A stretch of 64,000 nt of DNA, from assembly GCA_903830565.1 (NCBI GenBank), contig CAIKUF010000085.1, positions 1 through 64,000 on the forward strand. Reading direction: 5' to 3'. Origin of the DNA: an uncultured bacterium. Lineage in GTDB: Bacteria > Pseudomonadota > Gammaproteobacteria > Burkholderiales > Burkholderiaceae_C. Each line of letters starts with the position of its first letter. Position 1 is the stretch's first letter. This document shows, piece after piece, positions 1 through 64,000 of this stretch. Below the pieces are notes generated by a model. It did not search any database. It had not been told where the DNA came from and saw only the letters and a list, made by a program, of their open reading frames with translations. The position numbers and the translations under genes were made by a program.

Positions 1-318
1 GTCGGCGCCGATCATCCTGGCGGCAAGTTCCGGGGCGCGACGATTCTGGCCGCGATGTGGCTGCTCGTCATCCTGGCCGGGCTTGCCGACACGCCGCCGA
101 TCAGCCGCAAGTGGCTGCGCAGCGTGCTCGTCGCCGGGCCGCTGGTGTTCGTCGCCATCGGCTTCGTCGGCGTCGTCGCGGCCGGCGCGTTCCTGGCCTA
201 TCCCGAGGGCTTGGCCAAGCCCTTGATCCTCGTTATCGAGGCGGCGTTGCTGCCGACGCTCGCGCTGACGCTGGCCTTGCTGCTGGCCGGCGCGCCTCAG
301 CGCGCGGAGCCGCGATGA
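1..318 (+). CDS. MnhB/MrpB-like cation/proton antiporter subunit, 3' part
   Basis: The reading frame is open from the first base, so the start lies outside the window. The visible 105 residues begin with a GADHPGGKF motif, the MrpB-type signature near a loop before a membrane helix. Two to three hydrophobic helices and a short basic tail follow. MrpB is a small membrane subunit of multisubunit Na+(K+)/H+ antiporters in the cytoplasmic membrane. The stop codon overlaps the ATG of the next gene (ATGA), so the two are translationally coupled. Family assignment rests on the motif and on the C and D subunits that follow. Cation specificity cannot be read from sequence. Subunits A, E, F and G are not downstream and would have to be upstream. 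Confidence 0.75.
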   Translation, partial: VGADHPGGKFRGATILAAMWLLVILAGLADTPPISRKWLRSVLVAGPLVFVAIGFVGVVAAGAFLAYPEGLAKPLILVIEAALLPTLALTLALLLAGAPQRAEPR

Positions 319-647
319 ACGCGGCCACGCTGTTCGGCTTCTCTGCGTCGGTGCTGATCGGCCTGGGCATCTTCGGCATGCTGGTGAACCCGCAGCCGCT
401 GCGCAAGATCCTCTCCTTCAACGTGATCGGCTGCGGCGTATTTTTGCTGTTAGGCAGCATCGCGCGCCGCGGCGCAGCGCTGGGCATGGGCGGCGACCCG
501 GTGCCACAGGCCTTGCTGATCACCGGCATCGTCGTCGCCTTCTCGGCGACGGCGCTGGCGGTCGCGGTTTTGCTCCGTCTGTACGACGTAACCGGCTCGG
601 TCACGCTCGCCTCCGACGCGCCGGCCGGCGACAAGGGCAAAGCCTGA
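315..647 (+). CDS. mnhC: MnhC/MrpC-like antiporter subunit (NuoK-like)
   Basis: The product is a 110-residue, three-helix membrane protein of the NuoK/MrpC family. It starts with the ATG that overlaps the previous stop. The usual features are present: an N-terminal helix with G-x-G-x-F-G, a middle helix running into a 'SFNVIGCGVFLL'-type segment, and a third helix after a conserved 'DPVPQALLITGIVV' stretch. That last stretch is the hallmark of MrpC (DPLPQALVLTAIVI in other members). In the Mrp complex it sits between the B and D subunits and contributes to the ion path. Its stop overlaps the start of the next gene (TGATG). Confidence 0.85.
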   Translation: MNAATLFGFSASVLIGLGIFGMLVNPQPLRKILSFNVIGCGVFLLLGSIARRGAALGMGGDPVPQALLITGIVVAFSATALAVAVLLRLYDVTGSVTLASDAPAGDKGKA

Positions 648-2398
648 TGCCGTCCCATTCCCTGACGACCCCCGGCGGCCTGCTGCTCGCGCTGTCGGTG
701 CTGGTTCCGTTTCTCGGCGTGATGGTCGGCCTCGTGCTCGGCGGTCGCAACGCGCAACGCGTCGCGCTGGCGACGCTGGTGCTCGGCCTCGTCATCGCGC
801 TCGGCATCGCCGACGCGCTGCTGCACTCGGGCCAGACCGTCGTCTACCTGCTCGGAGGCTGGGCGCCACCGCTCGGCGTTGCGCTGCGTGCGGACGCTCT
901 GTCGGCAGTGATGTTGGTCGCGGTTGCGGTCGTGATCTGCGGCATCGGTGTCTACGCCTGCGGCGACTTCGGCACGCCCACCGGCGAGAAGGAGGCGCGC
1001 GCGCCGCTGACCTTCTGGCTGCTGCTGCTGGCGGTGTGGGGGTCGCTGAACCTCGTGTTCGTCAGCGGCGATCTGTTCACGCTTTACGTCGCGCTCGAGC
1101 TATTGACTTTCGCGGGCGTGCCGCTGGTCTGCCTCGACGGACGCGGCGAGACGCTGCGCGCCGCGCTGCGCTACTTGCTGTTCGCGCTCCTCGGCTCGGT
1201 GTTCTACCTGCTCGGCGCGGTGCTGCTCTACGGCGCCTACGGCACGCTGGACATCGCGCTGCTGGCCGCGCAGGTTCGCGCCGAGCCCGTCACTTGGGCA
1301 GCGGCGGCGCTGATGACGACCGGGCTGCTCGCTAAGACAGCCCTGTTCCCGCTGCACATGTGGCTGCCGCCCGCACACGCCGGCGCGCCGGCCGCGGCGA
1401 GCGCGGTGCTCTCGGCACTGGTCATCAAAGGCTCGTGGTTCCTGGTCGTGCGTCTGTGGTTCGACGTCATGCCCGGCGTGGTCACGCTGCCGGCGGCGCA
1501 ATTGCTCGCGGGATTGGGGGCGACGGCAATCGTCGTCGGCAGCGTCGTCGCACTTCGGCAGGAGCGACTGAAGCTGCTCGTCGCGTATTCGACGATGGCG
1601 CAGATCGGCTACCTGTTCCTGATGTTCCCGCTCGCCTTCGATGCTGCCACCGGCGCGATGGTGCACGGCGCGGCGCTGACGGGCGGGCTGCTGCAGACCG
1701 TGTCGCATGCGACCGCCAAGGCCGGCATGTTCATGGCGGCCGGCCTCGTCTACGCGGCGCTCGGCCACGACCGCATCGCCGACCTGGCTGGCGTCGCGCG
1801 CGCGATGCCGGTCACCGTGCTCGCCTTTGCCGTCTCGGGCCTGGCGCTGATGGGCGTCGTTCCGAGCGGCGCCTATCTGGCGAAAAAGCTGATGCTCGGC
1901 GCCGCCGCGAGCAGTGGGCAGGACTGGCTGACGGTCGTTCTGCAGGGTGGCGCGGTGTTCACGGCCGGCTATGTGGTGCTGGTGCTGGTGAGCATGTTGC
2001 GTCGGCCTGGGGATCCCGTGGTGATGGTCAAGCGCGTGCCGCGTACGTCGGAATTCGCGGCGCTGGGCCTTGCCGTTTGTTCGCTTTTGCTGGCCTTGGC
2101 TACCCTGGGGCCGTTGCCAGGCAACCTGATATCGAACCCCCTCGCGCCGAAGGAACTCGCCACCACGCTGCTGGTGTTTATGGGCGGCGTGCTGCTGGCG
2201 CTAGGGTTGTCGCGCCGCTCGCTGCTGGCGCCCGATCGCGATGCTGCCGCGGTGCATGGCAATGAGCTTCGCGGCGTCGCGGTTGCGCTGGGCGTTGCAG
2301 CAGAGCAGGCCGATGCCTTCGTTCGCCGCTGGCCGTCGGCGAGCGTCGCGATGCTCACGCTGGCCGCGCTGTTCGCCTGGCTGCTTGCCGCGCACTGA
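647..2398 (+). CDS. mnhD: MnhD/MrpD-like antiporter subunit (NuoN/NuoM family)
   Basis: The product is a 583-residue polytopic membrane protein of the proton-translocating NADH-dehydrogenase subunit family (proton_antipo_M domain). It carries the conserved Glu in 'YVALELLTFAGVPLV', the Lys in 'LLAKTALFPLHMWLPPAH' and a further Lys in 'LSALVIKG', the charged residues expected along the ion channel. It is longer than most MrpD proteins (about 500 residues), with extra hydrophobic sequence at the C-terminus. It overlaps the C subunit gene by one base and is followed after 31 bp by an amino acid transporter. Family membership is clear. Whether the complex moves Na+, K+ or only H+ is unknown. Confidence 0.85.
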   Translation: MPSHSLTTPGGLLLALSVLVPFLGVMVGLVLGGRNAQRVALATLVLGLVIALGIADALLHSGQTVVYLLGGWAPPLGVALRADALSAVMLVAVAVVICGIGVYACGDFGTPTGEKEARAPLTFWLLLLAVWGSLNLVFVSGDLFTLYVALELLTFAGVPLVCLDGRGETLRAALRYLLFALLGSVFYLLGAVLLYGAYGTLDIALLAAQVRAEPVTWAAAALMTTGLLAKTALFPLHMWLPPAHAGAPAAASAVLSALVIKGSWFLVVRLWFDVMPGVVTLPAAQLLAGLGATAIVVGSVVALRQERLKLLVAYSTMAQIGYLFLMFPLAFDAATGAMVHGAALTGGLLQTVSHATAKAGMFMAAGLVYAALGHDRIADLAGVARAMPVTVLAFAVSGLALMGVVPSGAYLAKKLMLGAAASSGQDWLTVVLQGGAVFTAGYVVLVLVSMLRRPGDPVVMVKRVPRTSEFAALGLAVCSLLLALATLGPLPGNLISNPLAPKELATTLLVFMGGVLLALGLSRRSLLAPDRDAAAVHGNELRGVAVALGVAAEQADAFVRRWPSASVAMLTLAALFAWLLAAH

Positions 2399-2429
2399 CG
2401 CAGCCGGCGCGACTCGAAACTTCCCCGCA

Positions 2430-3851
2430 ATGACCGATTCCCAAGACGCCAAGCTCTCACGCGGCGCGCTTGTCGCGCTGGTCGTCGGTTCGATGGTCGG
2501 CGCGGGCATCTTCACGCTGCCTGCGGCATTCGGCCGCACCACCGGCGCGCTGGGCGCGTTCATCGCCTGGGGCATCGCGGGCCTCGGGATGCTGATGCTG
2601 GCGTTCGTGTTCCAGACGCTGTCGCGCCGTCGGCCCGACATCGACGCCGGCATCTACGCCTATGCCAAGGCGGGCTTCGGCAACTACCCGGGCTTTGCCG
2701 CCGCCTTCGGCTACTGGATTGCGTGCTGCCTCGCATGCCTGTCGTGCGTGGTGCTGATCAAGGCGACGCTGGGCCAGTTCTTCGACGTCTTCGGCGACGG
2801 CTCGACGCCGGTGGCCATCGCGAGCGCGAGCCTGATGCTGTGGGGCGTGCATGCACTCGTGCTGCGCGGCGTCAAGCAGGCGGCGGCACTCAACACCATC
2901 GCCACGGTGGCGAAGACGGTTCCGATCGGCATCTTCGTCGTCGTCGTCATCGCAGGCTTCAAGGCCGACATGTTCGCGCTCAACTTCTGGGGCGGCGATG
3001 AGGCCAGCGTGGCGAGCCAGGTGCGCGACACGATGTTGGTCACGGTGTTCGTGTTCGTCGGCATCGAAGGCGCGAGCGTTTATTCGCGCTATGCGAAGGA
3101 CCGCAACGACGTCGGCACCGCCACCGTGCTCGGCTTCCTCGGCGTGCTGTGCCTGTTGATGCTGGTGACCATCCTCTCCTACGGCGTGCTGCTGCGCCCG
3201 GATCTGGCCGCCCTGGCCAACCCGTCGATGGCCGGCGTGATGGAGGCCATCGTCGGCCCGTGGGGGCGCGTGTTCGTCAGCGTCGGGTTGATCGTCTCGG
3301 TGCTCGGCAACTATTTGTCATGGACGCTGCTCGCCGCCGAGCTGCTGCATTCGGCAGCACAGAACGACACCATGCCGACGCTGCTGGCACGCGAGAACGC
3401 CAACCGCGTGCCCCACGTCGCGCTGTGGATGACGACGCTCGCGATCCAGATCTTCCTTGTCGTCACCTCGTTCGCCGAGTCCGCGTTCACGCTCGCGCTG
3501 AAGATGACGAGTTCGATGGTGCTCGTACCCTATCTTCTCGTCGCGGCCTATGGATTCAAACTCGCTGTCACAGGCGAAGCCTATGCGGCCGACGGTCGCG
3601 GCCGAAAGGTCGACATGGTGCGCGGCGCACTGGCCACCGTCTACGCGGCCGGGATGCTCTACGCCGGTGGCCTCAAGTTTCTACTCCTCTCGGCGCTGCT
3701 GTACGCGCCCGGCACCGTGCTCTATGTTCTGGTGCGGCGAGAGCGCAAAGCACGTGTGTTCACAGGTGCCGAGCGGGTCGTCTTCGGCGCCATCTGCTTC
3801 GCCGCGATGGTGGCGTTGGCCGCGCTGATTTCCGGCGCGATCGTCATCTGA
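2430..3851 (+). CDS. APC-family basic amino acid/polyamine antiporter
   Basis: The product is a 473-residue APC-superfamily permease with about twelve hydrophobic segments. The N-terminal motif 'VGSMVGAGIFTLP' is the substrate-binding G-S/A-x-x-G-x-G-I-F element of helix 1. The overall pattern (YAKAGFGNYPGF, later 'NYLSWTLLAAELLHSAA') resembles the arginine/ornithine and lysine/cadaverine antiporter group (ArcD/CadB type, APA family). The ATG at 2430 is preferred over upstream in-frame codons because those lie inside mnhD and would add 63 residues of out-of-frame sequence. It starts 31 bp after mnhD and is probably on the same transcript. Exact substrates are inferred. A basic amino acid decarboxylase is encoded at 26327 but is not adjacent. 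Confidence 0.8.
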   Translation: MTDSQDAKLSRGALVALVVGSMVGAGIFTLPAAFGRTTGALGAFIAWGIAGLGMLMLAFVFQTLSRRRPDIDAGIYAYAKAGFGNYPGFAAAFGYWIACCLACLSCVVLIKATLGQFFDVFGDGSTPVAIASASLMLWGVHALVLRGVKQAAALNTIATVAKTVPIGIFVVVVIAGFKADMFALNFWGGDEASVASQVRDTMLVTVFVFVGIEGASVYSRYAKDRNDVGTATVLGFLGVLCLLMLVTILSYGVLLRPDLAALANPSMAGVMEAIVGPWGRVFVSVGLIVSVLGNYLSWTLLAAELLHSAAQNDTMPTLLARENANRVPHVALWMTTLAIQIFLVVTSFAESAFTLALKMTSSMVLVPYLLVAAYGFKLAVTGEAYAADGRGRKVDMVRGALATVYAAGMLYAGGLKFLLLSALLYAPGTVLYVLVRRERKARVFTGAERVVFGAICFAAMVALAALISGAIVI

Positions 3852-3863
3852 CGACGGGCATCA

Positions 3864-3891
3864 CCGGCGCGGTGCCCAAGGCCCGCGCCGG
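3864..3891. terminator. Hairpin between convergent genes
   Basis: Perfect 9-bp inverted repeat (CCGGCGCGG/CCGCGCCGG) with a 10-nt loop, lying between the stop of the APC permease and the stop of the reverse-strand lipoprotein gene. There is no U-tract on either side. It could act as a bidirectional transcript end or simply stabilise 3' ends. Confidence 0.4.
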
Positions 3892-3899
3892 CGAGGGTC

Positions 3900-4124
3900 T
3901 TACTGCTGGTTGCTGCCGCGGATATTGCCGGCAATGGCGCCTGCCGCTCCGCCGATGGCCGCACCGGTCCAGGCGTTGCCGCCCGAGATTGCCGCGATGC
4001 CCGCACCGGAGGCGGCGCCTATCCCGGCACCGCTCATCGTTCCCTGCTGCTGCGGGGTCATGTTCGTGCAACCGATCATTCCGGCCAAGGCCGCGACGGC
4101 CGCTATCAGTCGAATGTGCTTCAT
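3900..4124 (-). CDS. Small glycine-zipper lipoprotein
   Basis: A 74-residue protein with an N-terminal lipoprotein signal (MKHIRLIAAVAALAGMIGC, lipobox ending at Cys19), so it should be lipidated and membrane anchored. The mature part is a short Gln-rich linker followed by GAGIGAASGAGIAAISGG and GAAIGGAAGAIAGNIRG, a glycine-zipper pattern as in YMGG/OmpA-like glycine-zipper proteins. Such proteins are found in the envelope, but their function is mostly unknown. It lies 20 bp downstream of another exported protein gene on the same strand, and the two may share a transcript. Confidence 0.75.
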   Translation of the reverse strand: MKHIRLIAAVAALAGMIGCTNMTPQQQGTMSGAGIGAASGAGIAAISGGNAWTGAAIGGAAGAIAGNIRGSNQQ

Positions 4125-4144
4125 GATTCGCCTTTCGCCTTTCG

Positions 4145-4516
4145 TCATTTGGCTTGCTTGAGTCCGGGAAGGACGATTTCGAACCAGAGCGTTTCCAGCA
4201 CCGGTCGCTGAAGCTTGCCCGGATTGGCGGCGTACCACGCGTCGAGCTTGGCGCGCACGCTGTCGAGCGTCTGGCCTTGCAAGCCCTTGAGTTCTCGCGG
4301 GACAAGGCTTTGGACATCCGTGGGCTTGTTCGCCGCCTGATAGGCCGCCTCGACTTGAAGGACGTTGGCGACACCGACCAGATAGGCCTTCTTGACCTGT
4401 TCGGTCGACTGCGTCCACAAGTCGCCATTGACCAGCGGAATCTCTTGCGCCTGCGCAGCGCCCGCGACCACCGCCAAGGCGATGCACGCAGCGAGCAAGC
4501 TTGATTTCATCTTCAT
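4145..4516 (-). CDS. Periplasmic protein of unknown function
   Basis: A 123-residue protein with a clear Sec signal peptide (MKMKSSLLAACIALAVVAGAAQA, cleavage after AQA) and a soluble mature part of about 100 residues with no cysteine. The mature part looks helical (YLVGVANVLQVEAAYQAAN, then LDSVRAKLDAWYAANPGKL). The start is set by a GGAGG ribosome site 6 bases before the ATG at 4516. The upstream in-frame codon is TTG and would fall inside that site. No family is recognised with confidence. The adjacent small lipoprotein suggests an envelope role, but nothing more specific is supported. Confidence 0.7.
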   Translation of the reverse strand: MKMKSSLLAACIALAVVAGAAQAQEIPLVNGDLWTQSTEQVKKAYLVGVANVLQVEAAYQAANKPTDVQSLVPRELKGLQGQTLDSVRAKLDAWYAANPGKLQRPVLETLWFEIVLPGLKQAK

Positions 4517-4668
4517 CGCATCCTCCAAAGGTTTCCAACGTTGAATCGACTGCCGGCGCGCGGCCGCAGATGCCGCGTGCTAACACCAGACATGCTTATG
4601 CAAACCGAACGTCCGCCTGTCCTCGAATCATTGTCGACGGATTTCCGATCGCGCGCCCTGCAAAGGCA

Positions 4669-4704
4669 AGACCCGGTAAATTGCGGGGTCATTGCGCCGG
4701 GTCT
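4669..4704 (-). terminator. Inverted repeat over the end of the mscS-type gene
   Basis: AGACCCGG and CCGGGTCT form an 8-bp inverted repeat spanning the channel gene's stop codon, with a 20-nt loop. No U-run follows on the reverse strand, so a terminator function is only a possibility. Confidence 0.3.
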
Positions 4705-7199
4705 GGTGCTGTTGCCGGCCCGGCGGTCGGCGCGGCGGCGTTCAAAGCCTCGGCCGCATCCTTGGAGACCATCCGCACATGCAGGTCGCGCTGCGGCATC
4801 GGGACCTCGATGCCGGCCGCGGCCAAGCCTTCCCGGACCTTGATGGCGAGCCTGCTGCGCACCTCGACCCAGTCGGAGCGCTCTGTTGTCCACGCCCTGA
4901 GGCTGAACTCCAGCGCACCGGGCGACAGAAGCGTCAGGATCGCGAAAGGTGCGGGCGAGAACGAGACGCCATCGACCTTGCTCGCGATCTCGACCAGCAG
5001 ATCGATCGTTCGCTGCGGGTCGACGCGGTACGCCGTCGAAACCTCGATGCTGACTCTGCGCCGCGTGCCGCTGAAGGTCCAGTTCACCAGCTTGTCGGCG
5101 ACCAGCATGCCGTTCGGCACGACGACATCGGCGCCGTCGAAAGTGCGCACGATGGTGGCCCGCATGCCGATGTCGCGCACCGTGCCCGAGATCAGCGCCA
5201 CGTCGACGACGTCGCCGGGCTGGATGGGCCGCTCGAACATCAGAATCATCCCGGCAACGAAGTTCCTGACCACGTCCTGCAGGCCGAAGCCGATGCCGAC
5301 GCCTAAAGCGCCGAAGATGATCGCCAGTTGCCCGAGCTGTATGCCCGCCGCGGCGAGCGCCATCATCAGGCCCACGAACAGAATGCTGTAGTAGCTCAGC
5401 GTCGAGATGCTGTTGCCCACGCCGCGCGGTAGCGCGAGCGACGGCAACAGGTCTTCGGCGAGCAACATGCGAATCGTCTTCGCAAACCAGAACGCCAGCC
5501 AGGTCGCGATAGTGAACGACACGACCCCCCCAAGGCTGAGCGACAGCGAGCCGACCTGGAACGCGTACGTCAGCACGGACCCGAGAAAGTCGAACAGCGG
5601 GCGATAGACGCGGAAGGCCTGCAAGGTGTAGACAGCCCACACGGCGACCATCGCCGTGTGCCACAGCCTGGTCGCCAGCGGGATCAAGGTGCCCGCCCGA
5701 CGCCCGGCCATACGCGAAAGCGCTGGTTCGGAAATCACGACCTGGAGCAGCGCCACCAGCACCGTGCTGCCGGCGTACATGGCCAGGGCGACGTAGCTGC
5801 TGTCGAGAAGGGCGCCGGTGAGCATGGTCGCGAGCGAGACGTTGCCGAGGACGTTCGAGCCCACGGACGCGAGAAGCACGGCGCACGTCAGCCACAACAG
5901 AACACTGACGATCCGTTCCGTCGGCGCCAGGGCAGCTTCCGAGGCCTGGCGACGGTCGCGGATCATCCGCCAGACCAGCGTCAGCAGCATGAGCAGGTTG
6001 ATGCCCAGCAGCACACCGCGATACAAGACTTGGTTGCCTAGCATCAGGGATGCCACCGCATTGAGAAAGTAGAAAACCGCGCTCAAGTAGGCCCAGGGGC
6101 CAACGACCGTAAGCACACGCCGCTGCACCAGCGCGAGGATTGGTATCCACGCCAGCAGCATCACTGCATCCTGGCGGATATTGGGCCCCTGAATGTCGTA
6201 AAGCATCGCGCCGAGGAACACCAGCAGCAGCCATGCGGCCCACGGACGTGACAGGGCTCGCATGGAAGGCTCGGTGGCCTGCCCGGCAGCGACCAGCATC
6301 CTGGCGCGATGCCTGAGCCAGACCATGGCCGGCAACAGCAACACCAGGCCGCCCACCAGCGCGGGCAGCCAGCGCAGGTTGGCGGCGTCGTAGTCGCTCG
6401 CGAAGGCACCCTCGATGGCCAGGCTCTTGCGCAGGCCGTTGCCCGCCGACTCGCGCGTCCCGGTGTCATTCATCGCCCGCCACAGGGGCGGCGTATCGAC
6501 GATCAGCAGGCGCCTGTCCTGCTCCTCGACGTTCTCCGACACTGCGGCGATTCCGGCATGCACCTGGTGCGACAGCGCATTGCCCTTGCGAGCCGTGTCG
6601 AGCATTTTTCCGAGCGGCACTCCGACGGCCTTCTCGGCAGCTTCGATCTGGGCGATCAACTCGTCGACGCGCTCCAGCAAGGCTGGCGCCAGACCCGGCG
6701 TCAGGCGAGTCGCCTGCCAGGCCTCGCGGCGGCTGGCCAGTTGCGCCAGATCTTCGGAACTCGTGTTGATGGCTCGCGCAAGGTCGGCCCGCGTCTGCGT
6801 GATCGCCCGGTCGAACAAATGCCAGTGCCGCTGCAGGCTTTCGAGCCGGCGCACCGACAGCATGGCGAGGTCGACGTCGCCGGTCCTCTCGGCGAGATCC
6901 TTCACACCTGAGGCCTGGTCGGCCAAGGTGCGCTCGAAGTGAGAGACGCCATCCTTGGACTGGGTCCGCCTCACGATCGCGTAGACGAACTGTTCATCGG
7001 CGTCCGCGCGTGCTGGAATGTCGGCGGAGGGGATCGCCTGGACGGTCTGTTCGGGCGGCGTGGCCGCAGCGTCGCCTGTGGCAGCGAGCGCCGATGGATC
7101 GTCGGCGACCGCGCATGCGCAGGCGACGAACAGGGCCGTCGCAGCCTGCCGGGCGCCGCGTGCCAAGCCTGGCCTGCAACTCGTGAAGAGCGTTAGCAT
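4689..7199 (-). CDS. Large MscS-family mechanosensitive channel
   Basis: 836 residues. The N-terminal export signal (to about residue 40) is followed by a periplasmic, partly coiled-coil region (about 50-260). About ten membrane helices precede the MscS pore and beta domain (about 600-800). The core motif near residues 635-665 contains GVGIGFGLQDVVRNFVAGM followed by ERPIQPGDVV, the pore-lining helix and start of the cytoplasmic beta domain in MscS/MscK relatives. These large members open under membrane tension during osmotic downshift. The ATG at 7199 is chosen because the frame before it lies in the neighbouring gene and has low-complexity shadow sequence. It sits 25 bp after yihY on the same strand. 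Size and layout are closer to MscK/MscM than to small MscS. Confidence 0.8.
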   Translation of the reverse strand: MLTLFTSCRPGLARGARQAATALFVACACAVADDPSALAATGDAAATPPEQTVQAIPSADIPARADADEQFVYAIVRRTQSKDGVSHFERTLADQASGVKDLAERTGDVDLAMLSVRRLESLQRHWHLFDRAITQTRADLARAINTSSEDLAQLASRREAWQATRLTPGLAPALLERVDELIAQIEAAEKAVGVPLGKMLDTARKGNALSHQVHAGIAAVSENVEEQDRRLLIVDTPPLWRAMNDTGTRESAGNGLRKSLAIEGAFASDYDAANLRWLPALVGGLVLLLPAMVWLRHRARMLVAAGQATEPSMRALSRPWAAWLLLVFLGAMLYDIQGPNIRQDAVMLLAWIPILALVQRRVLTVVGPWAYLSAVFYFLNAVASLMLGNQVLYRGVLLGINLLMLLTLVWRMIRDRRQASEAALAPTERIVSVLLWLTCAVLLASVGSNVLGNVSLATMLTGALLDSSYVALAMYAGSTVLVALLQVVISEPALSRMAGRRAGTLIPLATRLWHTAMVAVWAVYTLQAFRVYRPLFDFLGSVLTYAFQVGSLSLSLGGVVSFTIATWLAFWFAKTIRMLLAEDLLPSLALPRGVGNSISTLSYYSILFVGLMMALAAAGIQLGQLAIIFGALGVGIGFGLQDVVRNFVAGMILMFERPIQPGDVVDVALISGTVRDIGMRATIVRTFDGADVVVPNGMLVADKLVNWTFSGTRRRVSIEVSTAYRVDPQRTIDLLVEIASKVDGVSFSPAPFAILTLLSPGALEFSLRAWTTERSDWVEVRSRLAIKVREGLAAAGIEVPMPQRDLHVRMVSKDAAEALNAAAPTAGPATAPDPAQ

Positions 7200-7224
7200 C
7201 CGTGTGCGCTCGATCGAATGGGAG

Positions 7225-8121
7225 TCAGCCTGCGGCCGAACCGGCGGCAGCCATATGACCCGGCAAGGCCTGCGCCTTGCGCGAGCCGAACTTGTGAGAG
7301 TAGACCCACGTGAATTCCGCTCCGAACAGGAAGATCTGCGCCGAGTAGTAGACCCACAACAGCACGACGATGAGCGATGCCGCGGCGCCGAATCCGGTCG
7401 TGATGCCGCTCCGGCCGATGTAGTGACCAATCAGGGTCTTGCCGACCAGGAACAGCACCGAGGTCACTGCGGCACCAATCCAGACGTCCCTCCAATCGAC
7501 GCGCGCCCGCGGCATGGTCTTGTAGATCAATGCGAACACCCCCATCACCGACCCCACGCTGAGCGCGAGGTTGAAGGCGCCGGTGACGCTGGCCCAACCG
7601 ACGGTCGAAGGATCCCACCACTTGGCGAGCGCCGTCAACCCGGCGCTGAATGCCAATGAAACGATCAGGAGAAAGCCGACTCCGAGGATCATCCCGAACG
7701 ACAGCAGGCGCGCACGAACCAGCCCCCACAGGCCCGAACTCCGCTGGCGCAACGGGGCGCGCCATATGCGGTCGAGGGCGTCCTGCAGTTCCGCCAGCAC
7801 CGAGGTCGCGCCGACGAAGAGAATCAAGAAGCCGATGGCGGTGGGCAAGGCCCGATCGGCAGGCTTCGGGGCGCTTTCGAGCAGGCTTTGCACCGCCAAT
7901 GCGCCCGGTGCGCCGAGCAGGTCCTGCAACTGCACGAAGATCTCGCCGCGCGCGGCTTCCTCGCCGAAGAAGAAGCCCGCGATCGAGATCACGATCAGCA
8001 GCAGCGGGGCGGCAGAGAACATCGTGTAGAACGCCAACGCCGCGCCCATGCTCTGCGCGTAGTCGTGGACCCAGTTCACGGCGGCGTCCTTGAAGAGGTC
8101 GGTGATGTCCCTGAAGCGCAT
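7225..8121 (-). CDS. YihY/BrkB family inner membrane protein
   Basis: A 298-residue membrane protein of the YihY (formerly RbnN/BrkB) family. The N-terminus matches the family pattern, with an amphipathic start, then MGAALAFYTMFSAAPLLLIV and a charged GEEAARGEI segment. Six hydrophobic segments follow, the last containing the usual LLWVYYSAQIFLFGAEFT. Members are cytoplasmic-membrane proteins of unsettled function. The old RNase BN assignment was withdrawn, and BrkB was linked to serum resistance in Bordetella. It lies between an AI-2E family gene and an MscS-type channel on the same strand with gaps of 43 and 25 bp, so the three are probably co-transcribed. Confidence 0.85.
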   Translation of the reverse strand: MRFRDITDLFKDAAVNWVHDYAQSMGAALAFYTMFSAAPLLLIVISIAGFFFGEEAARGEIFVQLQDLLGAPGALAVQSLLESAPKPADRALPTAIGFLILFVGATSVLAELQDALDRIWRAPLRQRSSGLWGLVRARLLSFGMILGVGFLLIVSLAFSAGLTALAKWWDPSTVGWASVTGAFNLALSVGSVMGVFALIYKTMPRARVDWRDVWIGAAVTSVLFLVGKTLIGHYIGRSGITTGFGAAASLIVVLLWVYYSAQIFLFGAEFTWVYSHKFGSRKAQALPGHMAAAGSAAG

Positions 8122-8164
8122 CGTCGAAGGGGGAGTGAGAGGGTTGCACCTGGGCGCCGCCGCT

Positions 8165-9232
8165 CTAGGCGCGAGGGCGTTCGCCGCCCGCGATACGCCC
8201 GCTCTGCGAGAGCAGAACGGCGACCGCGCGCGTGCCGGGGAATTCCGAAAGGATGATCACGACGATGGCCGTGATGGGCACCGCCAGAAAGGCACCCGGA
8301 ATACCCCAAAGCTCCGACCAGACCGCCAGACTGACCAGAATCGCGAACGGGCTCAGATTCAGCGAATTGCCCATCATGTAAGGGTCGAGAAAATTGCCGA
8401 TCACGAATTGCGCCGCGCCCAGAGCCAGCAGCAGCATGACGATAGTGCCCGAGTCCTGGAATTGAACGATGGACATGACGATCGGAAACAGCACGCCGAG
8501 AAACGATCCGATGTACGGAATGAAGTTCAGGAATGCAATCAGCACACCCCAGAAGGCGGCGAATTCGATCCCGAATGACAGCATGATGACCCAGCTGATG
8601 AAGCCCAGGAGTGCGCTGAGAAAGGTCTTGAGCGCGAGATAGGAACCGATCCGCCGGTTGATGTCGTTCGTCACTTCGCGGATGCGGGCGACGCTGCGCG
8701 GATCGCGCAAGATGTTGGCGATCTTGGTGTCGAACGACCTGCGCTCGAGCATCAGGAAAGTCGCGTAAAGGAGCACGACGACGAGCCCCACGGCGAGCGA
8801 TGAGAGCGAAAGGAATACCGACCCGAGCAGGCCATGGATGTTGATGTGAGAGAAAAGGTCGCGCCGCAAGGCGGCCCAAGTCGGCTCGTTCTCGATCCGC
8901 AGCACGACAGCGACCTTCTGGATCGCGGCCAGCAAGGACTCCTGATACTGCGGCGCCCGTGCCAACACGCTATCACGGCTGGCCACCGCAAGATGGAATG
9001 TCGTGAACACGGCAAAGGCGATGAACGCGAGCGAAAGCAGGTAGCGCAACTGCACCGGCAGCGCGCGGCCGATGAAGGGAAGGCTGCGCAGCGCGTGGAC
9101 CAGGCCGACGATCACATAGACGACGACGGCGCCGAAGAAGACCGGGATGAAGACATCGCGTCCGATGTACAGCACCCAGCCGACGATGAGCGCGAAGACG
9201 GTGCCGTAGACGAGTATTCGCAAGCGTTCCAT
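8165..9232 (-). CDS. AI-2E/PerM family transporter
   Basis: 355 residues with eight predicted membrane segments and the family's signature middle and C-terminal blocks, including FWGVLIAFLNFIPYIGSFLG and the C-terminal LAVPITAIVVIILSEF. The family includes TqsA (autoinducer-2 export) and PerM, but many members are now linked to Na+/H+ exchange or have no known substrate, so no substrate is assigned. It is the first gene of a reverse-strand group with YihY and the MscS channel, and divergent from the hydrolase at 9379. The 146-bp divergent gap contains repeated GATGAT/ATCATC half-sites around 9331-9349. Confidence 0.8.
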   Translation of the reverse strand: MERLRILVYGTVFALIVGWVLYIGRDVFIPVFFGAVVVYVIVGLVHALRSLPFIGRALPVQLRYLLSLAFIAFAVFTTFHLAVASRDSVLARAPQYQESLLAAIQKVAVVLRIENEPTWAALRRDLFSHINIHGLLGSVFLSLSSLAVGLVVVLLYATFLMLERRSFDTKIANILRDPRSVARIREVTNDINRRIGSYLALKTFLSALLGFISWVIMLSFGIEFAAFWGVLIAFLNFIPYIGSFLGVLFPIVMSIVQFQDSGTIVMLLLALGAAQFVIGNFLDPYMMGNSLNLSPFAILVSLAVWSELWGIPGAFLAVPITAIVVIILSEFPGTRAVAVLLSQSGRIAGGERPRA

Positions 9233-9378
9233 GGTCAGTCCGTCCTCTGATCCGGCATGTGGCCTGCGCGTCGCCCAGGGCAGGCGAAGGATATGCGTTG
9301 TCCGATCTGCGCGCGACCGGCTCCGCGTGCGATGATCATCGTCGATGATGGCATGCTGAAAGCGGCAGGAAGCAGGCG

Positions 9379-10917
9379 ATGGTTTCGAAGGCGATCAAAC
9401 TGTTGAAATGGGTGGGTCTGGCGCTCGCGGGCATCGCGTTGACGGTGTTGGCTGTGCGCATCTACGACTCGCAGCGCGGAGCACCGCTTGAACTTTGGCA
9501 CACTTTCGTTCCCCATGAGTTGACCGCCAAGGAGATCGATCAATCCGATTGGGCGAAGTACCTTGCGGCGGAGGAAAAGGCGCTCGCCGAAGTGCGCAGC
9601 GAGGTCACCGACCATCTGCCCTCGAACAACCAGGATCCTGGCAACCGTTACTTCGCCGGCAGCCCGATCTACCCGGGCAGATTCAGCGAGGACTGGAACC
9701 GCTCCTACGTCATGGAGCCCAAGGGAAAACCGGTTGGCGCGGTGGTGCTTCTGCACGGCCTCACCGACTCGCCGTACAGCCTGAGGCACATCGCTAGGCG
9801 CTATCGCGACGAAGGCTATGTGGCCGTTGCGATCCGCCTGCCCGGGCATGGCACGGTGCCCAGCGGCCTGACCGACGTCGAGTGGGAGCAATGGATGGCG
9901 GCGACGCGCATGGCGGTCCGGGACGCCAGGCGACGCGCGGGGCCGACGGTGCCGTTGCACCTGGTCGGCTTCTCCAACGGCGGCGCACTGGCAATGAAGT
10001 ACGCGCTCGACGCGATCGGCGACAAGGCCCTGGCGCGGCCGGATCGCCTCGTCTTGATCTCGCCGATGATCGGCATCACGAGCATGGCGCGCTTTGCCGG
10101 CGTGCTCGGCTGGCCGGCGGTGTTCCCGGCCTTTGCGAAGGCGGCTTGGCTCGGTATCGTGCCAGAGTTCAACCCGTTCAAGTACAACTCGTTCCCGGTC
10201 AACGCCGCGCGTCAATCGTCGCTCGTCGCACGGGCCTTGCAGGACAAGATCGCGCGTTATGCAAGCGAGGGCAAGCTCGGCGAATTGGCGCCGGTGCTGA
10301 CCTTCCAGTCGGTCGTCGACTTCACGGTCAGCACGCGCGCGATCGTCAACGCGCTCTACGTCAATCTGCCCGCCAACGGCAGCGAACTCGTGTTGTTCGA
10401 CTTGAACCGCAACACCAAGTTCGGCCCTTTGCTGCGGGCCAGCACCGACACCGTCCTGGCTCGCCTGTTGCCCGACCCACCGCGCTCGTTCAGGACGACG
10501 ATCATCGCCAACGCGAGTGCCAACGAGGCCGAGGTCGTCGAGCGTGTCACCGAGGCCGGTTCGACGACCGAGCAGACGCGGCGCCTGGGCTTGATGTATC
10601 CGAGAGATGTGTTTTCACTGTCGCATCTGGCGATTCCATTTCCGCTGAGCGATGCGCTGTATGGGATGCAGCCCGATTCGAGCGAGGACTTCGGCGCCAA
10701 CCTGGGTGCGATGGCCACCCGTGGCGAGCGGGGCACGCTGATCGTCAGCCTGGATTCGCTCAGCCGGATGTCGTCGAACCCGTTCTTCCCCTATGTGATG
10801 GAGCGCATCGAGGAAGGGTTTGGAACAACCGCCAAACGCGTGCCGGCTGCGGGCGCGGGCAGCACCGGCGCCAAGGCGACGGAGCAGGGTGGATCTGGCG
10901 CAAGCGCGGTGAGGTGA
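9379..10917 (+). CDS. Membrane-anchored alpha/beta hydrolase (lipase/lysophospholipase-like)
   Basis: 512 residues with an N-terminal uncleaved helix or signal (residues 7-27). The alpha/beta-hydrolase fold begins near residue 115. The oxyanion-hole HG is at 126-127 (AVVLLHGLTDSPY). The nucleophile elbow is GFSNGG with Ser199, and a second fold element contains RLPGHGTVPSG as in serine aminopeptidase S33/monoglyceride-lipase-like enzymes. The C-terminal 90 residues are less conserved and end in a low-complexity Ala/Gly tail. It probably hydrolyses an ester or lipid at the outer face of the inner membrane. The substrate is not evident. A phospholipase relic and a patatin lie directly downstream. 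Confidence 0.75.
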   Translation: MVSKAIKLLKWVGLALAGIALTVLAVRIYDSQRGAPLELWHTFVPHELTAKEIDQSDWAKYLAAEEKALAEVRSEVTDHLPSNNQDPGNRYFAGSPIYPGRFSEDWNRSYVMEPKGKPVGAVVLLHGLTDSPYSLRHIARRYRDEGYVAVAIRLPGHGTVPSGLTDVEWEQWMAATRMAVRDARRRAGPTVPLHLVGFSNGGALAMKYALDAIGDKALARPDRLVLISPMIGITSMARFAGVLGWPAVFPAFAKAAWLGIVPEFNPFKYNSFPVNAARQSSLVARALQDKIARYASEGKLGELAPVLTFQSVVDFTVSTRAIVNALYVNLPANGSELVLFDLNRNTKFGPLLRASTDTVLARLLPDPPRSFRTTIIANASANEAEVVERVTEAGSTTEQTRRLGLMYPRDVFSLSHLAIPFPLSDALYGMQPDSSEDFGANLGAMATRGERGTLIVSLDSLSRMSSNPFFPYVMERIEEGFGTTAKRVPAAGAGSTGAKATEQGGSGASAVR

Positions 10918-11008
10918 CGTCTTCACTCAGTGCTTCAGGCTGGGATTCACCAGAGAACTGCATCGCGCCGCCGAGCCGGGCGGCAATCGATCAACCGGGG
11001 AAGACTGC

Positions 11009-11628
11009 GTGCTCAACCGAAAGCTGAATCCGCTCCAATACTGCCTTTCAAAGACCTGGCCCTTGGTCGCCGGCCTGGCCACCAGCGGCGCCGAGCTGGC
11101 GCAGACTGCGCCACCGCCCGTCGCCCAATGCGCGGCTATCGCCAGCGACAGCGAGCGGCTGGCGTGCTACGACCGCGCCAGTGGCCGCGCAGCGAGCAGC
11201 GCGATCGCGATGCCGGTCGCGCAGGCCGACAAAATCAAGCCCGCATCGCCCGCCGCCAAGCCGCGCGCGGCGCCGTCGCTGATCGACGCGGCGTGGCATT
11301 TCGACCCGGGCTTCACCGCGTTACGCGATCGACCGCTAAGACCCGAACTCCCTGCTGTTCACGCGCTACAGCAACAACGTCAACAACCCGAACATCACCG
11401 ACTACTACGGCTACGGCTCGCTCGCGGCCGTCTACAAGTGGCACGAGCCCAGCGTTGCCGCCGTGGCGCGCGGCAACCTCAGGACGGGCAAGGGAGCCGG
11501 GCAATTCACGTGGACCACGCCCAGGCTGCTTGGCCCGCTGCACGGCTACGTGCAGATCTTCTCGGGCTACGGCGAAAGCCTGATCGACTACAACTGGAAC
11601 CAAAGCCCGACAGGCTCCTTGGGCGGGC
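11009..11628 (+). pseudogene. pldA: Broken outer-membrane phospholipase A (pldA) remnant
   Basis: Recognisable OMPLA pieces are split over two frames. From a GTG at 11009 one frame encodes a signal-like start, the conserved N-terminal QCAAIASDSERLACYDRA and up to WHFDPG near 11310. The match then moves to another frame (SPRYAID), hits a TAA at 11337-11339, and continues with PNSLLFTRYSNNVNN. It jumps directly to the C-terminal third: NPNITDYYGYG, then NLRTGKGAGQFTW, then VQIFSGYGESLIDYNWNQ. Compared with E. coli PldA, roughly 130 internal residues are missing, including the catalytic His/Ser (NHDSNG) region. The last beta strand is also lost. The remnant ends at the stop codon of the convergent patatin gene. 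A frameshift, a nonsense codon and two deletions make a functional enzyme very unlikely. Confidence 0.85.
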
Positions 11629-12849
11629 TCAGGGGCCGGTCTCGACTTCAAGCCCAGGCGGGCGCGTGCGCCAACCGCCTCCGGCGATCGCCTGGCGGTA
11701 GCCGAGTTCGTAAAGCGCGCTCATCAGCACGGGGTCGAAGACTTCGTTGCCGCGCAGATCGAAGCCCTGCGGAATCGTGATCCAGTGGTAGCCAGCGCCT
11801 TCGTCCTGGGCGGCGACGTAGATGCGGAACAGGTCTCCGACGACGGCGGTCCGCCCGGAGGTGTCGAGCACGCGCGTGGCGATGGCGCGCACCGTCCGCG
11901 GCGTCGGGCTGGCGACAGGCGCCAACTGCCCGTTGTGGATGACGTAGATGTCGTCTCGTGCCGGACCGACCGCCGCCTGCGCGCGCGCAGCGGAAGTGCT
12001 GAACAGACCGCCGCTGAAGAACACGAAGGCGCCGACGCCGCCGTCGACGTGCATCTCATCGTAGTGCTGCCCATTGGCCTCGACGTCGAAGAATACCGGC
12101 GGAAACGCGATCGGAATCGAGGCCGACGCGAGCATCACGCGCCGAAAGAGCGATAGCGCTTCCGGCCTGTCGCTGCGGGCGATGAGGCCCATGTTCCAGA
12201 CGACGAACTGCATCGAGTCGAGGTCGGCAGTACCGATGTACAGGCGCCGGCCCGCGTCGTGCGCCTGCGCGACCTGGCGCAGAAACTCGGCATCCACGTG
12301 CTGCGCGATCAGCGAGGCGAGCGGCCGCGTGTCGGCCAGCGCCTCGCCGAAGAAAAGCTGCGAAATCATGCCGAACATCGAGGCCTGGGCGAAGATGTCG
12401 CGCGAGCGAGAGGTCGTGTAGAACTCCTTGAGCGCGCTGTCGTAGGTGGTGCCCAGGAAGGCGAACGGGGCGATCAGGGCGCCCGTCGATACGCCGGTGA
12501 CGATCTTGAACAGCGGGCGCGCACCGGTGCTCGACCAGCCGCTCAGAAACCCGGCCCCGAACGCGCCGTTGGCGCCGCCACCGGAGAGCGCGAGGTGGGC
12601 GTATCGAATCGTGCCGTCGGCAGCCACTGGAAAGGCCTGCCGCGACTCCTGTGCGAAGGACTTCTGCAGGTCGCTCTGCATGGCTGGGCTGGCTTGGCCG
12701 GCCCAGGCGCGAACGCCTGGCATGCCGGGGACGGTGGCCGTGGCGGCAAGCTCCGTGGGCACGGGGTCGCGCAGCAGCGTTGCGCATCCGGTGAGGGCGA
12801 CGAGCGCGCCCGTCATTGCGAGGCGCCAGAGCATGGAAGTGATCGGCAT
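11629..12849 (-). CDS. Patatin-like phospholipase lipoprotein
   Basis: A 406-residue protein with a lipoprotein signal (lipobox LTGC, Cys22). The patatin domain runs from about residue 83. It has the oxyanion loop SGGGANGAFGAG at 89-100, the nucleophile motif GVSTG with Ser121, and the catalytic Asp in DGG at 269. All three elements of the Ser-Asp dyad are intact. Patatins hydrolyse acyl esters of phospholipids or other lipids, and the lipid anchor places this one at a membrane, probably facing the periplasm. The ATG at 12849 gives a proper signal peptide, while the open frame runs far upstream without one. It is convergent with the pldA remnant. Confidence 0.85.
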   Translation of the reverse strand: MPITSMLWRLAMTGALVALTGCATLLRDPVPTELAATATVPGMPGVRAWAGQASPAMQSDLQKSFAQESRQAFPVAADGTIRYAHLALSGGGANGAFGAGFLSGWSSTGARPLFKIVTGVSTGALIAPFAFLGTTYDSALKEFYTTSRSRDIFAQASMFGMISQLFFGEALADTRPLASLIAQHVDAEFLRQVAQAHDAGRRLYIGTADLDSMQFVVWNMGLIARSDRPEALSLFRRVMLASASIPIAFPPVFFDVEANGQHYDEMHVDGGVGAFVFFSGGLFSTSAARAQAAVGPARDDIYVIHNGQLAPVASPTPRTVRAIATRVLDTSGRTAVVGDLFRIYVAAQDEGAGYHWITIPQGFDLRGNEVFDPVLMSALYELGYRQAIAGGGWRTRPPGLEVETGP

Positions 12850-13056
12850 ACTTGGACTGGCGTTTCGTTCCTGAAGGCGTGCAGTTGCGATCCGCCATTC
12901 TCGATGAACTGGGAAATGCTGTGGCCCGCGGGCCGATTCGGTTTCGCGCTGCGCGAAGCCGCCACCCAGGGTAGACTGAGTCGGGAACCAAGACGCCGCG
13001 CGGCGAGCAGTGCACGACGCGGCCTTCGCGAATAAACCAAAGAACAGGAAACACCC

Positions 13057-13920
13057 ATGCTCAAGAATTTCGTTGCCGCGCTGTTTGTCCTCGCATCGCT
13101 GATGGCAAGTGCCGCCCATGCTCAGAGCGGCTCGCCGACGCTGGCGAAGATCAAGGCCGCGAAGGCCATCAATGCCGCCTATTCGCCGGATTCGCTGCCG
13201 TTCTCGTTCAGCGGCCCCAACAACGAGGCCGTCGGCTATTCGATCGACCTTTGCAAGCGCGCCATCGCGCAGATCGGCCGCGCCGTCGGCGAGCCGAACC
13301 TGAAGGTGAACTGGCTTGCCGGTTCGGTATCCGAGCGCCTGCAGATGGTCGCCGCAGGCAAGGCCGATCTCGATTGCGCCAACACGACGCAGACGCAGTC
13401 GCGCCTGGCGAATGTCGACTTCTCGAACCTGATCTTCGTCGATGGTGGCGGGCTGCTCGTCAAGTCCGGATCCCCCATCAATCAGATCACCGACCTCGCC
13501 GGCAAGCGCGTCGCCGTGCTCAAGGGGACGACGACCGAGACGCGCCTGAACGACACATTGCGCGTTCGCCTCATCAACGCCACCGTCGTCCCTATCGGCG
13601 ACGCCATGGAGGGCCTGACGATGCTCGAGGCGGGCACCGTCGACGCCTACGCCGGCGACAAGGTCAAGCTGGTCGGCCTGGGCGTGCAGGCGAAGGACCC
13701 GTCCAAACTCGCGCTGGTGGCCGAGGATCTGTCGTTCGAGCCCTATGCCATCGCGCTGCCGCGCAACGACTCCGCGTTCCGTCTCGAAGTCAACAAGGCA
13801 CTGACGCAGGTCTACGTCAGCGGCGACATCGAGAAGGTGTATGCGCAGTGGATGGGCAAGCTGGGGCGGCCGTCGGGCGTGCTCGCGGTCATGTTCCTGC
13901 TGAACTCGATTCCGGACTGA
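13057..13920 (+). CDS. Periplasmic amino-acid-type ABC substrate-binding protein
   Basis: 287 residues with a Sec signal peptide ending AAHAQ (about residue 22) and a family-3 solute-binding domain (SBP_bac_3). Visible elements are DSLPFSFSGPNNEAVGYSID for the first lobe, DLDCANTTQTQSRLANVDFS for the ligand pocket, and a second lobe from about 115. The layout resembles glutamate/aspartate-binding proteins (GltI type). No permease or ATPase gene is adjacent. The next gene, 9 bp downstream, encodes an amidohydrolase, so the pair may bind and process a related compound. The 207 bp upstream contain no gene. The ligand is inferred only at the level of 'amino acid-like'. Confidence 0.8.
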   Translation: MLKNFVAALFVLASLMASAAHAQSGSPTLAKIKAAKAINAAYSPDSLPFSFSGPNNEAVGYSIDLCKRAIAQIGRAVGEPNLKVNWLAGSVSERLQMVAAGKADLDCANTTQTQSRLANVDFSNLIFVDGGGLLVKSGSPINQITDLAGKRVAVLKGTTTETRLNDTLRVRLINATVVPIGDAMEGLTMLEAGTVDAYAGDKVKLVGLGVQAKDPSKLALVAEDLSFEPYAIALPRNDSAFRLEVNKALTQVYVSGDIEKVYAQWMGKLGRPSGVLAVMFLLNSIPD

Positions 13921-13929
13921 GCGCCGCGC

Positions 13930-15231
13930 ATGAAGCGGCGCGGCTTCATCGGTGCCGGCGCCGCCGCCGCGCTGCTGGCCACGGGCTGCGACTTCTCGGT
14001 GCGCGACGGCGTGCTCAACGCCTGCCGCGCAGAGTTGCCGCACGGGCTGGCTGATCACCCGCTCGTCCAGGCGGCGTGGAAGGGCATCGATTCTTTGCAG
14101 GTCTGGGATTCGCATTGCCACGTTTTCGGCAACGGCGATTCAGGCAGCGGGCTGTGGTTCAGCCCGCGCCTGGAGAGAGTCTGGCAGCCGCTTGGCTACG
14201 TACAGCGCGAGTTCTACGTCAACGCCGCCTGCGTCGACCTGTCGCCGGGGCGCGCCGACAAGAGCTTCGTGGAACGCATGCTGGCGCAGTGCCGCGCGAT
14301 GCCGCCCGGGTTTCGTGCGCTGCTGTTCGGCTTCGACTGGGCGCGCGACGACGCGGGTGCGCCGATGCAGGATCGTTCCACGTTTCACGTGCCCGACGAC
14401 TACGTGGCCGGGCTCGCCGCCAGCCATCCCGCTCACTTCGAATGGGCGGCGTCCATCCACCCCTACGACCCGAGCGCGCTCGATCGCGTCGACGCGGCGG
14501 CGGCGCGCGGTGCGAGTGCGATCAAGTGGCTGCCTTCTTCGCAGAACATCGACCCCGGCAGCGCCCGCTGCGACCGCTTCTACACCAAGCTCGCGAAGCT
14601 GCGCCTGCCGCTCATCGCCCATGCCGGCGATGAACGCGCCGTGCACGGCTTCGGCGAGCACCTGGGCAACCCCTTGCGCCTGCGGCGCCCGCTCGATGCC
14701 GGCGTGCGCGTGGTGGTTGCGCATTGCGCCTCGCTCGGCGATGCCAAGGACACCGACCACGGCGGCACGGAGATGGTCACGAATTTCGAGCTCTTCGCGC
14801 GCATGATGGACGAGCCGCGCTACCGAGGCAACCTGTGCGGCGACGTGTCGGCGCTGACGCAGAGCAACCGCATGGGCGTGCTGCCCACGCTGCTCTCGCG
14901 CACCGATTGGCATGATCGCCTGCTCAACGGCTCGGACTACCCTCTGCCCGGCGTCGTACCCTTGATCTCGATCTCGGCGCTGGTCGACAGGCATCTGCTC
15001 GACCCCGCGGCCGCCGAACCGCTGCGCCGCCTGCGAGATTCGAACGTTCTTCTGTTTGCTTTCGTGCTCCAGCGCTCGCTGGCGCTCGAAGGCAAGGCTT
15101 TCGGGCCTGTGGTGTTCGAGACTGGGCGCTATTTCAGGCGCGCGCCGGGCGATGTGCGCACGAGCCGAGGTGCGCTCGACCGCGATCGGTCGCCAGCCAG
15201 TGTGGCGGGACCTAACAACTTACCTGCGTAG
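13930..15231 (+). CDS. Exported amidohydrolase-2 family protein
   Basis: 433 residues. The N-terminus MKRRGFIGAGAAAALLATGC combines a twin-Arg start with a lipobox Cys, so it is exported, possibly as a lipoprotein and possibly by Tat. A metal-dependent TIM-barrel follows. WDSHCHVFG (first HxH), LIAHAGDE, VVVAHCASLGDA and a late NGSDYPLPG (catalytic Asp) match the amidohydrolase-2 pattern. It hydrolyses or decarboxylates a small carbonyl or amide substrate that cannot be named from sequence. The tail after about residue 400 is low complexity. It lies 9 bp after a periplasmic binding protein gene, and both products should be in the same compartment. Confidence 0.7.
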   Translation: MKRRGFIGAGAAAALLATGCDFSVRDGVLNACRAELPHGLADHPLVQAAWKGIDSLQVWDSHCHVFGNGDSGSGLWFSPRLERVWQPLGYVQREFYVNAACVDLSPGRADKSFVERMLAQCRAMPPGFRALLFGFDWARDDAGAPMQDRSTFHVPDDYVAGLAASHPAHFEWAASIHPYDPSALDRVDAAAARGASAIKWLPSSQNIDPGSARCDRFYTKLAKLRLPLIAHAGDERAVHGFGEHLGNPLRLRRPLDAGVRVVVAHCASLGDAKDTDHGGTEMVTNFELFARMMDEPRYRGNLCGDVSALTQSNRMGVLPTLLSRTDWHDRLLNGSDYPLPGVVPLISISALVDRHLLDPAAAEPLRRLRDSNVLLFAFVLQRSLALEGKAFGPVVFETGRYFRRAPGDVRTSRGALDRDRSPASVAGPNNLPA

Positions 15232-15459
15232 GCGCCGCGATTTTGAAGCGTCCTGCCTTCGCCGTCGGCAGCAGGGATTCTCTCGGCATCGGGGTCGTCA
15301 CTTTTCCCGAATTCGCAAATCGATCGAATGGGGTGAATCGCCCACGTGGCATTCGCAGGGCGAACGTTCGGGGCACAATACCGCGGCTTGCCGTGCGGCG
15401 TTGCAAATGTCGAGCCCGGCGGCGCATCAAACAACACCCCCAACCAGCCGGAAACTGAA

Positions 15460-16050
15460 ATGACCCCAAGCATGAACAAGAGAAACTTCCTCGTTACCGG
15501 CGTATCGCTCGCCGCCCTCGCGGTTCTGTCCGGCGGGTGCACCACGACCAGTGGCGCATCGGGCGACCCCGCTGCCCAGCGCAGTGCCATCGACTCCGGC
15601 GCCGACAGTGCGCTGTCGCGACTGTTCAAGGAGTCGGCCGGATCCAAGGAACTCGTCGCTTCGGCGCAAGGCGTCCTGATTTTCCCGAGCTTCGTGTCGG
15701 CCGGTTTCATCGTTGGTGGTGCGAGCGGCCAGGGTGTTCTGCGCAAAGGCGGCAAGTCGACGGCGTATTACCGCATGACCGGAGCTTCGCTCGGACTCCT
15801 CGCGGGCGCGCAGTCGCAGGCGGTCTTCATCCTGTTCATGACGTCAGAGGCTCTGAGGGGTTTCGAGTCGAGCCAAGGGTGGACGGCGGGCGTGGATGGA
15901 TCGGTCACGATGGCGAATGTCGGTGTCAACGGCAGCGTGACAACGCAGACAGCGCAGCAGGCGATCATCGGGTTCGCGCTGACGAATGGTGGCTTGATGG
16001 GGAACCTGAGCCTGAACGGAAGCCGGATCACGCCGCTAGACATCAAGTGA
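15460..16050 (+). CDS. SYLF-domain lipoprotein (YSC84/BPSL1445 type)
   Basis: A 196-residue protein (192 if the second ATG at 15472 is used). It has a lipoprotein signal (AALAVLSGGC) and a SYLF/Ysc84 domain over nearly the whole mature part. Typical features are the SAQGVLIFPSFVSAGFIVGG block and a C-terminal repeat-like GSVTTQTAQQAIIGFALTNG segment. Related Burkholderia lipoproteins bind lipids, and the domain is linked to phosphoinositide or lipid binding in eukaryotes. The bacterial role is unknown. It stands alone, with 228 bp of noncoding DNA upstream in which no RNA gene was recognised. Confidence 0.8.
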   Translation: MTPSMNKRNFLVTGVSLAALAVLSGGCTTTSGASGDPAAQRSAIDSGADSALSRLFKESAGSKELVASAQGVLIFPSFVSAGFIVGGASGQGVLRKGGKSTAYYRMTGASLGLLAGAQSQAVFILFMTSEALRGFESSQGWTAGVDGSVTMANVGVNGSVTTQTAQQAIIGFALTNGGLMGNLSLNGSRITPLDIK

Positions 16051-16132
16051 CGAACTGGGCCGCCGGCCAAGCTCCCCCGGCCGCGCGTCCCGCTTCCCGC
16101 ATGCGGCTCGAATCCGCTGCTTTCAACTCCGG

Positions 16133-16951
16133 ATGCCACCTATGCCATATCGAACGCTTTGCGTATGCGGTCGAGCCTTGACGGCAACGCTCGTGCGGGG
16201 TGCCGCGCTGGTTCTGGCCGCGTCGGCTTGGGCGGCCCAACCCGCGAGCGGCGCGGCTTCAGGTTCCGCAATGAACACGCTGGAAGCCCACCGCTGGAGC
16301 CTTGAATCGGCAACCGACGCTCAAGGCAAGCGCGTCGTTGCGGCACCACCCGGGAAACCGTTCGTCTTCGGTTTCTCGCAAGGCCGCGTCAACGTCGAGG
16401 GGCCTTGCAACCGCATGTTCGGCGGCTACCAGATCGACGCCGAAGGGCGTTTGAGCGTGGCCCGCATGGCTTCGACCATGAAGGCCTGCGAGCCTGCGCT
16501 GATGCAGGCGGATGCGGCGCTGTCTGACCTGCTGGCCAGGCCGATGAAGATGGAGCTGACGAGCGGCCCGGCGCCGACCCTGCGCCTGACCTCGGCCGCC
16601 GATGCAACGCTCGTGCTGACCGGGCAGATGACCCCCGAGGCCCGCTATGGCGCCAGCACGACGATCTTCCTCGAGGTTGCTGCGCAACCGGTGGCGTGCA
16701 ACGACCTGATGCGCCCTGCGGCGACCTGCCTCCAGGTGCGCGAGCGGCGCTACGACGAGAAGGGGCTGCGCGTCGGCACGCCCGGCGAGTGGCGACCCCT
16801 CTACGAGCCCATCGAAGGCTTCACGCACCGGGCGGGTGAGCGCAACGTGTTGCGCGTGAAGCGCTTCCAGCGCAACCCTGTGCCGGCAGACGCATCGGCC
16901 AACGTCTACGTGCTCGACCTGATCGTCGAGTCCGAACTCGTCAAGCCATAG
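16133..16951 (+). CDS. META plus DUF4377 domain envelope protein
   Basis: 272 residues with an N-terminal signal region (cleavage probably near SAWAAQ, about residue 35). Residues 45-160 resemble a META/HslJ domain, with 'LEAHRWSLESATDAQGK', a central 'GPCNRMFGGYQID', and Met/Cys near 'MASTMKAC'. Residues 175-270 match DUF4377, with 'VACNDLMRPAATCLQVRER', then 'GEWRPLYEPIEGFTHRAGE'. META domains occur in heat-shock or secreted proteins such as HslJ, and the exact function is unknown. Start choice is between ATGs at 16133 and 16142. The four cysteines in the exported part could form disulfides. Confidence 0.75.
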   Translation: MPPMPYRTLCVCGRALTATLVRGAALVLAASAWAAQPASGAASGSAMNTLEAHRWSLESATDAQGKRVVAAPPGKPFVFGFSQGRVNVEGPCNRMFGGYQIDAEGRLSVARMASTMKACEPALMQADAALSDLLARPMKMELTSGPAPTLRLTSAADATLVLTGQMTPEARYGASTTIFLEVAAQPVACNDLMRPAATCLQVRERRYDEKGLRVGTPGEWRPLYEPIEGFTHRAGERNVLRVKRFQRNPVPADASANVYVLDLIVESELVKP

Positions 16952-17050
16952 CCAGGGGCCGCGTTAGGCGTGCATTAACGCCGCCGCGGCGCAGGAACCG
17001 GCACCCGGCGTGCGGCTCTACACTGCCGCACTCCACTTTGGGGCCTGTTC

Positions 17051-19756
17051 ATGCCGTATCGCCTGTTGTCCGCCTTCTTTCTCGCCGCCCTGGCGCTGGT
17101 CGCGCACGCTGCGCCGCCGCTGCAGCCCGTGCAGTCGGTCGAGGGCATCACCGAATACCGGCTTGCCAACGGCATGCAGGTGCTGCTGGCGCCCGACGAC
17201 TCGAAGCCGACGACGACCGTCAACGTGACCTACCGCGTCGGTTCGCGCAACGAGAACTACGGCGAGACCGGCATGGCGCACCTGCTCGAGCACCTGCTGT
17301 TCAAAGGCTCGCCCAAGCATCGCGACCCGATGGCCGAATTCGCAAGCCGCGGCCTGCGCTACAACGGCTCGACCTCGTTCGATCGCACCAACTACTTCGC
17401 CAGCTTCGCGGCCAACCCAGAGACGCTGAAGTTCTACCTCGGATGGCAGGCCGACGCGATGGTGAACAGCTTCATCGCGCGCAAGGACCTCGACAGCGAG
17501 ATGACCGTCGTTCGCAACGAGATGGAGCGCGGCGAGAACGAGCCCCAGCGCATCCTCCATCAGCGCGGCCTGTCGTCGATGTTCCAGTGGCACAACTACG
17601 GCAAGGACACGATAGGAGCACGCAGCGACGTCGAGAACGTCGACATCCCGCGCCTGCAGGCCTTCTACCGCACCTACTATCAGCCGGACAACGCGACGCT
17701 CGTCATCTCGGGCAAGTTCGACGCTAAGCAGGTGCTGCCTTGGATACAGGACAGCCTCGGTCGCATCCCCGCACCGAAGCGCAAGTTGCCGACCTTCTAC
17801 ACCGTCGAGCCGGTGCAGGACGGCGAGCGCGCCTTCACGCTGCGCCGCAGCGGTGGCGTGCCCTTGCTGCTCGCCGGCTACCACGTGCCGGCGGGTGCTC
17901 ACCCCGATTTCGCCGCCGCGGATGTGCTCGCCGGCATTCTTGGCAACGAGCCCTCCGGGCGGCTCTACAGGGACCTCGTGCAGACCCAGCGGGCGGCGTC
18001 GGTCGGCGGATGGGCGCAGGACCTGGCCGACCCGGGCGTGATGATGTTCATCGCCGAACTCGCGCCGGGCCAGAGCGTCGACGCAGCGCGCGAGGCGATG
18101 CTGGCGACACTGGAGTCGTTCGCGGCGAATCCGGTCACGGCCGAGGAACTCGAACGTGCGAAGACCAAGTGGCTCAACGAGTGGAACCGGCACTTCACGA
18201 ATCCCGAGACCATCGGCGTGGCCTTGTCCGAGACCATTGCCCAGGGTGACTGGCGCTTGTTCTTCCTGCAGCGCGACCGCGTTCGCGACCTCAAGCTCAC
18301 CGACGCGCAGCGCGTCGCAACCGAATACCTGCTGCCCGCGAATCGCGTGCTGGGCACCTACGTGCCGACCGAGCAGCCGCAGCGCGCGCCGGCCTCCAAG
18401 CCCGTCGACGTGGCCGCGGCGCTCAAGGGCTACAAGGGTGACGCCGCCGTCGCCGAAGCCGAGGCATTCGACCCGACCCCGGCCAATCTCGAAGCGCGAG
18501 CGCAGCGCTTCACGCTGGCGAGCGGCATGAAGGTGGCGCTTCTTCCCAAGGGCACGCGCGGCCAGGCCGTGCAGGCCGTGCTGACGCTGCGCTTCGGCGA
18601 CGAGAAGAGCCTGTTCGGCAGCGGCGACGTGCCCGAGTTCACGGCCGCAATGCTCGACCGCGGAACCGCCAAGCAGAGCCGCCAGCAGATCCACGACCGC
18701 TTCGAGGCCCTGAACGCGCAGGTCCAGTTCGGCGGCGACGACGGCAAGCTGATGGTCGGCATCCGTACCAAGCGCGACCAGTTGCCGGCAGTGATCGCGC
18801 TTGTCGGCGAGGTGCTGCGCGAAGCGAACTTCCCGGCGCCGGCGCTGGAAGAGATCCGCCAGCAGACGCTGGCCGACATCCAGGCCCGGCGCAAGGAGCC
18901 CGACGCGCTGGTCGAGAACACCCTGGCCCGCCACGGCAACCCGTATCCGCGCGGCGACGTTCGCTACGCACCCGGCTTCGACGAGGCAGTGGCCGATGCG
19001 AAGGCGGTGACGCCCGAGCAGGTGCGCGCGTTCCACGCGCGCTTCGGCGGCGCGTCGCATGCGCAGTTCGGTGCCAGCGGCGACATGGACGTCGCCGCCG
19101 TGCGCAAGGCGCTGGAAGTGGCCTTCGGCGACTGGAAGTCCACTGCAAGTTATGCCCGCGTGCCGACGCCGCTCATCGACGTGAAGCCCGAGCGCTTCGT
19201 GCTCCGCACGCCCGACAAGCAGAACGCGACGATGGTCGTGCGCCAGGCCTTCCCGCTGATCGACAACGACCCCGATTACGCCGCCTTCACGCTTGCCAAT
19301 CGTATGCTCGGGCAGGACAGCAGTTCGCGCCTATGGCAGCGCGTGCGCGAGAAGGATGGCTTGTCGTACGGCGTCGGCAGCTATGTGGCCTGGAGCAGCC
19401 ACGAGCCGAACTCGATGTGGGAGGCGCAGGCCAGCTTCGCGCCGCAGAACCAGGCCCGCGTCGAGGCGGCGTTCCGCGAGGAAGTGGCGCGCGCGCTCAA
19501 GGACGGCTTCACGCAGCGCGAACTCGACGAGGCGCGCAAGGGCCTGCTCAGCGCGCGCCGCCTCGCTCGCGCGCAGGATGGCGCGCTCGCCGGAGCGCTC
19601 GCGAACAACCTCTACCTCGACCGCACGTTCGCGATCTCGCAGAAGGTCGACGACGCGATCGCCGCGGCGACGCTCGAGAACGTCAACGCCGCGCTGCGCA
19701 AGTACCTCAAGCCCGATCGGTTCGTGTTTGCCTTCGGGGGCGACTTCAAGCCCTGA
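17051..19756 (+). CDS. M16 family zinc metallopeptidase, two-repeat form
   Basis: A 901-residue exported protein (signal to AHA, residue 20). The first M16 domain carries the inverted zinc motif HLLEH at 77-81 and the third ligand Glu157 in NEMERGEN, with the usual 76-residue spacing. The second half (about 480-900) is the inactive M16 repeat with the R/Y pair region (SSSRLWQRVREKDGLSYGVG) that closes the chamber. This is the pitrilysin/PqqL-like arrangement, a clam-shell protease that cleaves short unfolded peptides, here in the periplasm. It is a single gene facing the end of the flagellar operon. Catalytic residues are complete. The substrate is unknown. Confidence 0.9.
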   Translation: MPYRLLSAFFLAALALVAHAAPPLQPVQSVEGITEYRLANGMQVLLAPDDSKPTTTVNVTYRVGSRNENYGETGMAHLLEHLLFKGSPKHRDPMAEFASRGLRYNGSTSFDRTNYFASFAANPETLKFYLGWQADAMVNSFIARKDLDSEMTVVRNEMERGENEPQRILHQRGLSSMFQWHNYGKDTIGARSDVENVDIPRLQAFYRTYYQPDNATLVISGKFDAKQVLPWIQDSLGRIPAPKRKLPTFYTVEPVQDGERAFTLRRSGGVPLLLAGYHVPAGAHPDFAAADVLAGILGNEPSGRLYRDLVQTQRAASVGGWAQDLADPGVMMFIAELAPGQSVDAAREAMLATLESFAANPVTAEELERAKTKWLNEWNRHFTNPETIGVALSETIAQGDWRLFFLQRDRVRDLKLTDAQRVATEYLLPANRVLGTYVPTEQPQRAPASKPVDVAAALKGYKGDAAVAEAEAFDPTPANLEARAQRFTLASGMKVALLPKGTRGQAVQAVLTLRFGDEKSLFGSGDVPEFTAAMLDRGTAKQSRQQIHDRFEALNAQVQFGGDDGKLMVGIRTKRDQLPAVIALVGEVLREANFPAPALEEIRQQTLADIQARRKEPDALVENTLARHGNPYPRGDVRYAPGFDEAVADAKAVTPEQVRAFHARFGGASHAQFGASGDMDVAAVRKALEVAFGDWKSTASYARVPTPLIDVKPERFVLRTPDKQNATMVVRQAFPLIDNDPDYAAFTLANRMLGQDSSSRLWQRVREKDGLSYGVGSYVAWSSHEPNSMWEAQASFAPQNQARVEAAFREEVARALKDGFTQRELDEARKGLLSARRLARAQDGALAGALANNLYLDRTFAISQKVDDAIAAATLENVNAALRKYLKPDRFVFAFGGDFKP

Positions 19757-19810
19757 CGGGTGCCGAGAACCGCGGGCGAGGGCTCGCCGAAGCGTTCGGA
19801 GCAGAGCCTG

Positions 19811-20572
19811 CTACTGGAAGTGCGTGAGCATCTGTTCGATCGCCATCGTGAACGGCGCGCTCATCATCGGCAGGGTCAGCAGCACGCCCAGCAGGCCGAC
19901 CGAGAGCGTGATCGGAAAGCCGATCGCGAACACGTTCATCTGCTGCGCAACGCGCGAGACGATGCCGAGCACGAGGTTCACAAACAGCAGCATCGCGATC
20001 ATCGGCAGTGCGATCCACAGCCCGAGGCTGAAGATCTCGGCGCCCCACAGTTGCGGCTGCGTGCTGCGCAGGAATGCAAATGGCTCGGGGCCGACTGGGA
20101 AAGCGTGGAAGCTCCGCACGACGGCGGCAATCAGCAGCAGGTGGCCGTTGATGACGATGAACAGCCACGACACCGTCACGCCGTAGAAGCGGCTGACAGC
20201 GGTCGCCTGGCCGCCTGACACCGGGTCGAAGAAGCCGGCGAAATTGAGCCCCATCTGCAGGCCGACAAGTTCGCCCGCGAGTTCGATGGCGGCGAACACC
20301 AGCCGCGCCGCAAAGCCAAGCGAGAGGCCGATCAGGACCTGCTGCAGCAAGACGAGGAAGGCCTGCGCCGAGTCGAGTGCGACGAGCGGCATCTCGGGCA
20401 GCGAAGCCTGGCCGCACAGCGCGATCAGGAAGGCAAGAGCGACGCGCAGGCGCATCGGCACGCTGCGCTGGGCGATCACCGGCATCGTGCCGAACAGCGC
20501 CAGCACGCGCAGGAAGGGCCACAGAATCGGGCTGACCCAGGCCAGCACCTGGGCGTCGGTGAAGGTGAGCAC
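19811..20572 (-). CDS. fliR: Flagellar export gate protein FliR
   Basis: A 253-residue polytopic inner-membrane protein of the FliR/SctT family. It starts MLTFTDAQVLAWV and has the conserved GLSLGFAARLVFAAIELAGELVGLQMGL core and an NLVLGIVSRVAQQMNVFAIGFP segment, the loop that plugs the export gate. Together with FliP and FliQ it forms the helical export gate of the flagellar type III apparatus. It is the last gene of the fliLMNOPQR group, starting 39 bp after fliQ ends. Confidence 0.93.
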   Translation of the reverse strand: MLTFTDAQVLAWVSPILWPFLRVLALFGTMPVIAQRSVPMRLRVALAFLIALCGQASLPEMPLVALDSAQAFLVLLQQVLIGLSLGFAARLVFAAIELAGELVGLQMGLNFAGFFDPVSGGQATAVSRFYGVTVSWLFIVINGHLLLIAAVVRSFHAFPVGPEPFAFLRSTQPQLWGAEIFSLGLWIALPMIAMLLFVNLVLGIVSRVAQQMNVFAIGFPITLSVGLLGVLLTLPMMSAPFTMAIEQMLTHFQ

Positions 20573-20611
20573 GGCGGCGGGATCGCTATCTGCGAGCGAT
20601 ACTCACACGCG

Positions 20612-20881
20612 TCATGACACAGCGGACGGGATGGCCTGCAGCATGCGCTGCAGGAACTCGACCAGCGTGCTCAGCATCCACGGCCCGGCGATCATCAGTA
20701 CCGCGACCGCGGCGATCATCTTCGGCACGAAAGAGAGCGTCGCCTCGTTGATCTGCGTCGCGGCCTGGAAAACGCTGACCACCAGGCCGACGACGAGCAC
20801 GGTCAGCAAGACCGGCGCGGCGACCATCAGCAGCAGGTACAGGCCCTGCTGACCGAAGGTGAAGACGGCTTGCGAGTCCAT
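20612..20881 (-). CDS. fliQ: Flagellar export gate protein FliQ
   Basis: 89 residues, the standard FliQ length, with two membrane helices joined by the conserved QAATQINEATLSFVPK loop. Four copies wrap around the FliP-FliR helix in the export gate. The ATG at 20881 gives MDSQAVFTFGQQ, the usual start. An upstream in-frame extension would be only seven residues with no family support. It is separated from fliP by 82 bp of repeat DNA, the only wide gap inside an otherwise tightly packed operon. Confidence 0.93.
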   Translation of the reverse strand: MDSQAVFTFGQQGLYLLLMVAAPVLLTVLVVGLVVSVFQAATQINEATLSFVPKMIAAVAVLMIAGPWMLSTLVEFLQRMLQAIPSAVS

Positions 20882-20896
20882 GAAGGTTCCTTTTGC

Positions 20897-20948
20897 CCCC
20901 AAGACGCCTGCGGCGTCGTCCCCCCGAGGGGGAGCGACCGCCTTGGGG
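20897..20948. repeat. Nested-hairpin intergenic repeat between fliP and fliQ
   Basis: Outer arms CCCCAAG (20897-20903) and CTTGGGG (20942-20948) enclose two further perfect hairpins. These are GACGCC-tgc-GGCGTC (20903-20917) and CCCCC-cga-GGGGG (20920-20932). A GC-rich tail (CGGCCCGGCGGCGG) runs to the fliP stop. The composition and layout resemble dispersed intergenic repeats of Burkholderiales, but no second copy is in this window. It sits in mid-operon, so it is transcribed and could affect mRNA processing or fliQ expression. Confidence 0.65.
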
Positions 20949-20963
20949 CGGCCCGGCGGCGGT

Positions 20964-21740
20964 CTAGGTCACAAAGCTCGCCGCCAGGGACCCGAGCAAC
21001 AGATTCCAGCCGTCGGCGAGGACGAACAGCATGAGCTTGAAGGGCAGGGCGACGAGCACGGGGCTGAGCATCATCATGCCAAGGCTCATCAGCACACTGG
21101 CGACGATCATGTCGATGACCAGAAACGGGATGAAGATCAGGAAGCCGATCTGGAACGCGCTCTTGAGCTCGCTGGTCACGAAGGCTGGCACCAGCACCTT
21201 GAAGGGTACGTCGGCCGACTTGAGCGCGGGGTCGAGCTTGGCCAGCTTGGCGAACAGCATGACGTCGGACTGGCGAGTCTGCTTGAGCATGAACTCGCGC
21301 AGCGGCAGCTCGCCGCGGCGGGCGGCTTCGTCGAAGGCGATCTTGTTCTCGCTGTAGGGCTGGTAGGCGTCGACGTAGACCTTGTCCAGCGTCGGGCCCA
21401 TCACGAAGAAGGTCAGGAACAGGCTCAGGCCGACGATCACCTGGTTCGGGGGCGCGGCCTGCGTGCCCAAGGCCTGGCGCAGCAGGCTGAGCACGATGAC
21501 GATGCGCGTGAAGCCCGTCATCAGCAGCAGCACCGCGGGCAGGAACGATAGCGCGGTGAAGAAGAGCAGCGTCTGGATCGGCACCGAATAGCTCGTGCCG
21601 CCGCTGCCCTGGCCGATCAGCAGCGGCAGGCTTGCACTGCCGCTGGCCTGCGCAAACGCGATCGCGGGCGCGGCCAGGCAAGCCGCGAGCAGGCCAGCGC
21701 GAATCGACCTTACCGAGATGCGCGCGCGCTCAGCGCTCAT
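20964..21740 (-). CDS. fliP: Flagellar export gate protein FliP
   Basis: 258 residues with a cleavable signal (about residues 1-28, as is normal for FliP) and four membrane helices. Conserved segments include [38 protein letters not shown], the long periplasmic loop, and [20 protein letters not shown]. FliP forms the pentameric core of the type III export gate. The ATG at 21740 is the first with a sensible signal peptide and overlaps the end of fliO by 11 bp, which indicates coupled translation. Confidence 0.93.
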
Positions 21741-22080
21741 CGGGCAAGCCCTTGCTGCGCAGGCGCGACAAGACCTGGGTGAACGGCGACGCGCCGTGCG
21801 CGGCGGCCACCGGCAGCGCGACCGACTGCGGAGCCATTTCATGCAGCGCGGTGATGTTCTGCGGCGTGACGCCGAGCACCAGCCAGCGGCGCTCGCTGCC
21901 TTGCCCCACCTCGACGGTCACGATGCGCTGCTGCGGCGACAGCGGCAGCACCGCCACGCTGCGCAGAACGCCGTGCGCCGAGATGCCGCCGACCGGCGTG
22001 CGCTTGAGCAGCCAGAGGGCGAGCGGAATCAACGCAGCGACGGCGGCGAACCACAGCAGCGGTGCAAAGCTGAACGGCAT
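21730..22080 (-). CDS. fliO: Flagellar biosynthesis protein FliO
   Basis: 116 residues with one N-terminal membrane helix ([19 protein letters not shown]) and a cytoplasmic domain with the family core [20 protein letters not shown] followed by [17 protein letters not shown]. FliO is a scaffold that helps assemble the FliP ring and is not part of the final gate. It starts two bases after the stop of fliN and overlaps fliP. Confidence 0.88.
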
Positions 22081-22082
22081 GG

Positions 22083-22520
22083 CTAGCAGCGGCTCAACCG
22101 GCGCATGCGCTCCGATGGCGTCACGATGTCGGTCAGGCGGATGCCGAACTTCTCGTTCACGACCACGACCTCGCCCTGTGCGATCAGGTAGCCGTTGACG
22201 AGTACGTCCATCGGTTCGCCCGCCTGCGCGTCGAGCTCGACGACCGAGCCCTGCGCCAGTTGCAGGATGTGCTTGATCGGGATGCGCGTGCGGCCCAGTT
22301 CCACCGTCAACTGGACGGGGATGTCCAGGATCATGTTGATGTCGCTGGCGGCGGCGGGGCCGGTGGAGGTCTGGAAGTTCGCGAATGCGGCCGGCGCGAC
22401 CTGGTCGCCGCCGTCCTGCAGCTCCGATGCCGTTTCCGGCTTCGCATCGGTCAGCGCGGCGGCCCATTCGGCGGCCATCGCATCTTCGTCGGTGGCGCCA
22501 GCGACGGTGGGTTCAGTCAT
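22083..22520 (-). CDS. fliN: Flagellar motor switch protein FliN
   Basis: A 145-residue protein. Residues 1-65 are acidic and variable, and about 65-145 is the SpoA/SURF domain with NMILDIPVQLTVELGRTRIP, then LDAQAGEPMDVLVNGYLIAQGEVVVV. FliN forms the lower C-ring with FliM and binds the FliH-export complex. The ATG at 22520 has a GGAG ribosome site. The slightly longer frame would begin with TTG inside that site. It overlaps the fliM stop by 8 bp. Confidence 0.93.
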   Translation of the reverse strand: MTEPTVAGATDEDAMAAEWAAALTDAKPETASELQDGGDQVAPAAFANFQTSTGPAAASDINMILDIPVQLTVELGRTRIPIKHILQLAQGSVVELDAQAGEPMDVLVNGYLIAQGEVVVVNEKFGIRLTDIVTPSERMRRLSRC

Positions 22521-23517
22521 GGGACTCTCCAATCCAGCCCGTGTTCGAGCTGCTCAGCAATTGATCGACCTTCAGCGCGTATTTGCCGTTAGACGTTCCG
22601 TAGTGGCATTCGAGCACCGGCACGCCGGCCACCTTGGCCTCGATGCCGGGCTTGAGATCGAGCTCGATGAAGTCGCCCGGCTTGAAGGCGAGCAGTTGCT
22701 CGACCGTCGCCGGCGCGTGCCCGAGTTCGGCGATGAGCTCGACCTGCGCGGCCTGGATCTGCGTCTTCATCAGCTTGACCCAGCGCCGGTCGGGCTCGTT
22801 CGAGTCGCCCTGGACGCTGGAATAGAGCACGTCGCGGATGGGCTCCAGCGTCGCGTAGGGAATGCAGAAGTGGACCGTGCCGACCGTATCGCCGATCTCG
22901 AGCGTGAACGAGGTCGTCACCACCACTTCGCTGGGCGTCGCGATGTTGGCGAACTGCGGCTGCATCTCGGAGCGCTGGTACTCGAGCTGCAGCGGGTAGA
23001 CGCCGACCCAGGCGTTCGAGTACTCCGTCGTCACCACTTCGACCAGGCGCTGGATGATGCGCTGCTCGGTGGCCGAGAAGTCGCGCCCTTCGATGCGCGT
23101 GTGGTACTTGCCGGCGCCGCCGAAGAGGGCGTCGATGACCGCGAACACCAGCGTCGGATCGCACACGATCAGGCCGCTGCCGCGCAGCGGGCGCACGGAG
23201 ACGATGTTGAAGTTGGTCGGCACCACGATCTCGCGCAGGAAGGCGCTGAACTTCTGCACCTTGATGCTGCCGATCGAGACCTCGGGGCTCTTGCGCAGGA
23301 AGTTGAACAGACCGACGCGGATGTTGCGTGCGAAGCGCTCGTTGATGATCTCCATCGTGGGCATGCGCCCGCGGACAATGCGCTCCTGGCTCGCCAGGTC
23401 GTAGTTGCGTAGGCCGCCGGTCTGCCCTTCATCCTGCTCTAGCTTCTGGCTCTCGCCGGTGATGCCCTGCAGCAGAGCGTCGACCTCGTCTTGCGAGAGA
23501 ACGTACTGGTTGCTCAT
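22513..23517 (-). CDS. fliM: Flagellar motor switch protein FliM
   Basis: 334 residues, normal for FliM. The N-terminal VLSQDEVDALLQGI peptide is the CheY-phosphate binding segment. The middle CheC-like domain (about 45-240) and C-terminal SpoA domain (about 250-334) are intact. FliM binds FliG and FliN in the C-ring and sets rotation direction. Its ATG overlaps the fliL stop (ATGA), and its own end overlaps fliN. Confidence 0.95.
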   Translation of the reverse strand: MSNQYVLSQDEVDALLQGITGESQKLEQDEGQTGGLRNYDLASQERIVRGRMPTMEIINERFARNIRVGLFNFLRKSPEVSIGSIKVQKFSAFLREIVVPTNFNIVSVRPLRGSGLIVCDPTLVFAVIDALFGGAGKYHTRIEGRDFSATEQRIIQRLVEVVTTEYSNAWVGVYPLQLEYQRSEMQPQFANIATPSEVVVTTSFTLEIGDTVGTVHFCIPYATLEPIRDVLYSSVQGDSNEPDRRWVKLMKTQIQAAQVELIAELGHAPATVEQLLAFKPGDFIELDLKPGIEAKVAGVPVLECHYGTSNGKYALKVDQLLSSSNTGWIGESHD

Positions 23518-24143
23518 TGGATGATGAAGCTGGCGAAGTGCACGCGCCGCACCGGGTTGTGGACCGCGGGCTTGCGCAGCTTGGCCGGCGTCGCTTTGGC
23601 GCCGCTGGCCGCATTGACAGCCGCCGTGCCCTCGGCAGGCGTGTCGGGGTTGATCTCGATGCCCATCGGGCGCACCGCCTCCCGCATGATCTCGGCCGCC
23701 AGCGCCTCCTTGCCGGCTCGATCGAGCAGTTCCTGCGAGGTCTTGTGAGCCAGGATCATCAGGATCGAATTGCGGATCGCAGGCATGTACAGCTTCATCT
23801 CGTCGGCGAACTTCGTGTCGTCCACCTCGAGCGTCAGGCCGACCTGGGCATAGCGCTCGGCGTCCTTGTCGGCCAGGTTGACCACGAACAGATCGAGCGG
23901 GACATAGATCGGCGCCGAATGGTGGCCACTCTTCTCGGCTTCGGCGGTCGCGACGGCGCCGCCCTCCGCTGCGGCCTCTTCCGCGGCTGCAGCGGCCCGC
24001 TTCTTCATGACGTAGAACGCCGCGCCGCCGCCGGCCAGCAACAGCACGACCAGCGCGATGGCGACCAGGATGATCACCTTCTTCTTGCCCGTGACGGGCA
24101 CCGGCGGCGCTTCAGGTGCGGCGGCGGGCGCGGTAGCAGACAT
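23514..24143 (-). CDS. fliL: Flagellar basal-body protein FliL
   Basis: 209 residues. A short cytoplasmic start precedes a single membrane helix (VIILVAIALVVLLLAGGGAAFYVM). An Ala/Glu-rich linker is followed by the periplasmic stomatin-like FliL domain, with YVPLDLFVVNLADKDAERYAQVG at the start. FliL surrounds and stabilises stator units. The ATG at 24143 is chosen over a GTG at 24164 because AAGGAG lies 9 bases ahead of it. The C-terminal 45 residues are longer than usual and Ala/Pro-rich before the final RRVHFASFIIQ. It is the first gene of the fli operon. The 211 bp upstream hold tRNA-Ser. Confidence 0.88.
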   Translation of the reverse strand: MSATAPAAAPEAPPVPVTGKKKVIILVAIALVVLLLAGGGAAFYVMKKRAAAAAEEAAAEGGAVATAEAEKSGHHSAPIYVPLDLFVVNLADKDAERYAQVGLTLEVDDTKFADEMKLYMPAIRNSILMILAHKTSQELLDRAGKEALAAEIMREAVRPMGIEINPDTPAEGTAAVNAASGAKATPAKLRKPAVHNPVRRVHFASFIIQ

Positions 24144-24315
24144 GGACGGCATCTCCTTCGGCACGTGGCCTGTGGCATGCGGAAATTATGGAAAGCCAGC
24201 CCCCGGCGCGAAGCGGCGATAAGCGGGGCAAAGCGGTGCCGTATCTCGACCGGGGCGCGGTGCTCGCGTGCGGCTATCCAGGCCGGCGCCAGAGGCGGGG
24301 ATGCGGGCCACCAAT

Positions 24316-24346
24316 GCAAACACGGACCGCGAGGGTCCGTGTTTGC
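24316..24346 (-). terminator. Hairpin downstream of tRNA-Ser
   Basis: A perfect 13-bp stem (GCAAACACGGACC/GGTCCGTGTTTGC) with a GCGAG loop begins 9 bp beyond the tRNA 3' end. Such A-rich 5'/U-rich 3' stems often end tRNA transcripts. There is no long U-tract after it on the reverse strand. Confidence 0.65.
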
Positions 24347-24354
24347 TTCCTGCC

Positions 24355-24445
24355 TGGCGGAGAGAGCGGGATTCGAACCCGCGGGGGGTTATTAGCCCCC
24401 ACACGCTTTCCAGGCGTGCGACTTAAACCGCTCATCCATCTCTCC
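24355..24445 (-). tRNA. tRNA-Ser (anticodon GGA)
   Basis: 91 nt including an encoded CCA. Acceptor GGAGAGA pairs with TCTCTCC. The anticodon arm CACGC-CTGGAAA-GCGTG shows GGA. The long variable arm (GGGGGCTAATAACCCCCC) marks class II tRNA-Ser. The T arm GCGGGTTCGAATCCCGC is standard. It lies upstream of the flagellar operon on the same strand and is followed by a hairpin. Confidence 0.97.
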
Positions 24446-24457
24446 GGAGCCGGAAGT

Positions 24458-24826
24458 CTAGCTCACGGGATGCAGCGAATGTGCCTTGAGCAGCGTCAGG
24501 GCGACGACGTCCAGCGCACGTTCGTGCGTGGCCTCCAGCACCACCGGCGGTGCGACGCCCGCGGCACAAGCTTCCATCCAGCGCAACGCGCACAGGCACC
24601 AGCGGTCGCCCGCGTTCAGGCCGCGAAAGCGTTGCTCGTGCCTGGGCGTCGAGAGGTCGTTGCCGCGCGCCTTCGAGTACGCCAGGAACTCGGCCGTCAC
24701 ACGCACGCAGACGACGTGCAGGCCAATATCGTCGTCGCCGGTGTTGCAACAGCCGTCGCGGTAGAAGCCCGTCAGCGGGTCGTAGGAGCAGGGCACGAGC
24801 GCGGTGCCGAGGACGTTCAAGGCCAT
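24458..24826 (-). CDS. DUF2237 family protein
   Basis: A 122-residue cytoplasmic protein matching DUF2237 throughout. It has the starting NVLGTALVPCSYDPLTGFYRDG, then CNTGDDDIGLHVVCVRVT, and 'GDRWCLCALRWMEA' in the middle, ending with LDVVALTLLKAH. The conserved cysteines (Cys13, Cys26/27, Cys77/79) suggest metal or redox chemistry, but the family function is unknown. It ends 12 bp before the 5' end of tRNA-Ser and starts 3 bp after the band-7 gene stop. Confidence 0.85.
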   Translation of the reverse strand: MALNVLGTALVPCSYDPLTGFYRDGCCNTGDDDIGLHVVCVRVTAEFLAYSKARGNDLSTPRHEQRFRGLNAGDRWCLCALRWMEACAAGVAPPVVLEATHERALDVVALTLLKAHSLHPVS

Positions 24827-24829
24827 GCG

Positions 24830-25744
24830 CTACTTCGGGTGCGCGGGCTTCATCAGTGCCATCGCGGTCGCGATCAGCGCCGACACTTCGGTCATGTTGC
24901 CGGGCACGATCATCGTGTTGTTCTTCTGCGCGAGCTGCGCATAGGCCTCGACTGCCTTCTCGGCGACCTTGAGCGTCACCGCCTGCTCGCCGCCCGGGGA
25001 CTGGATCGCTGCTGCGATCTTGCGGATGGCGTCCGCCGTCGCGTCGGCCACCGCGGTGATGGCGGAGGCCTGGCCCTGGGCCTTGTTGATCTCGGCTTGG
25101 CGCTCGCCTTCGGAGTTGTTGATGTAGGCCTGGCGCTGCCCTTCGGCGATGTTGATCTGCTCCTGCTTACGCCCTTCCGAGGCCGCGATCAGCGCGCGCT
25201 TGCCGCGCTCGGCGGTGATCTGGGCCTGCATCGCGTGCAGGATCTCGTTCGGCGGCGTCAGGTCCTTGATCTCGTAGCGCAGCACCTTCACGCCCCAGTT
25301 CAGCGCCGCGTCGTCGAGCGCGTTGACGACGGCGACGTTGATCGCTTCGCGCTCCTCGAAGGTCTTGTCCAGTTCCATGCGGCCGATCACCGAGCGCAGC
25401 AGCGTCTGCGCGAGCTGGGTGATCGCGACCACGTAGTTGCTCGAACCGTAGCTCGCGCGCATCGGGTCGGTGACCTGGAAATAGATGATGCCGTCGACAT
25501 GGAGCTGCGTGTTGTCGCGCGTGATGCAGACCTGGCTCGGAACGTCGAGCGGGATCTCCTTCAGCGAGTGCCGGTAGGCCACGCGATCGACGAACGGGAT
25601 CAGGAAGCTCAGCCCCGGCGCCAGCGTCGCGTGGTACTTGCCGAGGCGCTCGACGACCCAGGCGTGCTGCTGCGGAACGACCTTGACCGACTTGACGATG
25701 AAGATCGCGGCGATGACGAAAACGACGATGGCGATGATTTCCAT
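24830..25744 (-). CDS. SPFH/band 7 (stomatin-like) protein, QmcA type
   Basis: 304 residues: an N-terminal membrane anchor (residues 1-20) and an SPFH domain (VPQQHAWVVERLGKYHATLAPGL onwards). A long coiled-coil follows (ITAERGKRALIAASEGRKQ, then GERQAEINKAQGQA), and a hydrophobic C-terminus completes the protein. Bacterial members oligomerise in detergent-resistant membrane patches and work with NfeD proteins. The ATG at 25744 gives the standard QmcA-like start. The partner NfeD gene lies immediately upstream with a 37-bp gap, a widespread operon. Confidence 0.9.
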   Translation of the reverse strand: MEIIAIVVFVIAAIFIVKSVKVVPQQHAWVVERLGKYHATLAPGLSFLIPFVDRVAYRHSLKEIPLDVPSQVCITRDNTQLHVDGIIYFQVTDPMRASYGSSNYVVAITQLAQTLLRSVIGRMELDKTFEEREAINVAVVNALDDAALNWGVKVLRYEIKDLTPPNEILHAMQAQITAERGKRALIAASEGRKQEQINIAEGQRQAYINNSEGERQAEINKAQGQASAITAVADATADAIRKIAAAIQSPGGEQAVTLKVAEKAVEAYAQLAQKNNTMIVPGNMTEVSALIATAMALMKPAHPK

Positions 25745-25781
25745 GGATGAAAGCGTCTCGTAAGGCATTCGAGTTGAAGTG

Positions 25782-26210
25782 CTAATGGTCGACGAGCAGG
25801 CAGTTGCCGTCGAGCGCGCGGATGATGAATTCGCCGGCCGCGGGGACGTCGGCGCCCTGGTAGCGCACGTTCCATTCGGTGCCGCGGTAGGCAACGCGCG
25901 CCGTGCCGTCGGCGTTCCATTGCCCGACGTGCAGGCGCGAGCCGATGTCCAGGTTGAGGTCGCGGTTCGGCGCTGCCGGCTCCGGCGCAAGGTCGCGCGC
26001 GCGCTTGGCGCGCCAGGCAACGACGGCGCCGCCGCCCACGAGCGCCGCCAGCACGAGCTGGGCCGGCAAGGCCAGACCCGTGTGCGCAGCCAGCGCACCG
26101 GCCGCCATGCCCAGCGCCAGCAGCAGCAGATTGAAGGTGCCGACCGCCAGCTCGGCGGCGACGAGCACTCCCGCCGCGACCCACCACCACGTTGCACCGC
26201 TCCAGTCCAT
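25782..26210 (-). CDS. NfeD family membrane protein
   Basis: 142 residues with two or three membrane helices in the first 75 residues and a C-terminal OB-fold (LDIGSRLHVGQWNADGTARVAYRG, then WNVRYQGADVPAAGEFIIRALDGNCLLV), the short NfeD form without the protease domain. It is predicted to partner the SPFH protein encoded next. An ATG at 26210 has AAGGA upstream. The preceding in-frame codon is TTG. It is divergent from the decarboxylase gene across 116 bp. Confidence 0.85.
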   Translation of the reverse strand: MDWSGATWWWVAAGVLVAAELAVGTFNLLLLALGMAAGALAAHTGLALPAQLVLAALVGGGAVVAWRAKRARDLAPEPAAPNRDLNLDIGSRLHVGQWNADGTARVAYRGTEWNVRYQGADVPAAGEFIIRALDGNCLLVDH

Positions 26211-26326
26211 CAACGTCCTTCACGGGTTGTCATGAGGGGCAGTTTAGGCCAATGCCGCGCCACCCGGAACGGCCCTACACTTCGCGCGTCGTCGGCGCCG
26301 GTGCGGCAAGCCGAGAAGGCTCCTAG

Positions 26327-28588
26327 ATGCAGCATTTCAGCTTCCCCATCGTCATCATCGACGAGGACTTCCGTTCCGAGAACACCTCGGGCCTCGGCAT
26401 TCGCGCGCTCGCCGACGCGATCGTCAAGGAGGGCTTCGAGGTGCTCGGCAACACGAGCTACGGCGACCTGTCGCAGTTTGCGCAGCAGCAAAGCCGCGCC
26501 AGCGCTTTCATCCTCTCGATCGACGACGAGGAGTTCACGCCCGGCCCCGAGCTCGACCCGGCGGTGCTGAACCTGCGCAAGTTCATCCAGGAGATCCGGC
26601 GCAAGAACACCGACATCCCGATCTACCTCTACGGCGAGACGCGGACCTCGCAGCACATCCCGAACGACATCCTGCGCGAACTGCACGGCTTCATCCACAT
26701 GTTCGAGGACACGCCGGAGTTCGTCGCCCGGCACATCATTCGCGAGGCCAAGACCTACCTTGATTCGCTCGCGCCGCCGTTCTTCAAGGCTCTCGTCGAC
26801 TACGCGCACGACGGCTCGTATTCATGGCACTGCCCTGGGCATTCGGGCGGCGTGGCGTTCCTCAAGAGCCCGATTGGGCGCATGTTCCACCAGTTCTTCG
26901 GCGAGAACATGCTGCGTGCCGACGTCTGCAACGCGGTCGAGGAGCTCGGCCAGTTGCTCGACCACACCGGGCCGATCGCGGCCAGCGAGCGCAACGCGGC
27001 GCGCATCTTCAACGCCGACCACTGTTTCTTCGTGACCAACGGCACCAGCACCTCGAACAAGATCGTCTGGCACCACACGGTGGCCCCGGGCGACGTGGTG
27101 GTGGTCGACCGCAACTGCCACAAGTCCATCCTGCACGCGATCGTGATGACCGGCGCCGTGCCGGTGTTCCTGACGCCGACGCGCAACCACCTCGGCATCA
27201 TCGGCCCGATCCCGAAGAGCGAGTTCGAGCCGGAGACGATCCGGCGCAAGATCGCCGCCAACCCGCTGCTGGCCGGCGTCGACGCGGCAAGCGTGAAGCC
27301 TCGAATCCTGACCGTGACGCAGAGCACCTACGACGGCGTGCTCTACAACACCGAGACGATCAAGGGCGTGCTCGACGGCACCATCGACACCCTGCACTTC
27401 GACGAGGCCTGGCTGCCGCACGCGGCCTTCCATCCGTTCTACGGCAGCTTCCATTCGATGGGCAAGTACCGCACGCGGCCGAAGGAGGCGATCGTCTATT
27501 CGACGCAGTCGACGCACAAGCTGCTGGCCGGCATCAGCCAGGCCTCGCAGGTGCTGGTGCAGGACGCGCAACAGCGCAAGCTCGACCGCCACCTCTTCAA
27601 CGAGGCCTATCTGATGCACACGTCGACGAGCCCGCAGTACGCGATCATCGCGTCGTGCGACGTTGCCGCGGCGATGATGGAGCCGCCCGGCGGCACGGCG
27701 CTGGTGGAAGAGAGCATCAGCGAGGCGCTGGACTTCCGGCGCGCGATGCGCAAGGTCGACAAGGAGTTCGGCAAGGACTGGTGGTTCAAGGTCTGGGGGC
27801 CGGACAAGCTCGCCGAGTCGGGCATCGGCAAGCCCGAGGACTGGATGATCAAGGCCGACGCCAAATGGCACGGCTTCGGTTCGCTGGCCGACGGCTTCAA
27901 CATGCTCGACCCGATCAAGTCGACGCTGGTCACGCCGGGGCTGGACGTGTCGGGCAAGTTCGCCAAGATCGGCATTCCGGCCAGCATCGTCACCAAGTAC
28001 CTCGCCGAGCACGGCGTGATCGTCGAGAAGACGGGGCTCTACTCGTTCTTCATCATGTTCACGATCGGTATCACCAAGGGCCGCTGGAACACGCTGCTGA
28101 CCGCGTTGCAGCAGTTCAAGGACGACTACGACAAGAATGCGCCGACCTGGCGCGCGCTGCCCGAGTTCTGCGCCGCCCACCCGCGCTACGAACGGATCGG
28201 CCTCGCAGACCTGTGCCAGAGCATCCACGAGACTTATGCGCGCGGCGACATCGCGCGCCTGACGACCGAGATGTACACGTCCGACCTGCAGCCGGCGATG
28301 AAGCCGAGCGACGCCTTCTCGCACATCGCCCACCGCACGACCGAGCGGGTGGCGATCGACGAGCTCGAAGGCCGCGTCACGACCTCGCTGCTGACGCCTT
28401 ATCCGCCGGGCATACCGCTCTTGATCCCGGGCGAGCGCTTCAACCGCCGGATCGTCGACTTCCTGCGCTTCACGCGCGACTTCAACGCGGCGTTTCCCGG
28501 GTTCGACACCGACGTGCACGGGCTCGTCGAAGAGGTCGACGCAAACGGCGTGCGGCGCTACTTCGTCGACTGCGTGCGCCAGCCCTGA
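26327..28588 (+). CDS. PLP-dependent arginine/lysine/ornithine decarboxylase
   Basis: A 753-residue fold-type I decarboxylase. The N-terminal 'wing' domain (residues 5-120, response-regulator-like) is followed by the large PLP domain with SYSWHCPGHSGGVAFLKSP, then HFDEAWLPHAAFHP, and the Schiff-base Lys398 in STHKLLAG. The C-terminal domain begins around 600. Length and layout fit the AdiA/CadA/SpeF group. The exact substrate cannot be decided by motif alone, and the close match in size to AdiA (about 755) mildly favours arginine. Such enzymes consume a proton and make agmatine, cadaverine or putrescine, helping acid resistance or polyamine supply. No antiporter gene is adjacent. Confidence 0.87.
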   Translation: MQHFSFPIVIIDEDFRSENTSGLGIRALADAIVKEGFEVLGNTSYGDLSQFAQQQSRASAFILSIDDEEFTPGPELDPAVLNLRKFIQEIRRKNTDIPIYLYGETRTSQHIPNDILRELHGFIHMFEDTPEFVARHIIREAKTYLDSLAPPFFKALVDYAHDGSYSWHCPGHSGGVAFLKSPIGRMFHQFFGENMLRADVCNAVEELGQLLDHTGPIAASERNAARIFNADHCFFVTNGTSTSNKIVWHHTVAPGDVVVVDRNCHKSILHAIVMTGAVPVFLTPTRNHLGIIGPIPKSEFEPETIRRKIAANPLLAGVDAASVKPRILTVTQSTYDGVLYNTETIKGVLDGTIDTLHFDEAWLPHAAFHPFYGSFHSMGKYRTRPKEAIVYSTQSTHKLLAGISQASQVLVQDAQQRKLDRHLFNEAYLMHTSTSPQYAIIASCDVAAAMMEPPGGTALVEESISEALDFRRAMRKVDKEFGKDWWFKVWGPDKLAESGIGKPEDWMIKADAKWHGFGSLADGFNMLDPIKSTLVTPGLDVSGKFAKIGIPASIVTKYLAEHGVIVEKTGLYSFFIMFTIGITKGRWNTLLTALQQFKDDYDKNAPTWRALPEFCAAHPRYERIGLADLCQSIHETYARGDIARLTTEMYTSDLQPAMKPSDAFSHIAHRTTERVAIDELEGRVTTSLLTPYPPGIPLLIPGERFNRRIVDFLRFTRDFNAAFPGFDTDVHGLVEEVDANGVRRYFVDCVRQP

Positions 28589-28628
28589 GCCGGCGAAGGC
28601 CGCCGCCCGCTGTGCCCGTTCGCGCCGC

Positions 28629-29417
28629 TCAGGCCCCGTTCGGCGCGCCGCCCATCACGTGGCTGAAGCCGCCGTCGACGTAGGTGATCTCGGCGGTGAT
28701 GCCGGCTGCCAGATCGGAGAGTAGGAAGGCAGCCACGTTGCCGACGTCGTGGATCGTCACGTTGCGTCGCAGTGGCGCGTTCTGCTCGAAGATGTCCAGC
28801 AGGCGGGTGAAATCCTTGACGCCGGACGCAGCGACAGTCCGGATCGGGCCGGCCGAGATGCCGTTGACGCGGATGCCGCGCGCCCCCAGCCCGACCGCCA
28901 GGTAGCGCACGCTGGCTTCGAGCGATGCCTTGGCCAGCCCCATCGTGTTGTAGTGCGGGACGGCGCGCACGCTGCCGAGGTAGGTCAGCGTCAGCAGCGA
29001 CGCACCGGTGCGCAGGCGCGGCGCGGCGGCCTTGGCCAGGGCCGGGAAGCTGTAGCTCGAGATGTCGTGCGCGATGCGAAAGGCTTCGCGCGAAAGCCCG
29101 TCGAGGAACTCGCCGGCGATCGCCTCGCGCGGTGCGTAGCCTATCGAGTGCACCAGCCCGTCGAACTCGGGCCATGCCTCGCCGAGCTGGGCAAACAGGC
29201 GCTCGATCTGGCCGTCATCCGACACGTCGCAGTCGAACACGAGCTTGGAGCCGAACTCGGCGGCGTACTCGGTCACGCGTTCCCGGAAGCGTTCGCCCTG
29301 ATAGCTGAAGGCCAGTTCGGCGCCCTCGCGATGGCAGGCGCGGGCGATGCCGTAGGCGATCGAGCGGTTGGACAGGACACCGGTAATCAGTAGTCGCTTG
29401 CCGGCGAGGAATGCCAT
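28629..29417 (-). CDS. fabI: Enoyl-[acyl-carrier-protein] reductase FabI
   Basis: 262 residues, standard FabI length. It has the NADH-binding [17 protein letters not shown] start and the active-site residues Tyr146, Tyr156 and Lys163 at the same numbers as in E. coli FabI. The substrate loop follows near [13 protein letters not shown]. It catalyses the last reduction of each fatty-acid elongation cycle in the cytoplasm. The ATG at 29417 has a GGAG site. The frame before it is not family-like. It is convergent with the decarboxylase gene and divergent from rimP. Confidence 0.95.
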
Positions 29418-29556
29418 GACTTCTCCGTTGCATCGAGGGGGTGATGTGTGGCGATTTTGGCATGCGCCGTCCTGGAGGTGACTCATCAGGCCGTCGCGCT
29501 GGCAAACGGCGTGTCGCTGCGGGGTGGAGTCGGCCCCCTATTGACACGTCTGGGCC

Positions 29557-29585
29557 TTGTGTGTAGCCGAACTTGCCGCTAGAAT
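29557..29585 (+). promoter_or_regulatory. Candidate sigma-70 promoter of the rimP operon
   Basis: TTGTGT (29557-29562), 17 bp, then TAGAAT (29580-29585). It lies about 140 bp upstream of rimP and directly before the leader hairpin, in the 309-bp gap between fabI and rimP. The rest of the gap upstream of 29541 shows nothing recognisable. Confidence 0.55.
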
Positions 29586-29607
29586 GCGACTTTCGCAAGA
29601 AAACTGC

Positions 29608-29637
29608 ATGGGCGGATTCTTCCAGCCCATTTTTTTT
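29608..29637 (+). terminator. Leader terminator/attenuator upstream of rimP-nusA-infB
   Basis: ATGGGC-GGA-TTCT-TCC-a-GCCCAT forms a 9-bp stem with one bulged A and a four-base loop, followed by eight T (29630-29637). It lies about 25 bp past the candidate promoter -10 and 90 bp before the rimP start, so transcripts would meet a strong intrinsic terminator before the first gene. This fits attenuation of an operon that encodes the termination factor NusA. Confidence 0.75.
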
Positions 29638-29726
29638 GCGCGATCAACATCGCAGGTGTGCCCCTTCGCTGATGGGTACCGCAAGGCAGGCCTGCGAATG
29701 AAACTGCAGGAAGCGTCAGCGTAGGA

Positions 29727-30320
29727 ATGAGTTGGCAGACCGTCGTCGAAGGCACCGTGACCGCCCTGGGGTATGAGCTCGTTTCAACCGAGCGTACCCC
29801 TGGCGGGCTGCTGCGCGTCTTCATCGACCGCGTGGCGGGCGACCCGCGTGGCGAGTTCATCGTCGTCGAGGACTGCGAGGCCGTCACGCGCCAGCTCCAG
29901 CACGTGCTCGAGGTCGAGGATTGCAGCTATCAGCGCCTGGAAGTCTCGTCGCCCGGGCTCGACCGACCTTTGACGAAGGCGGCCGACTTCGTGCGCTTTG
30001 CCGGTCAGGGCGTCGCCTTGACCTTGAAGCTCCCGTTCAAAGGGCGCAAGAAGTACAGCGGCACGCTGGTCGCGCTGACGCAAGGCGATGCCAGCGGCTG
30101 GCGCCTGCTGCTTGACGACGCGGATGCGGAGCCGCCGAAGAAGAAGGCGGGCAAGGGCAAGGCGGTTGCGGCGGCGGAGCCTGAAATCGACCGCGCGCTC
30201 GATTTTCAGTTGGATGAAGTTCGTGAGGCCCGGCTCGTGCCGGTGCTCGATTTCAAGGGACGCCGGTTCCTGCCGGCGGCACCTGCCGCAGCGGGTGTGG
30301 ATGGAGGTCGTGAACGATGA
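29727..30320 (+). CDS. rimP: Ribosome maturation factor RimP
   Basis: 197 residues. The N-terminal alpha-beta domain contains [20 protein letters not shown], and the linker [13 protein letters not shown] is the family hallmark. The C-terminal SH3-like domain is interrupted by a Lys/Ala-rich insertion (about 130-150), making the protein longer than the usual 150-160 residues. RimP binds the 30S subunit during assembly. Its stop overlaps the nusA start (ATGA), in the classic rimP-nusA-infB order. Confidence 0.95.
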
Positions 30321-31795
30321 ACCGCGAATTGTTGATGTTGGTCGATGCGATCGCGCGCGAGAAGAGCGTCGAGCGCGAGGTCGTGTTCGGCGCTGTCGAA
30401 GCGGCGCTGGCGTCGGCGACCAAGAAGCTGCACGGCGGCGAGGTCGACGTGCGGGTGTCGGTCGATCGCGACACCGGCGTCTACGAGACCTTCCGCCGCT
30501 GGCATGTGGTGCCGAGCGAGGCCGGGCTGCAGATTCCTGACGCCGAGGTGCTTCTGTTCGAGGCCCAGGAGCAGATCGAGGACATCGAGGTCGACGACTA
30601 TATCGAGGAGCCGATCGAATCGGTCACGATCGGCCGCATCGGCGCGCAGGCGGCCAAGCAGGTCATCCTGCAGAAGATCCGCGATGCCGAGCGCGAGCAG
30701 TTGCTGACCGATTTCCTCTCGCGCGGCGACAAGGTCTTCGTCGGCACCGTCAAGCGGCTCGACAAGGGCGACGTGATCGTCGAGTCCGGCCGCGTCGAAG
30801 GGCGCCTGCGGCGCGGCGAGATGATTCCGAAGGAAAACCTGCGCACGGGCGACCGCGTGCGGGCCTTCATCCTCGAGGTCGACCCGACCCTGCGCGGGCC
30901 GCAGATCATCCTCTCGCGCAGCGCGCCGGGCTTCATGATCGAGCTGTTCGCGCTCGAAGTGCCCGAGATCGAGCAGGGCCTGCTCGAGATCAAGAGCTGC
31001 GCCCGTGACCCGGGTTCGCGGGCCAAGATCGCCGTCGTCTCGCACGACCGCCGTGTCGACCCGATCGGCACCTGCGTCGGCGTGCGCGGCTCGCGCGTCA
31101 ATGCGGTCACCAACGAGCTCGCCGGCGAGCGGGTGGACATCGTGCTGTGGTCGGAAGACCCGGCGCAGTTCGTGATCGGCGCGCTCGCGCCGGCCAACGT
31201 GCAGTCCATCGTCGTCGACGAGGAACGCCACGCGATGGACGTCGTCGTCGACGAAGAGAACCTCGCGATTGCGATCGGCCGCGGCGGCCAGAACGTTCGC
31301 CTGGCTTCCGAGATGACCGGCTGGCGCATCAACATCATGAGCGCCGAGGAGTCGCAGGCCAAGCAGTCCGAGGAGACCGAAAGCCTGCGCAAGCTTTTCG
31401 TCGACAAGCTCGACGTCGACGCCGAGGTGGCCGACATCCTGATTGCCGAAGGCTTCACCAGCCTGGAAGAGGTGGCCTACGTGCCGATGCAGGAGATGCT
31501 CGAGATCGAGAGCTTCGACGAAGACACCGTGAGCGAGCTGCGCACGCGGGCCAAGGACGCGCTGCTGACGATGGAGATCGTGCGCGAGGAGAAGGTCGAG
31601 GACGTGTCGCAGGACCTGCGCGACCTCGAAGGCGTGACCGCCGAGTTGATTGCCCGCCTCTCCGACGGCGGCATCCACACACGCGACGACCTGGCCGACC
31701 TCGCGGTCGACGAATTGACCGAGATCTCGGGCGTCGGCGAAGAGCAGGCCAAGACACTGATCATGAAGGCGCGCGAGCACTGGTTCACCACCTGA
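30317..31795 (+). CDS. nusA: Transcription termination/antitermination factor NusA
   Basis: 492 residues. The domains are an N-terminal RNA polymerase-binding domain (1-125), S1 (about 130-200), KH1 and KH2 (about 205-350, with [17 protein letters not shown] and [16 protein letters not shown]), and two C-terminal acidic repeats (about 370-490) as in E. coli. NusA modulates pausing, termination and lambda-N-type antitermination. Overlap with rimP implies coupled translation. It may regulate its own operon through the leader terminator at 29608. Confidence 0.97.
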
Positions 31796-31841
31796 AGCCC
31801 GCACAGCGCCTCATAGCAAGCACCCAGCAAGGAACGCAACA

Positions 31842-34688
31842 ATGGCCGTGACCACCGTCGCCCAGTTCGCCGCAGAGCTCAACCGCCCCGCTGCGGCGCT
31901 GCTCGAGCAGCTCCAGTCGGCCGGCGTGGCGAAGGCGTCGACCGACGACGCGCTGACCGACGCCGACAAGGAGCGTCTGCTCGATCACCTGCGCTCCGCG
32001 CACGGCACGGGCACGGCCGAGCGCCGCAAGATCACGCTCACGCGCAAGTCGACGAGCGAGATCAAGCAGGCCGATTCCAGCGGCAAGGCGCGCACGATCC
32101 AGGTCGAGGTGCGCAAGAAGCGCACCTTCATCAAGCGCGACGACACCGTCGCCGAGCCCGCACCCGAACAGGCCGAACTGCAGCGGCGCGAGGACGAGGC
32201 CAAGGCAGAGGCTGAATTGCTGCGCAAGCAGGAGGAGGACCTTGCACAGGCCCGCCGCATGCGTGAGGAGCAGGAACGCGTCGAGCGCGAGGCCGCCGAA
32301 CAGCGGGCGCGTGAGGCTGCCGAGCAGGCCGCAGCGAAGGCTGCAGCCGAAGCTGCCGCTGCTGCCTTGGCTGCGGCGACGGCGCCGCGCAAGACCGCGG
32401 CCGAGAAGGCCGCCGAGAAGGCCGCTGCCACCGCCGCTGCTGCTGCTGCGGCCGCCGAGCCTGCGCCTACCCCGGTCGAGCCGGCCAAGCCCGCGCTGCG
32501 CGTGATCAAGGCAGCCGACGTGGTCGACGAGGAAAAGCAGCATCTGGCCGATCTGGCCAAACGCCGCAAGACGGCCGAGGACGAAGCCTCGGCGATCCGC
32601 GCGATGATGAATGCGCCCAAGCGGGTGCTGGTTCCGCACAAAGTGCCGGAGGCGCCCAAGCCCGCCGCGGTCGAGATCAAGGGCACGATCCACAAGAAGG
32701 TCGGGGCGGCAGGCGCCGCGCCGGCTGCGCCCGGCGCGGTCAAGCCGGGCGAGAAGAAGTCGCTCAAGTCCGAGAAATTGTCCTCGAGCTGGGCCGACGA
32801 TGCCGCCAAACGGCGTGGGCTAAAGACCCTGAACAGCGGCGGCGGTTCCCGTCCGGGCTGGCGCGCTCCTCGCGGCGGTCGCCGCGGCGAGCGCAACGAT
32901 GGCGGCCCGGTGTTCCAGGCCCCGGTCGAGCAGCAGGTGCAGGAGGTGCACGTGCCCGAGACGATCAGCGTCGCCGACCTCGCTCACAAGATGTCGGTCA
33001 AGGCATCCGAGGTCATCAAGCAGTTGATGAAGCTTGGCCAGATGGTCACCATCAACCAGCAGCTCGATCAGGAAACGGCCATGATCCTCGTCGAGGAAAT
33101 GGGCCACAAGGCATTCGCCGCCAAGCTCGACGACCCCGAAGCCTTCCTCGAGGCCGGCGAGGACGAGCATGAGAGCGAAGAGCTGCCGCGCGCGCCGGTC
33201 GTGACCGTGATGGGCCACGTCGACCACGGCAAGACCTCGCTGCTCGACTACATCCGCACCGCGCGTGTGGCGGCCGGCGAGGCCGGTGGCATCACACAGC
33301 ACATCGGTGCGTACCACGTGGACACGCCGCGCGGCATGATCACCTTCATCGACACCCCGGGCCATGCCGCGTTCACCGCGATGCGGGCGCGCGGCGCGAA
33401 GGCGACCGACATCGTGATCCTGGTCGTCGCCGCCGACGACGGCGTGATGCCGCAGACGAAGGAGGCCATCGCCCACTCGAAGGCGGCTGGCGTCCCGATC
33501 GTCGTCGCGATGAACAAGATGGACAAGCCCGAGGCCAACATCGAGCGCCTGAAGTCCGAGCTCGTCGCCGAAGGCGTGGTGCCCGAGGACTTCGGTGGCG
33601 ATTCGCCATTCGTGCCCGTGTCTGCGAAGACCGGCCTCGGCATCGACCAGTTGCTCGAACAGGTGCTGCTGCAGGCCGAAGTGCTGGAACTCAAGGCACA
33701 GGCCGATGCACCCGCCAAGGGTCTGGTGATCGAAGCCCAGCTCGACAAGGGGCGCGGCCCGGTGGCGACGGTGCTCGTGCAATCGGGCACCTTGAAGCGC
33801 GGCGACGTCGTGCTTGCCGGTTCGAGCTACGGCCGCGTGCGCGCGATGCTCGACGAAAACGGCAAGGCCTGCACCGAGGCCGGGCCGTCGATCCCGGTCG
33901 AGATCCAGGGCCTGACCGAGGTGCCGCGGGCGGGCGACGAATTCATGGTCCTCGCCGACGAGCGGCGTGCGCGCGAGATCGCCACCTTCCGCCAGGGCCG
34001 CTATCGCGACGTCAAGCTCAACAAGCAGCAGGCCGCCAAGCTGGAGAACATGTTCGATGCCGTGGGCAGCACCTTGCAGACGCTGCCGCTGATCGTCAAG
34101 GCCGACGTGCAGGGCTCGCAGGAGGCACTGGCGCAGGCACTGGCCAAGCTTTCCACCGACGAGATCAAGGTGCAGATCGTGCACGGCGCGGTGGGCGGCA
34201 TCAGCGAGAGCGACATCAACCTCGCGATCGCCTCCAAGGCGGTGATCATCGGCTTCAACACCCGTGCCGACGCCGGCGCGAGGAAGCTGGCCGAGAGCAA
34301 CGGCGTCGACATCCGCTACTACAACATCATCTACGACGCGGTCGACGACGTGAAGGCGGCGATGACGGGCATGCTGGCGCCCGAGCAGCGCGAGGAGATC
34401 ATCGGCAACGCCGAGATCCGCTCGGTGTTCGTCGCCTCCAAGATCGGCACCGTGGCCGGCTGCATGGTCACCGCGGGCGTCGTCAACCGCAGCGCGCGCT
34501 TCCGTCTGCTGCGCGACAACGTGGTCGTCTACACGGGCGAGATCGAGTCGCTCAAGCGCATGAAGGACGACGTGCGCGAAGTCAAGGAAGGCTTCGAGTG
34601 CGGTATCAAGCTGAAGAACTACAACGACATCGCCGAGGGCGACCAACTGGAGTTCTTCGAGGTCAAGGAAGTGGCACGAACGCTGTAA
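31842..34688 (+). CDS. infB: Translation initiation factor IF-2
   Basis: 948 residues. The N-terminal IF2_N domain is followed by a long charged and Ala-rich helical linker (about 110-210, E/R/A repeats) and a second IF2_N-like region (about 370-420). The G domain has [15 protein letters not shown] near residue 458, DTPGHAAF and NKMDKP. Domains II, III and the fMet-tRNA-binding C-terminus follow. It positions initiator tRNA on the 30S subunit. It starts 46 bp after nusA. The low-complexity linker is the part most likely to vary among relatives. Confidence 0.97.
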
Positions 34689-34709
34689 GGCGGATTTGCT
34701 CTCGACCGC

Positions 34710-34742
34710 AAACCCCGCCTTCTTCGCACGAAGGCGGGGTTT
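34710..34742 (+). terminator. Strong hairpin between infB and rbfA
   Basis: AAACCCCGCCTTC and GAAGGCGGGGTTT form a perfect 13-bp stem with a 7-nt loop, 21 bp after the infB stop. It ends in TTT but has no long U-run, so partial termination or mRNA end protection is likely. Genes downstream are still in the same orientation. Confidence 0.65.
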
Positions 34743-34768
34743 GTACTTTGAGGGACGGAACAGCAACC

Positions 34769-35140
34769 ATGCGACACAAACGAAGCATCCCCAACCGCGG
34801 CTTTCGCGTTGCCGACCAGATCCAGCGTGACGTGGCCGAGCTGATCCGCGATCTCAAGGACCCGCGCATCGGCATGGTCACGCTCAACGCCGTCGAGGTG
34901 ACGCCGGACTACGCGCACGCGAAGATCCTGTTCTCGGTGCTGGTCGGCGACGCGACGGAGTGCGAGACCGCGCTCAACGAAGCCGCCGGCTACCTGCGCA
35001 ACGGCCTCTTCAAGCGCCTGCAGATCCACACCGTGCCGACGCTGCATTTCCTGTTCGACCGCACGACCGAGCGCGCCGCCGAATTGAGCGCCTTGATCCA
35101 GCAGGCCAACGCCACGCGGGCGAAGGAAGACGATGAGTAG
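34769..35140 (+). CDS. rbfA: 30S ribosome-binding factor RbfA
   Basis: 123 residues with the RbfA fold and motifs [21 protein letters not shown], then [15 protein letters not shown], and the late [17 protein letters not shown]. It binds 16S rRNA helix 1 during late 30S assembly and cold adaptation. The ATG at 34769 is the standard start ([13 protein letters not shown]). Upstream in-frame sequence overlaps infB and the hairpin. It is followed by a repeat pair rather than being directly joined to truB. Confidence 0.95.
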
Positions 35141-35157
35141 CGAATTGATGCGATCGA

Positions 35158-35251
35158 CCCTCACCCCCCGCCCTCTCCCGCAAGCGGGAGAGGGAGCCGG
35201 TCGCACTCGATTGCCCCCTCTCCCGCTAGCGGGAGAGGGTCGGGGTGAGGG
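35158..35251. repeat. REP-like palindrome pair between rbfA and truB
   Basis: Two near-identical hairpins, CCCTCTCCCGC-AA-GCGGGAGAGGG (35171-35194) and the same with a TA centre (35216-35239). They are flanked outside by CCCTCACCCC (35158-) and GGGGTGAGGG (-35251), so the entire element is itself an inverted repeat. This is the layout of REP/BIME-type extragenic elements found in many proteobacteria. It is transcribed as part of the operon. Confidence 0.8.
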
Positions 35252-35275
35252 CTGTCGCCAATCACCACTGACCCC

Positions 35276-36247
35276 GTGAGAGCCGATCGCCCCCGCATCC
35301 TTCGCCGCCCGGTGCACGGCGTGCTGCTGCTCGACAAGCCGCTCGGCCTGTCGAGCAACGACGCGCTGCAGAAAGTGAAGTGGCTTTACCGCGCCGAGAA
35401 GGCCGGCCACACCGGCACGCTCGACCCGCTGGCGACCGGCCTCCTGCCGCTGTGCTTCGGCGCGGCGACCAAGTTCTCGCAGCTGAGTCTCGAGGCCGAC
35501 AAGTCCTATCGGGCGGCGCTCAAGCTCGGTGCGACGACGAGCACCGGCGACGCCGAGGGCGACGTGCTGCGCGAGCGCGAGGTTGGCGTGACGCGTGAAC
35601 AAATCGTCGCTGCCTGCGCAAGCTTCGTCGGGCCGATCGCGCAGGTTCCGCCGATGCACTCGGCCCTCAAGCACGAGGGCAGGGCGCTGTACGACTATGC
35701 ACGTGCCGGCGTCGAGGTCGAACGCGCGCCGCGAGAAGTGACGATCCACGCCATCGATATCGTCGAGTGGCAGCGCGACACGCTCATCCTCGATGTGCGC
35801 TGCAGCAAGGGCACCTACATCCGCACACTGGCCGAGGATATCGGCGAAGCACTGGGCTGCGGTGCTCATCTTTCCGCGCTGCGCCGCACCGCCAGCGGCG
35901 CACTCCGGGTCGCCGATTCGCACACGCTGGAGAGCCTGGCCGCGCTGGACGAGGCCGGGCGTGACGCGCTTGTGCTGCCCGCTGACACGCTACTGTCGGG
36001 GTGCCCCGAAGTCCGCCTCGACGACAACGACGCGGGGCGCTTCCTGAGCGGCCTGCGGCGGCGACTGAACGCGAGCGACGCGCCTTGCGTTCGCGTCTAT
36101 GGGCCGGCGTCGAAGGCGCCGCCGGACGGCAGCGAGCGCCGCGCCTTCCTCGGCAGCGGCCACATTCAAGCCAGTGAACTGATTCCCACCCGATTGCTGA
36201 GTCCGCTGGAGGTGCAAGGCCTCCTTGATGCTCCAGCGAGAACCTGA
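35276..36247 (+). CDS. truB: tRNA pseudouridine-55 synthase TruB
   Basis: 323 residues, starting at GTG 35276. Family motifs are [21 protein letters not shown], then the catalytic Asp in [15 protein letters not shown], and [13 protein letters not shown], followed by a C-terminal PUA-like region. It isomerises U55 in the T-loop of tRNAs. It follows rbfA across a 135-bp repeat-containing gap, keeping the common rbfA-truB order. Confidence 0.95.
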
Positions 36248-36259
36248 GACTCTTCGAGA

Positions 36260-38083
<1,824 letters not shown>

Positions 38084-38109
38084 GCGGCCTTGACCCTGGG
38101 CACCCCCTG

Positions 38110-38163
38110 CCCCCGCCGAGCGGGGGTTCCAGATTGAACGACGCCCGGGCCGCTGCGCGGCCC
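38110..38163 (+). other. Two hairpins after typA
   Basis: CCCCCGC-cga-GCGGGGG (38110-38126) followed by TT, and GGGCCGC-tgc-GCGGCCC (38147-38163), fill the 91-bp gap between typA and the DMT transporter gene. The first may act as a weak terminator. Neither has a U-tract. Confidence 0.4.
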
Positions 38164-38174
38164 TCTGAATTCCG

Positions 38175-39077
38175 ATGACGCATCGCAAGGCTGTGGCGCT
38201 GATGATCCTGGTGACGCTGCTATGGAGCAGCGCCGGCGTCGTCACGCGTCACCTCGAGGCGGCGCGCAGCTTCGAGGTGACGTTCTGGCGCAGCGCGTTC
38301 AACGCCGCCGCGCTGATCGTCGCGTTGAGCGTGCTGCGCGGGCGTGCGCTGTGGGTCGGCATCGCCAAGGCGCCATGGCCGGTTTGGGCTTCGAGCGTGT
38401 GCTGGTCGGTGATGTACACCGCGTTCATGGTCGCGATCACATTGACCTCGGTCGCCAACGTGCTGGTCACGATGTCCATCGGGCCGCTGCTCACGGCCTT
38501 GCTCGCGCGCATCGTTCTCGGCCACCGCCTGCTGCCGCGCACTTGGGCGGCGATCGGCGTCGCCGGCATCGGCATCGCGTGGATGTTCTGGCGCGAAGCG
38601 CAGGCCTCGGCGCCAGGGCAACTCCTGGGCATCGTCGTTGCGCTCGGGGTGCCGGTCTCGGCGGCGATCAACTGGACGCTGTTGCAGCGCAGCCAGCATG
38701 GCGAATCGGCTGCCGACGACGACGAAGGCATGCTCAGTGCAGTGCTGATCGGCGCGTTGATCTCGATGGCCGTGATGCTGCCGCTGTCGCTGCCGTTCCA
38801 GGCCTCGGTACACGACCTGTCGCTGCTCGCGCTGCTCGGTGTGTTCCAGCTCGCTGTGCCCTGCCTGCTGGTCGTGCATCTGGCCCGCGTCCTGCCCGGC
38901 CCGGAGATCTCGCTGCTCGGCCTGCTGGAGGTGATGTTCGGCGTCACCTGGGCCTGGCTGTTCGCCGGCGAGCAGCCGAGCGCCGCGACGCTCAGCGGTG
39001 GCGCCCTCGTCATCGCTGCGCTGGTCGTGAACCAGGCATTGGCGCTGCGAGCCGCGCCGGTACGTTACTCGACCTGA
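38175..39077 (+). CDS. DMT-superfamily transporter (EamA domains)
   Basis: A 300-residue membrane protein with ten hydrophobic segments in two EamA repeats. The first repeat begins MILVTLLWSSAGVVTRHLEAA and the second includes VVALGVPVSAAINWTLLQRS. It is typical of drug/metabolite exporters of the RhaT/EamA type. The substrate is unknown. It ends 12 bp before an alpha/beta hydrolase gene on the same strand. Confidence 0.8.
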   Translation: MTHRKAVALMILVTLLWSSAGVVTRHLEAARSFEVTFWRSAFNAAALIVALSVLRGRALWVGIAKAPWPVWASSVCWSVMYTAFMVAITLTSVANVLVTMSIGPLLTALLARIVLGHRLLPRTWAAIGVAGIGIAWMFWREAQASAPGQLLGIVVALGVPVSAAINWTLLQRSQHGESAADDDEGMLSAVLIGALISMAVMLPLSLPFQASVHDLSLLALLGVFQLAVPCLLVVHLARVLPGPEISLLGLLEVMFGVTWAWLFAGEQPSAATLSGGALVIAALVVNQALALRAAPVRYST

Positions 39078-39089
39078 AGCGATACGCCT

Positions 39090-39983
39090 ATGAAAGTCTC
39101 TGCCAACGGTGTCCAACTCGAAGTCGAAGATCACGGCTCGAAAGGCGGTGAGCCGCTGCTGCTGATCATGGGCCTCGGCATGCAACTCATCGCCTGGCCA
39201 GATGATCTGGTGCAGCAGTTTGTCGCTCGCGGATATCGGGTGATCCGGTTCGACAACCGCGACAGCGGCTTGTCGCAGGGCTTCGAAGCACTCGGCGCGC
39301 CCAATCTCGCGCTGGCCGGGATTCGGCACATGCTCGGCTTCCCGGTGCGCCCGCCGTACACGCTGGCCGACATGGCCGACGACAGCCTTGGCCTGCTGGA
39401 TGCGCTGGGCATTGCATCGGCGCATGTCTGCGGCGCGTCGATGGGCGGCATGATCGCCCAGCACATCGTCGTGCGCCGGCCTGAGCGCGTGCGCAGCCTG
39501 ACGCTGATGATGACCCACAGCGGCGCGCGCAGCCTGCCCCAGCCCTCGCTTCGCGTGCGCCAGGCGATGATGTCGCGGCCGCACGACCCGCGCGACATCG
39601 ACGGCCTGCTGGCCTATTACCGCAAGCTCTATGCGCTGATCGGCAGCCCGGCGTTCCGCCCGAGCGGCGAAGCGATGGACGTGCGCTTGCGCATGTCGCT
39701 GGCCCGTGCTTATCGCCCGGACGGCATGGCGCGCCAGTTGACGGCCATCATGGCCGACGGGGATCGCTCGCCGCTCCTGGCGCGCGTCAAGGCGCCGACG
39801 CAGGTGATCCACGGCGCCGCCGACCCACTGGTGCCGGTGGCCGCCGGGCACGACCTCGTGCGCAAGATTCCCGGCGCGCGCATCGACGTCGTCGACGGCA
39901 TGGGGCACGACCTGCCGCTCGAACTCTGGCCACGCTTCGTCGCCGACGTTGCCGAGCTGGCCGGCCGGGCGCGACCGGCCTGA
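39090..39983 (+). CDS. Alpha/beta-fold hydrolase
   Basis: A 297-residue cytoplasmic protein of the alpha/beta-hydrolase-1 family. The fold starts with PLLLIMGLGMQLIAWPDDLVQ, followed by RVIRFDNRDSGLS, then a nucleophile elbow GASMGG near residues 117-122, a late Asp in IHGAADPLVP, and GMGHDLP with the catalytic His. The 'DNRDSGLS' element is common in esterases close to RdmC and TAP-type hydrolases. The substrate cannot be named. It is likely co-transcribed with the DMT transporter. Confidence 0.8.
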   Translation: MKVSANGVQLEVEDHGSKGGEPLLLIMGLGMQLIAWPDDLVQQFVARGYRVIRFDNRDSGLSQGFEALGAPNLALAGIRHMLGFPVRPPYTLADMADDSLGLLDALGIASAHVCGASMGGMIAQHIVVRRPERVRSLTLMMTHSGARSLPQPSLRVRQAMMSRPHDPRDIDGLLAYYRKLYALIGSPAFRPSGEAMDVRLRMSLARAYRPDGMARQLTAIMADGDRSPLLARVKAPTQVIHGAADPLVPVAAGHDLVRKIPGARIDVVDGMGHDLPLELWPRFVADVAELAGRARPA

Positions 39984-40061
39984 GCCGCGTCAGGCCGTCG
40001 CCTCGGCAATGCTGCCGTGGCGAGTAGGCCGTTGCCGCTGGCGGGCTAGAAAGGACGCATC

Positions 40062-41099
40062 ATGGCGATCGGCCAAAATGCGCGCATGGATGCTGCCGTG
40101 ACCGTCGATTCGCGCTGGCGCCTGTCGGTGGCGCCGATGCTCGACTGGACCGACCGCCATTGCCGGGCCTTCCATCGCCTGCTGACGGTGCGCACGCGGC
40201 TCTACACCGAGATGGTCACGACCGGCGCACTGCTGCACGGCGATGTGGCGCGCCATCTGGCCCTCGACTCAGTGGAACACCCAGTGGCCTTGCAACTCGG
40301 CGGCAGCGAGGCGGCTGACCTCGCGGCCTGCACCGGGCTGGCGCGGCAATGGGGCTACGACGAGGTCAACCTCAACTGCGGCTGCCCGAGCGAGCGCGTT
40401 CAGCGCGGCGCGTTCGGTGCCTGCCTGATGGCCGAGCCGATGCTCGTGGCCGACTGCGTGAAGGCGATGAACGACTCCGCTGGCGGTTTGCCGGTCACGG
40501 TCAAGCACCGCATCGGCATCGACACGCAGGAGAACTACGAGTTCGTGCGCGACTTCGTCGGCGCCGTGGCCGAGGCCGGCTGCTCGGCGTTCATCGTCCA
40601 TGCGCGCAACGCCTGGCTCAAGGGCCTGAGCCCGAAGGAAAACCGCGACGTGCCGCCGCTGCGTTACGAGTTCGCCTATTGCCTCAAGCGCGATTTTCCG
40701 GCGCTGACTATCGTGCTTAATGGCGGCATTGCCGGCGACGCGGCGATCGCCGATCACCTCCTGCAGGTCGACGGCGTGATGCTGGGGCGCCATGCGTATC
40801 ACGAGCCATGGTCGATGGCGCGGTGGGATAGTGCGTTCTTTGACGCGCCAGGCATGGCCGCGTCGCGCGAGCAGGTGGAGGCGCGCTGGGTGGCCTACCT
40901 CGAGGCGCTGCATGCACGAGGCACGCCGTGGCCGCACGCGATGCGCCATGCCCTCGGCCTGTGGAACGGCACGCCCGGAGCGCGCCGGTGGCGGCAGGTG
41001 TGGTCGGACCACCGCATGCGCAGCGAGCCGCCGGAGCAAGTGGCACGACGTGCGACAGCGGCACGGCTGTCGGCGGCCGGGATCGCCGGACGGGGCTGA
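40062..41099 (+). CDS. dusA: tRNA-dihydrouridine(20/20a) synthase DusA
   Basis: 345 residues if the ATG at 40062 is used. An ATG at 40086 gives 337 and is equally possible. The FMN-binding TIM barrel shows SVAPMLDWTDRHCRAFHRLL, NLNCGCPSERVQRGAFGACLM, VKHRIGID and the late QVDGVMLGRHAYHEPW, all typical of DusA rather than DusB or DusC. It reduces uridines 20/20a of the tRNA D-loop. It is convergent with the next gene, with only 11 bp between stops. Confidence 0.93.
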   Translation: MAIGQNARMDAAVTVDSRWRLSVAPMLDWTDRHCRAFHRLLTVRTRLYTEMVTTGALLHGDVARHLALDSVEHPVALQLGGSEAADLAACTGLARQWGYDEVNLNCGCPSERVQRGAFGACLMAEPMLVADCVKAMNDSAGGLPVTVKHRIGIDTQENYEFVRDFVGAVAEAGCSAFIVHARNAWLKGLSPKENRDVPPLRYEFAYCLKRDFPALTIVLNGGIAGDAAIADHLLQVDGVMLGRHAYHEPWSMARWDSAFFDAPGMAASREQVEARWVAYLEALHARGTPWPHAMRHALGLWNGTPGARRWRQVWSDHRMRSEPPEQVARRATAARLSAAGIAGRG

Positions 41100-41110
41100 G
41101 GCTTAATCCC

Positions 41111-42019
41111 TCACTCGGGCCGCGTGGCCAGAACGACCCCGGCGAGCGCGAGCGCGAAGGCCGTCGTGTGCAGGGTGCCGAACGGTTCGCCGAGGACCAG
41201 CACGCCGACGGCCGCGGCGCTGATCGGCAGCATCACCGTGAACACGCCGGCCGAGGCGGCGGGTACGTGCCGCAGGCCCGTCATCCACAGCCACACCGTG
41301 ACCATGCTCGCTGCCAGCGCGTAAAAGAGCAGCAGAGCCCACCCGTCCGGCGACACGGAGGCGAAGTCGAACGACCGCGCCGCCCAAGCACCGAGCGGCG
41401 TGACCAGCACCAGGCCCCAGAGGTTGACGAGGGCGCTGATCCGCTTGGGCGACACCGCAGCCGTGAGCTGCTTGCCGATGACCACGTAACTCGCCTCGCA
41501 CAGCACGGCAGCCAGCAGCAGCACGTTGCCCAGCCAAGGCGCCGCGGCGTGGTCGGTCCCGGTCTGAGTTCTGCCACGGGTGAGCGCGAGCAGGGCAATC
41601 CCCGTCATGGCGCAGGCGATGCCGGCCGCCACACGGGGGTTGATGCGCTCGCGCAAAAACACGCGCGAGAGAAGTGCCACCGCTGCCGGGATCGCGGCCA
41701 GGATGACGCCGGCCGCAACAGCGGACGTGAGCGCGACGCCGAATAGCATGCAGATCGAGAACAGGAAATTGCCGAGGAAGCTCTCCCAGAAGAGCAGGCG
41801 CTGGTCGCGTCGCGAAAGCGGAGCCTCGCGCGGCCCGCGCCGGAGCCATCCCAACATGGCCAGCGCCGCGATCCCGAAGCGCAGCCAGGCGAGAAGGAAG
41901 ACCGGGAATGCAGCGACCAGCAGCTTGGAAAGGCCGACATAGGTTCCGACCAGCGACATGCTTGCAGCCAGGCAGAGGTAGGCCCACCATGGCGCAGGCG
42001 CGGGTCGAGTCAGGAGCAT
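41111..42019 (-). CDS. DMT-superfamily transporter (EamA domains)
   Basis: 302 residues with ten hydrophobic segments and two EamA repeats (first from AYLCLAASMSLVGTYVGLSK, second from NVLLLAAVLCEASYVVIGKQL). The ATG at 42019 avoids a 30-residue charged shadow extension. Many relatives export amino acids or amines. Its position as the last reverse-strand gene after a polyamine/GABA cluster is compatible with that, but it is 109 bp from the previous gene, so co-transcription is uncertain. Confidence 0.78.
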   Translation of the reverse strand: MLLTRPAPAPWWAYLCLAASMSLVGTYVGLSKLLVAAFPVFLLAWLRFGIAALAMLGWLRRGPREAPLSRRDQRLLFWESFLGNFLFSICMLFGVALTSAVAAGVILAAIPAAVALLSRVFLRERINPRVAAGIACAMTGIALLALTRGRTQTGTDHAAAPWLGNVLLLAAVLCEASYVVIGKQLTAAVSPKRISALVNLWGLVLVTPLGAWAARSFDFASVSPDGWALLLFYALAASMVTVWLWMTGLRHVPAASAGVFTVMLPISAAAVGVLVLGEPFGTLHTTAFALALAGVVLATRPE

Positions 42020-42128
42020 GCCGCGATGATGCACGAAGCGATGCAACGCGAGCGTTCTGACATCGCACGATGCGACGCGCTGGCAGTGTCCGACCGGGCC
42101 ACGTGGCAAGCCACTGGCCGCGCAAGGC

Positions 42129-43280
42129 TCAGCGAAGCACGCGGCCCTTGTCGTCCATGATCGTCAGTTCGACGAAGCTCGATGCCTGCCGCCGGGCCGG
42201 CTGCATGTTGAGCCCGAAGCCGCCCAGATCCAGCGTTCCCAGGCCGAGCATGGCGTCCATGAAGCGCGCGCGCGTCAGGTTGGCACCGCAGCGGCGCAGC
42301 GCTTCGACGGTCATCGCGCCGACCAGCCATCCTTCCAGGCTGGTGTGGTCTGGCGCGGTGGTGCCGAGGGCAGCGCGATAGTCGTTCACGACCGCGCGCG
42401 TGGTGCCGAATGGCCACGGCACGACCTGCGACACGACCACGCCGCGCACCATTTCGGCGAGCAGCTTGGCGATCCCGGCCGCGCTGCCCAGGCTGGTGGC
42501 ATAAAAGCTACCCTTGAAGCCACCCGCGCGTGCCTCGCGTATGGCTTGGGCCGCCGTCGCGTGTGCGGTGAGGAAGACGATCACATCCGGTTGCTTGGCG
42601 AGCAGCTTGGCCACCGCGGCCTTGATGTCGCGGAAGTTCAAGGTCACGTTGATCGTCGAGTTGCGTTCGGTCTCGGCTTCGGCCACGAGCTGAATGTGTT
42701 CCGATGCCAGCGCCGTGCGCAGTGATTCGAGCAGGCCACGTCCGTCGCTGTCGCTTTGCACCAGGGTTGCCACCTTGCGCACGGACATGATGCTCATCTG
42801 CCTGACCAGGGCGCCGACCTCCGCTGCATGCGAGGGCCGGAAATTGATGACGTTGCGCTGCGTCGGACCGCGAAAGACTTCGGCGCCCGACAGCGGTGCG
42901 ATGAAGGGCACACCCGCCGCTTGCGGGACGGCCAGCGAGCGCAGCGCCATTTCGGCGCCCACGTAGCCGATGAGCGCGAACGCCTTGTCCGAGGTGATCA
43001 GGTCCGCGGTGTTGAAGGCCGCCGTCTCGGCCTCGTACTGATCGTCGTAGGTGACCAGGTCGATGCGCCGGCCATTCACGCCACCACTCGCATTGGCAGC
43101 GTCCAAGCGCAGCTTGAGCCCGCGCGTGTACTCGATCCCGAAATGCTGCCCCGGACCCGAGATCGGAGCCGACTGGCCGACGACGATGGTGTTGCCGTCG
43201 CCCTCGGAGCGGCCCGGCGCCTGCCCCTGCGCAACCCAAGGCGCGGCTGCCGCCAAGCCGAGCAGATGGCGGCGCTTCAT
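42129..43280 (-). CDS. Liv-type (branched-chain amino acid/amide) ABC substrate-binding protein
   Basis: A 383-residue exported protein. The signal is MKRRHLLGLAAAAPWVAQG, with a KRR start that could be Tat-like. The body is a type-I periplasmic binding fold (Peripla_BP_6), with IVVGQSAPISGPGQHFGIEY, then DLVTYDDQYEAETAAFNTADL and FIAPLSGAEVFRG. This family binds branched-chain amino acids, amides, urea or aromatic acids for LivHMGF-type importers. No permease or ATPase genes accompany it here. It follows the glutamine-synthetase-like gene by 27 bp and is probably part of the polyamine cluster. Confidence 0.8.
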   Translation of the reverse strand: MKRRHLLGLAAAAPWVAQGQAPGRSEGDGNTIVVGQSAPISGPGQHFGIEYTRGLKLRLDAANASGGVNGRRIDLVTYDDQYEAETAAFNTADLITSDKAFALIGYVGAEMALRSLAVPQAAGVPFIAPLSGAEVFRGPTQRNVINFRPSHAAEVGALVRQMSIMSVRKVATLVQSDSDGRGLLESLRTALASEHIQLVAEAETERNSTINVTLNFRDIKAAVAKLLAKQPDVIVFLTAHATAAQAIREARAGGFKGSFYATSLGSAAGIAKLLAEMVRGVVVSQVVPWPFGTTRAVVNDYRAALGTTAPDHTSLEGWLVGAMTVEALRRCGANLTRARFMDAMLGLGTLDLGGFGLNMQPARRQASSFVELTIMDDKGRVLR

Positions 43281-43307
43281 CGCACTGCCCAGCGAATTCG
43301 AACGGGT

Positions 43308-44648
43308 TCAGAACGCGGTCGCATAGCGCTGCATTTCCCAATCGCTGACGTGGTTCGAATACGTGATCCATTCGGCACGCTTGGCGCCGATGAACTGCTC
43401 GCACAGTGCATCGCCGAGCGCTGCTTGCAAGACGGTGTCGGCGTCGAGCGCGCACACGGCCTCGAAGAGGTTGCTCGGCAGCGACGTGATGCCGCGATCG
43501 CCGCGCTCCGCCGGCGTGCTGTCGAACAGGTCGCTCGTACATGCTGCTCCGGGGTCGAGCTGTCTGTCGATGCCGTCGAGCCCGGCGGCGATCAGTGCCG
43601 CGGTGGCGAGGTAGGGGTTGGCGCTCGCGTCGGGCAGGCGCCACTCAAAGCGGTCGGAAAGCGTACGCACGAGCGCGGTGCGGTTGTTCGGGCCGTGTGC
43701 AATATAGGCCGGCGCCCAGGTCGTTCCGGATAGGCTGTTGCCGACGGTCAGGCGCTTGTACGAGTTGACGGTCGGCGCCGCCAGCGCACACAGCGCCGTG
43801 CTGTGTTGCAGGACGCCTGCAATGAAGTGCCGCGCGAGTGGCGACAAGCCGCGCGAGGCGTTGCCGCCCGGGTCGCGAAACAGACAACGCATGTTGTCGC
43901 CCGCACCCTCCCACAGCGAAACGTGGAAGTGCATGCCACTGCCCGGCTGGTCGGAAAACGGCTTGGGCATCATCGAAAACTGCATGCCGTGGCGCTCCGC
44001 CAGCGTGTGCGCGGCGAGCTTGAACAGCATCACGTTGTCGGCACTGGCCAGCGCGTCGGCGTGCTCGAAGTTGATCTCGTACTGCCCGTTCGCGTCTTCG
44101 TGGTCGACCTGCAGGACGTCGAGCCCGCAGGCAATCAGGCCGGCGCTGAGTTGAGACAGGAACTCGCTCTGGCGCGGCAGGCTGCGCAGGTCGTAGGACG
44201 GCTTGGCGAGGCGGTCGTCCGCGTCCGCGGGCTCGAAGCCGTGCGCCGTGCGGCGCAGCAGGAAAAACTCGGGCTCGATGCCGGTGTGCAGCGTCCAGCC
44301 TCGGTCGGCGAGGCGCCCGACCTGGCGCCGCAGCACTTGGCGCGGGCAGGCGTCGAAGGGCTCGCCGGCAACGAAGCCGTCGCAAACGATGCGCGCGTAG
44401 CCCGGCATCCAGGGCAGGGCGCGCGCCGTGCTGGCCAGGCCGCGGCCGTAGTACTCGGATCGCGGGCCCATGCGCGGCAGACCCGTGCCCGCGATCGACG
44501 GGCCTGAAAATCCGACGCCCTCGGTCAAGAGGTCATCAAGGTGCGCCAGCGGCACCCACTTGCCCTTGGCAACGCCGTGGATGTCGGTGAACTGCGCGAT
44601 CAGCGTGTGCACGCCTTGTGCGCCCAGCGCCTCCTTGATGTTCTTCAC
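43308..44648 (-). CDS. Glutamine synthetase-like gamma-glutamyl ligase (GlnT/type III-like)
   Basis: 446 residues, starting at a GTG that overlaps the gabT stop (GTGA). The N-terminal beta-grasp domain has 'AQFTDIHGVAKGKWVPLAHL'. The catalytic GS domain shows GIEPEFFLL, a QVDHEDANGQYEINF segment, the ATP-binding PKPFSDQPGSGMHFHVSLW and NSYKRLTVGN followed by 'APAYIAHGPNNRTALVR'. Metal- and ATP-binding residues look intact, so it should join glutamate to an amine using ATP. The sequence is clearly different from the PuuA at 55065. Likely acceptors are another polyamine, ethanolamine, GABA or methylamine, judged only from neighbours. Housekeeping GlnA is unlikely because of the N-terminal pattern and context. 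Confidence 0.75.
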   Translation of the reverse strand: MKNIKEALGAQGVHTLIAQFTDIHGVAKGKWVPLAHLDDLLTEGVGFSGPSIAGTGLPRMGPRSEYYGRGLASTARALPWMPGYARIVCDGFVAGEPFDACPRQVLRRQVGRLADRGWTLHTGIEPEFFLLRRTAHGFEPADADDRLAKPSYDLRSLPRQSEFLSQLSAGLIACGLDVLQVDHEDANGQYEINFEHADALASADNVMLFKLAAHTLAERHGMQFSMMPKPFSDQPGSGMHFHVSLWEGAGDNMRCLFRDPGGNASRGLSPLARHFIAGVLQHSTALCALAAPTVNSYKRLTVGNSLSGTTWAPAYIAHGPNNRTALVRTLSDRFEWRLPDASANPYLATAALIAAGLDGIDRQLDPGAACTSDLFDSTPAERGDRGITSLPSNLFEAVCALDADTVLQAALGDALCEQFIGAKRAEWITYSNHVSDWEMQRYATAF

Positions 44649-45937
44649 TGGCGGGCCGCGGCGCGCAGCGAGGTCTGCAGGACGTCGATCGCTTCGGCGA
44701 ACACGCTGTCCGAGATCGTCAGCGGGAACAGGAAGCGCACGACGTTGGCATTGACGCCGCAGGAGAGCAGGATCAGCCCGCGCTGCAGCGCCTCGGCCTG
44801 CACGCGCTTGGTCATCTCGGGGTCGGGCTCGCCGGTGCCGGCGCGGTTGAATTCGACCGCCACCATCGCCCCCAGGCCGCGGATGTCGGCGATCTGCGGT
44901 ACTTCAGCGCGCAGGTTCTCGAGCACGGCCTTGAGCTTGTCGCCCAAGGCCTGGCCGCGTGCGGGCAGCTTCTCGCCCTGCATAACGTCGATCACGGCGT
45001 GGGCGGCGGCAATCGCCATCGGGTTGCCGGCGTAAGTTCCGCCCAGGCCGCCGGGCGCGGGTGCATCCATGATCTCGGCCTTGCCTGTCACCGCGGATAG
45101 CGGCATGCCGGCCGCCAGCGATTTGGCGATGCACATCAGGTCGGGGACGATGCCGAACCGTTCCTCGAAGTGCTCCATCGCGAACATCCGGCCCGTGCGG
45201 CCAAAGCCGGTCTGGATCTCGTCGGCGATGAGCACGATGCCGTGCTCGTCGCACAATTCGCGCAGCCACTTCACGGCCTCGGCCTGGATGACGTTGAAGC
45301 CGCCTTCGCCCTGGATCGGCTCGAACACGACGGCGGCGACGCGGCTCGGCTCGATCTCGGACTTGAAGATGTGCTGCACGGCCTTCTTGGTGTCGTCCAG
45401 GCTCGCGCCCTGGCTCGGGAAGGGTGGGTGGTAGATCTCGGGCGGGAAGGGCCCGAAGCCGGCCTTGTAGGGCTGGACCTTGCCGGTCAGCGAGACCGCG
45501 AACAGGCTGCGACCGTGGAAGGCACCGCTGAACGCGATCACGCCCGAGCGCTTGGTGTAGTAGCGGGCGATCTTGATCGCGTTCTCGATTGCCTCGGCGC
45601 CGGTGGAGAAGAGGGCGGTCTTCTTCGCGTGCCTGCCCGGCGTCATCGCGTTGAGTTTCTCGGCCAGCGCGATGTAGCCTTCGTAGGGCACAACCTGGTA
45701 GCAGGTGTGCGTGAAGCGCTGCAACTGCGCTTCGATGGCAGCGACGATCTTCGGATGGCGATGACCGGTGTTCATCACCGCGATGCCGCCGGCGAAGTCG
45801 ATGTAGCGCCGGCCTTCGACGTCCCACAGCTCGGCGTTCTCGGCGCGGTCGGCGAAGAAGCTTGCCATCACGCCGACGCCACGCGGCGTCGCCGCGGCCT
45901 TGCGGATCATCAGTTGTTCGTTGAGGGATTCGTTCAT
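44645..45937 (-). CDS. gabT: 4-aminobutyrate aminotransferase GabT
   Basis: A 430-residue class-III aminotransferase. PLP contacts are STGAEAIENA (112-121), Asp239 in IADEIQTGFGRTG and the Schiff-base Lys272 in AKSLAAGMPLSAV. The sequence RKAAATPRGVG near the start and the FEPIQGEGGFNV block match GabT. It transfers the amino group of GABA to 2-oxoglutarate, giving succinate semialdehyde. It lies 12 bp after puuC and overlaps the GS-like gene. Confidence 0.92.
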   Translation of the reverse strand: MNESLNEQLMIRKAAATPRGVGVMASFFADRAENAELWDVEGRRYIDFAGGIAVMNTGHRHPKIVAAIEAQLQRFTHTCYQVVPYEGYIALAEKLNAMTPGRHAKKTALFSTGAEAIENAIKIARYYTKRSGVIAFSGAFHGRSLFAVSLTGKVQPYKAGFGPFPPEIYHPPFPSQGASLDDTKKAVQHIFKSEIEPSRVAAVVFEPIQGEGGFNVIQAEAVKWLRELCDEHGIVLIADEIQTGFGRTGRMFAMEHFEERFGIVPDLMCIAKSLAAGMPLSAVTGKAEIMDAPAPGGLGGTYAGNPMAIAAAHAVIDVMQGEKLPARGQALGDKLKAVLENLRAEVPQIADIRGLGAMVAVEFNRAGTGEPDPEMTKRVQAEALQRGLILLSCGVNANVVRFLFPLTISDSVFAEAIDVLQTSLRAAARQ

Positions 45938-45949
45938 TGCGCTCTCCGT

Positions 45950-47449
45950 TTACTGGCCATCGATGCGGATCCAGGTCGTCTTGAGTTCGGTGTACTTGTC
46001 GAAGGCGTGCAACGACTTGTCGCGCCCGTTGCCGCTCTGCTTGAAGCCGCCGAAGGGCACGGTCATGTCGTCCTCATCGTACTGGTTCACATGCACGGTG
46101 CCCGCGTGCAGCGCGCGCGCGACGCGGTGGGCGCGGTCGATGTTGTGGCTCCAGACGCTGGCCTGCAGGCCGTAGGTCGAGTCGTTGGCCATCGCGACGG
46201 CTTCGTCCTCGGTCTTGAAGCGAATCACGCTCATCACCGGGCCGAAGATCTCCTCGCGCGCGATCTTCATCTGGTTGGTGACGCCCTCGAACACCGTCGG
46301 CTCGACGAAGAAGCCGCCGGTCTCGGCGCGAACCTGCTTGCCGCCGGTGAGCATGCGAGCGCCTTCGCGGTGCCCGGCGTCGATGTAGCCGAGAACGGTC
46401 TGCAATTGCACCGCGTCGACGATCGCGCCCATCGCGGCCTTGCCCGACAGCGGGTCGCCCGGCTGGTACTTGGGGGCCTCGGCGGCAACCACCGCGAGGA
46501 ACTCGTCGGCCACGCTCTCGTGCACGAACACGCGCGAAGGTGCGTTGCAACTCTCGCCCTGGTTGAAGAACATGCTGCCGGCAACGGTCTTGGCGGCGCG
46601 CGCGATGTCCGCATAGTCCTCGAACACGACGAACGCCGACTTGCCGCCGAGTTCGTTGTAGACGCGCTTCAAGTTGCTGCGCCCGGCGTACTCAAGCATC
46701 TTGCGACCGACGCGTGTGCTGCCGGTGAAGCCGATGGCGTCGACGTCCATGTGCAGCGCAAGCGCTTCGCCGGCCTCGTGGCCGTAGCCGGGGACGACGT
46801 TGAACACGCCCTCGGGCAGGCCGGCCTCGACGGCGATCTCGGCCAGGCGCAGCGCCGTCAGGGGCGACTTCTCGCTCGGCTTCAGGACGACGCTGTTGCC
46901 TGCGGCGAGCGCCGGCCCGAGCTTCCACCCGGCCATGATCATCGGGTAGTTCCAGGGCACGACGGCGCCGATCACGCCCATCGGCTCGCGCGTGATCAGC
47001 GCCAGCGCAGTGTGCGCGGTGGGCGCGATCTCGTCGTAGATTTTGTCGACGGCTTCGGCATACCAGGCGATCGTGCGCGCAACGGCGCCGACGTCGACGG
47101 CGAGGCTGTACTGGATGGGCTTGCCCATGTCCAGCGTCTCGAGGAGAGCGAGTTCATCGCGTGCGGCGAGGATCTTCTCCGAGAAGCGTTGCAAGACCTT
47201 CTTGCGCACCGCAGGCGCCTTCTTAGCCCAGCGGCCGTCTTCGAAGGCGCTGCGTGCCGAAGCGACGGCGGCGTCGATGTCGGCAGTGCGTCCGCGAGCG
47301 ACCGCACCGAGCTTGCGCCCATCGATGGGCGAAAGGCAATCGAAGGTCTCGCCGGCCTGCGCGTGCAAGCGCTTGCCGCCAATGAACATGCGGCCGTCGG
47401 CCTGCATCGCGGCGGCGGCAACATGCCAGTCGGGGGTGCGAGCATTCAT
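45950..47449 (-). CDS. puuC: Gamma-glutamyl-gamma-aminobutyraldehyde dehydrogenase PuuC
   Basis: A 499-residue NAD(P)-dependent aldehyde dehydrogenase. It has VVPWNYP with Asn167, ELGGKSAFVVF with Glu266, and catalytic Cys301 in NQGESCNAPSR. Length and the early FDCLSPIDGRKLGAVARG fit the PuuC/AldH group. It oxidises gamma-glutamyl-gamma-aminobutyraldehyde to gamma-glutamyl-GABA, and may also oxidise other omega-amino aldehydes or succinate semialdehyde, since no separate gabD is present. Its ATG overlaps the cupin gene stop (ATGA). The upstream frame extension is a shadow of that gene. Confidence 0.88.
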   Translation of the reverse strand: MNARTPDWHVAAAAMQADGRMFIGGKRLHAQAGETFDCLSPIDGRKLGAVARGRTADIDAAVASARSAFEDGRWAKKAPAVRKKVLQRFSEKILAARDELALLETLDMGKPIQYSLAVDVGAVARTIAWYAEAVDKIYDEIAPTAHTALALITREPMGVIGAVVPWNYPMIMAGWKLGPALAAGNSVVLKPSEKSPLTALRLAEIAVEAGLPEGVFNVVPGYGHEAGEALALHMDVDAIGFTGSTRVGRKMLEYAGRSNLKRVYNELGGKSAFVVFEDYADIARAAKTVAGSMFFNQGESCNAPSRVFVHESVADEFLAVVAAEAPKYQPGDPLSGKAAMGAIVDAVQLQTVLGYIDAGHREGARMLTGGKQVRAETGGFFVEPTVFEGVTNQMKIAREEIFGPVMSVIRFKTEDEAVAMANDSTYGLQASVWSHNIDRAHRVARALHAGTVHVNQYDEDDMTVPFGGFKQSGNGRDKSLHAFDKYTELKTTWIRIDGQ

Positions 47450-47829
47450 GATCTGGGTTCCTTGACGTTCATGACCGCGTCGTGCTTGCGCACCGGTGCG
47501 AGATTGCACCATTCTCCCTCGAACCCACCCGGGACGACGAGCGCATCTCCGGCCCGGAAGTGTCGTGACGAGCCGGTGGCATCCGTCAACCGCACCTCGC
47601 CTTCAAGGAGCACGCAGAACCCTTCTTCGTGAGGCGCGTAGACGACGCGCCAACGGCCTGGGCCAGCCTGCCATTGGCCCGCGAAGAACTGGCCAGTGCG
47701 GTCGGTGTACAGGTTCCAAGCCAGCGGTGCCGGGTCGCCCTCGAGAAGGCGATTTGAACTCACCGGAGCAGCGTCGCCGGGGTCATGCCGCAGCAGCGGC
47801 ACGGTGGTTGGGCGTGCGTCGGCGGTCAT
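47446..47829 (-). CDS. Stand-alone cupin-domain protein
   Basis: A 127-residue single-domain cupin. Strands run from YTDRTGQFFAGQWQAGPGRW, with VVYAPHEEGFCVLLEGEVRLTD for the first cupin motif and HFRAGDALVVPGGFEGEW for the second. It overlaps puuC by four bases and is 47 bp after the porin gene. In E. coli the puu cluster carries PuuR, an HTH protein with a C-terminal cupin. This gene resembles only the cupin half and has no DNA-binding domain. It could be a sensor, an isomerase-like enzyme or a metal/ligand-binding helper. Its function is not known. Confidence 0.8.
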   Translation of the reverse strand: MTADARPTTVPLLRHDPGDAAPVSSNRLLEGDPAPLAWNLYTDRTGQFFAGQWQAGPGRWRVVYAPHEEGFCVLLEGEVRLTDATGSSRHFRAGDALVVPGGFEGEWCNLAPVRKHDAVMNVKEPRS

Positions 47830-47876
47830 CGCGGCACGCCGGGCGCCAGCGGCACGCCCGGCGGGTCTTGGGTCGA

Positions 47877-49292
47877 TCAGAAGCCCAATACCACCGCCGC
47901 ACCGAGGACGTTGTTGTACTTTCGGTAGCTGCCGCCAGCGTTGTACTGGAACACGTCGAGGTTGGACCAGTCGTAGCGGTACTCGGCCTTGAAGGTCGTG
48001 TACTGGTTGAAGACATAGTTCATGCCGACCGACAGCGCGTACCGGTTCGCGCCCTGGTTGCAGCCATCCGCATAAACGCCCGCCGCTCCGCATCCGAGCG
48101 TCCCGCTGGGGCCTATGCCGTTCTTGTAGTCGCCGCCGTACGCGACGTCGCTGTCGGTGGCGTTCGTTCCAGTCGCTGCGCCGCCGAATCCGAGCATGCC
48201 GCCGCCGTTCTTCGCGTTGTTGATGTAGTCGAAGCGGGCCACACCTTCGAAGCGCGGCGTGAACTTGTATGCGGCCAGCGTCGACAGGCCGTACCACGAT
48301 GAATTCTGGAAACTGCCGTCGGCAGCCGGTGTGATGGCCGCCTTCCGCTGCGTTCCGTAAGACAACTGGCCTTGCAGGGTCCAGTCGCCGCGGATGTAGT
48401 AGCCGTCGACCTCGATCAGGCCGACGTTCGTGTTTCCGGCGTCGGGGTTGACAAGATTGGGCGCCTGGCCGATGACGGCGGCACTGCCGAAGCCGTCGTA
48501 CTCGCCTTTGGAGTAGTCGACGCGCACTGCGAGCACGGAGCCCTTGAATCCCGTGGTGTTCGCGTTCGAGTTCAACTGAGCGAGCATTGCCTTTGTTCCC
48601 CACTTGCCGCTTGTGATATCGAAGCCCGCGCCGATGTAGCCGGTCGGCAGCGTGAAGTCGAACAACATGTTGTGCGTGATCAGTTTGTTTTGTGTCGGTT
48701 GCAGGTATTCATAGCCCGACCAGTCGGGGATCTGTCCAGCGATGAATCGGGTCTGAAGATCGGTCAGGGGTACCGAGACGCTGGCTTCATTGACGATCGA
48801 CGTGCCGTCGATCACGGCGCCCACGCCGCGCTGCGGAGCGAGCGTCAAACGCCATTTAGTGCCGCCTTCCATTTCTTTCTGGAAGTCGATCATCACCATG
48901 CCGAGATAACCATTGTAATAGTTATATCCGTTGGCATAGACGTTGTCGAGAAATTGGAATCCGGACGTGTTCTGCGCCTGGTTGTAGATGTAGGGAACCT
49001 GCATCTGGCCGCTGATCTTGAGACCCATGAAACCGTTCGCTTCGCGCGAGTCCTCCAAGGCCTCGGTCTTGACGGAAACACGATTGAGCTCAGCGGTTTG
49101 CGCTGGCGTCATGCCCCACTGGCCACTATCGCCCTTGGCCTCCATCGCCTTCTGTTTGGCTTCGAGATCGTTGACGCGATCGCGCAGCGCACGGATTTCC
49201 TTCAGCAGTTCTTCGTTCGACTGCGCCAGCCCGAGGGACGGGAAGCCCGCCGCGAGGGCCAGTGCGATTGCGGTCGGTTGCCATAGCTTCAT
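47877..49292 (-). CDS. DUF3138-type outer membrane porin
   Basis: A 471-residue protein with a signal peptide (MKLWQPTAIALALAAGFPSLGLAQ) and a short coiled coil (EELLKEIRALRDRVNDLEAKQ). A long beta-rich region follows with alternating aromatics, ending in ...NVLGAAVVLGF, the C-terminal Phe expected for outer-membrane beta-barrels. The pattern fits the DUF3138 putative porins common in Burkholderiales. It lies 49 bp downstream of potI and 47 bp upstream of the cupin, inside the polyamine cluster, so a role in polyamine entry through the outer membrane is a reasonable inference. The ATG at 49292 is required for the signal peptide. Confidence 0.82.
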   Translation of the reverse strand: MKLWQPTAIALALAAGFPSLGLAQSNEELLKEIRALRDRVNDLEAKQKAMEAKGDSGQWGMTPAQTAELNRVSVKTEALEDSREANGFMGLKISGQMQVPYIYNQAQNTSGFQFLDNVYANGYNYYNGYLGMVMIDFQKEMEGGTKWRLTLAPQRGVGAVIDGTSIVNEASVSVPLTDLQTRFIAGQIPDWSGYEYLQPTQNKLITHNMLFDFTLPTGYIGAGFDITSGKWGTKAMLAQLNSNANTTGFKGSVLAVRVDYSKGEYDGFGSAAVIGQAPNLVNPDAGNTNVGLIEVDGYYIRGDWTLQGQLSYGTQRKAAITPAADGSFQNSSWYGLSTLAAYKFTPRFEGVARFDYINNAKNGGGMLGFGGAATGTNATDSDVAYGGDYKNGIGPSGTLGCGAAGVYADGCNQGANRYALSVGMNYVFNQYTTFKAEYRYDWSNLDVFQYNAGGSYRKYNNVLGAAVVLGF

Positions 49293-49341
49293 CAGGTTTC
49301 TCCTCTTGCTTGGTATGTGAACCGGGAATCGAAAACTCCGC

Positions 49342-50202
49342 CTAGCCGCCTGCGCGGGCGGCGGCGGCGGCATCGCTCGCGCGCCGCCGCTCGGCACGCG
49401 CCAGGGCCAGGCTGGCGGCGACGATGCCGATCGAAACGAAGAGCACGGTCAACGCCGCGATGGCGTTGACGCTCGGGTTCAGGCCGAGCCGCGCGCGCGA
49501 GAAGATCACCAGCGGCATGGTCGTCGAACCCGGGCCGGACAGGAAGGCCGAGAGCACCACGTCGTCGAGCGACAAGGTGAAGGTCAGCAGCCAGGCCGAC
49601 ATCAGCGACTGCGCGATCATCGGCAGCGTGACGAGGGTGAAGACCTGCCACGGCCGGGCGCCGAGATCCATCGCCGCCTCTTCGAGCTGCGGGTTGAGGT
49701 CGAGCAGCCTGGCCTGGATGACAACGGTGGCGTAGGACATGCCGAGCAGCAAATGGCCGAGCCAGATCGTCATCATCCCGCGCTCGGGAACGCCGATCGC
49801 GCGCTGCACCGAGACCAGCATCAGCAGCAGCGACAGCCCGATGATGACCTCGGGCATCACCAGCGGCGCGTTGATCATGCCGGAGAACAATGCACGGCCC
49901 TTGAATCGACGGTACTTGACGAGGGCGAACGCGGCCAGCGTTCCGAGCACGATGGACGAGCAGGCGGTGAAGAACGCAATGCGCAGCGAGAGCCACAGGC
50001 CGCCGACCATCTCGTTGTCGTTGACGAGACCCGCGTACCACTTGAAGCTGAAGTTGCTCCACTTGTTGGGCACTGGCGAGTCGTTGAACGAGAACACCAC
50101 CAGCGCGACGATGGGCAGGAACAGGAACACATAGCCGGCGCCCAGCCAGACGCGCGCGAACTGGCGGTTGAAGTCGGCGTCGAAGTAGCTTCGCCGGGTC
50201 AT
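49342..50202 (-). CDS. potI: Polyamine ABC transporter permease PotI/PotC
   Basis: A 286-residue membrane protein with six helices. The permease-ATPase contact loop is EEAAMDLGARPWQVFTLVTLP, with LPIVALVVFSFNDSPVPNKW near the start as in PotI. It pairs with PotH to form the channel. Its ATG overlaps the potH stop by four bases. The Ala-rich C-terminal tail after about residue 270 is ordinary low complexity. Confidence 0.9.
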   Translation of the reverse strand: MTRRSYFDADFNRQFARVWLGAGYVFLFLPIVALVVFSFNDSPVPNKWSNFSFKWYAGLVNDNEMVGGLWLSLRIAFFTACSSIVLGTLAAFALVKYRRFKGRALFSGMINAPLVMPEVIIGLSLLLMLVSVQRAIGVPERGMMTIWLGHLLLGMSYATVVIQARLLDLNPQLEEAAMDLGARPWQVFTLVTLPMIAQSLMSAWLLTFTLSLDDVVLSAFLSGPGSTTMPLVIFSRARLGLNPSVNAIAALTVLFVSIGIVAASLALARAERRRASDAAAAARAGG

Positions 50203-51203
50203 GGCGTGGCTTCCTGCGCGCGGGCCTGGTAGTGGTTGAACACCGCCAGCGGAACGATGATCAGCAGAATCATCACCACGGCGACGGTCGACGCCATCGG
50301 CCAGTCGTTGTTGCTGAAGAATTCGTCCCACAGCACGCGGCCGATCATCAGCGTCTGCGGGCCGCCGAGGAGTTCGGGAATCACGAACTCGCCGACGCAG
50401 GGGATGAAGACGAGCATCGAGCCGGCGATGATCCCGGCGCGCGACATCGGCACCGTGACCTTCCAGAAGGCGAGCGCCGGCGTCGCGCCGAGGTCCGCCG
50501 CGGCTTCGAGCAGTCGCAGATCCATCTTCGCCAGGTTGCCGTACAGTGGCAGGATCATGAACGGCAGATACGTGTAGGTCATTCCGAGCACGAGCGAGAA
50601 CGGCGAATTCATGTACTTGCCCAGCGCCGGGATCACCCCGGCCGCCAGCAGCAGGTTGTCGATGCCGAAGGTGCTCAGCAGCCCGGCCACCCAGCCGCCT
50701 TCGCTGAGCAGGCCCTTCCAGGCGTAGACGCGCAGCAGGAAGGAGGTCCAGAAGGGCAGCATCACGAGCATCAGCAGTGTGGGCTGCAGCGTGGCCTTGG
50801 CGCGCGCCATGAAGTAGGCGAACGGGTAGCCGATGCCAAGGCACAGCAGCGTCGTGATCCCTGCGTACTTGATGCTGGAGAGGTAGGTCTTGAAGTACAG
50901 GTCGTCCTGCGTGATGAAGACGTAGTTGCTGAACTTGAGCGTGAACTGCACGAGGCCATCGCCGAAGGTCAGCACGTCCTTGAAGCGCACGCCCTCGACC
51001 TCGGACACGCTGATCTTCAGCACGATCAGGAACGGCAGCATGAAGAACACCAGCAGCCAGACGTAAGGGATGCCGATCACCGCAGTGCGGCCACGCAGCC
51101 TGCGAGCGTACGCGAGGGCGCGAGCTAGCCACGCGCCGACGCCCGATTTGGCGCCAGCGCCGCCGGGAACTTGCGCCGCAGACAGGCCCTTCGCGGTGCT
51201 CAT
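50199..51203 (-). CDS. potH: Polyamine ABC transporter permease PotH/PotB
   Basis: 334 residues: an N-terminal cytoplasmic stretch of about 40 residues, then six membrane helices starting at VIGIPYVWLLVFFMLPFLIVL. The FKDVLTFGDG loop and ATPase contact LEAAADLGATPALAFWKVTVP fit PotH. ATG at 51203 overlaps the potG stop (ATGA), and the end overlaps potI. It forms the inner-membrane channel of a putrescine/spermidine importer. Confidence 0.9.
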   Translation of the reverse strand: MSTAKGLSAAQVPGGAGAKSGVGAWLARALAYARRLRGRTAVIGIPYVWLLVFFMLPFLIVLKISVSEVEGVRFKDVLTFGDGLVQFTLKFSNYVFITQDDLYFKTYLSSIKYAGITTLLCLGIGYPFAYFMARAKATLQPTLLMLVMLPFWTSFLLRVYAWKGLLSEGGWVAGLLSTFGIDNLLLAAGVIPALGKYMNSPFSLVLGMTYTYLPFMILPLYGNLAKMDLRLLEAAADLGATPALAFWKVTVPMSRAGIIAGSMLVFIPCVGEFVIPELLGGPQTLMIGRVLWDEFFSNNDWPMASTVAVVMILLIIVPLAVFNHYQARAQEATP

Positions 51204-52348
51204 TGCGTCATCACGACCTGCGATTGGCGCGACCAATGGGCCCAGGCCTGATCGCCCCAGGTCAGGTCGTCGTCGCGGTAGCGCTGGGTGTTGTTCTGAC
51301 TCACCTTGAGCACGCGGCCGCCTTCGAGTTCGAGGTGGTAGACGGTGAAGCTTCCGAAGTACGCAAGGTTCTTCACGGTGCCCCGGGCGCGGTTGAGCTC
51401 GGCGCCGTCGATGCCCGGGTCGGCCTCGCGTGCGGGCGCGTGGCGCGAGAGGTGGATCTTCTCCGGCCGCACGGCAACGGAGACCTTCATGCCCACCGTT
51501 CCGGTGATGCCGTGGCCGACGAAGTGGCGCACATCGCCGCAATCGATGATGCAGTGGTCCGCCTCATCCGTAACCAGTGTGCCGTCCATCAGGTTCACGT
51601 TGCCGATGAAGTCGGCGACGAAGCGCGTCGCCGGCGTCTCATAGACCTCGCTCGGGGCGCCGATCTGCAGCACCTTGCCTTCGCTCATCACGGCGATGCG
51701 CGAAGCCATCGTCATCGCCTCTTCCTGGTCGTGCGTCACCATCACGCAGGTCACGCCGACGTCCTCGATGATGTTGACGAGTTCGATCTGCGTCTCTTCG
51801 CGCAGCTTCTTGTCGAGCGCACCGAGCGGCTCATCGAGCAGCAGCATCTGCGGCCGCTTGGCCAGGCTGCGCGCGAGCGCGACGCGCTGCTGCTGGCCGC
51901 CGGAGAGTTGATGCGGCTTGCGCTTGCCGAACTTGGACAACTGCACGAGCCTCAGCATGGACTCGACGCGCTCGGCGATCCGGTCCTTGGGCATGCCGTC
52001 GCGGCGCAGGCCGAAGGCGACGTTGTCCCACACCGTGAGGTGCGGGAACAGCGCGTACGACTGGAACATCATGTTGAACGGCCGCTCGTAGGGCGCCAGA
52101 CCCTGCAGGTCTTTGCCCTGGAGCAGGATGCGGCCGGAGGTCGGCGTCTCGAAGCCGGCGAGCATGCGCAGCAAGGTCGTCTTACCGCAGCCCGACGAGC
52201 CGAGCAGGGCGAAGATCTCGCCCTGGGCGATGTCTATGCTGACGTGGTTGACGGCGATCGCGCCACCGCCGAAGTCCTTGACCACATCCACGATCTGCAG
52301 GAACGCCGGCTCCGTGCCGGCCGCGGCGCTGGTTGCCTCGCTGCTCAT
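51200..52348 (-). CDS. potG: Polyamine ABC transporter ATP-binding protein PotG/PotA
   Basis: 382 residues. Walker A is GSSGCGKT (50-57), the signature is LSGGQQQRVALARSL (148-162), and Walker B is LLLDEPLGALD. A C-terminal TOBE regulatory domain spans about 280-370. Length and the FQSYALFPHLTVWDNVAFGL Q-loop region are typical of the PotA/PotG group. It powers import through PotH and PotI. It starts 22 bp after the potF stop. Confidence 0.93.
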   Translation of the reverse strand: MSSEATSAAAGTEPAFLQIVDVVKDFGGGAIAVNHVSIDIAQGEIFALLGSSGCGKTTLLRMLAGFETPTSGRILLQGKDLQGLAPYERPFNMMFQSYALFPHLTVWDNVAFGLRRDGMPKDRIAERVESMLRLVQLSKFGKRKPHQLSGGQQQRVALARSLAKRPQMLLLDEPLGALDKKLREETQIELVNIIEDVGVTCVMVTHDQEEAMTMASRIAVMSEGKVLQIGAPSEVYETPATRFVADFIGNVNLMDGTLVTDEADHCIIDCGDVRHFVGHGITGTVGMKVSVAVRPEKIHLSRHAPAREADPGIDGAELNRARGTVKNLAYFGSFTVYHLELEGGRVLKVSQNNTQRYRDDDLTWGDQAWAHWSRQSQVVMTQ

Positions 52349-52370
52349 GCCGCGGCCTCCGAGAGGTGAA

Positions 52371-53507
52371 TCACAGGCCGGTCTTGAAGCTCGTGTACAG
52401 GCGCGTCATCGTGCGCCGGATGTCGTTGCTCAGCGCGTCGGGCAACTGCAAGCGCTTGAGCTCTGCGTCGGGCAGGAAGACCGTCGGGTTGCTCGCCACT
52501 TCGGGCTGCACGAACTTGCGCGATTCCTTGTTCGGGTTGGCATAGAAGACCTTGTTGGTCAGCGATGCGTGAACTTCGGGCTTCATGATGAAGTTGATGA
52601 ACTTGTGCGCATTGCCGGGGTGCGGTGCATCGGTGGGGATGACCATCACGTCGAAGAAGGCGATGCCGCCGGTCTTCGGGATCAAGGCTTCGATCTTCTG
52701 CCCGGTCTTGCCGTCGATGGCGCGCTGCTTGGCGATGTTGATGTCGCCCGACCAGCCGAGGGCGACGCAGATCGAGCCGCTGGCCAGGTCGTTGATGTAG
52801 CCCGACGAGCTGAACAGCGTGACGTAGGGGCGGATGCTCTTGAGCAGCGGCGCGACACCGGTGTAGTCCGCCGGGTTCTTGCTGTACGGCGGCTTGCCCA
52901 GGTAGTGCAGCGCGGCCGGGATGATCTCGGTCGACGAGTCGAGGAAGCTCACGCCGCAGCTCTTGAGCTTGGAGATGTACTCGGGCTTGAAGACGAGGTC
53001 CCAGGCGTTGTCGGGCATCGGCATGCCGCCCAGCGCCGCCTTGACCTTGTCGACGTTGATACCCACCGTCGTGAAGCCCCACAGCCAGTTGACCATGTAC
53101 TGGTTGCCCGGGTCGAGCGCGGCCATGGTCTGCTGGATCGCCGGGTCGAGGTTTTTCAGGTTCGGCAACTGCGCCTTGTCGAGTTTGCGCAACAGGCCGC
53201 CGTCGGCCTGGATCTTGGCCCAATACGACGACGGCACGACGACGTCGTAGCCGGTCTTTCCGGCGACCAGCTTGGCGTGCAGGATTTCGTTGTTGTCGAA
53301 GTTGTCGTAACGGACCTTGATGCCGGTTTCCTTCTCGAAGTTCTTCAGCGTGTCGTCGGCGATGTAGTCCGACCAGTTGTACACGTTGACGATCTTCTCT
53401 TCCTCCTGCGCAACCGCCGGTCCGGCCCAGACCGCGAGGCCCGCCGCCGCGGCCGCAGCCATCGAGGTGAGCGCGCCGAACATCCATTTCGCCAACTTGT
53501 CGTTCAT
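52371..53507 (-). CDS. potF: Putrescine/polyamine-binding periplasmic protein PotF
   Basis: A 378-residue protein with a signal peptide cleaved after about residue 33 (AVAQ). The mature N-terminus VNVYNWSDYIADDTLKNFEKE is the PotD/PotF hallmark, and the pocket region DVVVPSSYWAKIQ, then LPNLKNLDP, is conserved. The length fits PotF (about 370) better than PotD (about 348). It delivers putrescine-type polyamines to PotGHI. It is the first gene of the pot group, 136 bp after spuC, with a hairpin in the gap. Confidence 0.92.
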   Translation of the reverse strand: MNDKLAKWMFGALTSMAAAAAAGLAVWAGPAVAQEEEKIVNVYNWSDYIADDTLKNFEKETGIKVRYDNFDNNEILHAKLVAGKTGYDVVVPSSYWAKIQADGGLLRKLDKAQLPNLKNLDPAIQQTMAALDPGNQYMVNWLWGFTTVGINVDKVKAALGGMPMPDNAWDLVFKPEYISKLKSCGVSFLDSSTEIIPAALHYLGKPPYSKNPADYTGVAPLLKSIRPYVTLFSSSGYINDLASGSICVALGWSGDINIAKQRAIDGKTGQKIEALIPKTGGIAFFDVMVIPTDAPHPGNAHKFINFIMKPEVHASLTNKVFYANPNKESRKFVQPEVASNPTVFLPDAELKRLQLPDALSNDIRRTMTRLYTSFKTGL

Positions 53508-53574
53508 GCCAGGGTCTCCAAGAAAGGAAAGTAGGTGTCGAAAAGAGCGTAAGAAAGTCAGAAGAGTCTAGCCA

Positions 53575-53591
53575 CTCGGCTTGAAGCCGAG
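53575..53591. other. Hairpin between spuC and potF
   Basis: CTCGGCT-tga-AGCCGAG lies in the 136-bp gap between the spuC stop and potF ATG, flanked by TAG and CTA that could extend the stem. Possible REP-like element or mRNA processing site, no U-tract on either side. Confidence 0.45.
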
Positions 53592-53643
53592 CCTACGTGC
53601 AAACCCCGTGCCAGGCTGGCTCGCGGGCCGTGACCGAAGTGCC

Positions 53644-55023
53644 TCACAGCCAGCCGCGCCCGCACGCGTCGACCAGCGTGAGGTCCAGGCACTTGCGTAT
53701 CAGCCCGGCCATCTCGTCGATCTGCGCCCGCGTCATCACCAGCGGCGGTGCGATGATCATGCGATCCCCCACCGCGCGCATGATCAGCCCGTTGCCGAAG
53801 CAGTGGCCGCGGCAGAGCATGCCGACCTCAAGGCTGGGATCGAAGGTCTGGCCCGTCGCCTTGTCGCGCACGATCTGCAGCGCGCCCATCAGGCCGACGC
53901 TCTGCGCTTCGCCGATCAATGGGTGCTCGGCGAGCGCGCTGAAGTGCTCTGCGAGGTAAGGCCCGAGATCGTTGCGAACGCCTTCGACCAAGTGATCGCG
54001 CTGGATCAGGCGGATATTCGCCAGCGCGACCGCGCAGGCCACCGGGTGCCCGCTGTAGGTGTAGCCGTGATTGAACTCGCCGCCCTGGCCGATAAGGACG
54101 TCGGCAATGCGGTCGCCGACCATCACGCCGCCGAGCGGGATGTAGCCCGACGTCACGCCCTTGGCGAAGGTCATCAGGTCGGGCCGAAAGCCGAAGGTCT
54201 CGCAGCCGAACCATTGGCCCGTGCGGCCGAAGCCGCAGATGACTTCGTCGGAGACGAGCAGGATGCCGTACTTGTCGCAGATGCGTTGGATCTCAGGCCA
54301 GTAGGTCGACGGCGGAACGATGACGCCGCCTGCGCCCTGCACCGGTTCGCCGATGAAGGCGGCCACCTTGTCGGCACCGAGCTCGACGATCTTCTCTTCC
54401 AGCCATCCGGCGGCCTTGAGGCCGAAGGCCTCGCGCGTCATGCCTTTTCCGTGTTCGAACCAGAACGGCTGCTCGATGTGGACGATGCCCGGAATCGGCA
54501 GCCCGCCCTGTGCATGCATGCCGCTCATGCCGCCCAGCGACGCGCCGGCCATCGTCGAGCCGTGGTAGGCGTTGTTGCGGCTGATCAGGATCGTGCGTTC
54601 GGGCTGGCCGAGCAGGTCCCAGTAGCGGCGCACCATGCGCACGACGGTGTCGTTGCCCTCCGATCCCGAGCCGGAGAAGAAGACGTGCTTGAACTGCGGC
54701 GGCGACACTTCGGTCAGCAGCTCGGCGAGCTCGATCGCCGGCGGTGTCGCGGTCTGGAAGAACGAGTTGTAGAACGGCAGTTCCTTGAGCTGGTGCGTCG
54801 CCGCGGCTATCAGTTCCTGCCGCCCGTAGCCGACGTTCACGCACCACAGGCCCGACATCGCGTCGAGCAGCTTGGCGCCGTCGCTGTCCCACAGGTAGAT
54901 GTTGTCGCCGCGCGCGATCACGCGCGAGCCTTTTTGCGCGAGCGACTTGAAGTCGGTGAACGGGTGCAGGTAGTGCGCCGCGTCGGCGGCCTGCCATTCC
55001 TCGGTCGTACGGGTTTGGGTCAT
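53644..55023 (-). CDS. spuC: Putrescine-pyruvate aminotransferase, SpuC type
   Basis: A 459-residue class-III aminotransferase. It has GLWCVNVGYGRQE, SGSGSEGNDTVVRM for phosphate binding, Asp259 in VSDEVICGFGRTG and Lys288 in TFAKGVTSGY. It begins ADAAHYLHPFTDF, the usual start of putrescine/diamine-pyruvate transaminases. It converts putrescine and pyruvate to 4-aminobutyraldehyde and alanine, bypassing glutamylation. The start at 55023 is the first ATG and lies 41 bp after the puuA stop. Confidence 0.87.
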   Translation of the reverse strand: MTQTRTTEEWQAADAAHYLHPFTDFKSLAQKGSRVIARGDNIYLWDSDGAKLLDAMSGLWCVNVGYGRQELIAAATHQLKELPFYNSFFQTATPPAIELAELLTEVSPPQFKHVFFSGSGSEGNDTVVRMVRRYWDLLGQPERTILISRNNAYHGSTMAGASLGGMSGMHAQGGLPIPGIVHIEQPFWFEHGKGMTREAFGLKAAGWLEEKIVELGADKVAAFIGEPVQGAGGVIVPPSTYWPEIQRICDKYGILLVSDEVICGFGRTGQWFGCETFGFRPDLMTFAKGVTSGYIPLGGVMVGDRIADVLIGQGGEFNHGYTYSGHPVACAVALANIRLIQRDHLVEGVRNDLGPYLAEHFSALAEHPLIGEAQSVGLMGALQIVRDKATGQTFDPSLEVGMLCRGHCFGNGLIMRAVGDRMIIAPPLVMTRAQIDEMAGLIRKCLDLTLVDACGRGWL

Positions 55024-55064
55024 GGTGTCTCCGGTTCGATGACGGATAGCGGCGAGGGCTGCTC

Positions 55065-56429
55065 TCAGACGTGAAGCAGTAGGTGCTCGCGCTCCCACGG
55101 CGAGATGACCTTCATGAACTCGGCGTACTCGATCTCCTTGACCTCGGTGTAGACGGTGACGAAGGCCTCGCCGAGCACCGCCGCCAGTTCCTTGTTCGCG
55201 CGCAACAGGTCGACCGCTTCGCCGAGGCTGCGCGGAAGCGAGAAGTCGCCGAGGTAGGCGTCGCCCTTGCATTCGGGCGAGGGCTCGATGCGATTCTTGA
55301 TGCCGAGGTAGCCGCAGGCGAGCGTCGCCGCGAACGCGGCATAGGGGTTCGCGTCGGCGCCGATGACTCGGTTCTCGATGCGCCGCGCGGCCGGCGTGGC
55401 CACCGGGGAGCGGATGCCCACGGTGCGGTTGTCGGTGCCCCACTGGATGTTGATCGGCGCGGCGTTGGAACGCACCAGCCGGCGGTACGAGTTCACGTAC
55501 GGTGCAAACAGCGCCATCGCCGCCGGCACGAACTTCTGCAAGCCGCCGATGTACCAGTAGAACTCCTGGCTCGGCGTGCCGTCCTCGTTGCTGAAGATGT
55601 TCTTGCCGGTGGCCTTGTTGACCACGCTCTGGTGGATGTGCATCGCGCTGCCCGGCTCGCCGGCAATCGGCTTGGCCATGAAGGTGGCAAACATGTCGTG
55701 CCGCATCGCCGCCTCGCGCAGCGTGCGCTTGAAGAAGAACACCTCGTCCGCGAGCCCGAGCGGGTGGGCATGGAAGAAGTTGATCTCCATCTGCCCGGCG
55801 CCGACCTCGTGGATCAAGGTGTCGACGTTGAGCTCCATCTTCTCGCAGTAGTCGTAGACGTCTTCGAACAGGGGGTCGAATTCGTTCACGGCGTCGATCG
55901 AATAGGCCTGGCGCGAGGTCTCTGCCCGCCCGCTGCGCCCGATCGGCGGCTTGAGCGGAATGTCCGGGTCGGCGTTGCGCGCGACGAGATAGAACTCGAG
56001 CTCGGGCGCGACGACGGGCGCCCAGCCCTCGGCGTCGAAGAGGTCGCACACACGGCGCAACACCGAGCGCGGCGCGAACGGGATCAAGGTGCCGTTCTTG
56101 TCGAAGCAGTCGTGAATGACCTGCGCCGTCGGGTCGGTGGCCCAGGGAACGATGCGCACCGTGCTCGGGTCGGGACGCAGGTGCATGTCGTGATCGTTCG
56201 GGCTGATGACGTCGTAGTACGGCCCCTCCTCGGGGAACTCGCCCGTCACGCCCATCGCCACCACGGCCTCGGGCAGCCGCATGCCGCGATCTTCGGTGAA
56301 CTTTTCGCGCGGCAGGATCTTGCCGCGCGCAACGCCGGTGAGGTCGGGCACCAGGCATTCGATCTCGGTGACGCGCCGCTGGTCGAACCACTGTTCGAGG
56401 TCGCTGAAAGTGAAATTGCTCTTGTCCAC
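55065..56429 (-). CDS. puuA: Gamma-glutamylputrescine synthetase PuuA
   Basis: A 454-residue glutamine-synthetase-like ligase. It starts at GTG 56429 (VDKSNFTFSDLEQWF), with AGGA 8 bases upstream. The next upstream in-frame ATG would add a low-complexity stretch. GS motifs are VAPELEFYLV, VGAGQMEINFFH, the ATP-binding MAKPIAGEPGSAMHIHQSV, and NSYRRLVRSNAAPINIQWG followed by NRTVGIR. It joins glutamate to putrescine, the first step of the glutamylated route. It is flanked by puuD (77 bp) and spuC. Confidence 0.9.
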   Translation of the reverse strand: MDKSNFTFSDLEQWFDQRRVTEIECLVPDLTGVARGKILPREKFTEDRGMRLPEAVVAMGVTGEFPEEGPYYDVISPNDHDMHLRPDPSTVRIVPWATDPTAQVIHDCFDKNGTLIPFAPRSVLRRVCDLFDAEGWAPVVAPELEFYLVARNADPDIPLKPPIGRSGRAETSRQAYSIDAVNEFDPLFEDVYDYCEKMELNVDTLIHEVGAGQMEINFFHAHPLGLADEVFFFKRTLREAAMRHDMFATFMAKPIAGEPGSAMHIHQSVVNKATGKNIFSNEDGTPSQEFYWYIGGLQKFVPAAMALFAPYVNSYRRLVRSNAAPINIQWGTDNRTVGIRSPVATPAARRIENRVIGADANPYAAFAATLACGYLGIKNRIEPSPECKGDAYLGDFSLPRSLGEAVDLLRANKELAAVLGEAFVTVYTEVKEIEYAEFMKVISPWEREHLLLHV

Positions 56430-56505
56430 GGTGGGGGTCCTGTTGTGTCTTCGGGCGCGGATGCCGCGCCGGGCGCTGGCAGCCTGGGGGGAAGGGTGCA
56501 GCCCG

Positions 56506-57303
56506 CTAGCGATCCGGGTCGCGCTCGGGCACCCGGCGCTGATCGCGAAAGCGCTGACAGGCGGTGCCGAAGGCACGCAGCAGCTTCATCGAAACGGGGT
56601 TCTCCGCCGCTCGCCACTCGGGGTGCCACTGCAGGCACAGGTTGAACCCGCTGGCGGCAGGAAGCGTGAACGCCTCGACCAGGCCGTCCGGCGCCAGTGC
56701 CTCGGCGCGCGCACCGGGAGCGAGTTGGTTGGCACCCTGGCCGTGCACCGAATTCACGCGGACGGAACCCGCGCCGACGATCCCTTCGAGCAGACCTCCG
56801 GGCAGGACGTGAACGTCGTGCGCGAGACCGTACTGCACATCGGCCGGGGCGTCGCTGGGTGCGCGATGGTCGGCCTTGCCCGGCAGATCCTGCACCGCCT
56901 GGTGCAGCGTGCCGCCGAGGGCGACGTTGGTTTCCTGAAAGCCGCGGCAGATGGCCAGCAGCGGCACCCCGCGGGCCAGGGCCTCGCGCGTCAGCGGCAG
57001 CGTCCATTCGTCGCGTTCGGGGTCCAGCGGCAACTCGGGGTTGCGGACTTCCTCGCCGAAGTGGCTGGGGTGCACGTTGGATGCGGAACCCGTGAGCAAG
57101 ATGCCATCCGCATGCAGCAGCAACTCGTCGACTTCGTCCGCCGCGGCCCAGGGCACGACCAGCGGCAGACAGCCGGCCAGGCGCACGGCGTCGACGTACT
57201 TCTTGCCGACGACGTGGTACGGGTGCTGGCCGAGCATGCGGTTGTCGGCCGGGACCAGCACGATAGGCCGGTTGGCGGGCGGGGTCGTGGACCGGGAGTT
57301 CAT
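56506..57303 (-). CDS. puuD: Gamma-glutamyl-GABA hydrolase PuuD
   Basis: A 265-residue class-I glutamine amidotransferase-like hydrolase (peptidase C26). Nucleophile Cys119 is in AICRGFQE, and His227/Glu229 are in QWHPEW. It hydrolyses gamma-glutamyl-GABA to glutamate and GABA. Length matches PuuD (about 254). It sits between puuB (122 bp upstream) and puuA on the same strand. Confidence 0.92.
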   Translation of the reverse strand: MNSRSTTPPANRPIVLVPADNRMLGQHPYHVVGKKYVDAVRLAGCLPLVVPWAAADEVDELLLHADGILLTGSASNVHPSHFGEEVRNPELPLDPERDEWTLPLTREALARGVPLLAICRGFQETNVALGGTLHQAVQDLPGKADHRAPSDAPADVQYGLAHDVHVLPGGLLEGIVGAGSVRVNSVHGQGANQLAPGARAEALAPDGLVEAFTLPAASGFNLCLQWHPEWRAAENPVSMKLLRAFGTACQRFRDQRRVPERDPDR

Positions 57304-57424
57304 CGTGCGGTTGATGCAGCAAGCGGCACGCGGCTCTGACTGGACCGCGTGCGTGACGCAGCGTTGTGCAAGAGTGTGCCAGACGGCATTCGCAAGTCAA
57401 TTCGTGGCAACGCGCAGCAGCGGT

Positions 57425-58741
57425 TCACAGCAGATCCTTGAGGCGGTAATACGCCATGCCGAGCACGAGCGCGGGCATGCGCAGCATCGGGCCACCGGGG
57501 AAGTCGCGGTGGCGGATGCGCGCGAAGATGTCAAGCCGCTGCGCGTTGCCGGCGATGGCTTCGGCAACGACCTTGCCCGCCAGGCCGGTTAGTGCCAGGC
57601 CGTGGCCCGAGAAGCCCTGCAGGTAGTAGACGTTGGCGTAGGCCGGCCCGGCGCCGAGGCTTGAGAGGCGGCCGAAGTCCGGCGCCCGGTTCATCGAGAT
57701 GTCGACGAACCCGCCCCAGGCGTACTCGACGCGCGTGCCCGCCAGTTGCGGGAACGTGCGCGCCATGCGCGCCTGCATGCTCTCGGCCAGGTTGGCCGGC
57801 GTGCGCGTGCTGTAGCTCACCCGGCCGCCGTAGAGCATGCGGTCGTCGGACGTCGTGCGAAAGTAGTCGAGCGCGAAATTCGTGTCGCACACCGCCGACT
57901 GCGAGGGGATCAGCGACTTCGCGAGATCCGGCTCAAGCGGCTCGGAAGCGACCACATACGTGCCCACCGGCATGATGCGCTTCTCGAGCCGAGGCGCCAC
58001 GCGTTGCAGATAGACGTTGCCGGCCAGCAGCACATGGCGCGCGGCGACAACCCCCTTCTCGGTGGCGACGCGCGTGCTCGCGCCGGGGGTGAGCGAGGTC
58101 ACCGTCGAATTCTCGAAGATGCGCACGCCCAGCGATACCGCCGCGCGGGCGAGACCGAAGCAGTACTTGAGCGGATGCATGTGACCCGAGAGCGGGTCGT
58201 GCAGGCCGCTGTGAAATCGCGGGCTCGCGATCCACTGCGGCAGGTCCTTCGGGCTGATGGCCGTGGCCTCGAATCCGTAGTCGCGTTGCATCGCCTCGTG
58301 CCACGCTGCCAGCTTGCGCCCCTTGCGGGCACCCTCCGCGAGCGAGAGGTAGCCGCTGCGCCACTCGCAGTCGATGCCGAACCGGCGGCAGCGCTCGTGG
58401 ATCAGGCCGATGGCCTCGAGCGTCATGTTCCACACCGTGCGCGCATCGTCGCGACCGAGTTCGCTTTCGATCACCGACTGCTCGCAGGCCAGGCTGGCCA
58501 GCGCCTGGCCGCCGTTGCGGCCCGAGCCGCCGTAGCCGACGCTGCGCGCTTCGAGCAAGACGACCGAGAAGCCTCTGTCCGCGAGCTCGATCGCGGCCGA
58601 CAGTCCGGCGAGCCCAGCGCCGACGATGGCGACGTCGCATTCGACGCGCCCTTCAAGCTGCGGAAAGTGCAAGTCGCGCTGCGCGGTGGCGGCGTAGTAC
58701 GAGTTGGATGTCAACGACTGGTCGACTCTGAACAAGGACAT
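57425..58741 (-). CDS. puuB: Gamma-glutamylputrescine oxidase PuuB
   Basis: A 438-residue FAD-dependent DAO-family oxidoreductase. The dinucleotide motif is VAIVGAGLAGLSAAIELADRG (GxGxxG at 41-46), with LEARSVGYGGSGRNGGQALASLA next as in PuuB/OrdL. The late DISMNRAPDFGRLSSLG and YYLQGFSGHGLALTGLAG close the FAD domain. It oxidises gamma-glutamylputrescine to the aldehyde used by PuuC. It ends 122 bp before puuD and starts 61 bp after the next aminotransferase stop. Confidence 0.92.
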   Translation of the reverse strand: MSLFRVDQSLTSNSYYAATAQRDLHFPQLEGRVECDVAIVGAGLAGLSAAIELADRGFSVVLLEARSVGYGGSGRNGGQALASLACEQSVIESELGRDDARTVWNMTLEAIGLIHERCRRFGIDCEWRSGYLSLAEGARKGRKLAAWHEAMQRDYGFEATAISPKDLPQWIASPRFHSGLHDPLSGHMHPLKYCFGLARAAVSLGVRIFENSTVTSLTPGASTRVATEKGVVAARHVLLAGNVYLQRVAPRLEKRIMPVGTYVVASEPLEPDLAKSLIPSQSAVCDTNFALDYFRTTSDDRMLYGGRVSYSTRTPANLAESMQARMARTFPQLAGTRVEYAWGGFVDISMNRAPDFGRLSSLGAGPAYANVYYLQGFSGHGLALTGLAGKVVAEAIAGNAQRLDIFARIRHRDFPGGPMLRMPALVLGMAYYRLKDLL

Positions 58742-58802
58742 AGATGCGTTGCGCTAGGCAATCGCTCCGGCGCGTTGATCGGGAAGTGGCATCGCGTTCG
58801 GC

Positions 58803-60140
58803 TCAAGGCGTGGCCTTGAGCGCCCCGGCGACGATGCCGACGAGTTCGTCGATGTGCTCCTTCTCGATGATCAGCGGCGGCGACAGCGCGATCGTGTCGC
58901 CGGTCGTGCGAATCAGCGCGCCGCGCTCCCAGCAGTGCAGGAAGGCGTCGAAGGCGCGCTTGCCCGGCTGGCCGGGGATGGGATCGAGTTCGATGCCGCC
59001 GACGAGGCCGATGTTGCGCACGTCGATCACGTTCGGCGCGCCCTTGAGCGAATGCAGCGCGTCCTCGAAGTAGGGCGCCATCGTCGCGCCGCGCGTGAGC
59101 AGGCCTTCTTCGGCATAGGTGTCGAGCGTGCCGAGCGCGGCAGCGCAGGCCAGCGGGTGGGCCGAATACGTGTAGCCGTGGAAGAATTCGATCAAGTGCT
59201 CGGGCCCGCTCATGAAGGCATCGTGTATGTGCTGGTTAGCAAAAACCGCGCCCATGGGCACGCTGCCATTGGTCAGGCCCTTGGCCACGACCATCAAGTC
59301 GGGCGTGACGCCGAAGTGCTGGCCGGCGAACGGCGAGCCTAGGCGCCCGAACCCGGTGATCACCTCGTCGAAGATCAGCAGAATGCCGTGGCGGTCGCAG
59401 ATGTCGCGCAGGCGCTGCAGGTAGCCCTTGGGCGGCAGCAGCACGCCGGTGGAGCCCGCCACCGGCTCGACGATCACCGCGGCGATCGTCGACGCGTCGT
59501 GCAGCGCGACCAGGCGTTCGAGGTCGTCCGCGAGTTCCGCACCGTACTCGGGCACGCCGCGGCTGAACGCGTTGCGGGCCAGGTCGTGCGTGTGGCGGAT
59601 GTGGTCGACGCCGGCGAGCAGCGTGCCGAACATCTTGCGGTTGGCGACGATGCCGCCGACCGAGATGCCGCCGAAGTTCACGCCGTGGTAACCGCGCTCG
59701 CGCCCGATCAAACGGGTGCGCGAGCCGTCGCCGCGCGCGCGGTGGTAGGCGATGGCCATCTTCAGCGCCGTCTCGACGGACTCCGATCCCGAGTTCGTGT
59801 AGAAGACCTTGCTCATTCCAGCCGGTGCGATCTCGATCAGACGCCGCGCCAGTTCGAAGGCCTTGGGGTGGCCCATGTTGAAGGGCGGGGCGAAGTCCAT
59901 CTCAGCGGCCTGCTGCTGGATCGCCTGCACGATCCTGGGGCGTGCGTGCCCTGCATTGACGCACCACAGGCCGGCGATGCCGTCCAGGATCTTGCGCCCT
60001 TCAGGTGTCCAGTAATGCATGCCTTCGGCGCGGGCGAGCATGCGTGGTGCCTGCTTGAATTGGCGGTTAGCCGTGAACGGCATCCAATACGCGTCGAGAG
60101 ACAGCGCGGCGTTCGTACGCAGGTCGGGGTTCTTGGTCAT
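58803..60140 (-). CDS. Omega-amino acid-pyruvate aminotransferase
   Basis: A 445-residue class-III aminotransferase. It begins DAYWMPFTANRQFKQAPRML, typical of beta-alanine-pyruvate and related omega-transaminases. PLP contacts are TNSGSESVETALK, Asp258 in IFDEVITGFGRLG and Lys287 in VAKGLTNG. Substrates could be beta-alanine, GABA, or polyamine-derived amines. The cluster favours a polyamine breakdown role. It is the first gene of the long reverse-strand block and divergent from the Lrp-type regulator across 136 bp. ATG at 60140 is preferred to an earlier codon 30 bp upstream. Confidence 0.82.
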   Translation of the reverse strand: MTKNPDLRTNAALSLDAYWMPFTANRQFKQAPRMLARAEGMHYWTPEGRKILDGIAGLWCVNAGHARPRIVQAIQQQAAEMDFAPPFNMGHPKAFELARRLIEIAPAGMSKVFYTNSGSESVETALKMAIAYHRARGDGSRTRLIGRERGYHGVNFGGISVGGIVANRKMFGTLLAGVDHIRHTHDLARNAFSRGVPEYGAELADDLERLVALHDASTIAAVIVEPVAGSTGVLLPPKGYLQRLRDICDRHGILLIFDEVITGFGRLGSPFAGQHFGVTPDLMVVAKGLTNGSVPMGAVFANQHIHDAFMSGPEHLIEFFHGYTYSAHPLACAAALGTLDTYAEEGLLTRGATMAPYFEDALHSLKGAPNVIDVRNIGLVGGIELDPIPGQPGKRAFDAFLHCWERGALIRTTGDTIALSPPLIIEKEHIDELVGIVAGALKATP

Positions 60141-60276
60141 GGCGCACTCCAATGCGAGGGTCTGCAACAAGGGCAGAGTCTATGCGCGCCGACGCGCAAT
60201 GTGCTTGCGCAATCGCTGAGGGCGAACCCCGCCCGGCGCAATATCATGCGAACAACCGGGCGACCATTGGCACGAT

Positions 60277-60756
60277 ATGCCGCGCAGACCGACCGAAGTG
60301 CACCTCGATGCGATCGACCGCGCCATCCTGCAGCAGTTGCAGCGCGATGGCCGCGTCTCCAACCTTGACCTCGCGGCACGCGTGCACTTGTCGGCATCAG
60401 CCTGCCTGCGCCGCGTGCGCCGCCTCGAAGAGAGCGGCGTCATCGCGCAGTACGTCGCCATGGTCGACCCGAAGAGCGTCGGCCAGCCCGGCACGAGTTT
60501 CACGATCGTCAATCTCGAGCGCCTGACGGCAGCGGCGATCGAGGCCTTCGAGTCGGCGGTTCGTCGGCGATCCGAAATCCTCGACTGCTTCTACGTGGCG
60601 GGCACCAGCGACTACCTGATCCGCTTCACTTACCGCGATGCCGCCGACCTGGAGCGATTCCACAGCGATGTGTTGATGCGTCTTCCAGGTGTCGTCCGCT
60701 CGAATTCGATGCTCGTGCTGCGCACGGTGAAGCGCACGACGGCGTTGCAGGTCTGA
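60277..60756 (+). CDS. Lrp/AsnC family transcriptional regulator
   Basis: 159 residues. An N-terminal HTH (residues 8-65, with ILQQLQRDGRVSNLDLAARV then SACLRRVRRLEESGVI) is followed by an AsnC_trans_reg ligand domain to the end. Such proteins form octamers and often sense an amino acid. It is divergent from the omega-aminotransferase at the head of the polyamine cluster, so it is a good candidate to regulate that cluster. The effector is not known. Aceticlastic regulation of the downstream aceA is possible but less direct. Confidence 0.88.
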   Translation: MPRRPTEVHLDAIDRAILQQLQRDGRVSNLDLAARVHLSASACLRRVRRLEESGVIAQYVAMVDPKSVGQPGTSFTIVNLERLTAAAIEAFESAVRRRSEILDCFYVAGTSDYLIRFTYRDAADLERFHSDVLMRLPGVVRSNSMLVLRTVKRTTALQV

Positions 60757-60818
60757 GCGGTTTGCGCTTCGCTGCGTAGGCGCCTATCAGCCGCCAATTT
60801 CGTGCCGTGAACTCTGCT

Positions 60819-60833
60819 TTCCGCAATGCGGAA
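60819..60833. promoter_or_regulatory. 15-bp palindrome upstream of aceA
   Basis: TTCCGCA-A-TGCGGAA has perfect 7-bp arms, in the 304-bp gap between the Lrp gene and aceA. The arms resemble operators of IclR-family regulators, but no such gene is nearby. A second small inverted repeat, GCTGC-tct-GCAGC, follows at 60843-60855. The gap has no coding signal. Confidence 0.5.
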
Positions 60834-60936
60834 TATCACAATGCTGCTCTGCAGCAAACTCTTCCATTGGGGAAAATGTCGTTCCGTATCATGGGATGCA
60901 CGCGCTAAGTCATTGATTCATATAGGACAACTATTT

Positions 60937-60960
60937 TGTCTTATATAAGACATAGGTCTT
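60937..60960. promoter_or_regulatory. Operator-like palindrome cluster upstream of aceA
   Basis: TGTCTTATATAAGACA (60937-60952) is a perfect 16-bp palindrome in a locally AT-rich patch. It overlaps AAGAC-atag-GTCTT (60947-60960), giving three regularly spaced GTCTT/AAGAC half-sites. A further half-site, TATAGGACA, lies at 60921-60929, 23 bp before the matching TATAAGACA. The site is about 100 bp before the aceA start and looks like a GntR-type operator, but the regulator is not encoded in the window. Confidence 0.6.
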
Positions 60961-61060
60961 CCCAGGCGCTTTGCTCGGGCGTAATCTGTGGTCATCGATG
61001 TTGCGCTTTTCAGCGCGGCCGCGAACCTCATTCAACCCGACCCCCGACCTAGGAGCTTTC

Positions 61061-62359
<1,299 letters not shown>

Positions 62360-62373
62360 CCCGGCTTGCATCG

Positions 62374-62414
62374 CGGGCGCGGCGGCTGCAGCTTGCCGCG
62401 GCCGCGCCCGTTTT
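62374..62414 (+). terminator. aceA terminator
   Basis: CGGGCGCGGC and GCCGCGCCCG form a perfect 10-bp GC stem (62374-62383 / 62401-62410) followed by TTTTC, 14 bp after the aceA stop. It lies between convergent genes and is the clear end of the aceA message. Confidence 0.75.
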
Positions 62415-62446
62415 CATTCCGGCATTCAGCGCGGTACTGACGTTGT

Positions 62447-63349
62447 TCAGGCACGCGCCGGTGCGGCAACGGCAGGCCTTACCAACGCAAGCCACAAGGC
62501 CCCGACGCAGCATGCCATGGCGAGCCACTGCGATGGCCCCAGCGGCTCGCCGTGGACCCACGCGCCCGAGACCATGGCCACGACCGGCACCATCACCGCC
62601 GACAAGCCGGCGACGTTGGCCGGCAGCATGCCGACGATCGCGAACCAGCAGACGTTGCCAAGCGCCATCGGAACGAGCGCGATGTAGGCGATCACGGCGA
62701 TCGACTGCCACGATGGAACGAACCAGTGGCCGTCGCCGAGCACGAGCGCGCCGATCGCCGTCGGCAGCGCCGAAATCAACAGTTGCCAGCCGGTCAGCAC
62801 GGTGGCTGGCACGTCGACCTTGCCGCGCTTGAGGATCAGCGTGCCGATCGCCCAGCCCAGGCCCGCCAGCAGGCCGAGAGCCAGGCCGAGCGGTGCCTGG
62901 GCGTAGGTCGCAAAGCTCGGCACCATGAGCAGCGTGACCGCGGCCGCGCCGAGCGCCACGGCGAGCACGAGCCGCTTGCCCAGGCGCTCGCCGAGCACAG
63001 CCCAAGAGATGAGCGCCGACCATAGCGGCATCGTGAAGCCGAGCACCGCGGATTGGCCGGAGGGAATCAGGATCGCCGAGTAGGTGCTGGCGATGTTCCA
63101 CAACACGAGGTAGAAGAAGGTCGCGACGCAGATCCGAACGCGATGTTGGCGCGGAATCAGGAGCGATTGACCGCGCAGACGCGCGATCGCCAGCAGCACG
63201 AGGCCGGCAACGGTGACGGCGACCGCGCGAAATGTCCACACCGAGACTTCGCGCACGGCGAGGGCGAACAAGGGCCAGTTCGTTCCCCAGACCAGCGTCA
63301 ATGTGGCCAGCAGGATCTGGGCACGCAGCGGAACAGTGGCGTTAGGCAT
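62447..63349 (-). CDS. DMT-superfamily transporter (EamA domains)
   Basis: 300 residues, ten hydrophobic segments, two EamA repeats (ILLATLTLVWGTNWPLFALA at the start and LGLLAGLGWAIGTLILKRGK in the second). It is typical of small metabolite or amino-acid exporters. The ATG at 63349 is chosen because longer in-frame starts add Ala/Pro-rich shadow sequence. It is convergent with aceA, and its upstream region faces tRNA-Gly. Substrate unknown. Confidence 0.8.
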   Translation of the reverse strand: MPNATVPLRAQILLATLTLVWGTNWPLFALAVREVSVWTFRAVAVTVAGLVLLAIARLRGQSLLIPRQHRVRICVATFFYLVLWNIASTYSAILIPSGQSAVLGFTMPLWSALISWAVLGERLGKRLVLAVALGAAAVTLLMVPSFATYAQAPLGLALGLLAGLGWAIGTLILKRGKVDVPATVLTGWQLLISALPTAIGALVLGDGHWFVPSWQSIAVIAYIALVPMALGNVCWFAIVGMLPANVAGLSAVMVPVVAMVSGAWVHGEPLGPSQWLAMACCVGALWLALVRPAVAAPARA

Positions 63350-63547
63350 GGTTGGCAAGGCTCGCAAGCGTGAGGACGGTGCGCATGCGTAGGCCGATGA
63401 CAGCGTTGCGGCCGGTGCGTGGGCGGGAATCGGGCGCCAAGCTGCCACCGTTGTTGCCGCTTCGACAGGACCAAGCAAGCTCGCGGGTGAGGTGTAGCGG
63501 CTCGATCGCTGGAGGCAGGCTGGCCGCCAAGGATCGCGGCTGCGCTA

Positions 63548-63621
63548 TGGAGCGGGTGAAGGGAATCGAACCCTCGTATGAAGCTTGGGAAGCTGCCGTT
63601 CTGCCATTGAACTACACCCGC
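63548..63621 (-). tRNA. tRNA-Gly (anticodon CCC)
   Basis: 74 nt with encoded CCA. Acceptor GCGGGTG pairs with CACCCGC's equivalent. Anticodon loop TTCCCAA shows CCC. T arm GAGGGTTCGATTCCCTT is standard. The sequence closely follows E. coli glyU. It is an isolated tRNA gene between a transporter and the last gene. Confidence 0.96.
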
Positions 63622-63632
63622 GTCGGGGCGCG

Positions 63633-63638
63633 ATTATA
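63633..63638 (-). promoter_or_regulatory. -10 element of the tRNA-Gly promoter
   Basis: TATAAT on the reverse strand, 11 bp before the tRNA 5' end, so transcription would begin about 6 bases ahead of the mature tRNA. A good -35 at 17 bp is not obvious. Confidence 0.55.
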
Positions 63639-63715
63639 GAGGTCGACCGTCGCCAAGCTCCGATGATCGCAGCCCCGCCGGCTGCAGGCTGGCAGAATGC
63701 GGCGCGGAGGTTCTT

Positions 63716-64000
63716 GTGCGCGACGACGTTTTGCGACTCTTGTGGATGGACAGCGCTCGCGGGCCCGGAGCACTCGCCCCATCGTCGCTCGACTCCGGCG
63801 GGTTCGGGCGGTTCGCGGTCGAACCATGCGCCACCCTGGAAGAAGCCAGCAGCATACTCGGCGAGCGGTCGTTCGACACCGTGCTGCTCTGTGTCGGCGA
63901 AACCGAACTCGAGCGTCTTTCGCTCTGGCCCGGGCTGGCGCAGGCCACGCCGGACGCGGCCGTCGTCGTGCTACCGGTCGTCCCGTGCGCGGCGAACCTC
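63716..64000 (+). CDS. Start of a protein with a degenerate receiver-like N-terminus
   Basis: A GTG at 63716 preceded by GGAGG at 63706-63710 opens a frame that runs to the window end (95 codons). The pattern resembles a response-regulator receiver: LRLLWMDSA for the first strand, LEEASSILGERSFDTVLLCVG for the second helix and third strand, then TPDAAVVVLPVVP. The third strand normally ends in the phospho-accepting Asp, and here that place is Cys (TVLLCV). The protein therefore may not be phosphorylated in the normal way. What follows, for example a GGDEF or EAL output domain, is not visible. Confidence 0.6.
   Translation, partial: MRDDVLRLLWMDSARGPGALAPSSLDSGGFGRFAVEPCATLEEASSILGERSFDTVLLCVGETELERLSLWPGLAQATPDAAVVVLPVVPCAANL

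Follow-up and report, generated by a model that had tools for sequence, protein, structure and literature searches.

Conserved palindromes upstream of the isocitrate lyase gene of a Burkholderiales bacterium as predicted operators of SdhR- and IclR-type regulators

The palindromes found upstream of aceA in the window (the whole stretch of 64 kb that was analysed) appear, from sequence comparison, to be genuine and conserved operators of known regulator families. There are good grounds to believe that at least two regulators with genes elsewhere in the genome act on this promoter, SdhR, most likely as a repressor, and an IclR-family protein, most likely as an activator, to which a PhaR-like input may be added. 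A preliminary description of this DNA had suggested at least two regulators for the glyoxylate shunt, and the presence of SdhR-type and IclR-type sites, each tracking its regulator gene, supports that suggestion. The parts are of known kinds, and the greatest interest lies in the combination of their inputs and in the way they are phased and fixed in place across many Burkholderiales. The features discussed below are the following.

60277–60756, forward strand: gene of an Lrp/AsnC-family regulator (Pfam HTH_AsnC-type and AsnC_trans_reg domains)
60798–60812, forward strand: putative IclR-type box 1, TTTCGTGCCGTGAAC, degenerate, with 3 mismatches to TTTCRYRATRYRAAA, on the 21-bp grid
60819–60833, no strand assigned: putative IclR-type box 2, the 15-bp palindrome, agreeing with the IclR group-1 consensus over the inner 15 positions
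60842–60856, no strand assigned: PhaR-like palindrome TGCTGCTCTGCAGCA, of the same type as two sites before the organism's own phasin gene
60882–60896, reverse strand: putative IclR-type box 3, TTCCGTATCATGGGA, with 1 mismatch to TTYCRYRATRYGRAA and 3 to the main pattern, on the grid
60913–60918, forward strand: conserved element TTGATT, seen on aligning 14 upstream regions; columns -25 and -24 are conserved
60924–60928, no strand assigned: AGGAC, the fourth half-site of the preliminary description, unconserved
60937–60952, no strand assigned: predicted SdhR operator core TGTCTTATATAAGACA, which matches the published motif, is conserved and tracks the SdhR gene
60956–60960, forward strand: third half-site of SdhR type, GTCTT, which overlaps the inferred -35 position
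60982–60987, forward strand: predicted -10 element TAATCT of the aceA promoter, placed by the offset of TANNNT from the start of the SdhR core
61061–62359, forward strand: aceA, encoding isocitrate lyase (NF011645, 806 bits against a cut-off of 562)

Palindromes in the aceA upstream region

The gap on the 5' side of aceA is 304 bp long and holds three palindromes. The perfect 16-bp palindrome that had been claimed at 60937–60952 is present, with arms of 8 bp, and so is the separate 15-bp palindrome at 60819–60833, TTCCGCAATGCGGAA, which is perfect with a 7+1+7 organization; the third, at 60842–60856, had been overlooked. In 2000 dinucleotide shuffles of the gap, a 16-bp palindrome arose in 19 and a palindrome with arms of at least 7 bp in 85, at least two of the latter occurring together in none, and the 64-kb window contains 26 palindromes with arms of at least 7 bp and a loop of at most 1 bp, the 16-bp and 15-bp ones included. 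Since these counts make either palindrome unremarkable when taken singly, it is conservation that gives them significance. An intrinsic terminator at 60819–60833 was rejected by eye, as at most a 4-bp stem is left with a 3-base loop. The TTGATT element lies about 25 bp on the 5' side of the SdhR core.

Genomes and loci compared

Conservation was assessed in a panel using 66 of 80 genomes, the organism's own included, and in a named set of 80 loci, the best 80 of a longer list. Genomes were left out of the panel when they had no match (G001, G012, G055, G066, G072, G075), weak matches without a full-length aceA (G041, G052, G059, G061, G062, G065, G071) or aceA at a contig edge (G049). The two sets share at least one genome (G009/L243), and L254 and L255 share an exact 80-mer. 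Among the first aceA loci, 26 of 30 were placed, with regions from their own genomes standing in for L017, L022, L027 and L030; the aceA start of L025 (G076) is not at a methionine, which makes its upstream window approximate.

A predicted SdhR-type operator next to the inferred -35 region

A literature text search with TCTTATATAAGA led to the section on SdhR in the account of the HutC subfamily in PMC4494728, where the motif of this HutC-type GntR regulator is given as TCTTATGTCTTATATAAGACATAAGA, citing Suvorova, Ravcheev and Gelfand (2012). By hand count, the window matches 22 of the 26 positions of this published motif, that is, 14/14 for the core GTCTTATATAAGAC and 8/12 for the outer symmetry positions. 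The core is thus identical to that of the published operator, whereas the outer half-sites are only partly kept and weaker, and the third half-site of the window is an inverted GTCTT. Also common to the SdhR system described there and to ours are a regulator gene located by the sdh genes and a like site before the regulator gene in relatives.

The preliminary description had tied its reading to the conservation of the palindromes upstream of aceA in related species. The 16-bp core, allowing at most two mismatches, is indeed kept before aceA in 47/66 panel genomes (0.3% of shuffled upstreams) and in 67/80 named loci, the best 80 of the longer list (0% of shuffled upstreams). Searched with the 14-bp core at no more than two mismatches, the whole assembly gives the aceA site and no other. 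A second core lies 29–30 bp away in 24 of the 114 core-bearing upstreams, the window having a single one. Three evenly spaced half-sites had been reported, and in the window GTCTT (60938–60942), AAGAC (60947–60951) and GTCTT (60956–60960) do start 9 bp apart; the third, however, is exact in only 14 of the 114 upstreams, 12/54 in the window's own lineage, as defined below by box spacing, and 0/46 in the other, so that it characterizes some close relatives only. Likewise, the AGGAC proposed as a fourth half-site has one mismatch and lies 23 bp on the 5' side of AAGAC, but no conserved sequence occurs at its position among the 114 regions, and it was rejected as a conserved element.

The assembly (4.1 Mb, 339 contigs, 97.75% complete) yielded one UTRA-domain protein of HutC type, which carries GntR and UTRA domains. 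Its gene immediately precedes sdhC, sdhD and sdhA and runs divergently from mdh, the identity of these four neighbours being confirmed. Residues 99–259 match 3cnv (2.6e-58), a solved chain named 'Putative GntR-family transcriptional regulator', and this structure could aid the finding of a ligand for SdhR. The presence of the operator follows that of the regulator: with an SdhR match of at least 280 bits, the aceA core is found in 46/48 panel genomes (the exceptions being G057 and G069), with 210–280 bits in 1/8 (G015, whose SdhR match is split in two pieces), and below 210 bits or without SdhR in 0/10 (Fisher p = 1e-12 for the 280-bit split). Furthermore, among the 67 genomes with an SdhR match, the sdhR promoters of the 30 best loci were read, and 29 have a like site with at most two mismatches. 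The exception is the organism's own genome, where only a degenerate site with 3 mismatches, GTCTTGCATCAGAC, is found. The GntR-like label, which had been given to the 16-bp site from resemblance, is therefore well placed, as the site equals the core of the SdhR motif in PMC4494728 and tracks the SdhR gene. On this basis, 60937–60952 is very probably the docking site of the TCA-cycle regulator SdhR. Among the papers listed by the literature search, no report of an SdhR site at aceA was seen, which is not proof of novelty, as the 2012 source paper on SdhR lay outside that search.

A few observations on SdhR-type sites elsewhere are worth recording. In the organism's own sdhR/mdh intergenic region (L042, about 5840–5895), there are several GTCTK/AGAC half-sites, and the full operator is degenerate, unlike in relatives. 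Sites of this type precede the gene of a monomeric NADP isocitrate dehydrogenase (TIGR00178) in L319 (about 1525), L322 (about 1570) and L324 (about 1459), where the stretch retrieved truncates the proteins, so that they score below the whole-protein cut-off of the TIGR00178 model; this enzyme competes with AceA for isocitrate. Others, among them several CTCTTATATAAGAG, are near argD, an acetylornithine-type aminotransferase gene, in L320, L323, L327, L328 and L332 (neighbour confirmed for L323 and L332, by eye for the other three), and the one in L332 is also near an etfB-like gene.

IclR-type boxes on a 21-bp grid

The IclR group-1 consensus is given as GKTYCRYW3-4RYGRAMC in PMC8222616, and by eye the inner 15 positions of 60819–60833 fit it, with the outermost G/C pair lost. 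In the alignment of 14 upstream regions, elements resembling TTTCACGATACGAAA occupy three slots, and in some relatives TTTCACGATACGAAA itself stands in the slot of box 1. When a box is defined as TTTCRYRATRYRAAA within 2 mismatches, the 114 core-bearing upstreams contain 242 boxes against 1.9 expected, or 239 in 112 upstreams once two near-duplicates are removed. The slot of box 2, 118–120 bp from the SdhR core, holds a box in 38/114 upstreams and that of box 3, at 55–56 bp, in 33/114.

The boxes are phased, 224 of the 242 being within 1 bp of the 21-bp grid of their lineage. Their distances to the SdhR core split the 114 upstreams into a first lineage of 54, to which the window belongs (mainly 56, 77, 119 and 140 bp), and a second of 47 (mainly 62, 104, 125, 146, 168 and 188 bp), with 0 in both and 13 in neither; since the observed slots themselves served to define the two lineages, the split is a descriptive one, a choice that does not affect the histogram of distances or the -10 offsets. 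The 13 regions lacking a box at any grid slot include those of G009, G033 and G036, in which an IclR gene is present. The -10 element behaves in the same way: TANNNT starts at +44/+45 from the start of the SdhR core in 53 of the 54 first-lineage upstreams and at +38/+39 in 21 of the 47 of the second, 26 of which have none at the four offsets tested, while offsets 40–43 and 46–51 are used in 0 or 1 of 90 single-site upstreams. The lineage shift is thus 6 bp for boxes and -10 alike, which indicates that the boxes keep the register of the promoter wherever a -10 can be named.

In the window itself the boxes are weak (3, 2 and 3 mismatches), and the motif emerges only once relatives define the pattern: genome-wide, the exact 15-bp palindrome is in no clear excess over its reversed control (37 and 36 against 35 and 25). 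Among the papers listed by the literature search, no report of a 21-bp grid of boxes was seen, and this is again not proof of novelty.

An IclR-family protein that follows the boxes

One IclR_C protein was found in the genome (gene at L159:1252–2019), and it has a single match in each of 57/80 genomes at 1e-30. In the promoter of its gene, TTTCGCGATGCAAAA is found at 44 bp before the start. From the 57 genomes with a match, the 30 best loci were taken and 29 of them placed; a box with at most three mismatches precedes the IclR gene in 26 of the 29 (2.7% in shuffles), in each case with a box no farther than 60 bp from the assumed start. The exact pattern has 30 matches in 48 genomes, its reversed control 6; by comparison of coordinates, 7 of the 30 are at iclR, 4 at aceA and 19 elsewhere. 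In G000 the sole match is the iclR promoter, and in G011 the two matches are aceA and iclR.

Across the panel, a box with at most two mismatches precedes aceA in 43 of 46 genomes with an IclR match of at least 300 bits and in 6 of 20 below that score (G020 and G023 have boxes and no IclR match). The two regulator systems appear separable, as G025 and G064 have IclR and box without SdhR or its site, whereas G037 and G067 have SdhR and its site without a box, their IclR match being weak or absent. Crossed pairs associate as well, IclR with the SdhR site at p = 4e-9 and SdhR with the box at p = 0.002; regulators and sites co-vary with phylogeny, so that the Fisher values overstate independence.

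The docking site formed by the boxes very probably belongs to an IclR-type activator. The IclR-like label originally attached to the 15-bp site from resemblance has held up, the site fitting the consensus reported in PMC8222616 and tracking a conserved, apparently autoregulated IclR gene.

Two IclR-family proteins are reported to raise aceA expression in Burkholderiales. QsmR of B. glumae is described in PMC5347341 as directly controlling and activating both aceA and glcB, and in a bapR mutant of B. cenocepacia aceA was down 3.1-fold, an effect for which PMC3962473 leaves open whether it is direct or indirect. By analogy with these proteins, the IclR protein of the window's genome most likely activates aceA, although the quorum-sensing link of QsmR and BapR would not be expected for it. 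The E. coli IclR, repressor of aceBAK, belongs to the same family and acts in the same pathway; it differs in that it represses, whereas activation is expected here, and in that its motif, given as TGGAAATNATTTCCA in PMC8222616, is unlike the boxes of the window. Our protein fails the E. coli IclR model NF008601 (96.4 bits, cut-off 380).

Proposed regulation of the aceA promoter

With the predicted -10 element at 60982–60987, transcription would start near 60994. SdhR, encoded before sdhCDA, would bind 60937–60952 next to the -35 region, perhaps using the third half-site as well in the window's lineage, and would set isocitrate lyase together with succinate dehydrogenase. Repression is the most likely outcome: the third half-site of the window overlaps the -35 position, which suggests that SdhR represses, even though few relatives keep this half-site. 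HutC-type regulators are, moreover, mostly repressors. The opposite sign, SdhR activating aceA, strikes us as rather unlikely, even if several features suit it: the centre of the operator core is near -50 from the inferred start, a position also used by activators, the spacing from core to -10 is nearly constant within each lineage, and the half-site over the -35 is kept in few relatives. The general behaviour of the HutC type and the overlap seen in the window itself lead us to prefer repression.

The IclR protein, for its part, would bind the boxes at 60798, 60819 and 60882, which are phased by multiples of 21 bp and so lie on one face of the DNA. Their location upstream and on one face suits activation of aceA, in line with QsmR and BapR. 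We tentatively extend this reading, as a conjecture that may well prove wrong, more broadly: the aceA promoter of many Burkholderiales would be an array of IclR-type boxes on a 21-bp (two-turn) grid set by the -10, with lineage-specific slots, the SdhR site being shifted by 6 bp relative to the -10 between two lineages and the boxes staying in register with it. Several IclR dimers on one face of the DNA would then form a higher-order assembly acting with RNA polymerase, a phased activation platform into which SdhR and a sensor of polyhydroxybutyrate are inserted.

A PhaR-like element between the boxes

The overlooked palindrome at 60842–60856 may possibly belong to a storage-polymer regulator. 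It resembles the TGCTGC...GCAGCA palindromes presented in PMC12542648 for PhaR/AniA, which acts in polyhydroxybutyrate storage, and the aceA site TGCTCTGCA differs from the YGCRNYGCR given there at one core position. With at most two mismatches, TGCTGCRNYGCAGCA is found before aceA in 29/66 panel upstreams (0.15% in shuffles), exactly so in G015 and G032, and in 19/80 named upstreams, the best 80 of the longer list (1.25% in shuffles). Two TGCTGC-type sites accompany the organism's own phasin gene, at L235 1863 and 1922, and are taken as upstream with the start placed by eye at about 1811, an alternative ORF start at 1878 putting the first site inside the gene. In S. meliloti, according to PMC12542648, PhaR influences the amounts of citrate synthase and of an isocitrate lyase family protein. 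The PhaR-like assignment is suggestive; a site in this position, between the boxes, may add the polyhydroxybutyrate status to the control of aceA.

An alternative is that 60819–60833 is itself a PhaR site, forming a tandem pair with 60842–60856, and that aceA answers mainly to polyhydroxybutyrate. In its favour, CGCAATGCG fits YGCRNYGCR, and there is a resemblance between this stretch and the S. meliloti site GTTTTCCGCAATGCAGCAATT, reported in PMC12542648 to be bound efficiently by PhaR; the sites at the phasin gene also speak for this reading. Relatives, however, fill the same slot with boxes such as TTTCATGATGTGAAA and TTTCGTAATGCGAAA, with TTTC...GAAA ends, and these share the 21-bp grid with the other IclR-type boxes, whereas the TGCTGC element stands alone, 40 of its 48 matches in core-bearing upstreams being 95–98 bp from the SdhR core. 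We thus judge the PhaR reading of 60819–60833 improbable and retain that of an IclR-type box.

The neighbouring Lrp/AsnC gene

The preliminary description stated that no regulator was nearby, which is wrong as worded, since the Lrp/AsnC-family gene ends just before the region. Its proximity, together with the fact that Lrp-type proteins often regulate their neighbours, raises the question of whether its product reads the aceA palindromes. By tblastn, this protein is matched beside aceA in only 9/110 loci (within flanks of 1.5–3 kb, shortened by contig ends in some cases), 6 of the 9 matches having at least 67% identity, the own locus and a 70-residue fragment included, whereas conservation of the palindromes extends much further; the protein is therefore probably not the regulator of aceA, and we rejected this candidate as very improbable. 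The divergent aminotransferase gene is its more likely target. ORF translations read by eye place the Lrp/AsnC gene and an aminotransferase-like gene divergent from it at 58803–60756, adjoining a series of genes whose translations resemble those of glutamine synthetase and amine metabolism genes.

Finally, we give next to no probability to the idea that the palindromes arose by chance and do not serve regulation: their conservation, their constant spacing and their presence together with particular regulators outweigh the 26 palindromes of comparable arms in the window, and the retention of the 16-bp site in relatives in effect refutes this idea for that site.

Significance for carbon allocation in Burkholderiales

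Isocitrate lyase decides the fate of acetyl-CoA carbon, which is either burned or kept, and Burkholderiales that make polyhydroxybutyrate, such as Cupriavidus, are used industrially. With two named regulators and their likely boxes, the control of this branch point becomes directly testable in laboratory strains. The IclR-type box is a candidate binding motif for aceA activators such as QsmR and BapR, and the aceA promoters of relatives would constitute a natural series on how IclR proteins use multiple phased boxes.
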